Of a DNA stretch of 41,595 bases, positions 1 through 41,595 are shown one piece after another (position 1 is the first letter of the stretch; each line of letters starts with the position of its first letter). The notes under the pieces are model-generated. The model searched no databases. It saw only the letters and a program-made list of their open reading frames with translations, and was not told where the DNA came from. The stretch comes from a virus: positions 1 through 41,595 of the IMG/VR virus record IMGVR_UViG_3300009320_000042; one strand, 5' to 3'. The position numbers and the translations under genes were made by a program.

Positions 1-1626
1 TGGGTCATCAACAAATCTCATAGCAGGGAGTTGTAATTTAATCTCTGTAGACGCAGGGGATACAATAACTGCTATAGGTTCGTTAGGAGCATTTATACCG
101 GACTCAAATTTACTTAAGGTATCCAAAGATGTAGGGATACTACAGTTAAATAAATCTGTCAGAGTAGAACCTAAACAAGCGTCTGCTACAGTTTCAATGT
201 TTGCAGCAGTACCAAATTTATCTAAAAAGTCTACGCTAATCCCTAAATCATAGGGACTCGCAAAGTCTTGTGGCAAAATATAAGTAAAGTTTATTTCAGT
301 CTCAGCAGTCGTAGCAGTTGGAGGGTTTGGACCTGTAAATCCAAAATGCTCAAATTTAATTTGCAGTTCAATTATTGCACCCGCTACTAAATCTAAACCA
401 TCTAAATCAAATGAAACGATAGCATTAGTAACTGTATTAGCACCATCAATAGAATAATCTCCATCCTCAACCGCATCAGGCACTTCCTCTAATCCTATCT
501 CTTCTGAAACAAGCTGAGTGGTGAACTCAAGTTTTGTAGGGAATCCTGACAAACTTACAATGTCATACTGCTCTAAGTAGTTTCCATAAATCAATCTGTT
601 ACCCATTAACGTCTGAGCCTTAGCAAGTCTCGGTACGTTATCATATAGTCTTAATATCTCACTGTCAGGTAGTATTGTAAATATTTTACTATTGCTAAAG
701 GTGTAAGTAAAATCTGTATTATCTACAAGACCTAACTCTTCTTTATCAAGTTTCTCAATAACTCGAATACTTCCTGTCTGCATATCCTTCCATAAAAGGT
801 CTACACCTTTTACAAGAGGTCCTCCTGAGTTGTATGTTAAAGTGGATTGGTTTGTTACATTTAACATCCCTTCATTTAATCCTGTAGAAAAATCATATCT
901 GAATGCTCCGGGTATAAATGATGGATTTGAAAACTGAGATGTAGCTGAATACTCTCCATCCTCATATCTGTATCTGTATGCAAAACAAACAAATCGGTCC
1001 TCTAAAAAAGTTTCTTGAGAGGACGTGCTTATAGGTTCAATGTCTAAAGATGTTATAGGTGGTTTCTTAACCACGAGAATATCTTCATTTACAATTTGGT
1101 CAATATTACCAATTGGGTTTGGGTAGTTCCTGTTTATATTTATAAAACGTGGAGCGTTATAATCATCAGTAAAAAACAACAAGTCCTCTATTAAGTTGAC
1201 TCCTGTTATTAAATACTCTTCATCAAAATTTAAAGTTGAATTTACACCACCACCATCATCAATACTAATTACGTGATACGTTAGTATATTAAGTAGTGTG
1301 TTATATGATACAATTAAATCAAGTTTATCAGTAGTTGCTGAAGAACCGGGAAACGCCGGGTCGTGAACAAACCAATACACTGTCTCGTTAGCACCGTCTT
1401 CATAAGCACCAATACATTTGGCTGAGTTAGATAGTTGCTGACCACCGAACTGTAAATTAGTCAACTGAGTGTTTCCTTTAGTGGTTTCAACAGAACCCAC
1501 TTCACTATCTTCAGTAGAACCTAATCTTACATTTAATGCATCTACATACTCACCATTAGGGACAAGTCTCTCATCGAGACTTTTATTCATCCTCCCTAAA
1601 ACAAAATTTCTTTGTACGTTAGCCAT
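1..1626 (-). CDS. Stabilization protein, crAss-like tail/neck protein (3' end cut by window)
   Basis: The minus-strand frame is open from the ATG at 1626 to base 1, giving 542 codons without a stop. The start MANVQRNFVLGRMNKSLDER and the following segment on declaring variables and a 'GSTEDSEVGSVE' stretch match, from memory, the family called stabilization protein in crAss-like phages and marine podoviruses, a neck or tail component. It lies 1 nt downstream of the tail-tubular-like gene and is the last gene of the head-connector block. The visible end (LQLPAMRFVDDP) looks like mid-protein in that family, so the gene probably continues past the window. The exact function is inferred from gene order and N-terminal similarity. 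Confidence 0.75.
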   Translation of the reverse strand, partial: MANVQRNFVLGRMNKSLDERLVPNGEYVDALNVRLGSTEDSEVGSVETTKGNTQLTNLQFGGQQLSNSAKCIGAYEDGANETVYWFVHDPAFPGSSATTDKLDLIVSYNTLLNILTYHVISIDDGGGVNSTLNFDEEYLITGVNLIEDLLFFTDDYNAPRFININRNYPNPIGNIDQIVNEDILVVKKPPITSLDIEPISTSSQETFLEDRFVCFAYRYRYEDGEYSATSQFSNPSFIPGAFRYDFSTGLNEGMLNVTNQSTLTYNSGGPLVKGVDLLWKDMQTGSIRVIEKLDKEELGLVDNTDFTYTFSNSKIFTILPDSEILRLYDNVPRLAKAQTLMGNRLIYGNYLEQYDIVSLSGFPTKLEFTTQLVSEEIGLEEVPDAVEDGDYSIDGANTVTNAIVSFDLDGLDLVAGAIIELQIKFEHFGFTGPNPPTATTAETEINFTYILPQDFASPYDLGISVDFLDKFGTAANIETVADACLGSTLTDLFNCSIPTSLDTLSKFESGINAPNEPIAVIVSPASTEIKLQLPAMRFVDDP

Positions 1627-1627
1627 A

Positions 1628-2551
1628 TTACTTCAACCATTTATCCTTACCTCTCATATTCATTAAGAGTCTGCCCGGATGTATATTACTAATTCTAATT
1701 TTTGCATTTCGTAGTAATGCACCTTTACGCTTACGTGCTCTTGCAATCACATATTCTTGAACACCTAATTTAGAATTTAGTATGGCATACTCAATGTAAG
1801 CATAAACATAGTCTTCAAAGAGTTTATTTACAGTTACGCTTGAGTCGTTACCATTCTCCATACCATCCGAAACATATTCAAGAATACACTTTTGGTTTGC
1901 CATATCAGAGCTAAAGTTTATAACTCCTGATTTTTTGTCAATGCTGAATGTGGGATTCCTATTTGCAGTTTCAGTATTCAAACCAAAACGTGCACCTATC
2001 TGATAATCAAAATACCACTGCCCATCACAACAATATCCTTCGTATCCGTTGAATGGATTGTTAGCGTTTAAGTAAATAGATTTTTTACTACCTATAATTC
2101 TGTCATAATCTATATCAGAATATTGAGGACTTAAAGCATTACCATCAACATCAAATAATATTCTACAGTTATTGTCCTGCAGATAAGCACTACTCCAATT
2201 AGTTTGAATGTTCTCAGTTAATGGATATAACAATCCATCTTTGTATACTGAGATTCTAACCCAATTAACATAGTCTGACGGCATAACAAATCTAAGTGTA
2301 TTACACACGTCAAGTTCTAATATTTTTATTTCTTTAAACGCATCGTAGTTAAGCTCTTGTATTGCTCTTTTAGCGTGGAATAAAACCTTAAATCTTTCTT
2401 CGTTATTGATAAGGTTATGGTTTCCCGCATACATCAGCATAAAGTTGTTTACGATGTCATACAAAGACACGTACTGATAAGACCCCCAATTAGCGTCTTC
2501 AGGTACTGCACCTCCGTTTTCGTAATATTGATATTGTGATATATAAGGCAT
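1628..2551 (-). CDS. Tail tubular / neck connector protein
   Basis: A 307-aa protein beginning MPYISQYQYYENGG. Its position between another connector-like gene and the stabilization protein matches the crAss-like order, where a tail-tubular-like protein (T7 gp11-like or P22 gp4-like role) sits. It has an N-terminal helical region with 'FKVLFHAKRAIQELNYDAFKE' like sequence, a beta-rich middle, and a basic C terminus (ARKRKGALLRN). Such proteins form rings under the portal. I recognise the neighbourhood and general form, not a catalytic motif. It starts 6 nt after the upstream gene and ends 1 nt before the next. Confidence 0.6.
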   Translation of the reverse strand: MPYISQYQYYENGGAVPEDANWGSYQYVSLYDIVNNFMLMYAGNHNLINNEERFKVLFHAKRAIQELNYDAFKEIKILELDVCNTLRFVMPSDYVNWVRISVYKDGLLYPLTENIQTNWSSAYLQDNNCRILFDVDGNALSPQYSDIDYDRIIGSKKSIYLNANNPFNGYEGYCCDGQWYFDYQIGARFGLNTETANRNPTFSIDKKSGVINFSSDMANQKCILEYVSDGMENGNDSSVTVNKLFEDYVYAYIEYAILNSKLGVQEYVIARARKRKGALLRNAKIRISNIHPGRLLMNMRGKDKWLK

Positions 2552-2557
2552 AGTTTA

Positions 2558-3517
2558 TTATTTTTCTTGTTGGTCTTCCATATTTTCTAATCCTTGACCA
2601 AACTGCACTGCAGCTACTTCTCGGATTGACATACCCGCATATTGTAATATCTTCAACACCAATGTTGGTTCATCTGATATAGACAACTCAAAGTCTTGAT
2701 AATCAGGTTGTGATTGGTCAAACGATGGCTCACCACCAATTAAGTTTACATATGTCCAATTAGGGTCACGTGGGTATCTAATGTATTGACATTGAACTGC
2801 TCCCATAGTATTAATGCTTGGCGGAAACAATGACAATGTAGGTTCCTGTTGCGTATACGCAGGGAACATCGTTGATGGTGCAGTAAGTAATGAATTGTTT
2901 AGCATAGTAATTTTACTATGTGTTACTTTCTCTGCTTCATTTACTACACTATCATCATATATTACATATTCCTCTCCAAGATTTGGAAAGATGTCCGCAG
3001 GGTTTCCATCTGCATCCACTAATGTAATCTGAACAGGATTTACAGTTTCTGCGAAAGCAACTTCATTAGTTGTAACATTTACTACTATATCTCCCGGCTG
3101 AACTCCGGCTGCTACAAAATTAGTTGTACTATCTATTAGCGTTTGAAGAAATGTAACATCATTAGTCCCACTTGCCAACAGTCTTGTATACGTTAATACT
3201 TTATTAAGTAAATAATAATTATCATTTGTCGTAATAGGACTTGGGGTAAAGAATTTATTATTTGATTGATGCAGCAAAAACTTTGTCTCAGAAAAAATAT
3301 TTATTACTTCTTCATAACCTTTAGTAATATCAGCATAACCCGTACCTGATTGACGAGCATTCTCTTTATTCAATTGATAGTTATACTGATAAAAATAATC
3401 CTCAAAGATATCTAACTGTGCTTGTTTAGCAAACAAGTTAAAATCAGAGGGAGAAATGTAACCGTAATTATTTTTATTCAGTATAGACAATACCGTATTT
3501 CTAACCGAATTTATCAT
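2558..3517 (-). CDS. Head-tail connector-like protein
   Basis: A 319-aa protein starting MINSVRNTVLSILNKNNYGY. The first 60 residues look helical (connector-like), and the middle contains a beta-rich stretch with the wording 'GVQPGDIVVNVTTNEVA', reminiscent of phage structural proteins. It is first in a transcript: a Bacteroidota -7 element lies 18 nt upstream of the ATG, and the preceding gene ends in a strong terminator. Its place after the capsid genes and before the tail-tubular and stabilization genes suggests a neck ring. The assignment rests on gene order. Confidence 0.5.
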   Translation of the reverse strand: MINSVRNTVLSILNKNNYGYISPSDFNLFAKQAQLDIFEDYFYQYNYQLNKENARQSGTGYADITKGYEEVINIFSETKFLLHQSNNKFFTPSPITTNDNYYLLNKVLTYTRLLASGTNDVTFLQTLIDSTTNFVAAGVQPGDIVVNVTTNEVAFAETVNPVQITLVDADGNPADIFPNLGEEYVIYDDSVVNEAEKVTHSKITMLNNSLLTAPSTMFPAYTQQEPTLSLFPPSINTMGAVQCQYIRYPRDPNWTYVNLIGGEPSFDQSQPDYQDFELSISDEPTLVLKILQYAGMSIREVAAVQFGQGLENMEDQQEK

Positions 3518-3534
3518 ATGTAAATACTTTATTA

Positions 3535-3542
3535 CAAAGATA
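3535..3542 (-). promoter_or_regulatory. -7 promoter element for connector operon
   Basis: The minus strand reads TATCTTTG, a match to the Bacteroidota -7 consensus TAnnTTTG, 18 nt upstream of the ATG at 3517 and directly after the preceding terminator. I see no good TTTG at -33. Confidence 0.5.
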
Positions 3543-3545
3543 CAT

Positions 3546-3574
3546 AAAAAAAAAGAGGGGTAGTTAAACCCCTC
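3546..3574 (-). terminator. Rho-independent terminator after the 245-aa gene
   Basis: On the minus strand GAGGGG, an 8-nt loop and CCCCTC form a perfect 6-bp stem, followed by nine T. It lies just beyond the stop of the gene at 3597-4334. Confidence 0.85.
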
Positions 3575-3596
3575 TCTGTTGCTTAGTGGACAACTG

Positions 3597-4334
3597 CTAT
3601 AGTTGTTTTTCTAAAAACTGTAACACATCTACACCATCATCAGTTTTGAACCAATCAGATAAATATTCGATTGGGTCTACTCCAAATGGTATAGTAGTCA
3701 TTCTTTTTTTATTGCCTTCAAGGTTAAAGTGAACATCTCTTTTCTTGTTTCTAAAACCTAAAATTTTATTATCAAAGAATTGTTGTATTGTAGACTGAAG
3801 TTTTAGTGAAGGGTCTGATAGTGCTCTTAAAAAAACTTGTGGGTTTCTTTTAGCAAATACCAATACATCTCTTTTAAGTTCTGCAGTTGTAATAGTAGTT
3901 ACATCCACATTAAATAAAACCCTACCTACATTTTCAAGTTGGTCAATAGATAAAGATTTAGCTTCAATTAAAGCATCAACCTCTACATTTAACTGATTTA
4001 CTTCTGCTTGTGCGTCTTTACCAAAATCAACCTCTATAAACTTCTTTCCGTTGAGAGGGTGATAGTGTAAAAACTCTTGAAGAATAGGATTGTTCTTTGG
4101 TACACGTAACATACCGTCTTCAAAAACAATAGGTTCGACAATTGCCGTTCCATCTTGTTCATCTTCAAAACAACTCTTTTGATTTCTTGCGTATCGTAAC
4201 GCTCGGTTGTAGCCTTTCTCTTCATCAAAATAAAGTAAAGGACTTCTACCTGTATTTCTTGAGGGGATAATGCACGACAAAGGTGCTCTGTTTCTTGTGA
4301 GTTTATAAACTCGGTCTTTCAATTCTAATTTCAT
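3597..4334 (-). CDS. Putative virion/head protein downstream of major capsid gene
   Basis: A 245-aa protein beginning MKLELKDRVYKLTRNRAPLS. I do not recognise a named domain. It is mixed alpha/beta with a helical middle (QLNVEVDALIEAKSLSIDQL) and a basic patch near 205 (RNKKRDVHF). It lies between the major capsid gene and the connector genes and ends in a strong terminator, so an accessory head or head-completion role is likely. It may be expressed from read-through of the palindrome-based terminator at 4357-4389. Confidence 0.45.
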   Translation of the reverse strand: MKLELKDRVYKLTRNRAPLSCIIPSRNTGRSPLLYFDEEKGYNRALRYARNQKSCFEDEQDGTAIVEPIVFEDGMLRVPKNNPILQEFLHYHPLNGKKFIEVDFGKDAQAEVNQLNVEVDALIEAKSLSIDQLENVGRVLFNVDVTTITTAELKRDVLVFAKRNPQVFLRALSDPSLKLQSTIQQFFDNKILGFRNKKRDVHFNLEGNKKRMTTIPFGVDPIEYLSDWFKTDDGVDVLQFLEKQL

Positions 4335-4356
4335 TTTAATTAAATTTTAAATTTAT

Positions 4357-4389
4357 AAAAAAGGATAGGAGTGTCTTTGAAGACACTCC
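4357..4389 (-). terminator. Terminator after the major capsid gene, built from the palindromic repeat
   Basis: On the minus strand the repeat forms GGAGTGTCT, loop TCAA, AGACACTCC (9 bp), then TATCC and six T. This is the only copy of the repeat that is followed by a T-run and so looks like an intrinsic terminator. Confidence 0.7.
4371..4386 (-). repeat. 16-bp palindrome, copy 1
   Basis: The core of the terminator after the major capsid gene. Confidence 0.95.
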
Positions 4390-4405
4390 CTCCCTTTATT
4401 GATTA

Positions 4406-5884
4406 TTAGTCTTCGAATAATACGAAGTTGTTTGCACCCATAGTACATACACATCTTTCTGATAAGAAGTGAACCTCCATAGCATCTAAGCTACTTGTAG
4501 CTGCACCACCTGCAGAACCTGTAATCCACGTTTTGTAACGTCTGTCTTCAGTTTCTGAAGCACGGTAACGTACGTGTAAGTATGGTCTTTTAGCGTTCTT
4601 ACCAAGTACTTGGTCATATACAGATGTAGAACCTGCAGGAACCAATAAACCGTTGATGTGACCTGAAGACGCTCCTGTTGCGTTTCCTCCACGCATAGTT
4701 GGGTCGTTCAAGTATTTCCAATCAGTTTTGTAGAAGTCATATCCTCTACGGAATCCTGAGAATCCTAAGTTAAGAGCCATTTCCTCATCATTGTCAAATA
4801 GTCCGTAAGAAGAACCACCTGCACCATAAGAGTTCTGAGCTGCTAACATATCATCAATAGCAAATCCAAATTGTCTGTCAAGGAAAAGTACGTTCTCCTC
4901 GATAGCTCCTTGAGAATCTAAACGTCCAATAATAGTATCAAAATCAGCAAGAACATTTGGAATACCACCTGTCCATAAATTACCTCTTTCTCCTACAGTA
5001 TAGAAAATACCTTCAGAACCTTTGTTACCATAGTTAGGGTTAATAGCACCTGTTGCAGCACCTGAACCTGCTTCTGCAGGAACTGCCTCAACCATAGCGG
5101 TTTCAAGATAATCATCGAATCTCAAACGAGTTTCGTGCTCAGACTTCATATACCATAAGTATCCTGATGCTCCGTTTTCAGTAGTTACTTCTACCCAACC
5201 GATTTGAGCCATATCAGAACCTGATACTGCATATTTGTCTTTGATAATAATTGGTGAGTTCTCAAAGATGTAGTCATCAGACTCAAGAGAACCTTCCATT
5301 CCAACAGTTCCTTTCTTAAATTCAGAACCGTAGATAAAGATAGTAACGTCAGCGTTTCCAAGACCTGTACCTGCAGTTACAAGACCACCTGCTTCATAGA
5401 AAGCAACAGTAGCTTGAATAGGAGAAACAGTAAGGTCAACGTCAGTAACGATACCTTTGTTCTCTCCTGAACCGTCATTTTGAATTACAACAACAGTCTG
5501 TCCTTCTCTCAAAGCGATACCACCTTGAGCAGAGAAAGGAACTTGTCCTGTAGTAGCCGTTCCTGCCGGAGCAGCCGGGTCATTAATTTGGAAAGTAGCC
5601 TCATCAGCGTTTACAAGTGCAGCACTACCAACTTGTGTGTACTTCACGTGTAGTCTACCTTGCTCTGCCCATTTAACTAAGTCAGAGTTTGAAGGAAGCT
5701 CCGCTCCTACTAATCTTAAGAATGAACTAATTGTTCTGTTTCCATAACGCTCAAATTCTTTTTCATAAGTATCAGGAAGATACTGATTCAAGAAATCAAA
5801 GTTTTGGATGTAGTTTGTTGCCAACGGCACCTGTTGTGCGGATGGCTGAAGGTCAAAACCGGGACCTGTAAAATTACCTGCCAT
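4406..5884 (-). CDS. Major capsid protein
   Basis: A 492-aa protein starting MAGNFTGPGFDLQPSAQQVP, the usual length for crAss-like major capsid proteins, placed right after the scaffold-like gene and two genes after the portal. The N-terminal helix (FLNQYLPDTYEKEFERYGNR) and the beta-rich, Gly/Ala-rich body without Cys-rich or enzymatic motifs suit an HK97-fold shell protein. A 21-nt gap separates it from the scaffold gene, and a strong terminator follows. No database comparison was made; the call rests on length, order and N-terminal resemblance. Confidence 0.8.
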   Translation of the reverse strand: MAGNFTGPGFDLQPSAQQVPLATNYIQNFDFLNQYLPDTYEKEFERYGNRTISSFLRLVGAELPSNSDLVKWAEQGRLHVKYTQVGSAALVNADEATFQINDPAAPAGTATTGQVPFSAQGGIALREGQTVVVIQNDGSGENKGIVTDVDLTVSPIQATVAFYEAGGLVTAGTGLGNADVTIFIYGSEFKKGTVGMEGSLESDDYIFENSPIIIKDKYAVSGSDMAQIGWVEVTTENGASGYLWYMKSEHETRLRFDDYLETAMVEAVPAEAGSGAATGAINPNYGNKGSEGIFYTVGERGNLWTGGIPNVLADFDTIIGRLDSQGAIEENVLFLDRQFGFAIDDMLAAQNSYGAGGSSYGLFDNDEEMALNLGFSGFRRGYDFYKTDWKYLNDPTMRGGNATGASSGHINGLLVPAGSTSVYDQVLGKNAKRPYLHVRYRASETEDRRYKTWITGSAGGAATSSLDAMEVHFLSERCVCTMGANNFVLFED

Positions 5885-5905
5885 TTTTTTAATTTTTTAA
5901 ATTGT

Positions 5906-7009
5906 TTACTTTTTATTACTTTTAATCTTTAAGCCTCTGCTACTTGGCGTAGACACAGACCTGAATTGCAACCCATCCTTACTTCTTGCCACTTGAGGTG
6001 TCTTACGTTCTGTCATTTGGACATTTTTCATTTTACGTGTAACATTCTCTGTAGCATCTGATTTGCCTTGCTCATAAAAGAACGTAGCAAATCTTTCAGG
6101 ATTCATTGCGATGGCTAACGCCCTGTGATATCCCGCAGCATCATTAATTAACCCTGTTTCTTTATCAACAAACTTTTTTACAAAAGATGATGAATCTAAC
6201 TGAGTCTCTTTCATTTTGCTTGAATCACCCGGATTAAAAGTCAAAGTAGCATCTCCAACCTTGAAATCAAAACCTTTGAAATCTGAAAATACCTCGTTGG
6301 TTTTTTCAACAAACCAATCTCTTTTCCTTTTTACTTCCTCTTGGTTACTTTTAGCCGTAGCCAAGTATTGCTTATACTCGTCAATTTCTTTCTGTTGCTC
6401 TTCAGAAATTCCAACCGTGCTTGACTCAAGGGGTTGTTTGTACATTTCCTTTTGCTCGTTAAAAAACTTTTTAGCTTTAGCAATAACTTTTTTCTTTGCC
6501 AACTTAATTTTCTTAATATCTTTTTCCTCGTCAAGTTCTTCATCGTATCTGTAGTCATCCATCAGGACATCCACGTCATCCGAATCCATAGCCTCGCCTG
6601 TAGCAATAAGATATTCAGACAATAGTTGGTCTTCTGCCATCGAAGAGAAGTCCGTGTTTAATTTCATATAATCGGACATCCCCCTTCCGGTAGATTTTTT
6701 ATATTCAAAATAAGCCTTTACATCTTCAGGCAACTCTTCATTACTTTCTTTAGTATCAAAGATTTGGTCTACAGATGTAAAATCTTTTTCGTATCTGTTT
6801 TTAATAAATGAAAGAACGTCTTCCTCTTTTAACTCAGAGGATTTAATTTCTTCTTGAGGTTGTTGCTCAACTTCTACACTCGGTTCACTTTCAACTTTTA
6901 CAGTTTCAGTTCCCTCTACTTCTTGCTCGTGCTTATCAAGCAATTCCTGTTCAATTTGTTGAGTTGATTTTTCTTCAACCGCCTCAACTGCTTTTACTTT
7001 AATTTCCAT
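5906..7009 (-). CDS. Scaffolding-like protein
   Basis: A 367-aa protein very rich in Glu and Lys, with long predicted helices: residues 1-70 acidic, about 150-250 charged coiled coil (KKIKLAKKKVIAKAKKFFNE), and a basic C terminus (SSRGLKIKSNKK). This composition, and the position between portal and major capsid gene, are typical of phage scaffolds, which direct shell assembly and are then lost. It is preceded by its own -7 element, so scaffold and capsid may form a highly expressed two-gene unit. Confidence 0.65.
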   Translation of the reverse strand: MEIKVKAVEAVEEKSTQQIEQELLDKHEQEVEGTETVKVESEPSVEVEQQPQEEIKSSELKEEDVLSFIKNRYEKDFTSVDQIFDTKESNEELPEDVKAYFEYKKSTGRGMSDYMKLNTDFSSMAEDQLLSEYLIATGEAMDSDDVDVLMDDYRYDEELDEEKDIKKIKLAKKKVIAKAKKFFNEQKEMYKQPLESSTVGISEEQQKEIDEYKQYLATAKSNQEEVKRKRDWFVEKTNEVFSDFKGFDFKVGDATLTFNPGDSSKMKETQLDSSSFVKKFVDKETGLINDAAGYHRALAIAMNPERFATFFYEQGKSDATENVTRKMKNVQMTERKTPQVARSKDGLQFRSVSTPSSRGLKIKSNKK

Positions 7010-7024
7010 TTGATTTAATTTTTA

Positions 7025-7032
7025 CAAAGTTA
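7025..7032 (-). promoter_or_regulatory. -7 promoter element for scaffold-capsid unit
   Basis: The minus strand reads TAACTTTG (TAnnTTTG), 16 nt upstream of the scaffold ATG. No clear -33 TTTG is seen. Confidence 0.45.
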
Positions 7033-7060
7033 ATAATAAAATTTTGTTCAATTTATTCGG

Positions 7061-9496
7061 TTATCTTGGGGAAAACTCGGCTAAATCAAAACCATCTAAA
7101 CTATCTTCATTTGATTCGAATATTTGCGGTGGCAAATTATTCTTACGTTGATTTATTAATTTAGATTGCTGCGTATTCTGTTGGTCGATACGAGCAGCTT
7201 TAGCACCTTCTCTTTGAGTCTCTCTTTGCTGAAGTGCAGTCTCAGAAATATTTCTAAGTTGCTGATTATAATTAAACTCTTCAGCCATTAATTGACTCTT
7301 AAGCTCTGCTTCATTTTTCATCTTTTCTATTTCAAAAGCAATCTCAGCTTGTTTCAATTGCATTTTGCCTTGAAGTTCAGCTTGTTGTTTTTGTAAAGCT
7401 AACTGAGCTGCCATCTCTTGAGACTTCAAGTTTTGTTGTGCAGTCATAGCTTGTTTCTGCATAGCCATTTTCTCTTCTCTATCCTGCTTCTGTTTTCTTT
7501 TCAGTTTAAGAAGTTGGTTTGCAAGTTTAATATTTTTTATCTCTCTAATATCAATAGCATCTTCAAGATTAATATCCTGTTTAGATAAAGCCATCTGAAT
7601 GTTTTGTTCAAGTTTAGCTTTCTCTTCTTCATCAGGTGCAACCTCTAAGAATATACCAAAGTCATAAATGTATAAATCTGAAATCTCATTCAGAATACTT
7701 ACATTGTACTTACCTATCTTATTAGCAAAGTCATCTTTGAAATCTGCATATTCAAGAATATCTGCAACTCTATAAGTTAATGCTTCAGATAAACTTCTAA
7801 ATATATAAAGACTTCCATCCAATATATGACGAGTTGCTACGTTAGAATTTAATGCAGCAAGTTTCTGTAAACCAACTAATGAATCAGGGTCAGGCATACT
7901 ACCGTCTCTTGCTTCATTAAGACCTGTTACAGTTCTAATCATATTTAGATAATAGTTGTAATTACTGATAAGCATCTGTGATTTAGATGCTCCTGAGTTA
8001 GATGTCAATTGAGTAATCGGTACTCTTGCATTATTAAAATCTCCATCTTGAGTGTAAGACCTACCAATAACAGAACCTGTTTGGAAATAAAGTCTTAATG
8101 CATCTTCAGGATTGTAAGCATTACCTGTACCTAAATCAACTTCATTTAGTCCATCGGCATCAATGTATACACCATCAGGAACTACACGTGAAATAACTTG
8201 TTGTAATTTTAAGTGAGTCATCTGAATCAAATCAGCAAAAGGAATCATTCTTCTAACTAAAGATTCAATTACTCCTTTGTACATTCTTGGTGCTACTGCT
8301 ACATAGTTAGGTAATGCGTGTTGGCTTGTAGATTTTGGTCTCACCATATTCTTTGCAAGTTCCCACTTTAAAAGAATATTAGTTCCCATAACCATTACAC
8401 CATCATACCAAACATCAATAGTCTTTTCAAACTTCTCAAACTTTCCTTCTTCCATTACTTCAACCGGTGGGTCAAATTGGTCATCTTTCTCAATGACTTT
8501 ACTACCACCTGTTGCCATTACTTTTTTCTTATAGACCATCTTCTTAGTGGTCTTGTAATTAAAGTACATTAATGTAACTGTGTCTCTATAAAAAATATCA
8601 TTCTCATAGAACTGAGCAACATTATAATAATCGTACCACGATTGACTGTACTTAGATATCTCTTCTAAATCTTCATTGGTTAATGAAGGGTCAATCTTTT
8701 TACAATCAATAATAGGAACTGTTTTAATTTCTCCCCAATAAAAACAATCTTTAAAGTGAGGGTCTTCTGTATAACTATAGACAATATTAGCAGGGTCAAC
8801 ATAAGAAACTTGTACACCTGCTCCGGGTAGAAACTCGTGCTTTGCAACACCTATTCCTAAAACAGTTAAGTCGTAATCAAATTGTTTACGTAAATCTAAA
8901 TAATGATTCTCTTCGAGTATAGTATTAATAGCTTCTTCTTCAGCAATCTCAATAGCAGGTTTGTAGTTTAACTGCATATATAAAGATAATTCCTCATCAG
9001 TTTGAGGAAGTTCATCAGAAGGCATAACAAATGGGTCAACCCCACCTTTCTTTTGAATTATTTCTAACATAGGTTTAGCAGCCATCTGTCCCTCTATCAT
9101 ATCTTGATACTTAGAACGTTTGGCTTGTGACATAGCATCTTGTGCATATGCCTTCACTTTAAATAACCTATCTGCCATTCCGTTAACAACAATGTCAACG
9201 AACTTTGGTATAACAGGGACAGGAGTCCAATCTAAATTTAAGTAACTTAAATCTCCATCAATTGCTAATTCATTTTTATATTTACCAATGGATTGTTCAC
9301 CCCTTGCGTATAATCTTAACCTATGAAACTCTCTCCATTGGTCGTAGTATCTGCAACCATTCCCATCTTTTTTAAACCATTCATATTGTATTGCTTGACC
9401 TATTTGTAGACCAAACTCATCGGTAGCCTTTTCTGCATCCGAAACGAATTGGCTTGGGAACCCTGCAGATGTAATATTTATTTTTACATCTTTCAT
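7061..9496 (-). CDS. Portal protein
   Basis: An 811-aa protein that follows TerL with a 4-nt ATGA overlap. Length and order match crAss-like portals. The N-terminal half includes the typical 'VPVIPKFVDIVVNGMADRL' segment. The last 150 residues (about 655-790) are a Gln/Glu/Lys-rich coiled coil, as expected for the portal barrel that projects into the capsid. Twelve copies would form the DNA-packaging vertex and bind the terminase. I see nothing broken. A lookalike is unlikely given the neighbours. Confidence 0.85.
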   Translation of the reverse strand: MKDVKINITSAGFPSQFVSDAEKATDEFGLQIGQAIQYEWFKKDGNGCRYYDQWREFHRLRLYARGEQSIGKYKNELAIDGDLSYLNLDWTPVPVIPKFVDIVVNGMADRLFKVKAYAQDAMSQAKRSKYQDMIEGQMAAKPMLEIIQKKGGVDPFVMPSDELPQTDEELSLYMQLNYKPAIEIAEEEAINTILEENHYLDLRKQFDYDLTVLGIGVAKHEFLPGAGVQVSYVDPANIVYSYTEDPHFKDCFYWGEIKTVPIIDCKKIDPSLTNEDLEEISKYSQSWYDYYNVAQFYENDIFYRDTVTLMYFNYKTTKKMVYKKKVMATGGSKVIEKDDQFDPPVEVMEEGKFEKFEKTIDVWYDGVMVMGTNILLKWELAKNMVRPKSTSQHALPNYVAVAPRMYKGVIESLVRRMIPFADLIQMTHLKLQQVISRVVPDGVYIDADGLNEVDLGTGNAYNPEDALRLYFQTGSVIGRSYTQDGDFNNARVPITQLTSNSGASKSQMLISNYNYYLNMIRTVTGLNEARDGSMPDPDSLVGLQKLAALNSNVATRHILDGSLYIFRSLSEALTYRVADILEYADFKDDFANKIGKYNVSILNEISDLYIYDFGIFLEVAPDEEEKAKLEQNIQMALSKQDINLEDAIDIREIKNIKLANQLLKLKRKQKQDREEKMAMQKQAMTAQQNLKSQEMAAQLALQKQQAELQGKMQLKQAEIAFEIEKMKNEAELKSQLMAEEFNYNQQLRNISETALQQRETQREGAKAARIDQQNTQQSKLINQRKNNLPPQIFESNEDSLDGFDLAEFSPR

Positions 9497-11727
9497 CTAA
9501 TTATCTGACTTAAGTTGCCTTTATTGCTATACCTTGCAAAGTTAATCAATATTCTTGATTCTTTTCTTTCAGGTTGATACAAGTGTTTTTGACAAGCCAT
9601 AATAGCTAATCCTGAACTAATTGACGCATCATACTTAGTTCTATTACTTATATCAAACCTTGCCCAATCCTCAAGAGTCCTGTTAAAAGGCATTGTATTC
9701 ATATCTCCTTCTTCAGTTTTTAAACCAACGTGTTTCTCTATAAATGATTCAATAGCAGCAGCGTGAGCTTGTTTAACATCCTCACTCGAGTTGGGTATAC
9801 CCCCTAACTCTCTTTCTGTTTTTGAAAGTTTAGTAAACACTTTGTCGGGTCTATTCATACAATAACCTCTATACCCTCTGTTTTTAAAATGGTATAATAA
9901 TCTTGGCTTGTTATTTTCAATTAATATTGGCATACCATAAAACACACACGCCATCAAAACATCTTCAAAAAATATTTCTGCAGTTTGTGGTCTTGCGATA
10001 TACTCTAAAAAAAACTCATTACTTGGTGCTTCTTCCATACTAAATTTAGTTAGTCCGTGTAATGCACCATTAGAGCCTTTGCCTCCTACTGTTCCTGATA
10101 TGTCATATGAGTCACAACCGAAAGCTCCTATATGTTCATTTCCGGGATATCTAATCCCGTTCTTTGTTTTTATATTATTCTGTAAATTAATGTTGGGTAC
10201 CCACGTAATTAAAAACCTTCCTCTTTTGTCAGGGGAAAATAAAACTTTTGAATCTTTTATTCCATCCTTCCAACTAAAAGAGCCACGTGTAACATATTGG
10301 TCCGTAATCATTCCGTCATTATAATCTATCTGCTGATATATCTTTGTCAGATTAAATAATGATTGTTTGCTTTCATCTCTAAATGCGTGAGACTCTGTTC
10401 TTGGAAACTGTCTGTAATATTCATTCAAAGCATCAGCATCATTCTTTAATGATTCAACTTCATTCTCCCAATACTCAATAGCACCCATAGATATAGTTTC
10501 ATTGTCTATACCTAAAACTTTTACAGGAGGTGTGTCTAAAACAGGATTACCATATCTATCTATGAATCCTTCCATATTCCATTCCATAGGAATAAATAGT
10601 GAATATAAACCACTTTTAGTTTGACCGTTTGAGTTACGTTTAGTAACATCTGAGTCATAATACAATTGCTTGAAATTATCCCCACCCTTTGCTAATGCAT
10701 TGGATGTTGAACCCATCATACACTTACCTATAATCTTGCTACCTAAACGTAAACAAGTTTTAGTTACACGCCAATTGTTTAATATGTTATTTGGCTTTAG
10801 CCATTTTCCACTTTCATCGTGAACTAATAATAATAACTTTTCACCATCATAACTGTTGTCATCAGTATTCTTCCAATCAATAGTAGTATCTAATCCTTGT
10901 ATCTCTTCATCATCAGAGTCATACATATTCTTTTTAGTAATCTTAGATGCGGGTACACGATAAGCTAATTCTGTTTTTGGTTTATCCATACCATCCATAA
11001 TCGGTTTAAAAAAGAACGGTAGCCTACTATTTATTGGTACTACTTTATCAGTAAACATTTTCTTTGCATCCGAACCCGTCTTTGAAAGTATTCCAACTCT
11101 TGAATCTTTTGCGAGTGTACCTGTATTCACACATTCTGATGACGACATAAAAGAAAATCCTGAACGTCTAATCTTTAGATATATCATTCCAAAACTTCTT
11201 TTGTCAGCTTTACAAGCCTCCCAAAAAATATACAATAATCTATTAGCTTCTCTATAGTCAGGATAACCAACATCAATATTAGTCCACTGTAGATACATAT
11301 AGTGAGCACCTGTTATGTAAGTGGGAATACCGTTGTTCATAAACCAACACCCATCTTCTCTATAGTCAAACTCTTGCTCAATGTAATCAACCCATCTGCT
11401 TTTAAATTCAGAAGGCATATCATTCCATTGAAATATAGATTGAATCTTTGATAATTGTTTGGGTAACTCTCGTCTCTCCCAATACTGTTTGCTTTTATCT
11501 GAGTGTCTTTGAAGACACTCTTTGGGTGTTTTAGGTAGTGCAATCTTTAAACCTGATATCTCAATGACATCACCGATTTGTCCTGTCTTAGATATAACAA
11601 CTACATCATACTTTTCATCGTAACCATAAATCCAAGACTTGTTACGATTCTTATTACTAAGTACGTTTTTAGGTACGTAATTATTTAGTACTCTATATAG
11701 TTCGCTATTTAGACCTTCTTTCTGCAA
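9493..11727 (-). CDS. terL: Terminase large subunit
   Basis: A 744-aa packaging ATPase/nuclease. The segment 'HYMYLQWTNIDVGYPDYREA' followed by 'YLKIRRSGFSF' is characteristic of crAss-like TerL; the latter is the atypical Walker A (RRSGFS, about residues 188-193). The acidic Walker B 'LLLLVHDE' lies near residue 300, and an RNase H-type nuclease Asp is likely in 'GAFGCDSYD' near 535. It overlaps the TerS-like gene by 23 nt and the portal by 4 nt. One copy of the 16-bp palindrome lies inside it at about residues 70-75 (ECLQRHS). Confidence 0.92.
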   Translation of the reverse strand: MQKEGLNSELYRVLNNYVPKNVLSNKNRNKSWIYGYDEKYDVVVISKTGQIGDVIEISGLKIALPKTPKECLQRHSDKSKQYWERRELPKQLSKIQSIFQWNDMPSEFKSRWVDYIEQEFDYREDGCWFMNNGIPTYITGAHYMYLQWTNIDVGYPDYREANRLLYIFWEACKADKRSFGMIYLKIRRSGFSFMSSSECVNTGTLAKDSRVGILSKTGSDAKKMFTDKVVPINSRLPFFFKPIMDGMDKPKTELAYRVPASKITKKNMYDSDDEEIQGLDTTIDWKNTDDNSYDGEKLLLLVHDESGKWLKPNNILNNWRVTKTCLRLGSKIIGKCMMGSTSNALAKGGDNFKQLYYDSDVTKRNSNGQTKSGLYSLFIPMEWNMEGFIDRYGNPVLDTPPVKVLGIDNETISMGAIEYWENEVESLKNDADALNEYYRQFPRTESHAFRDESKQSLFNLTKIYQQIDYNDGMITDQYVTRGSFSWKDGIKDSKVLFSPDKRGRFLITWVPNINLQNNIKTKNGIRYPGNEHIGAFGCDSYDISGTVGGKGSNGALHGLTKFSMEEAPSNEFFLEYIARPQTAEIFFEDVLMACVFYGMPILIENNKPRLLYHFKNRGYRGYCMNRPDKVFTKLSKTERELGGIPNSSEDVKQAHAAAIESFIEKHVGLKTEEGDMNTMPFNRTLEDWARFDISNRTKYDASISSGLAIMACQKHLYQPERKESRILINFARYSNKGNLSQIIR
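11503..11518 (-). repeat. 16-bp palindrome, copy 2
   Basis: Inside terL, read in frame as CLQRH. Confidence 0.95.
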
Positions 11728-11983
11728 ATCCTTGTTTAGTATCTATTTTTGTATTAGGTGTTATTTCAGCAAGAGCCTCACGCTCTTCCTCAACACGTTT
11801 TAATATTTCAAACGCATCAAAGATTGCTAACTTCTTTGTAGCTGCTGCATTCTTTAATCTGTCTGCAGCTAAATCATCTTCAGGGTCAGGTTTAATAATT
11901 TTTTCTTTAGCAACTTTTATTAATTGTTCTACTGCCTGATGACCTGCTTCTATAATTTTTAATTTGATTTCTTTACTATTCAT
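11705..11983 (-). CDS. Putative terminase small subunit
   Basis: A 92-aa, mostly helical protein (KIIEAGHQAVEQLIKVAKEK, then a DPEDDLAADRLKNAAATKK segment) immediately before terL. Proteins of this type precede terL in many Bacteroidota phages and are taken to be the DNA-recognition subunit. It overlaps terL by 23 nt and the GroES-like gene by 4 nt, so the three are translationally coupled. No helix-turn-helix is obvious by eye, so the role is inferred from position and size. Confidence 0.5.
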   Translation of the reverse strand: MNSKEIKLKIIEAGHQAVEQLIKVAKEKIIKPDPEDDLAADRLKNAAATKKLAIFDAFEILKRVEEEREALAEITPNTKIDTKQGFAERRSK

Positions 11984-12543
11984 AATACTAATGTAATTGA
12001 ATGGTCATACATTCTATAAAGAGTTTCACCATCAACATTAAATTTATATTCTTGAAAAGGTTTGTAACAAACTGTATCTCCTATCTCAACACCCTTGCTT
12101 TTTAGATAATCATTCACGATTACAACTTCACCCATTAAAGGTTCTTTTGTGAATGGCTTAAATATATAACTATCTTTAACAGGGATGGGTTTAACAAAAC
12201 AATACCTATCGTATCCATACCACTTATCATCTTTCTTGTAAGCAAAAAATTGGTCCGGGTCTAAAAAGAAAATGTTTTCTTTTAGAAAACTCTTACCGCT
12301 TCTTCTACGTCCTTTCATATCATTGTAAAATTTAAAGACGTTATGATGAACTAATAATGTATCTCCTTTCTCAATAGGACCACAATAATTAAGAGGTGTC
12401 TCAAGAACTATTGCTTCTCTATTTGAGGTAGATGCATCTTCTTCAGAGGTGCTTGTTATAAAATCAATACCTCCTATGTTTTTTATGTTATCGTATCTCC
12501 TATTATTTTTAGGTTCTACAATGAATTGATAAATAGACTTCAT
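11980..12543 (-). CDS. GroES-like (Cpn10-fold) protein, two-part, next to the terminase
   Basis: A 187-aa protein. The first half has 'CGPIEKGDTLLVHHNVFKF' and the second half ends 'GVEIGDTVCYKPFQEY', then 'NVDGETLYRMYDHSITLVL'. The GD-V pattern followed by a dG...y.m...I..vL ending is the GroES signature, here apparently in two copies or one enlarged copy. It differs from the canonical groES at 21800. Such proteins are often annotated as co-chaperonin near phage terminases. It could cap GroEL or simply use the fold structurally. The ATGA overlap with the TerS-like gene and the 1-nt overlap with the gene before show one operon. Confidence 0.55.
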   Translation of the reverse strand: MKSIYQFIVEPKNNRRYDNIKNIGGIDFITSTSEEDASTSNREAIVLETPLNYCGPIEKGDTLLVHHNVFKFYNDMKGRRRSGKSFLKENIFFLDPDQFFAYKKDDKWYGYDRYCFVKPIPVKDSYIFKPFTKEPLMGEVVIVNDYLKSKGVEIGDTVCYKPFQEYKFNVDGETLYRMYDHSITLVL

Positions 12544-12767
12544 TAAAAATTTATATTGTACTCAATGGATATAGGCATAGTGGATGTAAACTCTTTCCAC
12601 AAGACAACCTCGTCATTCTTTTCAATCCAAATTTTTATTGAGTTAGATTCTCTATAGTGCTTTATTAAATGAATAGTGTAGTTTGAATTTAACACTTCTT
12701 GTCCAACAAGATAGTGCATAGCTCCTCCTTTGTAGTCAGGACCTATTGAGATTTTCCTTATGTCCAT
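12543..12767 (-). CDS. Small protein at head of packaging operon
   Basis: A 74-aa protein of unknown function (MDIRKISIGPDYKGGAMHYL), predicted mainly beta. An in-frame ATG exists at 12857, but I chose 12767 because the -7 promoter element and the upstream terminator lie between the two. The stop overlaps the GroES-like start by 1 nt, so it is the first cistron of the packaging operon. Confidence 0.6.
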   Translation of the reverse strand: MDIRKISIGPDYKGGAMHYLVGQEVLNSNYTIHLIKHYRESNSIKIWIEKNDEVVLWKEFTSTMPISIEYNINF

Positions 12768-12789
12768 TTTTAGTTTATTTAATTTATAA

Positions 12790-12797
12790 CAAAGATA
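12790..12797 (-). promoter_or_regulatory. -7 promoter element for packaging operon
   Basis: The minus strand reads TATCTTTG, 23 nt upstream of the chosen ATG at 12767 and directly after a terminator. It probably drives the small gene, GroES-like, TerS-like, terL and portal. Confidence 0.5.
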
Positions 12798-12799
12798 GT

Positions 12800-12828
12800 A
12801 AAAAAAAATACCCCTATAAAGGAGTATT
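12800..12828 (-). terminator. Rho-independent terminator after fibre-like gene
   Basis: On the minus strand AATACTCC, a 6-nt loop and GGGGTATT pair over 8 bp (one G-U), followed by a run of T. Confidence 0.8.
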
Positions 12829-12849
12829 CTTTTAATACGAGAGGGCTCG

Positions 12850-12914
12850 GGATACACCGCTAATCACGAAGATATTCGGATACACCACTCACGACTAACG
12901 TTAATGGACACACC
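12850..12914. repeat. Three GGAYACACC boxes at exact 28-nt spacing
   Basis: GGATACACC starts at 12850 and 12878 and GGACACACC at 12906. The 28-nt period is exact, but the rest of the units has diverged. The block lies in the untranslated tail between the fibre-like gene and its terminator. It is not a multiple of 3, so it is not a coding repeat. Confidence 0.6.
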
Positions 12915-12927
12915 CTGCCCTATTTTT

Positions 12928-13938
12928 TTAATTTTTTCTTCTTGATATTATACCTGAAGTTCCTACAGTCATAATAGCTTTTTCTAATGGGTAATTAACT
13001 CCAAACCCTCTTTGATACGATAAAGTTACAGGATTTGAAGGTTCTCCAAATATATATGGAACTGTATGGTTAGTCAATGTAAAGTTAGGATTCTCAATAC
13101 CTACGACTAATCTAAAATATATTTTAAGCATTTGAGCAGGAGGTCCTTGAGCATCAAAAGGAGTTAAGGTATTCCATCCCGCAGACGTTTGTTGATTATC
13201 TACAGTGTTTCTTGCTCTAAACAATAAGTTGTTAGGAATGTCATCAACTAATCCTGTAGGATAATTAAAGTTGGTATACTCTGTAGTTTGTGGTGTACCA
13301 TTAGGAGTTTCATAATTAAACAAAAACTGAAGCTGATTGAAAGGAACTTCTATATGTGTTGTCTCATAAAGGTTGGGGTCAAAAAAATCTGCTACTGCAC
13401 CTGTGTTTGCAACCTTTAAATCACCAATAACATTCCACTCTGTTACAATAGGATGAAATTTAACACTATAACCTGCGGCATTATACATAAACGCATCTCC
13501 ATTACCCCAATTTGTATTTCCAAATCTTGCTTGTGTATAGGCTCCGTTTAAGTGTGGAGGATGAGTCCATCCACCACTTTTGCCGTATTGACCTGCAGCT
13601 CCTACAGTTCTCTTAACTTTAGCTTGGTTTTTTGTATACATAAAAAGTCTTGCGGTTGGATTTTCTTGAAGCCATTTAATATTATCTCCTTGAAATCCTT
13701 TAATACACAACTTACTATTAATACCCCACAAGTCATCTGTTGTACCTCTTTTCTTTACAATGTACAATTCAGGTACAGGGATAGTATTGTTTTCAGGAAG
13801 TTTTGAATTGGTGTAATTAGCTATACCATCAACCGTAATGTTTTTAGTGGCATCTTTAACAGACCCACTTGTTTCAGAGATTATTATTTTATCATCTCCT
13901 TTTGGATTTACAATATTATAGTTAGCTATCTTACCCAT
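12928..13938 (-). CDS. Virion surface/fibre-like protein with family-B N-terminal tag
   Basis: A 336-aa protein. Residues 1-45 (DDKIIISETSGS, then DATKNITVDGIANYTNS) match the N terminus of the 185-aa protein at 19609 (DDLIVITDKSDNDATKNITV), while the bodies differ. Shared N-terminal segments with variable bodies are usual for phage fibre, spike or decoration proteins, where the common part docks to the virion. The body is beta-rich and aromatic. It is last in the run from 14174 and is followed by a terminator. Receptor binding is inferred. Confidence 0.5.
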   Translation of the reverse strand: MGKIANYNIVNPKGDDKIIISETSGSVKDATKNITVDGIANYTNSKLPENNTIPVPELYIVKKRGTTDDLWGINSKLCIKGFQGDNIKWLQENPTARLFMYTKNQAKVKRTVGAAGQYGKSGGWTHPPHLNGAYTQARFGNTNWGNGDAFMYNAAGYSVKFHPIVTEWNVIGDLKVANTGAVADFFDPNLYETTHIEVPFNQLQFLFNYETPNGTPQTTEYTNFNYPTGLVDDIPNNLLFRARNTVDNQQTSAGWNTLTPFDAQGPPAQMLKIYFRLVVGIENPNFTLTNHTVPYIFGEPSNPVTLSYQRGFGVNYPLEKAIMTVGTSGIISRRKN

Positions 13939-13940
13939 AA

Positions 13941-14174
13941 TTATTTCTTACTGTTTTTGGAGACATCTCCTGTCTGTAAATTTATTACAGAGTCTTCTCC
14001 ATATTTTTTAATTAGTTTCTGTTCCTCCTGTGAGAACTTTGCTCTAAGTACATTAACGCCCTGCATTAATCCTGACTTTTGAATCTCAAGTTCTCCGAGT
14101 TGAATTTTCATTTTCGTGAACTCTTTATTCAGGTCATTGATTGATTCTAACTCTTCTTTAGTTAATTTTGCCAT
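13941..14174 (-). CDS. Small coiled-coil protein
   Basis: A 77-aa protein (MAKLTKEELESINDLNKEF), heptad-like throughout residues 5-60, ending in Lys/Ser. It lies 2 nt before the fibre-like gene and follows a -7 element. It could be a chaperone or trimerisation partner for that gene. No family is recognised. Confidence 0.6.
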   Translation of the reverse strand: MAKLTKEELESINDLNKEFTKMKIQLGELEIQKSGLMQGVNVLRAKFSQEEQKLIKKYGEDSVINLQTGDVSKNSKK

Positions 14175-14197
14175 TTGATTTAATTTTAATATTTATA

Positions 14198-14205
14198 CAA
14201 AGGTA
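14198..14205 (-). promoter_or_regulatory. -7 promoter element upstream of coiled-coil gene
   Basis: The minus strand reads TACCTTTG, 23 nt upstream of the ATG at 14174, in the gap after the holin gene. Confidence 0.45.
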
Positions 14206-14210
14206 ATGAT

Positions 14211-14600
14211 TTACTTTTTAATCTTTTCAAAAGACCTCCCACCAAAATATGCTGAGATAACTGTTATTAAAACAATCTGAAGTAAATCAACCCAATTTTC
14301 TTTTACATCAAAAGAAATAAAACCTGCATCTATAAATACCATTAGCACAGTAGATACAACTAAAAATAACAAAACCAAAGGTCTTACATTTTTAGATAGC
14401 CACGAATCAGAAGTCATATCTGACTTCCATCGCTCCGTTACGTTTTGTTGCATATCTTTTTCAGCATCAATAAATATCTGTGTAAGCTCTTTTTCAAATT
14501 GAGCTTTCTCATCTTTTGTGTGAACGAACCTATCAATAAGTCCTCCTACTTTTTCTCCTACTTTATCTAAGCCAAATATTTTCTTTAGTATTTCTTTCAT
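14211..14600 (-). CDS. Holin, 3TM-type
   Basis: A 129-aa protein. The N-terminal 55 residues are charged and helical, then comes 'RWKSDMTSDSWLSKNVRPL' followed by two clear hydrophobic segments (about 74-90 and 101-119) and a basic tail (KIKK). The W-x-SDM-x-SDSWLSKN-x-RPL signature is that of the 3TM holin family also found in gene transfer agents. It overlaps the amidase start region by 4 nt (ATGA), the usual endolysin-holin pairing, with order amidase then holin. It would permeabilise the inner membrane late in infection. Confidence 0.8.
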   Translation of the reverse strand: MKEILKKIFGLDKVGEKVGGLIDRFVHTKDEKAQFEKELTQIFIDAEKDMQQNVTERWKSDMTSDSWLSKNVRPLVLLFLVVSTVLMVFIDAGFISFDVKENWVDLLQIVLITVISAYFGGRSFEKIKK

Positions 14601-15016
14601 AAGTTCTTGTATTCTTCTGTTGCATCAAAACTTGGACAAGCCTTTGGAGCAAAATCCCTATGTCCATTTATTGTAGCATCAGGTGCTAATAGTTTTAAAA
14701 AATACAACAAATATTCTAATGATTCTTTTTGTTTATCTGTTCTTGTGTCTTTAGGAGTTTTACCATCTTTCTCTACTCCACCGATGTAACATACACCCCA
14801 CGATTTGCAATTCAATCCTTTGGTGTGAGCACCGCATACATTTATACTTCTACCGGTCTGAATGGTTCCATCCATAAGAACTATGAAATGGTATCCGCAC
14901 CCTCTCCATCCTCGTGCCTTATGCCATTTATCTATAACGTTTACATCAATACTGTCATCTCCTTCTCTTGTAGCTGAACAGTGTACTATAATATTTTTAA
15001 CATCACTTGGATTCAT
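14597..15016 (-). CDS. Endolysin, N-acetylmuramoyl-L-alanine amidase (Amidase_2)
   Basis: A 139-aa single-domain enzyme without a signal peptide. 'IIVHCSATREG' supplies the first zinc His, 'GCGYHFIVLMDG' the fold core, 'CGAHTKGLN' the following motif, and 'INGHRDFAPKACPSFD' the C-terminal zinc ligands (His and Cys), as in T7 lysozyme. It cleaves the amide between MurNAc and L-Ala in peptidoglycan once the holin opens the membrane. It overlaps the small basic gene and the holin gene by 4 nt each. Confidence 0.93.
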   Translation of the reverse strand: MNPSDVKNIIVHCSATREGDDSIDVNVIDKWHKARGWRGCGYHFIVLMDGTIQTGRSINVCGAHTKGLNCKSWGVCYIGGVEKDGKTPKDTRTDKQKESLEYLLYFLKLLAPDATINGHRDFAPKACPSFDATEEYKNL

Positions 15017-15138
15017 TTGCCTTGACCTCTATATTTTTTTTTATATTTAGTTTGACTGCGTGATGCATTCTTTGAATGAACACCGGGTCTTTTTTTTCGA
15101 TTCTTTTTTTGGAATACAGGTATATGTATTTTAGCCAT
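15013..15138 (-). CDS. Very small basic protein
   Basis: A 41-aa protein (MAKIHIPVFQKKNRKKRPGV, then a Lys/Arg/Ser-rich tail ending RGQGK). The start shares TAATG with the stop of the upstream gene, and the stop shares ATGA with the amidase start, so it is a real coupled cistron. It is strongly basic and might bind nucleic acid or be a minor virion component. No family is assigned. Confidence 0.7.
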   Translation of the reverse strand: MAKIHIPVFQKKNRKKRPGVHSKNASRSQTKYKKKYRGQGK

Positions 15139-15479
15139 TACTGTAAGGAGTCAATATATATTTGTAGTTTCTCTACGCTTATAGTTGGTTCAAACATTAT
15201 ATTACCTTCCCATACTCTATATGGCTTACCATCTTTTTTAATAGCAATCACAGGAATCTTATTAAATGTTTTCTTTATATGATTTGGCTGCTCTTCATAG
15301 AGAGCTTCCTCTACATTGCAGTTTGTAAGTTTATGAAGTGGTAAAGAATTTTTTCTATTCCAATTACTATTTATCTGAAGAACTGTAACACTATGAACTA
15401 CCTCTTCTTTTTTAACAGGCATAGGCGATATTAACATCGCTGCTATAATTAAAAAAAGAATTGAGATTAGAGACTTCAT
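15138..15479 (-). CDS. Membrane-anchored or secreted thioredoxin-like protein
   Basis: A 113-aa protein with an N-terminal signal or anchor (MKSLISILFLIIAAMLISP). The rest resembles a thioredoxin half: 'VTVLQINSNWNRKNSLPLHKL', then 'KIPVIAIKKDGKPYRVWEGN' with a cis-Pro-like IP. The active-site CXXC is absent (NWNRKN), so it should not be redox-active. It sits in the lysis block, where a periplasmic role (spanin or host-envelope interaction) is possible. It is coupled to the next gene by TAATG. Confidence 0.5.
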   Translation of the reverse strand: MKSLISILFLIIAAMLISPMPVKKEEVVHSVTVLQINSNWNRKNSLPLHKLTNCNVEEALYEEQPNHIKKTFNKIPVIAIKKDGKPYRVWEGNIMFEPTISVEKLQIYIDSLQ

Positions 15480-15481
15480 AA

Positions 15482-15775
15482 TTACTTATTTTCATACAAA
15501 CGAGATTCGAGCAGTTTTAATGTTTCTTTTATTTCTTGAACATCTTCTTTCATTGCATCAACATCTTGCTGAGTTAGCATAATAGTTTTTCTTACTATCT
15601 CGTCTTTGTATTGATATTCTTGCTCTGATATAACAGGCTCAGGTTTCTCCATAGCTAATGCTATGTCTGCCTTTAAAGTAAAATAAACACTCAATATACT
15701 TACTAAAACAAACCCCAATCCTGCGGCATCTTTAATTGTTAGTTTTAACTGAGTGTCTTTCGTAATCTCGCTCAT
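15482..15775 (-). CDS. Single-pass membrane protein with coiled coil
   Basis: A 97-aa protein. One hydrophobic segment (about residues 15-34, AAGLGFVLVSILSVYFTL) is followed by a charged coiled coil (QDVDAMKEDVQEIKETLKLL). This layout suits an inner-membrane spanin-like or accessory lysis protein. It is 2 nt upstream of the thioredoxin-like gene. Assignment to lysis is by context only. Confidence 0.55.
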   Translation of the reverse strand: MSEITKDTQLKLTIKDAAGLGFVLVSILSVYFTLKADIALAMEKPEPVISEQEYQYKDEIVRKTIMLTQQDVDAMKEDVQEIKETLKLLESRLYENK

Positions 15776-15845
15776 CTTTAAATTCTACTATTTCATATTT
15801 AACTTCTATATCTAATAAATAAGAATTTGTTTGTATAAATTCCAT
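15732..15845 (-). CDS. Possible 37-aa leader ORF
   Basis: ATG at 15845 reads MEFIQTNSYLLDIEVKYEIV and ends at 15732, overlapping the start of the membrane gene by 44 nt in another frame. A TAnnTTTG element (TAAATTTG, 15857-15850) lies only 4 nt upstream of this ATG, which would put the transcript start inside the ORF. It may therefore not be translated from that promoter. Confidence 0.25.
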   Translation of the reverse strand: MEFIQTNSYLLDIEVKYEIVEFKDERDYERHSVKTNN

Positions 15846-15889
15846 TGTACAAATTTAAAGAAAATAAAATAATTTATTTATTGAAAAAT

Positions 15890-16939
15890 CTAAGGAGTAC
15901 AGTTGGTAAAGTTAGGCTTAGGTTGTGTCCAATTAGGTTGTAAATTAGAAAACCCACCGCATTGTACAACATTGGCAACATTCCAACTACTTAAATTTTG
16001 ATTATAAACACCCGTAGAAGGACCTGAACATTGAAACATAGCTGACATATTAGTCACATTACTAACATTCCAAGAGCTTAAAGGTTGGTTAAATGATATT
16101 GCTCTTTCAAACATAAAAAACATATTAGTTACATTACTAACATTCCAAGAATTAAGCCATTGATTAAAATCACTTGCTGAACGAAACATATTACTCATAC
16201 TTGTAACGTTACTCACATCCCAATTACTAATATTCTGATTGAATGAAAAAGCACCTCTGAACATACTACCCAAATCTGTTGCACCGGATACATCCCAATT
16301 TCCTATAGGTTGATTAAAGTTATGTGCTGCCTCAAACATTCCATAAAAGGCAAACCCTACACCACTGCTCGTATTCCAAGAATTTAATGGAGAGTTAAAG
16401 GCATTAGCAGAAATGAACATAAAACCAAAGTCAGTAACACTACTTACGTCCCAAGAATCAATGTTTTGATTAAATGAAGTAGCAGAAGAGAACATAGACT
16501 GCATAGTAGTAACACTACTCACATCCCAATTGTTTAAAGGTCGGTTAAAAGAATTTTGTCGTTGGAACATACTCCTCATATTGGTGACATTGCTCACATC
16601 CCAATTTCCTATAGGTTGATTAAATGCTCCTCCACTTGAGTCCAATAAAAACATTTTATCCATATTGGTAACACTGCTCGTATCCCAATTTGAAATATTC
16701 CCATTAAAAGAATTTTTCCCCCTAAAGGCTTCAGACATATCAGTTACCTGACTAACATCCCAATTTTGAATCTTACCATAAGGCACAAGGTCGTAGTCCC
16801 CATTGGGGTCTTGTGCTAATATATCTGTAATTGCTTGGTTAAAAGTTGCGTCCGTCAAAGGGGTTGGTGGAGGCGGTGGGGTTGAAGATTGATTACCCGC
16901 CTCTAATCCTATTCCTATTCCTATTGCTATAGATGCCAT
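15890..16939 (-). CDS. BspA-like (DUF285) repeat surface protein
   Basis: A 349-aa protein. After a short N terminus and a proline linker (STPPPPPTPL, residues about 18-27), about eleven repeats of roughly 23-25 residues run to the end with consensus FNQ-I--WDVS-VT-M--MF. This is the BspA/DUF285 type of leucine-rich-like repeat found in Bacteroidota and Mycoplasma surface adhesins. No signal peptide or membrane anchor is seen, as expected for a virion protein. It is coupled (1 nt gap) to the spike-base-like gene. Binding to host surface or to other biological surfaces is inferred. Confidence 0.75.
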   Translation of the reverse strand: MASIAIGIGIGLEAGNQSSTPPPPPTPLTDATFNQAITDILAQDPNGDYDLVPYGKIQNWDVSQVTDMSEAFRGKNSFNGNISNWDTSSVTNMDKMFLLDSSGGAFNQPIGNWDVSNVTNMRSMFQRQNSFNRPLNNWDVSSVTTMQSMFSSATSFNQNIDSWDVSSVTDFGFMFISANAFNSPLNSWNTSSGVGFAFYGMFEAAHNFNQPIGNWDVSGATDLGSMFRGAFSFNQNISNWDVSNVTSMSNMFRSASDFNQWLNSWNVSNVTNMFFMFERAISFNQPLSSWNVSNVTNMSAMFQCSGPSTGVYNQNLSSWNVANVVQCGGFSNLQPNWTQPKPNFTNCTP

Positions 16940-16940
16940 A

Positions 16941-17408
16941 CTACCATAGTGCTATAATATCTGAAGCACCGGTTCCTGTAGCTTTTACTTTACTTATCAT
17001 TACAGGAATAAAGGTACCGTTTGCGACATTTGTGAACACTAAGTCATCACCACCTACAGTCTCAACAGAAAGAGCTCCTCCTGTTCCTACATATAGTACA
17101 GGTCCCTCACTGTTATCTGTATTGTATACAGAGTATTGATTTCCATTTACAGTAAAAATATTTGCAGACAATCTTAACGATGTGGCAGCTACCGCCTCAA
17201 CTGTTGCAACTGCATTAGTAGTATTATTGTAAACAGTTGCTCCGGGTTTTACTTTTCCAATAAAACTTGCCGTTGAATCAACCAAGTGATTAGCAAGTGT
17301 AGAATCGTTAGTTCCTGAGTTAACTAAATCAGATGGAGATGGCACTATAACATTGTCATCAGGGATTACAGTAATCCCTCTACCGGTTTGTAATTTTTGA
17401 TATGCCAT
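16941..17408 (-). CDS. Spike-base / virion surface protein-like
   Basis: A 155-aa protein starting MAYQKLQTGRGITVIPDDNV. It has a 'DSTASFIGKVKPGATVYNNT' core and ends 'ATGTGASDIIALW'. The pattern LYVGTGGALSVETVGGDD then VANGTFIPVMISKVKATG is common to small phage structural proteins annotated as spike base or decoration. It sits 1 nt before the BspA-like gene, which it may anchor. The family link is from memory. Confidence 0.55.
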   Translation of the reverse strand: MAYQKLQTGRGITVIPDDNVIVPSPSDLVNSGTNDSTLANHLVDSTASFIGKVKPGATVYNNTTNAVATVEAVAATSLRLSANIFTVNGNQYSVYNTDNSEGPVLYVGTGGALSVETVGGDDLVFTNVANGTFIPVMISKVKATGTGASDIIALW

Positions 17409-17418
17409 ATCTCTTGTA

Positions 17419-18009
17419 TTATGCTTTTGTTACAACAATTCCTACTACTGCTTCAGATGTAGAAGAAGCAATACTTCCTGCTACTTCAATTCCTGCCATA
17501 GCAAACATAGTATTTGCAGGGAGTACTATATTTTGAGCACTTACGTCCTCAACAAATCCCGGTGCGGTGTTGTCGTCTGAATTGGTTAGCTCAGTAGTTA
17601 ACGAACCTATTTCAGTCCAAGTTCCTGCTTGGTTAGGGTCTGCTTTTAAATCTCCTGAACTGTAAAGATTAAATACATAATTAAAGTCTCCTGACGCACC
17701 CGTAATAATCTCAGCCATCTTGAAATAGATAGACTCAATTTTTACTGCGTAAGGGAAAATAATAGCTGAAGTCTGAGAAGTAGGTGATTGGATTCCTCCC
17801 CACTCTACAGTATCTCCATTAAAAGGAGCAGTACTACCTGCACCTAAGTTAATAATCTTTCCGTTGTACGAAATCTGTACAAGCTCTTTAAAATCTGCGG
17901 GAAATTCATATGCATCCCTTTGTGCATTTAGTTGAGCAGAGCCTTTGTTTTCTGTATCAACAAAAGATGCTACTCCGTGAAACTTTGTTCCTGTTGGTAT
18001 TGCTGCCAT
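17419..18009 (-). CDS. Virion surface protein with family-A N-terminal tag (196 aa)
   Basis: The first 35 residues (MAAIPTGTKFHGVASFVDT, then KGSAQLNAQRDAYEF) are shared with the proteins at 18791 and 20658. The body is unlike the others: beta-rich and Ala/Thr/Ser-rich, ending EAVVGIVVTKA. The common N terminus is probably a virion-docking or assembly tag and the body a display domain. It is 10 nt before the spike-base-like gene. Confidence 0.5.
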   Translation of the reverse strand: MAAIPTGTKFHGVASFVDTENKGSAQLNAQRDAYEFPADFKELVQISYNGKIINLGAGSTAPFNGDTVEWGGIQSPTSQTSAIIFPYAVKIESIYFKMAEIITGASGDFNYVFNLYSSGDLKADPNQAGTWTEIGSLTTELTNSDDNTAPGFVEDVSAQNIVLPANTMFAMAGIEVAGSIASSTSEAVVGIVVTKA

Positions 18010-18036
18010 TTTTTTATTTTTAAAAATTGTTATGTT

Positions 18037-18201
18037 CTATTGATAAGGGAACATTCTATTTAAGGTGTCCCTTCTTTTTCCACACCCACAGTCTCTCCCT
18101 GTGGCTTTTGATACTTTATCAACAACGCTCTTGATTCCTGTAACTCGTGTTACCTTCGCTACAGTATCTCCTAACCCTTTTGATTTAGTATTGTATTTCA
18201 T
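18037..18201 (-). CDS. Small basic protein with CGCGKRR motif
   Basis: A 54-aa protein (MKYNTKSKGLGDTVAKVTRV) with 'GIKSVVDKVSKATGRDCGCG' then KRRDTLNRMFPY. Similar small proteins occur near structural genes of Bacteroidota phages. The CxC next to KRR could bind metal or nucleic acid. A -7 element lies 5 nt upstream of the ATG, which is too close for a long leader and suggests a nearly leaderless message. Confidence 0.7.
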   Translation of the reverse strand: MKYNTKSKGLGDTVAKVTRVTGIKSVVDKVSKATGRDCGCGKRRDTLNRMFPYQ

Positions 18202-18205
18202 TATA

Positions 18206-18213
18206 CAAAGATA
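18206..18213 (-). promoter_or_regulatory. -7 promoter element
   Basis: The minus strand reads TATCTTTG just upstream of the gene at 18037-18201. Confidence 0.4.
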
Positions 18214-18219
18214 AATAAA

Positions 18220-18360
18220 TTATTTTTTACATTTACATAGCTTGTTAGGACACGAAGCTACATTAAACATAAGTTTAGATAGCAGCCAATTCCATTTACA
18301 TTGGAACTTGCACCAAACACCTTGAACCCAAAGTCCTGCTTTTACTAATAACTTTCCCAT
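18220..18360 (-). CDS. Small Cys/Lys-rich protein with hydrophobic helix
   Basis: A 46-aa protein (MGKLLVKAGLWVQGVWCKFQ, then a WNWLLSKLMFNVASCPNKLC segment) ending CKCKK. It has five cysteines and several tryptophans and looks amphipathic. It directly abuts the gene at 18361. No family is recognised. Confidence 0.55.
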   Translation of the reverse strand: MGKLLVKAGLWVQGVWCKFQCKWNWLLSKLMFNVASCPNKLCKCKK

Positions 18361-18582
18361 TTACTTTTTTATTAGCTTTCCGATGTGACCTTTTACAGAA
18401 GATGGATAGCACTTTTCACCGTGCTCATACTTCATTGAATGGTCTCCACCATAAGAATGTTTGTAAATCTTTTTAGACATTGCTTTGCTCTCGTCTCTTC
18501 TATCTTTCATAGATTGAGAGTGAGCACCTTTGTGCTTGTTTCCTAACGACTCATCGAGTCTTGAGTTATATCCTTGTTTCAT
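18361..18582 (-). CDS. Small His/Lys-rich protein
   Basis: A 73-aa, hydrophilic, basic protein (MKQGYNSRLDESLGNKHKGA) with HSYGGDHSMKYEHGEKCYPS near the middle. It is likely a minor virion component, because it lies in the run of small basic genes among tag-bearing virion proteins. Function unknown. Confidence 0.6.
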   Translation of the reverse strand: MKQGYNSRLDESLGNKHKGAHSQSMKDRRDESKAMSKKIYKHSYGGDHSMKYEHGEKCYPSSVKGHIGKLIKK

Positions 18583-18588
18583 TTTTAT

Positions 18589-18777
18589 TTATTTACTGCA
18601 GCCAAAGTTCTTGGCAAAATTTGCCATCTTAACTACATTGGGTTTATATTTATTGGTATTCTTCATTACGGTACTTGCTGCAGAACAAACGGATTTACCC
18701 GGCATATTCTTTTTTGCCCAAGCAGTAAATTTACCTGCGTTGCTTTTTTTAATTTTTATATCTCCTTTTGATTTCAT
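18589..18777 (-). CDS. Small basic protein
   Basis: A 62-aa protein (MKSKGDIKIKKSNAGKFTAW) with AKKNMPGKSVCSAASTVMKN and a C-terminal NFGCSK. It is 6 nt upstream of the His/Lys-rich gene. It shares the short aromatic-basic style of the 53-aa protein at 20497 (KICAAGIAWAKRTF), but no clear homology is visible by eye. Confidence 0.6.
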   Translation of the reverse strand: MKSKGDIKIKKSNAGKFTAWAKKNMPGKSVCSAASTVMKNTNKYKPNVVKMANFAKNFGCSK

Positions 18778-18790
18778 TATTTTTTAGTAT

Positions 18791-19285
18791 TTAAAAAACT
18801 TTTAATTCAAAATAAATAAATGCAAGATATGATGATTCATCGTAATCAACAGGTGTTCCTGACCCATCCCATACTGTAAAAATTAATCTTGTTATAGGTT
18901 GTCCTTGCCCTGTCCAAGATACAAGTCCATCAATATATTTTTTAGTAGAACCTCCATAAGTCCTTCTGCAGTTAAACGTAAAACCGTTTGGTACAGTAAT
19001 AGAGTTTGAAAAAATAAGTTGATATGTACCCGCCGCAGTTCTACTTGAGGTTATTGTTTCTCCTATAGTATTTTCAAATATAGTAACAACGGGAGCATCA
19101 GTTCCCTGTTGATACAAATAACCATTTATTACTTTACTACTTGATGAACCTGCATTAACCGTGTCTGCAATATCTTGCATTGTATATGCTTGTCTTCCCG
19201 CATTTAATTGTGCAGAACCTCTATCAAGAGTATCTACTGAGGCATCTAAGCCGTGAAATTTTGTCCCATTAGGTATTATAGCCAT
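18791..19285 (-). CDS. Virion surface protein with family-A N-terminal tag (164 aa)
   Basis: It starts MAIIPNGTKFHGLDASVDT and continues RGSAQLNAGRQAYTM, the same tag as the genes at 17419 and 20658. The body is a beta-rich domain ending 'YLAFIYFELKVF'. It has its own -7 element 22 nt upstream of the ATG. Probably a decoration or fibre protein; the function is inferred. Confidence 0.5.
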   Translation of the reverse strand: MAIIPNGTKFHGLDASVDTLDRGSAQLNAGRQAYTMQDIADTVNAGSSSSKVINGYLYQQGTDAPVVTIFENTIGETITSSRTAAGTYQLIFSNSITVPNGFTFNCRRTYGGSTKKYIDGLVSWTGQGQPITRLIFTVWDGSGTPVDYDESSYLAFIYFELKVF

Positions 19286-19307
19286 ATCTCTTCTACTTTA
19301 TTTTTTA

Positions 19308-19315
19308 CAAAGATA
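19308..19315 (-). promoter_or_regulatory. -7 promoter element for family-A gene
   Basis: The minus strand reads TATCTTTG, touching the stop codon of the upstream gene and 22 nt before the ATG at 19285. Confidence 0.45.
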
Positions 19316-19606
19316 CTAATATTTTCCTTTCCTATTTTTAGGTGAACTCTTGGTTGAGCCTCCTTTACCTGCCCATAAATTCTTACACGCCCAATATCGT
19401 GCAGTTAGTTTTGATTTAGCAGTTCCACATTTGTGTCTTGCTCTAAATGATTTACGTGCGGCTGCACTATAGTTATGTCCATAACCTTTAGCACCAAAGT
19501 GAATTAGTTTTTCCTTCCCATTCTCACAGGCTTTAACCATTCTCTTCTTTCCTGCTCTATCCGATGCAACTACTTTGTTGCATTTCATTTTACTTTTGTC
19601 TGCCAT
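19316..19606 (-). CDS. Small basic protein, DUF5754/DUF5872-like
   Basis: A 96-aa Lys-rich protein. 'ENGKEKLIHFGAKGYGHNYS' followed by 'RKSFRARHKCGTAKSKLTAR' and 'YWACKNLWAG' resembles a small family known from phages and large eukaryotic DNA viruses (hxFGxKGxx ... RxxARH ... S..YW...LW). The role is unknown, possibly DNA-associated in the virion. It lies 2 nt downstream of the family-B gene. Confidence 0.6.
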   Translation of the reverse strand: MADKSKMKCNKVVASDRAGKKRMVKACENGKEKLIHFGAKGYGHNYSAAARKSFRARHKCGTAKSKLTARYWACKNLWAGKGGSTKSSPKNRKGKY

Positions 19607-19608
19607 TG

Positions 19609-20166
19609 TTATACAGTTATAGCTCTATACATAATATAGAATGTTAGTGGTGAATTACCTTGCGTTACAGTAACACTATTGTCAGCGTCAATCTGAATAT
19701 TACCACCTTTAGGCACTACGGTGTTAATAAATATCCCACCCGGAAAACGTCCATTTTGAACTACTCCAATATATACATCAGGTTTAATGTCATTCAAAAA
19801 CCCACTTACCAACTCACCATAGCCTTGCTTGGTAGAAATGGAAATACTTAAGTTTTGATTAAAATCATATGGAGTTCCCTGAAAGTCTTTATAGTAAATT
19901 ACACTTAAAGGTTCTATTATTTCATTTGCACTTTTTGCAGAAACTAAATTAATCAACCCTCCACCATTCAATGATAGCATATCTGCTGCAGATACTGTAA
20001 CGGTCTCTGACCTTATCTCACCTGCAGGTATAGGAGTTGTTCCTGTTATACTTCCTACAGTAATATTTTTAGTTGCATCGTTATCCGACTTGTCAGTTAT
20101 GACAATTAAATCATCACTCGATGGAGTGACAATGGGATACGAACCTGTGTTGCTTATCTTACTCAT
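19609..20166 (-). CDS. Virion surface protein with family-B N-terminal tag (185 aa)
   Basis: The N terminus MSKISNTGSYPIVTPSSDDL then IVITDKSDNDATKNITV matches that of the 336-aa protein at 12928. The body is beta-rich and unlike the 12928 body. It overlaps the DUF6321-like gene by 4 nt. It is likely another docked decoration or fibre component. Confidence 0.5.
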   Translation of the reverse strand: MSKISNTGSYPIVTPSSDDLIVITDKSDNDATKNITVGSITGTTPIPAGEIRSETVTVSAADMLSLNGGGLINLVSAKSANEIIEPLSVIYYKDFQGTPYDFNQNLSISISTKQGYGELVSGFLNDIKPDVYIGVVQNGRFPGGIFINTVVPKGGNIQIDADNSVTVTQGNSPLTFYIMYRAITV

Positions 20167-20417
20167 CTCTTAGTATATTTTTTAGTTACTCTACCTGCCT
20201 TAGTATTAGCGACTACTGTTTTACCTTTGGCTCCTGCACGTTTCTTTTTTCGAGCGGTCTTTGCTCTTTCAGCTTTAGTCATTGACTTAGCTTTAGCTAA
20301 CGGCAAACATCTGTCAGGATTCTTTTTATTTTTGCTTGTACCACAAGCTCCTTTAATAGAACCATCAAGTCCTATACGAACCCATTTTTCATCTCGCCAT
20401 TTTTTAAGCTCACCCAT
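20163..20417 (-). CDS. DUF6321-like small basic protein
   Basis: An 84-aa protein. 'WRDEKWVRIGLDGSIKGACG' then 'TSKNKKNPDRCLPLAKAKSM' matches, from memory, the DUF6321 pattern of phage and prokaryotic small proteins with Cys pair CG..C and a Lys/Arg-rich tail. Its start shares TAATG with the 25-aa gene upstream, and its end overlaps the family-B gene by 4 nt. Confidence 0.65.
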   Translation of the reverse strand: MGELKKWRDEKWVRIGLDGSIKGACGTSKNKKNPDRCLPLAKAKSMTKAERAKTARKKKRAGAKGKTVVANTKAGRVTKKYTKR

Positions 20418-20494
20418 TACTTCTTTTTCTTTTTATAAGTGGTCTTTGTCTTTGATTTAGACTTTGACTTAGCTTTAGTTTTTTTTCCGTACAT
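20417..20494 (-). CDS. 25-aa lysine-rich peptide
   Basis: The ORF MYGKKTKAKSKSKSKTKTTY plus five Lys is nearly half lysine. Overlap TAATG with the next gene and 2-nt spacing from the previous one show it is part of the cistron string. It resembles a protamine-like DNA-condensing peptide, but that is only composition. Confidence 0.55.
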   Translation of the reverse strand: MYGKKTKAKSKSKSKTKTTYKKKKK

Positions 20495-20496
20495 AA

Positions 20497-20658
20497 TTAT
20501 TTCTTTTTAGCACCCTTAGCATAGTTAGGGTCTTTACAATATTTACTCGCAGCCATATTCGCATAGGCTGAAGGATATGTGTCAAAGGTACGCTTTGCCC
20601 AAGCAATCCCTGCTGCACATATCTTGTTTCCTTTCTTCTTTGTTCTTCCTTTTGCCAT
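20497..20658 (-). CDS. Small basic protein (53 aa)
   Basis: MAKGRTKKKGNKICAAGIAW, then AKRTFDTYPSAYANMAASKY and a Lys-rich end. I chose the ATG at 20658 (TAATG overlap with the upstream stop) over a longer frame from 20688 that would run into the upstream gene. Conserved-looking aromatic residues suggest a folded mini-protein. Function unknown. Confidence 0.65.
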   Translation of the reverse strand: MAKGRTKKKGNKICAAGIAWAKRTFDTYPSAYANMAASKYCKDPNYAKGAKKK

Positions 20659-21125
20659 TATGTTGCTTTTGCTTGTATTACAATCCACTGAGTACCATCA
20701 GACCAAACTGCACATCCATTATATGGTTTAGTAATTTCATATACTGCAGCTCCATCTATAGTCTCACCGGCAGGTGCAGTAATCGCAATTTTATTACTTG
20801 CACTAATTGTACCATCATTTACAAAACGAATTTTTCTAAAAGGTATATCTGTAGCACTTGGCAATATAAGTTCATATGTTCCCGGAGTACCACTTACCCA
20901 CTCAAAATCAACTACATTAACCATCTCAGTAAGAGTTTTAGAAGCTCCCGGTGAAGCAGTAACAAACAATACAGGTGAAAGCAAGTTGATTGATTCGGTG
21001 CAAGATATGCATACATCTTCAATAGTATATGCATCTCGTCCTGCATTCAACTGTGCTGAACCTTTATTAACCGTGCTTATTCCCGGAGCTACTCCGTGAA
21101 ATTTTGTTCCTTTAGGTATACTCAT
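20658..21125 (-). CDS. Virion surface protein with family-A N-terminal tag (155 aa)
   Basis: It starts MSIPKGTKFHGVAPGIST and continues KGSAQLNAGRDAYTI, the third copy of the family-A tag. The body is a beta-rich domain ending 'VWSDGTQWIVIQAKAT', a style common in phage decoration and tail domains. It follows the coiled-coil gene immediately. Confidence 0.5.
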   Translation of the reverse strand: MSIPKGTKFHGVAPGISTVNKGSAQLNAGRDAYTIEDVCISCTESINLLSPVLFVTASPGASKTLTEMVNVVDFEWVSGTPGTYELILPSATDIPFRKIRFVNDGTISASNKIAITAPAGETIDGAAVYEITKPYNGCAVWSDGTQWIVIQAKAT

Positions 21126-21353
21126 CTATGCGGGTGTTGATGGTTTAGAACCAAGAGTTTTTAATCCTGCTATTCTTGTGTTAGAGGATGTGCTACGTTT
21201 TTTCTTTCTACCTAACTCTTCCTTTAACTTTTTATTTTCAGCAGTCATCTTCTTAATAGCGTTAGCTTGTCTGTTCTTGAAGGTGATTGCATCTAACTCT
21301 TCCTGCAGGGTTTTCTTCTTATCTTTTTCCTTATCTTTTTCTTCGTCTGCCAT
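21126..21353 (-). CDS. Small charged coiled-coil protein
   Basis: A 75-aa protein: residues 1-20 are Asp/Glu/Lys-rich, then a coiled coil (QANAIKKMTAENKKLKEELG) and a basic Ser/Thr-rich tail. It is the first gene of the long minus-strand late run, starting 18 nt from the divergent -7 element. Function unknown. Confidence 0.6.
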   Translation of the reverse strand: MADEEKDKEKDKKKTLQEELDAITFKNRQANAIKKMTAENKKLKEELGRKKKRSTSSNTRIAGLKTLGSKPSTPA

Positions 21354-21360
21354 AATTAAT

Positions 21361-21378
21361 TAACTTTGTACAAAGTTA
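21361..21378. promoter_or_regulatory. Perfect 18-bp palindrome holding divergent -7 elements
   Basis: TAACTTTGTACAAAGTTA is its own reverse complement and gives TAACTTTG (TAnnTTTG) on each strand. It lies between the divergent genes at 21353 (minus) and 21400 (plus). It may be two back-to-back promoters, an operator, or both. No strong -33 TTTG is seen on either side. Confidence 0.5.
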
Positions 21379-21399
21379 CTAAATTAAATCAATTTTATT

Positions 21400-21834
21400 T
21401 TGAACAATGATTACCTTAAATATTGGAGAGTTATACGTCAGTACATCAAAGTTAAATACGGACTAACTCAATCCGACCTTGATATAATATTATTCCTGAA
21501 CTCTGAAGGATATTTTGATAAAGATAAATTCAGTGAGTTTGATAGCATCCTGTCTTGGGATGAACAAAGATTTAATAAACTACTTCGTGATGGATGGATT
21601 GAAGTGTTCAGAAAAAGAAAAGGTAAGGTGAAGGGGTTGTATATGTTGTCATACAAATCAAAAAGAGTTATAACCTCTATCTATAAAAAACTAAATGGCG
21701 AAGAGTTACCTACCTCGCCATCACAGAATCCTATGTTTCTTAAGAACGTGTCTTACTCAGACAAACAATACAGAAAAGCTATTATGAATATGAATGAGTT
21801 TATAAGACAACAACGACATCTCTCTGCTGAATAA
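21400..21834 (+). CDS. Winged-helix (MarR-like) protein, TTG start
   Basis: A 144-aa protein. 'GLTQSDLDIILFLNSEGYFD' then 'FNKLLRDGWIEVFRKRKGKV' and 'KGLYMLSYKSKRVITSIYKK' have the helix-helix-wing layout of MarR-type DNA-binding proteins. No ATG fits, and a stop lies 15 nt upstream; TTG at 21400 is the best start. It is the only plus-strand gene in the late half and sits on a divergent palindromic promoter, so it could regulate that region. Its 3' end overlaps groES by 35 nt in the convergent direction. Confidence 0.6.
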   Translation: MNNDYLKYWRVIRQYIKVKYGLTQSDLDIILFLNSEGYFDKDKFSEFDSILSWDEQRFNKLLRDGWIEVFRKRKGKVKGLYMLSYKSKRVITSIYKKLNGEELPTSPSQNPMFLKNVSYSDKQYRKAIMNMNEFIRQQRHLSAE

Positions 21835-22057
21835 TCGTACACGACTCTCCATCTATCACAAGAGTATACGCCTGTCTTGAATCGTAATATATCACATCAC
21901 CTTCTTTAATGACTGTAACATCAGAACCCGGCAAAACTACTTTGCCTTTGTGGTATCGCATATCTTTTGCGTCTTCATTAGATAATAACAATCCACTGTC
22001 TGTTGTTATTTCCTCATCAATCTTATGAATAATTAAGTTTGTTCCTATTGCTTTCAT
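21800..22057 (-). CDS. groES: Co-chaperonin GroES
   Basis: An 85-aa Cpn10. 'AIGTNLIIHKIDEEITTDSG' with LLLSNE (mobile-loop region), 'GKVVLPGSD' and the ending 'QQRDVVVVL' are GroES features. It is a little shorter than bacterial GroES (about 95 aa). It overlaps the groEL stop by 4 nt (ATGA), so the two are co-translated, in the order groEL then groES, the reverse of bacterial operons. Confidence 0.85.
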   Translation of the reverse strand: MKAIGTNLIIHKIDEEITTDSGLLLSNEDAKDMRYHKGKVVLPGSDVTVIKEGDVIYYDSRQAYTLVIDGESCTIIQQRDVVVVL

Positions 22058-23664
22058 TCTTTTGTTTCATAACTACGTGCCATAGTGACAATAGCGTTGG
22101 TTGATAAAATAGTTACTGCAACTGATACTGCATTCTGTAGAGCTTGTCTTGTTACTTTCACAGGGTCAATAACTCCAAGCGTCATTAAGTAACCGTACTT
22201 GTCTTTCTTTACATCATATCCCCACATAGAACCTTTGCAGTCACTGTAAATTTCTTCAGCATCTAAACCTGCATTATCCAATATCTGATATAATGGTGCT
22301 TTAAGTGCGTTAGCCAAAATTGCGTAAGCAATTTTTTTCGCAGAATTTTTTTCAGCATTCTGTTTCATTTCATATGTCTTGTGCATATTGAACAGAGTCA
22401 ATCCTCCACCGGGTAGTATTCCTTCCTCAAGTGCAGAGCGTACCGCACATACCGCATCATCAACTCGGTCATACAACTCTTTCTGCTCGAGGTCCGTATT
22501 TCCACCTACATACACAACACCAATTCCACCTGACAATGAAGCTATCCTTTGATTGATGAACTCTTTGTCCTCTTTACGTTTTGCATTTTTATGAGCATCC
22601 TGTAATTGAGATACTCGCTCCAATACCTCTTGACTTGATTCTTGCTCATCTTTAACGATGACCGTTGAGTCACGACTAACTATCACCTTAGCACAGTGAC
22701 CCAAATCGTTGAATGAAATCAAACTCAAATCATCGCCTGTCTTCTCACTGAAGTATGTGGCACCCACGCTTATTGCAATATCCTGCATCAGCTCGTGCTG
22801 ACGATATCCGAAGTCGGGTGGATTGATAGTACATATCTTCAGTCCATTCTTAATTACGTTAGCTGCTAATGTATTTGTTACATTGGTTGAGGTTGGTGCT
22901 ATAATTAATAGCTTCTTACCCTCTTGTATGATTGGTTTTAGAATATTCTCAATCTGTAGTATGTTATTTATCTCGGTATCACATACAAGTACATAAGTGT
23001 CTTCAAAGACACATTCGTCACGTTTTTGGTCGTTTATGAATAATGTGGATGCGTATCCTCTTTTAATCTTAATACCTTTGGTGGTCTCATAGTATGTGGA
23101 TGAGGTCTTGCTTTTCTCAACTGTCACTACACCATCTTTACCTACACTTTCGTAGACCTCCGCTATGATGCCGCCAATCTGTGCGTCATTGTTCGCTGAG
23201 ATAATGGCAACGTCACGCATTCTCTTTTCGTCTAACTTCTTGCCTTTAACTTTTAACTGCTTTGCTATCTCTTTCGTCTCACTAACTAAATGTCGTAGGA
23301 CTTCTGTTCGGTTGACACTGTCATCCATAATCTCTGTACCGGCATTGACCAATGCCTCCGCTAAAACAATAGCCGTTGTTGTTCCGTCACCTGCTGATGA
23401 TGCAGTACGGTCTGCTGCCTCCTTCATCATACGAACCGCAAGGTTCTCTACAGGGTCCATAAGTGAAATTGATTTAGCTACTGTTACACCATCCTTAGTC
23501 ACGGTGATTCCGTGTAGATGTTCAGGTGACTCAATGAGTACCGTGTTTCCTCGTGGTCCAAGAGTTGACTTGACCGCATTGGCGATTTTGTTTATACCAC
23601 TAATTAGTTTGTTACGACCTTCATCAGAAAAGTGAAGTTCTTTTGGCGTGAATCCATTTTGCAT
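22054..23664 (-). CDS. groEL: Chaperonin GroEL, phage-encoded
   Basis: A 536-aa chaperonin. ATPase motifs are intact: LGPRGN (35-40), TKDGV with Asp58 (E. coli Asp52), GDGTTTA with Asp93 (Asp87), and DRVDDAVCAVRSALEEGILP with the Asp equivalent to Asp398. The apical domain keeps GYASTLFIN, matching E. coli GYLSPYFIN with one aromatic replaced by Leu. The C terminus lacks the GGM tail (ends SYETKE). It probably folds capsid or other phage proteins together with the adjacent GroES. A copy of the 16-bp palindrome lies at about residues 218-223 (VFEDT) without disturbing the alignment. Confidence 0.95.
   Translation of the reverse strand: MQNGFTPKELHFSDEGRNKLISGINKIANAVKSTLGPRGNTVLIESPEHLHGITVTKDGVTVAKSISLMDPVENLAVRMMKEAADRTASSAGDGTTTAIVLAEALVNAGTEIMDDSVNRTEVLRHLVSETKEIAKQLKVKGKKLDEKRMRDVAIISANNDAQIGGIIAEVYESVGKDGVVTVEKSKTSSTYYETTKGIKIKRGYASTLFINDQKRDECVFEDTYVLVCDTEINNILQIENILKPIIQEGKKLLIIAPTSTNVTNTLAANVIKNGLKICTINPPDFGYRQHELMQDIAISVGATYFSEKTGDDLSLISFNDLGHCAKVIVSRDSTVIVKDEQESSQEVLERVSQLQDAHKNAKRKEDKEFINQRIASLSGGIGVVYVGGNTDLEQKELYDRVDDAVCAVRSALEEGILPGGGLTLFNMHKTYEMKQNAEKNSAKKIAYAILANALKAPLYQILDNAGLDAEEIYSDCKGSMWGYDVKKDKYGYLMTLGVIDPVKVTRQALQNAVSVAVTILSTNAIVTMARSYETKE
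22997..23012 (+). repeat. 16-bp palindrome, copy 3
   Basis: Inside groEL (minus strand gene), read as VFEDT. Confidence 0.95.
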
Positions 23665-23674
23665 ATTATATTTG
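23642..23674 (+). promoter_or_regulatory. Plus-strand promoter upstream of 48-aa gene
   Basis: TTTG at 23642-23645, a 21-nt spacer, and TATATTTG at 23667-23674 match the Bacteroidota consensus. It overlaps the start codon of groEL on the other strand and precedes the ATG at 23714. Confidence 0.6.
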
Positions 23675-23689
23675 ATTTAATTACTTTAG

Positions 23690-23697
23690 CAAAGGTA
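23690..23697 (-). promoter_or_regulatory. -7 promoter element for groEL-groES
   Basis: The minus strand reads TACCTTTG, 26 nt upstream of the groEL ATG. The -33 region is A/T-rich without a clear TTTG. Confidence 0.45.
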
Positions 23698-23713
23698 AAA
23701 AATTTTTTTTAAT

Positions 23714-23860
23714 ATGAACGATTGGCAACTCACAATACAGTTTCATTTCCCACACGATAGATTAGCACTTGGATGGGAAGTAATGCGTCCCGATAAAGAA
23801 CATAACTATTACACATTCAGAGTGTATTTATTTATAGCAACACTCACACTTGACATTTAA
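23714..23860 (+). CDS. Small conserved-type phage protein (48 aa)
   Basis: MNDWQLTIQFHFPHDRLALG, then WEVMRPDKEHNYYTFRVYLF and a hydrophobic end (IATLTLDI). The W-EV-xPDxExxYYT-x-x-LxxxTLxxDI style recurs in small proteins of Bacteroidota phages. It has a good promoter 40 nt upstream. The function is unknown. It is divergent from groEL. Confidence 0.65.
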   Translation: MNDWQLTIQFHFPHDRLALGWEVMRPDKEHNYYTFRVYLFIATLTLDI

Positions 23861-23998
23861 TGTCGACTTTTGTGTTCCCTATACTACTACTACTACCTCC
23901 TTATTAATACTATAACTCTTATATACGAGGCTCTAAACTTAACATTTCAACATATTTTAATCTAACTAACTGATTATCAATAGATTAACTAATTTAAA
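23861..23998. promoter_or_regulatory. Control block A, homologous to block B at 34.4 kb
   Basis: Non-coding. It contains TTATATACGAG at 23919-23929, TTAACAT starting at 23939 and TGATTATCAA at 23971-23980, followed by the iterons at 23999. The same elements occur in the same order upstream of the primase-helicase. See the finding on twin iteron loci. Confidence 0.6.
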
Positions 23999-24051
23999 GT
24001 CAACATAAAGTTAACATAAGGTCAACATAATTAAATAATAGTCAGCATAAT
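23999..24051 (+). repeat. 11-bp iterons (3 tandem plus 1)
   Basis: Units are GTCAACATAAA (23999), GTTAACATAAG (24010), GTCAACATAAT (24021) and GTCAGCATAAT (24041). The tandem spacing of 11 bp is about one helical turn. They lie upstream of the terminator of the convergent 67-aa gene. Confidence 0.8.
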
Positions 24052-24059
24052 ATGGATAT

Positions 24060-24085
24060 AAAAAAAGGGAACCGAGAGGCTCCCT
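24060..24085 (-). terminator. Rho-independent terminator of 67-aa gene
   Basis: On the minus strand AGGGAGCC, loop TCTC and GGTTCCCT form an 8-bp stem (one G-U), followed by six T. Confidence 0.8.
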
Positions 24086-24126
24086 TCTTCAATCAAACAT
24101 CAAACACTATAAATTAATAGACACAC

Positions 24127-24330
24127 TTATAGTTTCTTAAAGAGGTCAATGTTAGCATTGGCTAATTCATTTCCCTCAGCAATCATTCGAACCTTCTTAG
24201 CTCTCTTGATTGAGTTCTTCATATTGATGAGTTTAGTCAAACCCATCTCAGGCTCAGGTGCGTTATTGATTAAACGACCATCCTTCATATCGTAACCCAT
24301 CATTGATGGTGGTATATTGAAATGCTTCAT
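24127..24330 (-). CDS. Small protein (67 aa), monocistronic
   Basis: MKHFNIPPSMMGYDMKDGRL, then a middle of Asn/Pro/Glu and a helical Lys-rich end. It has its own -7 element 17 nt upstream and its own terminator downstream, so it is a self-contained minus-strand transcript inside the plus-strand early region. Function unknown. It might be an early regulator or moron-type gene. Confidence 0.65.
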   Translation of the reverse strand: MKHFNIPPSMMGYDMKDGRLINNAPEPEMGLTKLINMKNSIKRAKKVRMIAEGNELANANIDLFKKL

Positions 24331-24346
24331 AATAAATATCTTTCTA

Positions 24347-24354
24347 CAAAGATA
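24347..24354 (-). promoter_or_regulatory. -7 promoter element of 67-aa gene
   Basis: The minus strand reads TATCTTTG, 17 nt upstream of the ATG at 24330. Confidence 0.5.
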
Positions 24355-24380
24355 GTAAATTTTTATTAGATATATGGGGG

Positions 24381-24612
24381 TTGAAGGCTCCCCCCCACCC
24401 TACGCCACCGACCCACGTCCGGAAACCGATTTTTTTTTGCAGGGGGGGTTGTCGTTTTTGTTGTTGCGGTTCTGATTTTTTTGCCTTTTTTTTTAGCTAT
24501 TCCGCACCACCTATGCACCCCATATGCACCGCACCCCTACCGCACCACGTTACACGTTCCCCGTACCCCGTTAACCTTCCCCCGTCACACCTTCCCCCGT
24601 ACCCGTTACACC
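24381..24612. other. C-rich, repeat-like non-coding tract
   Basis: The gap 24331-24871 has no convincing gene. From 24390 the plus strand turns strikingly C-rich, with runs such as CCCCCCCACCC, a stretch of nine T followed by GCAGGGGGGG near 24432-24447, and degenerate units around CGTTACACCTTCCCCCGTACC-like words at about 24540-24612. This contrasts with the AT-rich surroundings. A 98-codon frame crosses it, but its Pro/His/Thr composition reflects the C-richness rather than a protein. Confidence 0.6.
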
Positions 24613-24622
24613 CAAAGACAAA

Positions 24623-24638
24623 GTGTCTTCAAAGACAC
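24623..24638 (+). repeat. 16-bp palindrome, copy 4
   Basis: GTGTCTTCAAAGACAC, non-coding, 234 nt upstream of the 211-aa gene and at the end of the C-rich tract. Confidence 0.95.
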
Positions 24639-24780
24639 AGACATACAGAGATATGCCTTAACCACACCCCAACGTAAATTACCCCTAAACAAATCACACT
24701 GAACAAAAGCCACGTAACTTATTGATTTACAGAGTAAAAAAAAGAAATGAACATAAAATGAAAAAAAATAAAACAAAACC

Positions 24781-24811
24781 TTTGGAAATCAACTATTTAA
24801 ACGTATATTGC
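24781..24811 (+). promoter_or_regulatory. Possible early promoter
   Basis: TTTG at 24781, a 19-nt spacer, then TATATTGC, one shift away from TAnnTTTG, 61 nt upstream of the ATG at 24872. It would drive the 211-aa gene and amidoligase. Confidence 0.4.
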
Positions 24812-24871
24812 ACACTGAATGAACGAGGAATAGTCCTCAATTAAACGTAAACAATTAAAAATCAGTAAGTT

Positions 24872-25507
24872 ATGACACATTTAATGCAAATCGAGGCGGA
24901 CTTTTTAGCATCTGCCGAAGTACGTGAAAGTTTAAACTTTCAATCAATTTTCAATCTTCAATCTGAAGTATCAGATGCGAAGAAGAGCAAGTTCGAGAAG
25001 TCGCTCAAGTTAGCGAAGTTAGTTCACCAATCGTTCAATTGGTTTGACAAAGACGAAACCAAAGTTCTTATGGAAGAGAACGGAGTCGAATGGAGTTCAA
25101 AAGAGATGTTCATCAACAGAGTATTTGGGTGGCAGAAGTCGTTCGGATACAAGATGAACAAAGTCGGTAAGTTAGCGACAGAGACCGCTCAAGTAGTGAC
25201 GAAGTTCAAGAGAAAGTGTACCGCTCTTGAGAACAATGGCGAAGATGCCAAGAGAACAATCGAAGAGTTATTGAAGTTCGCTAATGCCGAAGAGAATGGT
25301 GAAGAAACATCAGTAGCAAGAGAGAAAACCTTTGCAACATTCAGCATCGCAAAGAATGGTTTGAATGGCGAGAGCGGTTTCTCTGTAAGGTTGACCGAAA
25401 GCGGTGTTAAAGTTAGCGGTGCAATCGAAGACGAGAACATTGACTACAATGTAACGAAGTTGTTCAACAAACTACAGAGAATACTAACCGAAACACAAAA
25501 CGCATAA
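24872..25507 (+). CDS. Unknown early protein (211 aa) before amidoligase
   Basis: MTHLMQIEADFLASAEVRES. Residues 1-125 are predicted helical and charged, including a Lys-rich middle (KKSKFEKSLKLAKLVHQSF), and the last 60 look like a small beta domain (GFSVRLTESGVKVSGAIEDE). I do not recognise a family. It shares with the amidoligase and the GATase-GGCT fusion a preference for C/G at third positions (AAG, GAG, TTC, AAC) unlike its neighbours. It is 48 nt upstream of the amidoligase with a palindrome hairpin between, so it may be a substrate or partner. Confidence 0.6.
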   Translation: MTHLMQIEADFLASAEVRESLNFQSIFNLQSEVSDAKKSKFEKSLKLAKLVHQSFNWFDKDETKVLMEENGVEWSSKEMFINRVFGWQKSFGYKMNKVGKLATETAQVVTKFKRKCTALENNGEDAKRTIEELLKFANAEENGEETSVAREKTFATFSIAKNGLNGESGFSVRLTESGVKVSGAIEDENIDYNVTKLFNKLQRILTETQNA

Positions 25508-25520
25508 TTTAATTTAATCA

Positions 25521-25536
25521 GTGTCTTCAAAGACAC
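25521..25536 (+). repeat. 16-bp palindrome, copy 5
   Basis: GTGTCTTCAAAGACAC between the 211-aa gene and the amidoligase, 19 nt before its ATG. It can form an RNA hairpin with loop UCAA. Confidence 0.95.
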
Positions 25537-25555
25537 TACAAAAACGTAGCACAAA

Positions 25556-26557
25556 ATGAGAAATTTATCAAACATCGGAGTAGAGTTCACTAACACCAAC
25601 GTTGAAGCACGTGGTGAAGTTCAATCCTACCACTGCAAACCAAGTCCAATCTTCCGCACCAAAGCACAACAGATGGACATCAATGGTCTTAAATCTGAAG
25701 ACCGCAGAAACATCATCATAGATGGTGACGAGTTCGAGAGCAAGTTCACAATCGGTTTCGAAATCGAGAAGTCACGTCTTCACAGAGGAAGTGTCCAAGA
25801 GTACCCACTATTCTGTGGGTTTGAGACCGATAGTTCTTGCGGATATGAAGCGGTGACACACGTTCTTCCATTGGTATCGAAGTCAATGTGGCGTACGAAA
25901 GTTTTCAATATGTTCGCTGAAGCGAAGTACATCATCGAGGATAGATATTCACCGAGTGACTATTCTTGTGGTGGTCACATCACAATCGGTGTCAATGGGA
26001 TGAGCGGTGTTGAGTTGATGAACAAAGTACGTGAGAATAGCGGTATCATCCTTTCTATATTCCGTAAGCGAATTATGAACAGATATTGTAGCGGTAACGT
26101 GATGATGACTGAGGATAGCAGTTCTTTCGGTGATAAGTACGTTGTTGCAAAGCCGAATAGCAATTCACTTGAGTTCCGTATTCCAAGCAGAGTTACATCA
26201 GTGAAGCAGTTGATGAGAAGATACGAGTTGATGTACGTTCTTCTTGACTTTTCAATCAACACACCGAATGCACGTAAATCAGTTCTGTACAATCGTTTGA
26301 AGCCAATCGTAGCATCAATGTACGAGCGTGATATGGACAAGGTTAATAAGATTATGGAGTTGGCAAAGCACTTTGACAAGTTCCTTAAAACCAAGAAAGT
26401 TGACCAAAACACTTGCGGTTGGCTTGAGGGTTGGTGGTCACGTAGCCGATGCAGAATGGGTGCAGTGAGAAGTTTGTACAAGCGTACCTACAGACCATTG
26501 CTATCACAAGCACACTATGTGAATGAGTTTATGTCCAAGTGGCAAGGGTTAGTGTGA
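25556..26557 (+). CDS. Amidoligase (COOH-NH2 ligase, glutamine-synthetase-like fold)
   Basis: A 333-aa protein. The motifs follow the Amidoligase_2 family (PF12224) in order: FTIGFEIE (64-71; family GvEiE), FETDSSCGYEAVTHVLPL (89-106; family D.S....E..t..L), CGGHITIGV (138-146; family GlHVhv) and LEFRIPS (205-211; family EfR). The acidic residues and His are the expected metal/ATP ligands of this GS-fold group, which forms amide bonds between a carboxylate and an amine. The C-terminal 120 residues are basic and helical. A hammerhead ribozyme lies just after the stop. Together with the GATase-GGCT fusion at 28409 it suggests a peptide or protein amidation pathway; the substrate is unknown. Confidence 0.75.
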   Translation: MRNLSNIGVEFTNTNVEARGEVQSYHCKPSPIFRTKAQQMDINGLKSEDRRNIIIDGDEFESKFTIGFEIEKSRLHRGSVQEYPLFCGFETDSSCGYEAVTHVLPLVSKSMWRTKVFNMFAEAKYIIEDRYSPSDYSCGGHITIGVNGMSGVELMNKVRENSGIILSIFRKRIMNRYCSGNVMMTEDSSSFGDKYVVAKPNSNSLEFRIPSRVTSVKQLMRRYELMYVLLDFSINTPNARKSVLYNRLKPIVASMYERDMDKVNKIMELAKHFDKFLKTKKVDQNTCGWLEGWWSRSRCRMGAVRSLYKRTYRPLLSQAHYVNEFMSKWQGLV

Positions 26558-26571
26558 GTGTTAATGGGGTA

Positions 26572-26587
26572 GTGTCTTCAAAGACAC
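26572..26587 (+). repeat. 16-bp palindrome, copy 6
   Basis: It forms the centre of a 12-bp hairpin with one bulge (26566-26577 with 26582-26594) that directly joins hammerhead 1. Confidence 0.95.
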
Positions 26588-26593
26588 TATCCC

Positions 26594-26642
26594 CTGTCCA
26601 CAGGTGAGTGCCTGTGCTGATGAGTCCAAAAGGACGAAACAG
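26594..26642 (+). ncRNA. Hammerhead ribozyme 1 (type III)
   Basis: The core CTGATGA (26617-26623) and GAAA (26636-26639) flank stem II GTCC/GGAC with an AAAA loop. Stem I is CACAGG (26599-26604) with CCTGTG (26611-26616) and a 6-nt loop. Stem III is CTGT (26594-26597) with ACAG (26639-26642). The predicted cleavage is after C17 at 26598. All conserved core nucleotides are present. It lies 37 nt after the amidoligase stop and 22 nt before the next ATG, so cleavage would separate the two messages. Confidence 0.92.
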
Positions 26643-26663
26643 AAACCTTAAAATAATAATGAA

Positions 26664-26969
26664 ATGGAATTAATTTTAAACAACATCGACATCAAATCTA
26701 AATTTGTAAATGACAAAAACGTTGAGGAAATCCTCATCACTACTGACGCTGAAGCGTTCGGTACCCTAACCAATCACGAGGACTTTGAATGGAACGAGGT
26801 GGTTGAGTTCGGTATGAAACGAATTGTAGTATCACCTTTCTACTCAGAGTTCGAGTTGGTTGACTACGACAAGGTAACCGCAGTGTGCATCCGTTACAAC
26901 AATGGGTTGTACGAGGACACAGAGTTGGTTATAAACCACAAAGAAGAATTACTAAACATCTTAAACTAA
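26664..26969 (+). CDS. Small acidic protein downstream of hammerhead 1
   Basis: A 101-aa acidic protein (MELILNNIDIKSKFVNDKNV) with alternating beta-type segments (EEILITTDAEAFG; VVEFGMKRIVVSPFYSEFEL). No family is recognised. Its message would start at the ribozyme cleavage site, giving a 5' hydroxyl leader that carries the ribozyme remains. Confidence 0.6.
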   Translation: MELILNNIDIKSKFVNDKNVEEILITTDAEAFGTLTNHEDFEWNEVVEFGMKRIVVSPFYSEFELVDYDKVTAVCIRYNNGLYEDTELVINHKEELLNILN

Positions 26970-26995
26970 TTTAATAACACATAAAATCAAACACA

Positions 26996-27214
26996 ATGAG
27001 AAATTTATTTAACACAATCGAGAAATCAATCACAGCACTAATCGCAATCGGAGTACTATCTATGGCGTTACGTTTATTCATTCACATCGCTATGTCACAC
27101 GAGTTCGTGTGGTATCAGTGGGTATACATAGGTTTCGTTGCGTTGTTCTTGACGTTCATTAGTTGTCTAATCTTTGCTTTCATATTCCAAGCGTGGAAAG
27201 AGGATAGAGTGTAG
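26996..27214 (+). CDS. Small membrane protein, two TM segments
   Basis: A 72-aa protein with hydrophobic spans at about residues 12-32 (ITALIAIGVLSMALRLFIHI) and 42-64 (WVYIGFVALFLTFISCLIFA), then a charged tail (WKEDRV). The last base of its stop codon is the first base of hammerhead 2. A role in superinfection exclusion or host-membrane takeover is possible but not shown. Confidence 0.65.
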   Translation: MRNLFNTIEKSITALIAIGVLSMALRLFIHIAMSHEFVWYQWVYIGFVALFLTFISCLIFAFIFQAWKEDRV

Positions 27215-27277
27215 GCATACTGATGAGTTCTGATTGAACGAAAGGGTAGTGTCTTCAAAGACACTACTCTCTATGTC
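27214..27277 (+). ncRNA. Hammerhead ribozyme 2 (type I) with the palindrome as stem III
   Basis: Stem I is GGCATA (27214-27219) with TATGTC (27272-27277), 6 bp with one G-U. The core is CTGATGA (27220-27226), stem II GTTC/GAAC with loop TGATT, then GAAA (27240-27243). Stem III is 12 bp (27243-27254 with 27259-27270, one G-U) with loop TCAA and contains the 16-bp palindrome in full. Cleavage is predicted after C at 27271. All core positions are conserved. It separates the membrane gene from the gene at 27297. Confidence 0.93.
27249..27264 (+). repeat. 16-bp palindrome, copy 7
   Basis: GTGTCTTCAAAGACAC, forming the distal part of stem III of hammerhead 2. Confidence 0.95.
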
Positions 27278-27296
27278 AAACATAAAATTAAATAAA

Positions 27297-27557
27297 ATGA
27301 AGTACACAAAACAATATTGGGATTGGAATAATTCCCAAGACGATTTACTGCTGATGCAATCAGCAATGAACGATTATGTTATTTACGACAAAGCAAACGA
27401 CAGAATGTTATGCTTTGGAAATGGTAACGTAATACTATTTGCAGACCGCAATGAAGCAGTTGAAGATTTGTATGGCAATGAAGTTGTGATGCAAGTCAAA
27501 GACTTATCAAACGAAAATCAATTAATAATTTTAAATCAAATTCAAAATGGAAAGTAA
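27297..27557 (+). CDS. Small protein (86 aa)
   Basis: MKYTKQYWDWNNSQDDLLLM, predicted alpha/beta. I chose the ATG at 27297 because the longer frame from 27234 would run through the ribozyme. Function unknown. It overlaps the next small gene by 11 nt. Confidence 0.6.
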   Translation: MKYTKQYWDWNNSQDDLLLMQSAMNDYVIYDKANDRMLCFGNGNVILFADRNEAVEDLYGNEVVMQVKDLSNENQLIILNQIQNGK

Positions 27558-27720
27558 TAAAACAATAACATACACGATAAGCACGAAGTCAGTGTATGGT
27601 AACTACGGATGCTTTGTCAAAGAGTTCAAGAACGAGAAACACTTTGAGAATTGGTATGACTTAATGGTGCGTAAAGGTCACAAGATAATTGGAGTTCAAC
27701 CTTATAAAGAAACAAAGTAA
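27547..27720 (+). CDS. Small protein (57 aa)
   Basis: MESNKTITYTISTKSVYGNY, then an amphipathic middle and a basic end. It is chained to its neighbours by an 11-nt overlap upstream and a TAATG overlap downstream, which supports it as a real cistron. Function unknown. Confidence 0.6.
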   Translation: MESNKTITYTISTKSVYGNYGCFVKEFKNEKHFENWYDLMVRKGHKIIGVQPYKETK

Positions 27721-27881
27721 TGGAAGCAATCAGATATTTTAAAGTAAGATATGCAGGGAAGCTAATCAAAGTTCTCCCTGCACATACGAAATGGGAAGCC
27801 ATTGACAGAGTTTACAATGAAAATGTAGGCAAGTACAAGTGGATAGTAAGAAGTAAATTCACCGCAGTACTAAAAAGATAA
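27720..27881 (+). CDS. Small basic protein (53 aa)
   Basis: MEAIRYFKVRYAGKLIKVLP, with 'HTKWEAIDRVYNENV' and a basic beta-like end. The pattern VRYAGKLIKV...A.T..EAIDR is typical of small phage proteins with one beta-hairpin and helix. Coupled by TAATG to the gene before; a promoter begins right after its stop. Confidence 0.6.
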   Translation: MEAIRYFKVRYAGKLIKVLPAHTKWEAIDRVYNENVGKYKWIVRSKFTAVLKR

Positions 27882-27882
27882 A

Positions 27883-27914
27883 TTTGGATATGTCTAATTT
27901 TTGTCGTATCTTTG
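27883..27914 (+). promoter_or_regulatory. Bacteroidota-type promoter
   Basis: TTTG at 27883-27886, a 20-nt spacer and TATCTTTG at 27907-27914. It drives the genes from 27979; palindrome copy 8 lies 28 nt after the -7 element, inside the 5' leader. Confidence 0.75.
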
Positions 27915-27941
27915 TTTAAAATTATATTAAATCAGAGGTCA

Positions 27942-27957
27942 GTGTCTTCAAAGACAC
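27942..27957 (+). repeat. 16-bp palindrome, copy 8
   Basis: Inside the leader of the gene at 27979 and part of a 38-nt block (27930-27967) identical to 28360-28397. Flanking GAGG/CCTC extends the hairpin with a 2-nt bulge. Confidence 0.95.
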
Positions 27958-27978
27958 TCCTCACAAAATTAAATCAAA

Positions 27979-28158
27979 ATGAAAAAAGTAAAATTTAACG
28001 ACAATCAGAAGAGACAAGTAGCATTGCTTTTATCCGAACAATTAGACACCTTAAAGAACGAGAAAAGGATTGGCAGAATCCATTACAACAATCCCGAAAT
28101 TATTAAAACCATTAGGAAAGCTATTGAGGGAATAGCTGAAGAGATATGGAACAGATAA
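27979..28158 (+). CDS. Small basic protein (59 aa)
   Basis: MKKVKFNDNQKRQVALLLSE, helical and charged, ending EEIWNR. Its leader carries promoter and palindrome hairpin. It overlaps the next gene by 13 nt. Function unknown. Confidence 0.6.
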   Translation: MKKVKFNDNQKRQVALLLSEQLDTLKNEKRIGRIHYNNPEIIKTIRKAIEGIAEEIWNR

Positions 28159-28349
28159 CACTAAAACATATGTATACAATAGAAACACCAAGCATCCCCA
28201 CGACTTATTGTGTTGTTCAAGTAGTTAATACTTTCAACTACAAGACAGACAAAGGTTACATCAACAAAAACTACTGCTTTTGCAATAGTGCAACAACAAA
28301 GGTTGGGGATGTTATTAAAGTAAGAAAGTATTTCTTACAGAATTATTAA
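28146..28349 (+). CDS. Small protein (67 aa)
   Basis: MEQITLKHMYTIETPSIPTT, beta-rich with three Cys and many Tyr/Lys (YCFCNS). No family is recognised. It is co-transcribed with the 59-aa gene and followed by the second 38-nt hairpin block. Confidence 0.55.
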   Translation: MEQITLKHMYTIETPSIPTTYCVVQVVNTFNYKTDKGYINKNYCFCNSATTKVGDVIKVRKYFLQNY

Positions 28350-28371
28350 ATCAAATATTAATCAGAGGTCA

Positions 28372-28387
28372 GTGTCTTCAAAGACAC
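28372..28387 (+). repeat. 16-bp palindrome, copy 9
   Basis: In the second copy of the 38-nt block (28360-28397), 21 nt before the GATase-GGCT ATG. Confidence 0.95.
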
Positions 28388-28408
28388 TCCTCACAAACAC
28401 TTAAATTT

Positions 28409-29476
28409 ATGTGCGTAATTATTATCAAACAGAAAGGCAAGGATGTGCCAAGAGAAGTTCTCAAAACATCCGCAAGAATCAATCCTCACGGATTGGGAAT
28501 CGTATGGCTCGACACGTTCGAGGTAACATACCACAAGTCCAAAGAGTATTCAACGCTCGATACAGACAGACCATACATCGCTCACTTTAGATATGCGACA
28601 ATCGGTAAGGTCTGCAAAGAGAACACACACCCTTTCGTGTGTGGGAAAAACAAAGACGAGTTGTTTATGATGAACGGTACAGTTCACGGTTACGGTAACA
28701 CCAATATGACCGACACCGAAGACTTGGCTATCAAGTTGGGCGACACCCCGAGACACACTTGGAAACAATCATTGGCAAAGTTCGAGGCAAGGTTTGTTGC
28801 AATCAACACCCGCAATCGTTCGTTCCAAATCTTCAACAAAGATTTGTTCACGTATCGTGATGGCGTATGGTACTCCAAAGACAACGTGCTACAGAGTAAT
28901 GTTGTGGCGGTGTATGGGACGCTCAAGAAAGGTTTCGGTAACTACTACTCCTACTTACGTAACGCCAAGCATCTTGGTCGAGGTCTGACCAAAGACAAGT
29001 ATCCACTAATAGTTCAAGGTCTTCCATACCTAATCGAAAAGAAAGGGAAGGGGACGAATGTGAAGGTCGATGTATTCAAAGTTGACAACACCACTATGCG
29101 AAAGTTGGATGCGTTGGAGGGACACCCTAATTGGTACGTGCGAAAGCAAATCCCTATCCGATTAAACGGCAAGGTTGTTACGGCTTGGATTTATTTCAAT
29201 CCTCGTGAAGAGAATAGTTGGAACGGCAGTAATCACGTGAAGTCGTACGAAAGACCATACACCCTACCGATATACCAAGAGGTAGAGGACGTGCAAGAAA
29301 GCATCGAAGAGCAAACGTGTACTCAATACGATATGTTTGACTACGAGTTTCCGACAGAGGAATCTCCGATATGTGTTGACTGCTTTCACGATTTGCAACA
29401 CGATGGGTTTGCTAACTACCATTGCAGTGGATGTGATGGATGGTTTACTGAAGAGGAAGTGCTACGCTTTTCGTAA
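28409..29476 (+). CDS. Class II glutamine amidotransferase fused to gamma-glutamylcyclotransferase and a zinc ribbon
   Basis: A 355-aa, three-domain protein. Residues 1-155 are a class II (Ntn) glutaminase: Cys2 nucleophile once Met is removed, NPHGLGIVW (25-33), HFRYATIG (59-66), NTHPF (72-76) and MNGTV (88-92). Residues 164-290 are a GGCT/AIG2-like domain: YGTLKKG (169-175) and the catalytic-type Glu in LDALEGHPNWYVR (Glu237). Residues 320-345 hold CVDC and CSGC, a zinc ribbon. The first domain would release ammonia from glutamine; the second acts on gamma-glutamyl bonds. With the amidoligase at 25556 it fits the amidoligase-GATase-AIG2 neighbourhoods described by Aravind and colleagues. 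A hammerhead lies 30 nt after the stop. Confidence 0.85.
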   Translation: MCVIIIKQKGKDVPREVLKTSARINPHGLGIVWLDTFEVTYHKSKEYSTLDTDRPYIAHFRYATIGKVCKENTHPFVCGKNKDELFMMNGTVHGYGNTNMTDTEDLAIKLGDTPRHTWKQSLAKFEARFVAINTRNRSFQIFNKDLFTYRDGVWYSKDNVLQSNVVAVYGTLKKGFGNYYSYLRNAKHLGRGLTKDKYPLIVQGLPYLIEKKGKGTNVKVDVFKVDNTTMRKLDALEGHPNWYVRKQIPIRLNGKVVTAWIYFNPREENSWNGSNHVKSYERPYTLPIYQEVEDVQESIEEQTCTQYDMFDYEFPTEESPICVDCFHDLQHDGFANYHCSGCDGWFTEEEVLRFS

Positions 29477-29487
29477 ACCGCATTGCA

Positions 29488-29503
29488 GTGTCTTCAAAGA
29501 CAC
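29488..29503 (+). repeat. 16-bp palindrome, copy 10
   Basis: Centre of a perfect 9-bp hairpin (29485-29493 with 29498-29506) that abuts hammerhead 3. Confidence 0.95.
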
Positions 29504-29506
29504 TGC

Positions 29507-29557
29507 TCTGTTCACGGATGTGTGTCCGTGCTGATGAAGTCAAAAGACAGAAACAGA
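29507..29557 (+). ncRNA. Hammerhead ribozyme 3 (type III, variant stem II)
   Basis: Stem III is TCTGT (29507-29511) with ACAGA (29553-29557). Cleavage is predicted after U17 at 29512. Stem I is CACGGA/TCCGTG with loop TGTGTG. The core CTGATGA (29531-29537) and GAAA (29550-29553) are intact. Stem II is GTC/GAC with loop AAAA, but its first pair (29538 and 29549) is A opposite A instead of G-C. The same architecture as hammerhead 1 argues for a shared origin. The mismatch may reduce activity. Confidence 0.8.
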
Positions 29558-29576
29558 AACATCAAACATTTATATT

Positions 29577-29894
29577 ATGACAATTAAAGATTTAATTTGG
29601 GAGTTCGAGAACGGAAGTATCTCACCCTACAAGTTAGTTGAAAAACTAAAAGAAACAGATACAGATTTAAAAGAAGTATCAACGCAAGACTTACGCAATG
29701 AGTTAGAGTTGCGTGGCTATCAGACCGATAACCTATGGCACGTTGATGACGTAATGCAGAATTACGAATGTGAAACAGAAGATGCAATGGAAATCTTAAA
29801 GGACTCACTGAATAACGGGTGGGTTGTTGAGCAAGTCTTTGGAGTGATAGACCATTATGCAACGGAAACTTATAACCTAAAAATCAAAGAATAA
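29577..29894 (+). CDS. Small acidic protein (105 aa)
   Basis: MTIKDLIWEFENGSISPYKL, helical and acidic. 'QNYECETEDAMEILKDSLNN' and 'GVIDHYATETYNLK' look like the middle and end of a small helical domain often seen in phage early proteins. Its ATG lies 19 nt after hammerhead 3. Function unknown. Confidence 0.6.
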   Translation: MTIKDLIWEFENGSISPYKLVEKLKETDTDLKEVSTQDLRNELELRGYQTDNLWHVDDVMQNYECETEDAMEILKDSLNNGWVVEQVFGVIDHYATETYNLKIKE

Positions 29895-29897
29895 GAT

Positions 29898-30212
29898 ATG
29901 GCAATTTATATAACTAAAAAAGATAAGTTCGTTTGGTTGGACGTAACTGACCAAATGAAATACGGAGAGAAAAAACGTGAAGAGATATGGCTCGGTCACG
30001 AGTTGTTCGTTATCTACGATGACGATACAGAATCAATGGTTGAATCTCACGATGAGATAGACGAGGCATTGAGGTTAGGTCTGAAGATTGGAATTGAAGT
30101 GGGACACCTACCAAAAGAAGTGTCTTCAAAGACACGTTGGTGGAATACCGCAGAGAAAAAAATCATTGGCGGATATTGGTGGGTTAAATTAGCCGACATA
30201 AAATTTGGATAG
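29898..30212 (+). CDS. Small protein (104 aa) carrying a palindrome copy
   Basis: MAIYITKKDKFVWLDVTDQM, alpha/beta, Trp-rich near the end (GGYWWVKLADIKFG). The palindrome at 30120-30135 encodes VSSKT inside it. Function unknown. Promoter TTTG for the next gene overlaps its last codons. Confidence 0.6.
   Translation: MAIYITKKDKFVWLDVTDQMKYGEKKREEIWLGHELFVIYDDDTESMVESHDEIDEALRLGLKIGIEVGHLPKEVSSKTRWWNTAEKKIIGGYWWVKLADIKFG
30120..30135 (+). repeat. 16-bp palindrome, copy 11
   Basis: Inside the 104-aa gene, read as VSSKT. Confidence 0.95.
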
Positions 30213-30235
30213 TAAAAAAGATTATACTATATTTG
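30204..30235 (+). promoter_or_regulatory. Bacteroidota-type promoter
   Basis: TTTG at 30204-30207, a 20-nt spacer and TATATTTG at 30228-30235, 24 nt before the ATG at 30260. Confidence 0.75.
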
Positions 30236-30259
30236 AACAAACATTAAACATTAAATGCA

Positions 30260-30565
30260 ATGAAAGTAAAAATTCAACAACGTAGCGTCTACCACAAATT
30301 TGCTGAGGTAGAGGTAGAGTTATGCGACAACGAGTGGCAAGACTACAAAACAGAACACGGAAAGTACACACCCATTCAAGATTTTATTATGCACAAGGAA
30401 GACTTGTGGGTTGACAAAGTTGACGAAGCTATGAGTAAAGCTCCATATCATTATGGGTTTGGAACAGACGTTGATGCCAATGACCATCACAATTCTTGTA
30501 TGGTAGACACAGACCAAGAGTCTGAATGGAGGTATGAAGTAAAAGGAGAGGGGGGACACCTATGA
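30260..30565 (+). CDS. Small acidic protein (101 aa)
   Basis: MKVKIQQRSVYHKFAEVEVE, N-terminal beta hairpin, then a helical part with many His and Asp (DVDANDHHNSCMVDTDQESE). First gene behind a clear promoter. Function unknown. It overlaps the next gene by 4 nt. Confidence 0.65.
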   Translation: MKVKIQQRSVYHKFAEVEVELCDNEWQDYKTEHGKYTPIQDFIMHKEDLWVDKVDEAMSKAPYHYGFGTDVDANDHHNSCMVDTDQESEWRYEVKGEGGHL

Positions 30566-30747
30566 AAGCGATGACACACGATGAGTTTTTCAATCATCTC
30601 CAAAATTTAGATAGGAGACAAGTAGAATTTATCTACGAGAAAACTTTTGGCAATCCTATTCAGACGTACATTTATATGGACAAATCTCAAATGATTGAAG
30701 AGATTGTAGACGAACACGAACGAACGCAAGAGGAATGGCAAGACTAA
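30562..30747 (+). CDS. Small helical protein (61 aa)
   Basis: MKAMTHDEFFNHLQNLDRRQ, helical and acidic. ATGA overlap upstream and 13-nt overlap downstream. Function unknown. Confidence 0.55.
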   Translation: MKAMTHDEFFNHLQNLDRRQVEFIYEKTFGNPIQTYIYMDKSQMIEEIVDEHERTQEEWQD

Positions 30748-30983
30748 TAACCGCAAAAGGTGTGATACTTAAAAACTACCCTTGCGTATCTTTAAAGGAT
30801 ATGCAAGAGGCAGTTGGTGGTTACATCGAACCCGTATACACAAGTGAATGGGTGGTACTTGTGAACGAGGAGGGACGTATAAAAAACCTACCCCTGAACT
30901 TAAAGGTTTCAGGAATGTGTGGTCAGGTAATCGTAGGAGATTGCTTGGTTATGACACACAGAGAATGGAACGATAGAAATTAA
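30735..30983 (+). CDS. Small beta-rich protein (82 aa)
   Basis: MARLITAKGVILKNYPCVSL, with 'EAVGGYIEPVYTSEWVVLVN' and 'RIKNLPLNLKVSGMCGQVIV'. The pattern of the query QEAVGGYIE...LVNEEG...LN, then GDCLV, is the DUF3846-like small domain common in phages and plasmids. Function unknown. Confidence 0.6.
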   Translation: MARLITAKGVILKNYPCVSLKDMQEAVGGYIEPVYTSEWVVLVNEEGRIKNLPLNLKVSGMCGQVIVGDCLVMTHREWNDRN

Positions 30984-30988
30984 ATACA

Positions 30989-31333
30989 ATGAAATCAATT
31001 TACTTAAAAGAGGCGAATGCCGAAAAGATGCGACACAATGCAGACAAAGGTTACATCCAACGTATGCAAGTGAACGCAGACAAAGATTTAGAATTTACAA
31101 TTAGTGTCTTCAAAGACACGGGTAGAATGTTATCAGTCAGAGACTACGTTAATAATTTTAATGAGGTGCTTGAAGATAATTGTAGGCACGTTATGAGATA
31201 CATTGGCGGCGGGTACATTCAGCTTATGAAAGATGGCAGTTGGTTGCTTGACATTGATGGCAACAAAGAAACTGACAAAGAAATATTCTCACTTGAAGAG
31301 AAGTTATACAATCACATTTCAAAATCAATATGA
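30989..31333 (+). CDS. Unknown protein (114 aa) carrying a palindrome copy
   Basis: MKSIYLKEANAEKMRHNADK, helical first half. The palindrome encodes SVFKDT at about residues 39-44. A Gly-rich turn (YIGGGYIQLMKDGSWLLDID) follows. It overlaps the next gene by 4 nt. No family is recognised. Confidence 0.6.
   Translation: MKSIYLKEANAEKMRHNADKGYIQRMQVNADKDLEFTISVFKDTGRMLSVRDYVNNFNEVLEDNCRHVMRYIGGGYIQLMKDGSWLLDIDGNKETDKEIFSLEEKLYNHISKSI
31104..31119 (+). repeat. 16-bp palindrome, copy 12
   Basis: Inside the 114-aa gene, read as SVFKDT. Confidence 0.95.
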
Positions 31334-31614
31334 CTACACAAGAATTAATTAAAGAGGAGGCACGAAAAATAGTAATGCTCCTGCTCGAAAAGAATAAAGC
31401 GTATGGCGACACCGCAAACAATCCACCGAAAGTATTCAGTAAGTTGGATGCAATCGAAGGTTTGTGTGCGAGGATAGACGACAAGCTATCACGAATAAAA
31501 CAACGAGGTATCACAGACGAGACTGAAGATAGCGTCTCCGATTTAATTGGATACCTAATATTATTAAAAGTTCAAATGAATAAAAACAATACTAAAAATT
31601 TGGACAAGAAATAA
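31330..31614 (+). CDS. Nmad1/DUF1599-like protein
   Basis: A 94-aa helical protein. 'EKNKAYGDTANNPPKVFSKL' then 'LCARIDDKLSRIKQRG' and 'TEDSVSDLIGYLILLKVQMN' match the pattern of the nucleotide-modification-associated domain 1 (DUF1599) and MazG-related small proteins (K..dYG, RIDDKl.R, D...DliGYl.l). Its role may be nucleotide pool or modified-base related, but no other base-modification gene is seen in this window. Confidence 0.6.
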   Translation: MTTQELIKEEARKIVMLLLEKNKAYGDTANNPPKVFSKLDAIEGLCARIDDKLSRIKQRGITDETEDSVSDLIGYLILLKVQMNKNNTKNLDKK

Positions 31615-31630
31615 ACATTGAGTATATTTG
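31599..31630 (+). promoter_or_regulatory. Bacteroidota-type promoter
   Basis: TTTG at 31599-31602, a 20-nt spacer and TATATTTG at 31623-31630, 23 nt before the ATG at 31654. Confidence 0.75.
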
Positions 31631-31653
31631 TTAATCAAATCAAACATTAAATT

Positions 31654-31863
31654 ATGTCAGCAACAAAAGAGGCATTCATCAGAATGCGAGAAGAAGAGGC
31701 ACAAGATACACATCTTGATGATGAGTATCGTTACAACGAGTGGATGGCACGTCTCGACCAAAAGAAAAACCACACATCTAATTCAGCAATAGAAGTACTT
31801 GATGATTTATTCGTCACGTTTGGAGAAATCTATTGTCCACACATAAAAGAAAACAAAAAATGA
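31654..31863 (+). CDS. Small acidic protein (69 aa)
   Basis: MSATKEAFIRMREEEAQDTH, helical, charged. The ending CPHIKENKK and the ATGA overlap (31860) couple it to the DnaA-like gene. Function unknown. Confidence 0.6.
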   Translation: MSATKEAFIRMREEEAQDTHLDDEYRYNEWMARLDQKKNHTSNSAIEVLDDLFVTFGEIYCPHIKENKK

Positions 31864-32162
31864 AAAGAGGAATATTTAATGAGTATGTCGATGCAGTGCT
31901 TGACATATTTGAAATCAAAAGGTCACAACTATTTAAGAAGTCAAAGAGAAGAGACATCGTAGATGCGAGACACTTGCTATATTATATGTGCTACCACAGA
32001 CCAATGCAAGTGAATTACATTCAGATGTTTATGAAAGAGAATGGATACAAGGTGGGACATTCCACAATCATACACGGAATATCACAAGTGTCAGACAAAA
32101 TGGATGAGGACACAGACTACCAACAAGTTTATAGAACGCTATCGGCAGTAGGGAATGTATAG
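31860..32162 (+). CDS. DnaA domain IV-like DNA-binding protein 1
   Basis: A 100-aa protein. 'VLDIFEIKRSQLFKKSKRRD', 'IVDARHLLYYMCYHRPM' and 'GYKVGHSTIIHGISQVSDKM' follow the DnaA C-terminal domain in order: the SKRR basic loop, vvdARhla and the GHSTiiHg helix-turn-helix signature (bacterial RDHTTVLHA). There is no AAA+ ATPase domain. I chose the ATG at 31860 over 31833, because the overlap ATGA and the shorter product fit. It could recruit host DnaA-dependent machinery or bind the iterons. Confidence 0.8.
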   Translation: MKRGIFNEYVDAVLDIFEIKRSQLFKKSKRRDIVDARHLLYYMCYHRPMQVNYIQMFMKENGYKVGHSTIIHGISQVSDKMDEDTDYQQVYRTLSAVGNV

Positions 32163-32589
32163 TTTAGAAGACATAATGAATCAAGCATTGGAGGACACAT
32201 ACGCTATGGTATTAGATAGCGATGAGTATTCTTCAAGAATGGTTTATGGTTGTAAGATATCAAGAGACAATGAGTCAGGCAACATTGAGATATTAAATAC
32301 CGCACGTGGCGGCGATTGGTATCTCCCTTTGACTGACGAAGAGCTACAACATTTCTTAGAAAAAGGTTGGAGAATTGGAGTCTATGAATTATCTTTGTCT
32401 AACTATCGTACAAAACTCGACAAAATCGAGGCGTTCATAAAAAAGGAAATGAATGGTAGGAGAAATCCAAAACAAATCCAATCATTGAAATCATCACGAG
32501 AAAAGGTGATGAATAGTTATAGTAAAATTAAAAATAAATTAAATCAAATATCAAATGCAAAAATTAAAAACAGTAAACATCAAGGGTAA
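32155..32589 (+). CDS. Unknown protein (144 aa)
   Basis: MYSLEDIMNQALEDTYAMVL. N-terminal acidic half with beta segments, C-terminal half a Lys/Asn-rich helix (KKEMNGRRNPKQIQSLKSSR) with coiled-coil character. It overlaps both neighbours (8 nt upstream, 35 nt downstream). Function unknown. Confidence 0.6.
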   Translation: MYSLEDIMNQALEDTYAMVLDSDEYSSRMVYGCKISRDNESGNIEILNTARGGDWYLPLTDEELQHFLEKGWRIGVYELSLSNYRTKLDKIEAFIKKEMNGRRNPKQIQSLKSSREKVMNSYSKIKNKLNQISNAKIKNSKHQG

Positions 32590-33079
32590 AGAGTACGTTG
32601 AAGTAAACGAGAGACTTATCTATTTTAGAAAGACTTACCCGAACTACACACTTATGACTGAGGTCATAGAGAAAACAGACAAATCAATTCTTATTCTTGC
32701 AACAATCTTAAATGATGAGGGTAGAACTCTTGCAACGGGATTGGCAGAGGAAGAGAAAGGAAGTACATTCATTAACAAAACATCTTACGTAGAGAACTGC
32801 GAGACATCAGCTTGGGGAAGAGCATTAGCTAACTTTGGGATAGGTCTTGATACATCTGTAGCAAGTGCAGACGAGGTGAACAATGCAATCGCCAATCAGA
32901 AAGTGTCTTCAAAGACACCAACAAAAGTTAAGTTAGAGATTGGTGATGAGAATTGGACAAAGGTTTTGAAGTGGGTGGCATCTAATAAAGACAAAGGTCT
33001 AACTACCATCGTCAAAACTCTTCAGCAGAAATACACAATACCAAACATCGTTAAGGCAGAACTAAAAAAGAATTTGTAA
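32555..33079 (+). CDS. Putative single-strand annealing protein (ERF/Rad52-like)
   Basis: A 174-aa protein. 'VNERLIYFRKTYPNYTLMTE' followed by 'SYVENCETSAWGRALANFGI' and 'GLDTSVASADEV' resembles the core of ERF/Rad52-type phage recombinases (beta strands, then eT.A.GRAL...GIG). It directly precedes the exonuclease gene (2-nt gap), the classic pairing of annealing protein with exonuclease. The palindrome at 32903 encodes VSSKT in the linker after the core, where change is tolerated. Confidence 0.6.
   Translation: MQKLKTVNIKGKEYVEVNERLIYFRKTYPNYTLMTEVIEKTDKSILILATILNDEGRTLATGLAEEEKGSTFINKTSYVENCETSAWGRALANFGIGLDTSVASADEVNNAIANQKVSSKTPTKVKLEIGDENWTKVLKWVASNKDKGLTTIVKTLQQKYTIPNIVKAELKKNL
32903..32918 (+). 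repeat. 16-bp palindrome, copy 13
   Basis: Inside the annealing-protein gene, read as VSSKT in its linker. Confidence 0.95.
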
Positions 33080-33080
33080 T

Positions 33081-33848
33081 ATGGCACAAGTAATAGACAG
33101 AAAAGATATCATCATCAAACTACAAGATGATGAGGAATACTACAACGGAATAGGTAGAAAGTATCTATCTAATTCAGACATAGGTACACTACTAAAAAAT
33201 CCAAAAGACTTTGGCAGAAAGAGAGAAGACTCAAAAGAATTTGCAATGGGCAGATACTTTCATCAGTTGTTTCTTGAGCCAAAGAAAGCAGAGGAGTGGG
33301 ACTTTATAGATGTTGCTTCACGTAACACTAAGAAGTACAAAGAGTATGTGGCTGAACTACAAGCCAATAGCAGTAGACCAAGAAACTTTGCTCTCCTTCA
33401 ACGAGAGAAGGAAGACGTTGAGAGATGGGTTGAAACTATGAAGGCGAACTTTGATATGTTCAATTACATCTATGATGACAACAATAAGTTTGAGGTACCT
33501 GCCATCGCAGAGATTTGTGGTGAACAATGGAAAGGCAAGGCAGATATTGTAGGCAAGGACTTTCTCTTTGATTTAAAAACGACAAGTAACATTAATGATT
33601 TCCGTTGGAACTTTCGCAAGTATAATTACGATAGCCAAGCGTACATTTATAGCACACTATTTAATAAACCTATGATGTTTCTCGTGATAGATAAGACGAG
33701 TGGAATGATGGGTGCTTATACCGTGAGCGATGAAAGTTTGAACAGAGGTAAAGAGAAAGTAGAGAGAGCGGTAGAAGTTTACCAAAAGTTTTTTGGTGAG
33801 AATCCTACCGAAGATATTAACCAATATTATTTCTATGAGGAAATTTAA
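33081..33848 (+). CDS. PD-(D/E)XK exonuclease (DUF3799, RecE-like)
   Basis: A 255-aa protein. 'YYNGIGRKYLSNSDIGTLLK' (start of the fold), 'FAMGRYFHQLFLEP' (His motif), 'GKADIVGKDFLFDLKTTSNI' (D-x12-D-x-K catalytic motif) and 'YDSQAYIYSTL' (QxxxY motif) are those of the RecE/Cas4-type nuclease family annotated as PD-(D/E)XK-like DUF3799. It should resect dsDNA ends for annealing by the neighbouring protein. Confidence 0.88.
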   Translation: MAQVIDRKDIIIKLQDDEEYYNGIGRKYLSNSDIGTLLKNPKDFGRKREDSKEFAMGRYFHQLFLEPKKAEEWDFIDVASRNTKKYKEYVAELQANSSRPRNFALLQREKEDVERWVETMKANFDMFNYIYDDNNKFEVPAIAEICGEQWKGKADIVGKDFLFDLKTTSNINDFRWNFRKYNYDSQAYIYSTLFNKPMMFLVIDKTSGMMGAYTVSDESLNRGKEKVERAVEVYQKFFGENPTEDINQYYFYEEI

Positions 33849-33999
33849 AAAACTATTAGTGTCTTTGAAGACACGGTTTATAAAAACTAAACGAGTGCAT
33901 TTGGTGGAAGTTCCGAACATCTGTGTATCTCGTGCCGAGAAGAATCAAATCATCAAGGCGACAATAAATTTTTTGGAACAAAACATTATAATTAATTAA
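33835..33999 (+). CDS. Small basic protein (54 aa) with palindrome near start
   Basis: MRKFKKLLVSLKTRFIKTKR, strongly basic N terminus, then 'VHLVEVPNICVSRAEKNQII'. The palindrome supplies VSLKT (residues 9-13). It overlaps the exonuclease stop by 14 nt. A longer frame to 33793 exists but would overlap further. Function unknown. Confidence 0.55.
   Translation: MRKFKKLLVSLKTRFIKTKRVHLVEVPNICVSRAEKNQIIKATINFLEQNIIIN
33859..33874 (-). repeat. 16-bp palindrome, copy 14
   Basis: GTGTCTTTGAAGACAC on the plus strand, inside the 54-aa gene, read as VSLKT. Confidence 0.95.
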
Positions 34000-34006
34000 T
34001 TTAGAT

Positions 34007-34273
34007 ATGGCACAAGAAGAAAAAGTGTTTGCAGATGGTTTCTCATTTAAAAGGAGAGACAACGCTCCTGACTTTGTAGTCGGTAGAGTATCAGTAAAGT
34101 GTGACGATGCAGTTGCATTTATGCGTAAGAACCACAAGAATGGTTGGGTTAACTTAAACATTAACCAAGCGAAGTCAGGGAACTACTACGTAGAACTTGA
34201 CACGTTTGAGCCAAAAAACCAATCAGAAAATGTGGCTAAAGAAACTAAAGAAGAGGTGGATTTACCATTCTAA
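34007..34273 (+). CDS. SSB-like protein with acidic DLPF tip
   Basis: An 88-aa protein (MAQEEKVFADGFSFKRRDNA). The middle is a compact beta-rich domain (VSVKCDDAVAFMRKNHKNGW; then WVNLNINQAKSGNYYVELD) and the end is KEEVDLPF, the acidic C-terminal tip typical of SSBs (DDDIPF in E. coli). This size and ending match small phage ssDNA-binding proteins. It is downstream of the annealing protein and exonuclease and upstream of the primase-helicase, with a terminator between. Confidence 0.65.
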   Translation: MAQEEKVFADGFSFKRRDNAPDFVVGRVSVKCDDAVAFMRKNHKNGWVNLNINQAKSGNYYVELDTFEPKNQSENVAKETKEEVDLPF

Positions 34274-34294
34274 TTTAGTACTAACCAACAAATA

Positions 34295-34319
34295 GGGGGA
34301 TTAACGTCCCCCTTTTTTT
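34295..34319 (+). terminator. Rho-independent terminator
   Basis: GGGGGA, loop TTAACG and TCCCCC form a 6-bp stem followed by seven T, 22 nt after the SSB-like stop. Confidence 0.85.
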
Positions 34320-34445
34320 ACCCAAATTATGTTAAGTTAATGAAGCCATATACTATATTTAATTACTATACTCTTTTATTTTTTATTTTATATACGAGAG
34401 AAAAAAGTTAACATAGTACGCAACTCATTGATAATCAACAACAAA
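34320..34445. promoter_or_regulatory. Control block B, homologous to block A at 23.9 kb
   Basis: Non-coding. TTATATACGAG at 34388-34398, TTAACAT at 34408, TGATAATCAA at 34429-34438, then iterons. The TTATATACGAG to TTAACAT gap is 9 nt in both blocks. Confidence 0.6.
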
Positions 34446-34478
34446 CTCAACATAAAGTCAACATAAGGTTGACATAAA
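34446..34478 (+). repeat. 11-bp iterons (3 tandem, plus 1 outlying at 34407)
   Basis: CTCAACATAAA (34446), GTCAACATAAG (34457) and GTTGACATAAA (34468), with GTTAACATAGT at 34407. They end 10 nt before the primase-helicase ATG. Confidence 0.8.
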
Positions 34479-34488
34479 CAATAGAAAG

Positions 34489-36903
34489 ATGACATCAAAT
34501 ATCACAATTTTTAAAAACATTAAGGAGACAGACGCTCCATTCCACAGGAATGTAGAGCATATCCTCGAAAGAATAAAGAACGGAGCTTCAAAAGAATTAG
34601 TGAAGCGAATAAGAAAAGAGCAACGCAAATCAGAGCGTAATGAATTAAAGAAAAAACTACCCGCTATATGTTTCAGCGGCGTGTTCACAAAAAGAAACGA
34701 CAACTCTATACAAGAGCATTCGGGTTTGATATGTTTAGACTTTGATGGTTACGAGAAAAGCAGAGAGATGCTACAAGACAAGGAGAACATAACCAAGTCT
34801 CCTTACACGTACTCTGTATTTGTTTCTCCATCAGGACAAGGGTTAAAGGTATTGGTTAAGATACCACAAGACGTAGACAATCACGTAAACTATTTCAATA
34901 GTCTTGAGAAACATTTCAATAATCCAAAGTTCGATGTAGCTTGTAAGAATGTTTCACGTGTATGCTACGAGTCATACGACCCGTTGATTTACATAAATGA
35001 GAACTCTTCTTTATGGGATAAGATAGAAGAGCGTGAGTACCAAGAGAAACATCAGTACAGAGATGTACCTACCATTCCAATAACAGACGAGAATAAAATT
35101 GTAGAGATACTTGTGAAGTGGTGGGCAAAGAAATATCCAATGGTTGAAGGACAACGAAACCATAACTGCTATGTGTTAGCATCTGCGTTCAATGATTTTG
35201 GAATAAACAAATCGTTAGCAGGATATGTAATGAGTAACTATCGAAGTCAAGATTTCAATGAGAGAGAGATACAAAGAACTATTGATAGTGCATATAGTAA
35301 CACGGCTAACTTTGGAACAAAGTATTACGAGGATGAAGAGCGAGTACAAAATCTAAAAATAAAACTCAAACGAGGTGCATCAAAAAAAGAATTGCGTTCA
35401 CAACTTGAGGACTCACAATTAGAAAGCGACACAATTGAGGCAGTGCTGACACGTATAGATGAAGAGGCACAAGAGACTCAGTTTTGGACGAAGTCTGACA
35501 AAGGTGTGGTAAAAATTATTCACGTATTGTTTAAGCAGTTTTTAGAGGACAATGGATTCTATAAGTATTGTCCCGAAGGAAGTAAGAACTATGTGTTTGT
35601 GAAGGTAACAAACAACTTGATAGACCACACAGATGAGAAAGAGATAAAGGATTTTGTTCTTAATAACTTGATAGAGATAGATGACTTGAGTATCTACAAT
35701 CACTTTGCAGACAAGGTCAGATATTTTAAGGAAGACTTTCTAACTTTATTAAGTACGATTGATATCTATTTTATTGAAGATAACAAAGACACATCATATC
35801 TATACTACAGAAATTGTGCAGTAAAGATTACAAAGAATGATGTGCAGATGATTGACTACATAGATTTGGGGGGTTACGTTTGGAAAGACCACGTGATAGA
35901 CAGAAACTTTACCAAGTGTAAAGCCAACACAGATTACAAACAATTCATTTCAAACATCTGTAACAATGAAGAGGACAGAGTATCATCAATGGAGTCAACA
36001 ATAGGATTCCTAATGCACGGACACAAGAACTTATCATTCTGCCCGGCAGTAATATTAAATGATGAAGTGATATCAGACAATCCTGAGGGGGGAACAGGTA
36101 AAGGTTTGTTTATGAATGCACTAAGTCAAATGAAAAAGGTTGTGACTATTGATGGAAAGTCGTTCACATTCGAGCGTTCGTTTGCATACCAACTTGTATC
36201 AGCAGACACACAGATACTTGTGTTCGATGATGTGCGTAAACATTTTGATTTTGAAAGATTGTTCTCTGTTGTAACAGAGGGATTGACGTTAGAGAAAAAG
36301 AATAAGGATGCCATCAAGATACCATTTGAGAAGTCACCTAAGATTGCAATCACAACTAACTACGCAATTAAAGGTAGCGGTAATTCTTTTGCGAGAAGAA
36401 AGTGGGAACTTGAACTACATCAACACTACAACAAAAACTATACACCGCTTGATGAGTTTGATAAACTTATGTTCGGTGATTGGAATGATGATGAGTGGTG
36501 TGCTTTTGATAACTATATGATACAATGTCTGCAAGGATACCTCAACACAGGTTTAGTTGAGAGCAAGTTTGTCAACTTGAAAATCAGACAACTATCAGCA
36601 GAGACATCTCACGATTTCATTGAGTGGTGTGGATTAATAAACGGAAGTGAAGCTAATCCAATGTTAAGAGTAGATAATAAAATAAATCTACAGTCAGCTT
36701 ATTTAGAGTTCATTGAGCAGTATCCTGACTATGGACCAAAGGCAAAGTTAACAATCAGCCGTATAAAATTTAATAAATGGATGTCATCTTTTGCAGTGTT
36801 CAAGTCCGGAGCAAGTCCGCAAGAGGGAAGAGATATGGCGGGTAGATGGATGAGAATAAAGAGAGAGGACGAAGTTAATGTACAAACCAAAATGAATGTC
36901 TGA
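34489..36903 (+). CDS. Primase-helicase (BT4734/VirE-like N terminus, PriCT, SF3/D5-type helicase)
   Basis: An 804-aa protein. Residues 1-170 are a BT4734-like (VirE N-terminal) domain, with 'HSGLICLDFDGYEKSREMLQ' and 'SPSGQGLKVLVKIP', the primase-like acidic pair and following strand. About 190-285 resembles the primase C-terminal helical domain (EGQRNHNCYVLASAFNDFGI). From about 420 a helicase domain has Walker A in NPEGGTGKGLF (about 531-540) and Walker B in QILVFDDV (about 575). It would prime and unwind phage DNA for the host polymerase. It begins 10 nt after the iterons, so its expression or the origin is probably controlled there. Confidence 0.85.
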   Translation: MTSNITIFKNIKETDAPFHRNVEHILERIKNGASKELVKRIRKEQRKSERNELKKKLPAICFSGVFTKRNDNSIQEHSGLICLDFDGYEKSREMLQDKENITKSPYTYSVFVSPSGQGLKVLVKIPQDVDNHVNYFNSLEKHFNNPKFDVACKNVSRVCYESYDPLIYINENSSLWDKIEEREYQEKHQYRDVPTIPITDENKIVEILVKWWAKKYPMVEGQRNHNCYVLASAFNDFGINKSLAGYVMSNYRSQDFNEREIQRTIDSAYSNTANFGTKYYEDEERVQNLKIKLKRGASKKELRSQLEDSQLESDTIEAVLTRIDEEAQETQFWTKSDKGVVKIIHVLFKQFLEDNGFYKYCPEGSKNYVFVKVTNNLIDHTDEKEIKDFVLNNLIEIDDLSIYNHFADKVRYFKEDFLTLLSTIDIYFIEDNKDTSYLYYRNCAVKITKNDVQMIDYIDLGGYVWKDHVIDRNFTKCKANTDYKQFISNICNNEEDRVSSMESTIGFLMHGHKNLSFCPAVILNDEVISDNPEGGTGKGLFMNALSQMKKVVTIDGKSFTFERSFAYQLVSADTQILVFDDVRKHFDFERLFSVVTEGLTLEKKNKDAIKIPFEKSPKIAITTNYAIKGSGNSFARRKWELELHQHYNKNYTPLDEFDKLMFGDWNDDEWCAFDNYMIQCLQGYLNTGLVESKFVNLKIRQLSAETSHDFIEWCGLINGSEANPMLRVDNKINLQSAYLEFIEQYPDYGPKAKLTISRIKFNKWMSSFAVFKSGASPQEGRDMAGRWMRIKREDEVNVQTKMNV

Positions 36904-37141
36904 AATAAATAAAGCAATGATTAACTCTCTTAACATATTGAAAGGAGAGAAAACATTAGAGGAATTAATAATTGGTGATGAGGGATTCTTCATCTTTAAC
37001 CCCGAAGAACCCGTGTCTTTGAAGACACTTGAAGATATGCTTCATTACTTTTCCTCTGTAGAAGATTACGAAAGATGTTCACAAGTAAAAAAATTATTAG
37101 ACGATGGCAAAATTATTGGAACCGATTTCAGGAAGAGATGA
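36896..37141 (+). CDS. Small acidic protein (81 aa)
   Basis: MSEINKAMINSLNILKGEKT. Helical; the palindrome at 37013-37028 encodes VSLKT in it. 'LEDMLHYFSSVEDYERCSQV' is a predicted helical hairpin. It overlaps the primase-helicase by 8 nt. Function unknown. Confidence 0.6.
   Translation: MSEINKAMINSLNILKGEKTLEELIIGDEGFFIFNPEEPVSLKTLEDMLHYFSSVEDYERCSQVKKLLDDGKIIGTDFRKR
37013..37028 (-). repeat. 16-bp palindrome, copy 15
   Basis: GTGTCTTTGAAGACAC on the plus strand, read as VSLKT in the 81-aa gene. Confidence 0.95.
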
Positions 37142-37349
37142 CTGCCACCAAGTAAAGCAGTTAAATATTCTGAAGCGTGTGATGTTTCAAACTGTCAAAC
37201 GTAAAGTAGGCAGGGGAAAGAAAGCATACTACGAAGAAGAGTTTAAATGGAACGAAGAAACGGATGATGAAGTCAGAGAAAATATATTATATTCAATCAA
37301 ATACTACGAAGAAAAATGTTCAAATTCAGACCATACCAATGGGAAATAA
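37104..37349 (+). CDS. Small basic/acidic protein (81 aa)
   Basis: MAKLLEPISGRDDCHQVKQL, with a basic middle (VKRKVGRGKKAYYEEEFKWN) and acidic helical end. It overlaps the genes on both sides (38 and 34 nt). An internal ATG at residue 27 (MFQTVKRKVG) could be the true start. Function unknown. Confidence 0.5.
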   Translation: MAKLLEPISGRDDCHQVKQLNILKRVMFQTVKRKVGRGKKAYYEEEFKWNEETDDEVRENILYSIKYYEEKCSNSDHTNGK

Positions 37350-38548
37350 TAGATAAGGCAGCGGATATCTGCAGCGAGTTTAAGTTTGTGTACCTTGCTA
37401 TGGAGGTTAGAACAGGTAAGACGCTTACAAGTTTAGGATTGGCTCAACACCTTGAGTGTAAACAAGTTCTGTTCGTAACTAAAAAGAAAGCAATAAGTAG
37501 TATTGAGTCTGATTACAATTTATTAAACCCAACGTTTGAATTACACACCATCAACTATGAGTCGCTTCATAAGATTGATGATATAAAATATGATATGATT
37601 ATACTTGATGAAGCTCATACGCTTGGAGCTTTTCCAAAGCCAAGCAAGAGAGCTAAACAAGTGAAGGAACTTATAGGTAAGTATAAACCTATAGTGTGTT
37701 TGATGTCAGGAACGCCAACACCTGAGAGCTACAGTCAGATGTATCATCAGGTGTTTGGTATTCCAACCAACCCATTCAAAGAACACAGAAGTTTCTATAA
37801 GTTCGCCCGGTCATATGTTGATGTAAGGCAGAGAAAAATAAATTCTTTGTACGTCAATGATTACTCACGAGGTCATCATACAATATTAGACTTGATGAAA
37901 CCAATGACAATCACGTTCACACAAAGCGAGGCGGGGTTCGTCAATCAAATACACGAAGAAGTACTGAACGTCAGTATGGATAACACCACCTACTACTTGG
38001 CTAACAAACTTAAAAAGAACAGAGTGGTTGAGGGAGAGGGTGAAGTTATACTCGGAGACACACCCGCTAAACTTATGTCTAAACTACACCAACTATATTC
38101 AGGTACGGTGAAGTTTGAGAGTGGTGAGTCTATGATTATTGATTATAGTAAAGCAAAGTTCATAAAGGAAAGGTTTGCAGGACAGAAGATTGGAATTTTC
38201 TACAAGTTCAAGCAGGAATACAATGCACTAAAGAGTGTCTTTGAAGACACACTATGTAATACCCTTGAGGATTTTGTAGGCTCGGACAAGAACATAGCAT
38301 TACAAATAGTAAGTGGTAGAGAAGGTATAAGTTTACGTGAAGCAGATGCATTAGTTTACTATAATATTGACTTTAGTGCTACGAGTTATTGGCAGTCAAG
38401 AGACAGAATGACTACAAAGGATAGATTAAATAGTAAAGTTTATTGGATATTCTCAGATGGCGGCATAGAAAAAGATATCTATAAAGCAGTGATAAAGAAG
38501 AAAGACTATACGGTTAGGCATTTCAAAAGAGATTTATTAACTTTGTGA
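37316..38548 (+). CDS. SNF2-family helicase/translocase
   Basis: A 410-aa SF2 enzyme. Motif I MEVRTGKT (about 29-36), motif II DEAH (about 98), motif III SGTPTPE, C-terminal half with 'LQIVSGREGISLREADALVY' and 'QSRDRM' (motifs V and VI). This compact form, placed before a VRR-NUC gene, is a common phage pair. The protein probably remodels replication forks. The palindrome at 38235 encodes SVFEDT between the two RecA-like lobes' motifs. Confidence 0.9.
   Translation: MFKFRPYQWEIIDKAADICSEFKFVYLAMEVRTGKTLTSLGLAQHLECKQVLFVTKKKAISSIESDYNLLNPTFELHTINYESLHKIDDIKYDMIILDEAHTLGAFPKPSKRAKQVKELIGKYKPIVCLMSGTPTPESYSQMYHQVFGIPTNPFKEHRSFYKFARSYVDVRQRKINSLYVNDYSRGHHTILDLMKPMTITFTQSEAGFVNQIHEEVLNVSMDNTTYYLANKLKKNRVVEGEGEVILGDTPAKLMSKLHQLYSGTVKFESGESMIIDYSKAKFIKERFAGQKIGIFYKFKQEYNALKSVFEDTLCNTLEDFVGSDKNIALQIVSGREGISLREADALVYYNIDFSATSYWQSRDRMTTKDRLNSKVYWIFSDGGIEKDIYKAVIKKKDYTVRHFKRDLLTL
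38235..38250 (-). repeat. 16-bp palindrome, copy 16
   Basis: GTGTCTTTGAAGACAC on the plus strand, read as SVFEDT in the SNF2-type helicase. Confidence 0.95.
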
Positions 38549-38549
38549 T

Positions 38550-38756
38550 ATGAGGTTTGTTAAGTTCTTATTAGTTTGGATAAGTCAAAACTTGGCAATA
38601 CCTTTTTGGGTTGTAGGACATATACACTTATCAATCCATAATTTTCACGATGCAATAGAAGTCCTTTCATCTGTCGGTTTGAATGTTGTAGTTGCTATAG
38701 GATTTTTTATAGATTATAACAATGACCGAACAGGAGATACAAAAGAAAAGGATTAA
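38550..38756 (+). CDS. Small membrane protein, two TM segments
   Basis: A 68-aa protein with hydrophobic spans at about 4-22 (VKFLLVWISQNLAIPFWVVG) and 36-54 (EVLSSVGLNVVVAIGFFIDY), then a charged tail. It begins 1 nt after the helicase stop and overlaps the nuclease gene by 35 nt. Role unknown. Confidence 0.6.
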   Translation: MRFVKFLLVWISQNLAIPFWVVGHIHLSIHNFHDAIEVLSSVGLNVVVAIGFFIDYNNDRTGDTKEKD

Positions 38757-38973
38757 GCAATTAGAGAGTGAAGGCTACTACGTAATTAAATTAATCAATA
38801 CCAACAAGAATGGTATCCCTGATTTAATAGCTATACCTCCGGGCAGTAATGTTTTATTTAGCGAAGTAAAAAAACCTAAAGGAATAGTTTCTGAACTACA
38901 GAAGTATAGACTAAAGGAGTTAGAGAAGTATGGATTTAAAACAGAAATATATAGGGGGGATGAGTCACTATGA
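38722..38973 (+). CDS. VRR-NUC domain nuclease
   Basis: An 83-aa protein. 'NKNGIPDLIAIPPGSNVLFS' followed by 'EVKKPKGIVSELQKYRLKEL' contains the PD...ExK active site and the Q in the following helix typical of VRR-NUC (stand-alone PD-(D/E)XK, Holliday-junction-type nucleases). It lies just downstream of the SNF2 helicase, its usual partner in phages. Confidence 0.9.
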   Translation: MTEQEIQKKRIKQLESEGYYVIKLINTNKNGIPDLIAIPPGSNVLFSEVKKPKGIVSELQKYRLKELEKYGFKTEIYRGDESL

Positions 38974-39280
38974 GATTGATGATTGGTTTGTAAGGAAGTT
39001 AAAAGAACTACCTAAAGATGCGGGGATTGATATCGCATATCAAGCTGACTACAACTTTGACTTGTTACCTACTCAAGAAGGGTGGACTCAAAAAGTAGGT
39101 GGCGTTTGTACAAGAACAAAAGAACCTTTGTATTTTGAGTTGGAATATTTACATCAACCTGACGAAAGACCTATATTTCTTGACGTAGAAGTTATAGATG
39201 TAGACGACTACCTCGATTACATTTTAGAAAATAAAATTTTAATATCAAACATTAATGAACAAGACAATTATAAACAATAA
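38960..39280 (+). CDS. Unknown acidic protein (106 aa)
   Basis: MSHYEIDDWFVRKLKELPKD. I chose ATG 38960 because a strong AGGGGGG Shine-Dalgarno-like run is immediately upstream and an overlap with the nuclease stop is only 14 nt; a longer frame starts at 38930. 'GWTQKVGGVCTRTKEPLYFE' is a beta-rich middle, the end is acidic. Function unknown. Confidence 0.6.
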   Translation: MSHYEIDDWFVRKLKELPKDAGIDIAYQADYNFDLLPTQEGWTQKVGGVCTRTKEPLYFELEYLHQPDERPIFLDVEVIDVDDYLDYILENKILISNINEQDNYKQ

Positions 39281-39794
39281 AGTATACACAGAACTAATCA
39301 GCACAGTGAATGATGTATTAAACTTAGACATCAAAGTTAACACGAGAAAACTAAATTACGTTTACGGAAGAATGATTTACTATAAAATTCTACGTAGCTT
39401 AGAGTATTCTTATCAAGCAATCGCTGATACATTAAATAAAAACCACGCAACAGTTCTTCACGCCTTAAATACTTTTGATGATTTGGTTGAATACGATGAC
39501 AACCTTTTCAATCAATATGAGTTGGTAAAAAAGATATATTTCAGTGAAGAAGAAAGCCATCCTTACTTTCATAAATCACACAGTGGCTTATTAAATGAGG
39601 CATTTTCTTTGGAAAAACAAAATAAAAGTTTAAATTTGTTCGTAAGGCGGTTGAAAAATAGTCTAAATAAAACTGAAAGATACAACAAAATTATAGGTCA
39701 ACTTGAAGAAAGAAGTTTGAAGGAAGATGATTTAGAATATGTAAGCAAAAAATTAAATCACATACTAAATGGAATACCAACTAAAAGACGTTGA
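39255..39794 (+). CDS. DnaA domain IV-like DNA-binding protein 2
   Basis: A 179-aa protein. 'RKLNYVYGRMIYYKILRSLE' then 'YSYQAIADTLNKNHATVLHA' and LNTFDDL follow the DnaA C-terminal domain (aR.iayyL, .s...Ia..l.k.HaTVlHa). The extra C-terminal 90 residues are a charged helical region. The gene differs from the one at 31860, so two DnaA-like DNA-binding proteins are present. No AAA+ domain. Confidence 0.8.
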   Translation: MNKTIINNKVYTELISTVNDVLNLDIKVNTRKLNYVYGRMIYYKILRSLEYSYQAIADTLNKNHATVLHALNTFDDLVEYDDNLFNQYELVKKIYFSEEESHPYFHKSHSGLLNEAFSLEKQNKSLNLFVRRLKNSLNKTERYNKIIGQLEERSLKEDDLEYVSKKLNHILNGIPTKRR

Positions 39795-40002
39795 AAAAAT
39801 TGTAGAGTTTTCCTCTTGGTCTGACAAGAAAAAGTTAGACGAACTGCTTCGAATTGATTGCACACAATATACCAATTTGGGAACTGACTCTACTAAAACT
39901 GAGAGAGAGGAAGTCAAAAAAAATTCAAGAAAAATTTACAGATTAATAAAGAAGTTCGACTATCGAGTAGGCACTGAACTTTTAATGGCAATGGACAAGT
40001 AG
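39769..40002 (+). CDS. Small charged protein (77 aa)
   Basis: MEYQLKDVEKIVEFSSWSDK, helical and charged. It overlaps the DnaA-like gene by 26 nt and shares TAGTG with the next. Function unknown. Confidence 0.6.
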   Translation: MEYQLKDVEKIVEFSSWSDKKKLDELLRIDCTQYTNLGTDSTKTEREEVKKNSRKIYRLIKKFDYRVGTELLMAMDK

Positions 40003-40196
40003 TGGCAGGGAATATATCATCCATAGATAACGAAAGAATCAAACACATCAATGCATTGATGGATGACTTGTACTCCCATCTCCCCTCCATTTACGAATCA
40101 CTTATAGACAAGGATATCCCCCAAGCTCAACTTTATATTAAGTCTTTGATGAATGAGCTGAAACTATTAAGTGATTCAATGGAAGATGACCTCTAA
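40002..40196 (+). CDS. Small helical protein (64 aa), GTG start
   Basis: It starts with GTG inside a TAGTG overlap and reads MAGNISSIDNERIKHINALM; helical, acidic, ending SMEDDL. The coupling makes the GTG start credible. It overlaps the HNH gene by 11 nt. Function unknown. Confidence 0.55.
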   Translation: MAGNISSIDNERIKHINALMDDLYSHLPSIYESLIDKDIPQAQLYIKSLMNELKLLSDSMEDDL

Positions 40197-40539
40197 GAAA
40201 TGCAATGGTTGTGGCGAAGTAAAAGATAGTAGCGAGTACTATAAAGGTCGTGTTTGTAAAACTTGTATTATTAAAAAGAAAAATGCAAGAAGAAAGAATA
40301 TAGTTAATTGGCTCAAGCAATATAAAAGAAACAGTAAATGTTGTAAGTGCGGTTATTCAAAAGAGACTCATGCGAACTTTACTTATAAAGCGTTGGAGTT
40401 TCATCACCCGCAAGGGAATAAAGAATTTAATATAGCAAACACCCAAGCAATAGGAGTGGGGTTTGAAAGATTAAAAAAAGAAATAGACAAATGCGTTGTG
40501 CTTTGTTCACGATGCCACGTAGAAATTCATAACAAATGA
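40186..40539 (+). CDS. HNH endonuclease
   Basis: A 117-aa protein from the ATG at 40186. An N-terminal zinc knuckle (CNGCGEVK, then CKTC) is followed by CCKCGYS, 'ALEFHHPQGNKEFN' (the HH of the HNH motif) and 'CVVLCSRCHVEIHNK' (second Cys pair and final His). It is a free-standing HNH nuclease with extra zinc site. Roles may include genome processing, packaging or homing. No intron or split gene is seen next to it. Confidence 0.85.
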   Translation: MTSKKCNGCGEVKDSSEYYKGRVCKTCIIKKKNARRKNIVNWLKQYKRNSKCCKCGYSKETHANFTYKALEFHHPQGNKEFNIANTQAIGVGFERLKKEIDKCVVLCSRCHVEIHNK

Positions 40540-40946
40540 GGTTCGAATCAAACAAAGACTTAACAAGAGAAAGAAAAGCAATAGAAAAGTTTGTAAGTAA
40601 GTTCAAGGGTACGTTTAAAAAACTTGACCCGAACGATGTAGACTATAGAGTTTTTGATGAGCAGGGTAAACTCATAGCATATGCAGAGGTGAAAGGAAGA
40701 TACAGAAGTTTATCTAATGCATATCCATTACCTGTCGCTGCACGTAAAGTTGTTAAGCTATGTGACAAACGATTGAATCCTGTTATGATATGGGCGTGTG
40801 ATGATGGAATCATATACGGTAAACCTACACATCTAAAAGGTGAAGTACGTTGGGGAGGTAGGAAACCACGTGAAGGAGCAGTCAATGACCAAGAGCTTAT
40901 GATATACTACGACAAGCAAAAAGAATTTAGATACTTTAAATACTAA
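40536..40946 (+). CDS. PD-(D/E)XK-like protein
   Basis: A 136-aa protein. 'KKLDPNDVDYRVFDEQGKLI' then 'AYAEVKGRYRS' forms a D...ExK motif, and 'NPVMIWACDDGIIYGKP' follows as the core strand. The layout fits a small restriction-endonuclease-fold nuclease or a resolvase-like relative. It is coupled to the HNH gene (4 nt overlap) and the last peptide (TAATG). Confidence 0.6.
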   Translation: MRFESNKDLTRERKAIEKFVSKFKGTFKKLDPNDVDYRVFDEQGKLIAYAEVKGRYRSLSNAYPLPVAARKVVKLCDKRLNPVMIWACDDGIIYGKPTHLKGEVRWGGRKPREGAVNDQELMIYYDKQKEFRYFKY

Positions 40947-41044
40947 TGAAAAGAAATCACTTAAAACTAATTGTGTGGAGTGCTATATTAGGTATAGCAA
41001 CGTGTATATGGTATACACTTTTACAATTAATCTATTGGATATAA
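40946..41044 (+). CDS. 32-aa single-TM peptide
   Basis: MKRNHLKLIVWSAILGIATC, then a hydrophobic end (IWYTLLQLIYWI). It is coupled by TAATG to the previous gene and overlaps the convergent late gene by 18 nt. Too short for the usual gene cut-off, but the coupling and TM pattern support it. Confidence 0.5.
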   Translation: MKRNHLKLIVWSAILGIATCIWYTLLQLIYWI

Positions 41045-41595
41045 CTTACCACCAACTTCTTTGTAACCCATATCCTTAAGCATTTCCTTACGCAACTCTT
41101 TCTGTTCCTTTCTAATTTTATCACGCTCACCATACACTTCTTCATACAACTCAGGGTCGTAACGCTTCAGGTCTGTCTTTGTTTTAATTCCTCCTTGCGG
41201 AATTATTCCTTTGACTGAAGAACCTTTCTGTCCGTATCCCGGTCTGTACGATGGTGTGATACCTAAGAAGTCATACACACTTTCATAATATTCCTCTTCA
41301 GTTACATCTCCAAATGTTCCATCTTTAATAGAGTTATACAAACCTACAAACGGGTCTGTCTGTGCACCAAGTGCTAACTCAAGTAGAACAACCGTTCCTG
41401 CTCCTACTTTATTTAAGAAACCTCCGCCTTTTTCTTCTGCTTCTTTTATCTCTCTTACTGCTTTCATAAAGACGCTTGTTAAAGGGTTTACAATATCATC
41501 AACCGGCTTACGTCTGTCGTCACTATAATAATTGATTGCCTGTTCCGCAGTCGCACCAATAATAGGTATTTGATATAACAAGTTATACCCCATCA
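41027..41595 (-). CDS. Virion protein, probably C-terminal part of a larger gene cut by window edge
   Basis: Open from the window edge; the first ATG in frame is at 41593, giving 188 aa (MGYNLLYQIPIIGATAEQAI). Long helical stretches and a basic C terminus (RDKIRKEQKELRKEMLKDMG) look like the tail of a big internal virion or tail protein. If the window were joined end to end, this ATG would overlap the stop of the stabilization gene (TGATG); see the finding on window ends. It converges on the early genes. Confidence 0.55.
   Translation of the reverse strand, partial: MGYNLLYQIPIIGATAEQAINYYSDDRRKPVDDIVNPLTSVFMKAVREIKEAEEKGGGFLNKVGAGTVVLLELALGAQTDPFVGLYNSIKDGTFGDVTEEEYYESVYDFLGITPSYRPGYGQKGSSVKGIIPQGGIKTKTDLKRYDPELYEEVYGERDKIRKEQKELRKEMLKDMGYKEVGGKLYPID

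Follow-up and report, generated by a model that had tools for sequence, protein, structure and literature searches.

Hammerhead ribozymes joined to a palindromic repeat hairpin in a phage genome: a probable module for hairpin-capped mRNA 3′ ends

Does the RNA that follows a small gene in this viral DNA fold into a hammerhead ribozyme, and what would a self-cleaving RNA do at the border between two phage genes? The role of hammerheads in prokaryotes is listed among the field's unsolved problems (PMC6155905). The stretch of DNA analyzed here, a 41.6-kb record of IMG/VR (41,595 nucleotides), is referred to as the window. Its primase matches those of Podoviridae sp. ctfjg026 (72% identity) and of Flavobacterium phages, and the host is therefore likely to be a member of the Bacteroidota. 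The small gene (26996–27214, plus strand) encodes a 72-aa probable small membrane protein. The last base of its stop codon (27212–27214) is at the same time the first base of the structure described below.

The type I hammerhead occupies positions 27214–27277 of the plus strand and was delimited from the fold, an independent covariance model, shuffled controls and the ORF table. Stem I pairs GGCATA (27214–27219) with TATGTC (27272–27277) in 6 bp, one of them G-U, and in a wider fold it extends beyond an A/AA internal loop. The core elements CTGATGA and GAAA lie at 27220–27226 and 27240–27243. Stem II (27227–27230 with 27236–27239) has the 4 bp GTTC/GAAC and the loop TGATT. Sequence, repeat search and fold agree on stem III, a 12-bp hairpin at 27243–27270, in which 27243–27254 pair with 27259–27270 from A27243-U27270 inward and the loop UCAA (27255–27258) closes the end; a copy of a palindromic 16-mer repeat (27249–27264) makes up its outer part. 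All the core positions of the class are present, C3 U4 G5 A6 N7 G8 A9 ... G12 A13 A14, the A15.1-U16.1 pair and H17, as is the G10.1-C11.1 pair (G27227-C27239). Stems II and III are closed in the fold, stem I is open, and the pairing covaries in relatives. Position 17 is C27271, and the hammerhead rule applied to the sequence predicts cleavage between 27271 and 27272. The likely start at 27297 shares its reading frame with an ATG at 27273–27275, which forms part of the 3′ side of stem I. Stems I of the form GGCAWW/WWTGTC, G-U pair included, are also seen in the contigs L246, L197, L137, L202 and L216 and in Flavobacterium phage elemoF.

The minimum-energy fold of 27214–27277 is exactly the hammerhead structure (z = −4.1), and none of 200 shuffled sequences was as good. 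Searches were carried out with a hammerhead descriptor that specified the core, the nucleotide at position 17 and a minimum length for each stem. Run on 300 dinucleotide-shuffled versions of the window, it gave six matches of any kind and none with the 22 pairs found at 27214–27277. A covariance model, R1, was trained on 11 phage hammerheads of type I from other contigs, all devoid of the repeat and with 27214–27277 excluded. Its training alignment has both-sided changes in 14 of 16 pairs and 98.9% of the cells pair, a level reached in 0 of 500 shuffles; shifting the partner by one column lowers the pairing to 36–38%. Applied to the window, R1 finds 27214–27277 as its best match (49.9 bits, E = 1.6e-14). 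A MAFFT alignment of 24 type I sequences was discarded for the set of similar length used in R1, as its 3′ half was misaligned because stem III varies in length.

Orthologues carry the same structure in altered sequence. In L246, whose primase is 88% identical, the orthologue of the 72-aa gene likewise precedes a type I hammerhead, GGCATACTGATGAGGGTTGAATACCCGAAAGGTGGTGTCTTCAAAGACACTACCTCTATGTC, with GGGT/ACCC in stem II in place of GTTC/GAAC and with stem III re-paired. The L197 orthologue has a version of the repeat with a G-U pair, and stem III retains the repeat in both contigs. In L245, a stem I pair has changed from G-C to A-U, stem II is re-paired and stem III has a different sequence. 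The original prediction of a complete type I hammerhead at 27214–27277 is thus borne out in sequence and coordinates by the fold, the shuffles and R1, and so is its assignment of the palindromic repeat with the loop UCAA to stem III, which the compensatory changes in these three orthologues corroborate.

The search with the Rfam hammerhead models that had been proposed as a check went the other way. A scan of the window at the gathering threshold returned no match at all, and RF00163 gave none for 27214–27277 at E ≤ 10. In 11 related loci Rfam recovered only one of many hammerheads. Since it misses most of the covarying relatives, Rfam is not a usable negative here, and the miss at 27214–27277 is treated as a limit of the RF00163 model rather than as a failed structural feature. 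We regard 27214–27277 as a genuine type I hammerhead with predicted cleavage, one of three in an early/DNA-metabolism gene block.

The other two are of type III. A hammerhead with a canonical core at 26594–26642 (plus strand; predicted cleavage after C26598) matches RF00008 with E 1.3e-6, under the gathering score, and model R2, built from 40 type III sequences with the window's own copies excluded, with 72 bits (E 3.3e-21). An extended repeat hairpin of 12 bp (26566–26593, plus strand) abuts its 5′ side. The gene directly 5′ of this module (25556–26557, plus strand) encodes a 333-aa protein; its orthologues in relatives also precede hammerheads. Pfam and PHROG give no match to the protein, and by eye only it resembles phage amidoligases. 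The second type III hammerhead is a variant at 29508–29556 (plus strand; R2 70.5 bits, E 1e-20), with predicted cleavage after U29512, its position 17, and with A29538 and A29549 at 10.1 and 11.1 instead of the G-C pair. A 9-bp repeat hairpin (29485–29506, plus strand) lies directly 5′ of it. It follows a gene (28409–29476, plus strand) for a GGACT (gamma-glutamyl cyclotransferase) protein (Pfam PF06094, E 2.4e-22) with an additional weak match to class-II glutamine amidotransferases. The view that 29508–29556 is a decayed hammerhead was dropped, as the A.A variant recurs with compensatory stems in about 20 contigs. A check for intrinsic terminators on the plus strand at 26572, 27249 and 29488 found no terminator-like site, the U-tract being absent. 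At 4367–4390 of the minus strand, after a minus-strand structural gene, the repeat forms the stem of a terminator-like site (GGGAGTGTCTTCAAAGACACTCCT, ATCCTTTTTT) with a U-tract directly 3′ of the hairpin.

In related viral loci totaling 3.56 Mb, some of which were fetched by hammerhead or repeat patterns so that the sample is biased towards having hammerheads, 249 hammerheads were found, compared with two in total when the entire set was shuffled three times (about one expected). Genes outside annotated records were simple ORF calls. The hammerheads are intergenic in 238 of 249 cases, and in 222 of 234 the gene 5′ of the hammerhead shares its strand. The stop codon is separated from the hairpin or ribozyme by a median of 8.5 nt, and the next start codon follows at a median distance of 28 nt. 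Among contigs picked by primase alone, a hammerhead follows the 333-aa gene in 15 of 22 and the GGACT gene in 15 of 22; at each of these two best sites it is absent from about a third of the primase-anchored relatives. When the module was compared with named phages by BLAST, most matches were to enteric or Vibrio phages and attributable to chance, and a single one, to Cellulophaga phage phi18:3, was real. This phage has an unannotated type I hammerhead (NC_021794, 21904–21958, minus strand), and Flavobacterium phage elemoF (NC_055853) has an unannotated type III and a weaker type I hammerhead (17866–17920 and 16045–16102, both minus strand). L156 and L170 contain several type I hammerheads per contig (seven and four), mostly shortly 5′ of a start codon.

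Type III hammerheads are regularly preceded by a hairpin. One of at least 6 bp, no more than 8 nt upstream, was detected at 165 of 211 (78%), as against 9.7% in shuffles of the same 45 nt; by this definition the remaining 46 have none. In the primase-only contigs it is found at 44 of 48. After the 333-aa gene the hairpin is of the GTGTC type in 21 contigs and of unrelated sequence in 19, and it is therefore the hairpin that is kept rather than its sequence. A similar pairing of hairpin and hammerhead occurs in Patescibacteria genomes (L345–L416), where the type III core is frequent and a directly upstream hairpin of at least 6 bp was seen in 48 of 100.

What follows the hairpin is exchanged at orthologous sites. 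A tRNA-like minihelix stands there at the 333-aa gene site of L253 and L208 and at the GGACT site of L069 and L221. It consists of acceptor and T-arm with a TTCGA loop and is devoid of an anticodon arm (for example AGAGCGG...GAGGGGTTCGAGTCCCCTCCCGCTCT). Rfam gave no match to the elements of L253 and L208, and ARAGORN listed none of the tRNA-like elements in the loci tried. A U-tract follows the hairpin at the GGACT site of L280 and L260. After the 333-aa orthologue of L260, the hairpin is followed by a stable structured RNA, CTACCAACCTCCTGTCAGAAACGGCAGGGGGATTTGGTGGTAG, neither hammerhead nor tRNA-like, which is possibly another kind of cutter. RNase P presumably cuts at the tRNA-like minihelices of the relatives. 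The hammerhead, tRNA-like and U-tract versions would each place an RNA 3′ end just past the hairpin.

These results point to a module of hairpin and cutter that probably gives the upstream mRNA a hairpin-capped 3′ end and leaves transcription uninterrupted. A transcript would run through several genes, and the RNA directly after a stop codon would fold into a strong hairpin, in the window the palindromic repeat. The cutter linked to it would cleave just 3′ of the hairpin. The upstream mRNA, now ending in the hairpin with a 2′,3′-cyclic phosphate, would be shielded against 3′ exonucleases, and the downstream mRNA would have a 5′-OH end about 30–80 nt ahead of its start codon. The hairpin would stand in front of the ribozyme in type III modules and be stem III itself in those of type I; after cleavage the type I core would stay with the hairpin on the upstream RNA and the type III core on the downstream RNA. 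The computational basis of this proposal consists of the structures, their covariation, the intergenic position, the strand, the distance from the stop codon and the replacement of one cutter by another at orthologous sites. From these we infer cleavage in the infected cell and its stabilizing effect on the message.

The strength of the cutter may also be set by site. The 10.1-11.1 positions of the 211 type III hammerheads are G-C in 155, U.U in 36 and A.A in 20, with no other combination; the set includes one search for the A.A pattern itself, before which the counts were 147, 34 and 12. Position 17 is C in 127, A in 27 and U in one of the G-C class, A in 34 and U in two of the U.U class, and U in 14 and C in six of the A.A class. 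In primase-anchored contigs the 333-aa site has G-C in 15 of 15, while the GGACT site has A.A or U.U in 14 of 15. Perreault et al. 2011 (PMC3088659) describe a natural U10.1-U11.1 and report U-U as the best tolerated mismatch; no mention of A.A at these positions was found there. The A.A and U.U hammerheads may be slower ribozymes tuned by site. We tentatively extend the proposal to one hairpin with exchangeable cutters (hammerhead I or III, tRNA-like RNase P substrate, U-tract), with the ribozyme strength set by site and the mRNAs separated gene by gene at different times. The canonical G-C form after the 333-aa gene and the A.A or U.U form, read as attenuated, after the GGACT gene would fit such timing, which we consider possible rather than probable.

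Since the ribozymes lie close to the next start codon, a role at the 5′ end is possible. The ribozyme might serve mainly the downstream gene, its 5′-OH leader setting mRNA stability or translation and the hairpin being only a spacer or folding insulator. The short distance to the start codons (the median given above) and the stem I hairpin with which the downstream mRNA would start after type III cleavage agree with such a role. However, the type I ribozyme and its hairpin would remain on the upstream RNA, so that the two forms have a 3′ hairpin and not a 5′ structure in common, and where a tRNA-like element or a U-tract takes the ribozyme's place, the hairpin side is all that is shared. A role mainly for the downstream gene is unlikely. 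Formation of the 3′ end is preferred over a 5′-leader role because every version would leave the upstream mRNA with a 3′-terminal hairpin.

The repeat itself raises a different question. The window has 16 exact copies, where 0.45 matches would be expected by chance even allowing three mismatches. In 13 of them there is no hammerhead, and about seven lie in coding frames (11503, 22997, 30120, 31104, 32903, 37013 and 38235); the related loci contain 157 coding copies without a hammerhead, in both orientations. Could the 16-mer be bound as DNA by a phage regulator or by a protein of replication or packaging, and serve as a ribozyme stem only incidentally? An exact palindrome with so many copies, many of them coding, would suit such a site. 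Yet read along the transcription as TTCAAA:TTTGAA, the intergenic copies are strongly oriented (134:19) compared with the coding ones (57:38; Fisher p 9e-7). The repeat is prolonged by extra pairing, G-U pairs included, of 4.1–4.9 bp in front of a hammerhead and 0.8 within coding sequence, and beside hammerheads unrelated hairpins substitute for it. An incidental use of a DNA site is accordingly improbable, and a DNA operator as the sole explanation is ruled out by the orientation bias and the flank pairing. A DNA-site role may still exist alongside the RNA role. A 3′-end role makes no sense for copies inside coding frames, which suggest a further DNA or RNA role beyond the 3′-end model. The predicted tie between the repeat family and ribozyme function therefore stands in part: it holds for many copies in relatives and, among the 16 in the window, for three, but many copies are coding, one in the window is terminator-like, and unrelated hairpins can replace the repeat.

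A repeat in the opposite orientation lies about 610–640 nt 5′ of the primase in the window (33859) and in L242 (4997), L246 (8268), L248 (9389) and L249 (9372). At 27930–27967 and 28360–28397 of the window, the repeat is embedded in one and the same 38-nt sequence. The first copy is preceded at 27907 by a Bacteroidota-type promoter-like sequence, TATCTTTG, and its hairpin may therefore be located in a 5′ leader. In L314, after the GGACT orthologue, one repeat hairpin appears to sit in the loop of another, as if inserted.

That a mobile element of the retrozyme or satellite kind has left the motifs behind, as relics or as marks of its transposition and with no role in mRNA, is scarcely credible: the repeat is dispersed genome-wide and hammerheads elsewhere mark retrozymes (PMC4918200 and PMC7761336), but here the sequences differ strongly, with compensatory changes, and stand at orthologous borders between genes, and the hammerheads are not embedded in any longer element common to them.

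A close precedent is found in the prophage hammerhead clusters of Perreault et al. 2011 (PMC3088659), in which, as here, several hammerheads flank single genes. Hammerhead processing of long phage transcripts is already proposed there, and cleavage is described in vitro and in E. coli; the word 'terminator' is absent from the text, and an adjoining hairpin is not described in the portion consulted. What is added here is the hairpin next to the ribozyme and the replacement of one cutter by another, as judged against open papers, and an account may exist elsewhere. The 5′ hairpin, its replacement and the ribozyme swaps give bacterial hammerheads one concrete, testable role, a protected 3′ end. 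If the module is read correctly, separate end-protected messages would arise from one long transcript. The cultured phages phi18:3 and elemoF bear related hammerheads, and the idea is thus testable in laboratory hosts.

With type I hammerheads of RF00163, 27214–27277 has in common the core, the three stems, the permutation and the cleavage position, predicted in the window. It differs in escaping the Rfam model, in a stem III formed by a phage-wide palindromic repeat and in a short stem I of 6 bp. The RF00008 type III family is matched by 26594–26642, under gathering; unlike it, the type III hammerheads of the window are preceded by the repeat hairpin, and the copy at 29508 has A.A at 10.1-11.1. 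In the mammalian MALAT1/mascRNA system, RNase P makes a 3′ end next to a tRNA-like structure. The four relatives with a tRNA-like minihelix after the hairpin at an orthologous site resemble this arrangement, with RNase P as the putative enzyme, whereas the cutter of the window is a hammerhead. With intrinsic terminators and REP-type 3′ protective hairpins the module shares a strong hairpin right past the stop codon; in contrast to terminators, the hammerhead sites are devoid of a U-tract, and their 3′ end would come from the ribozyme cut.
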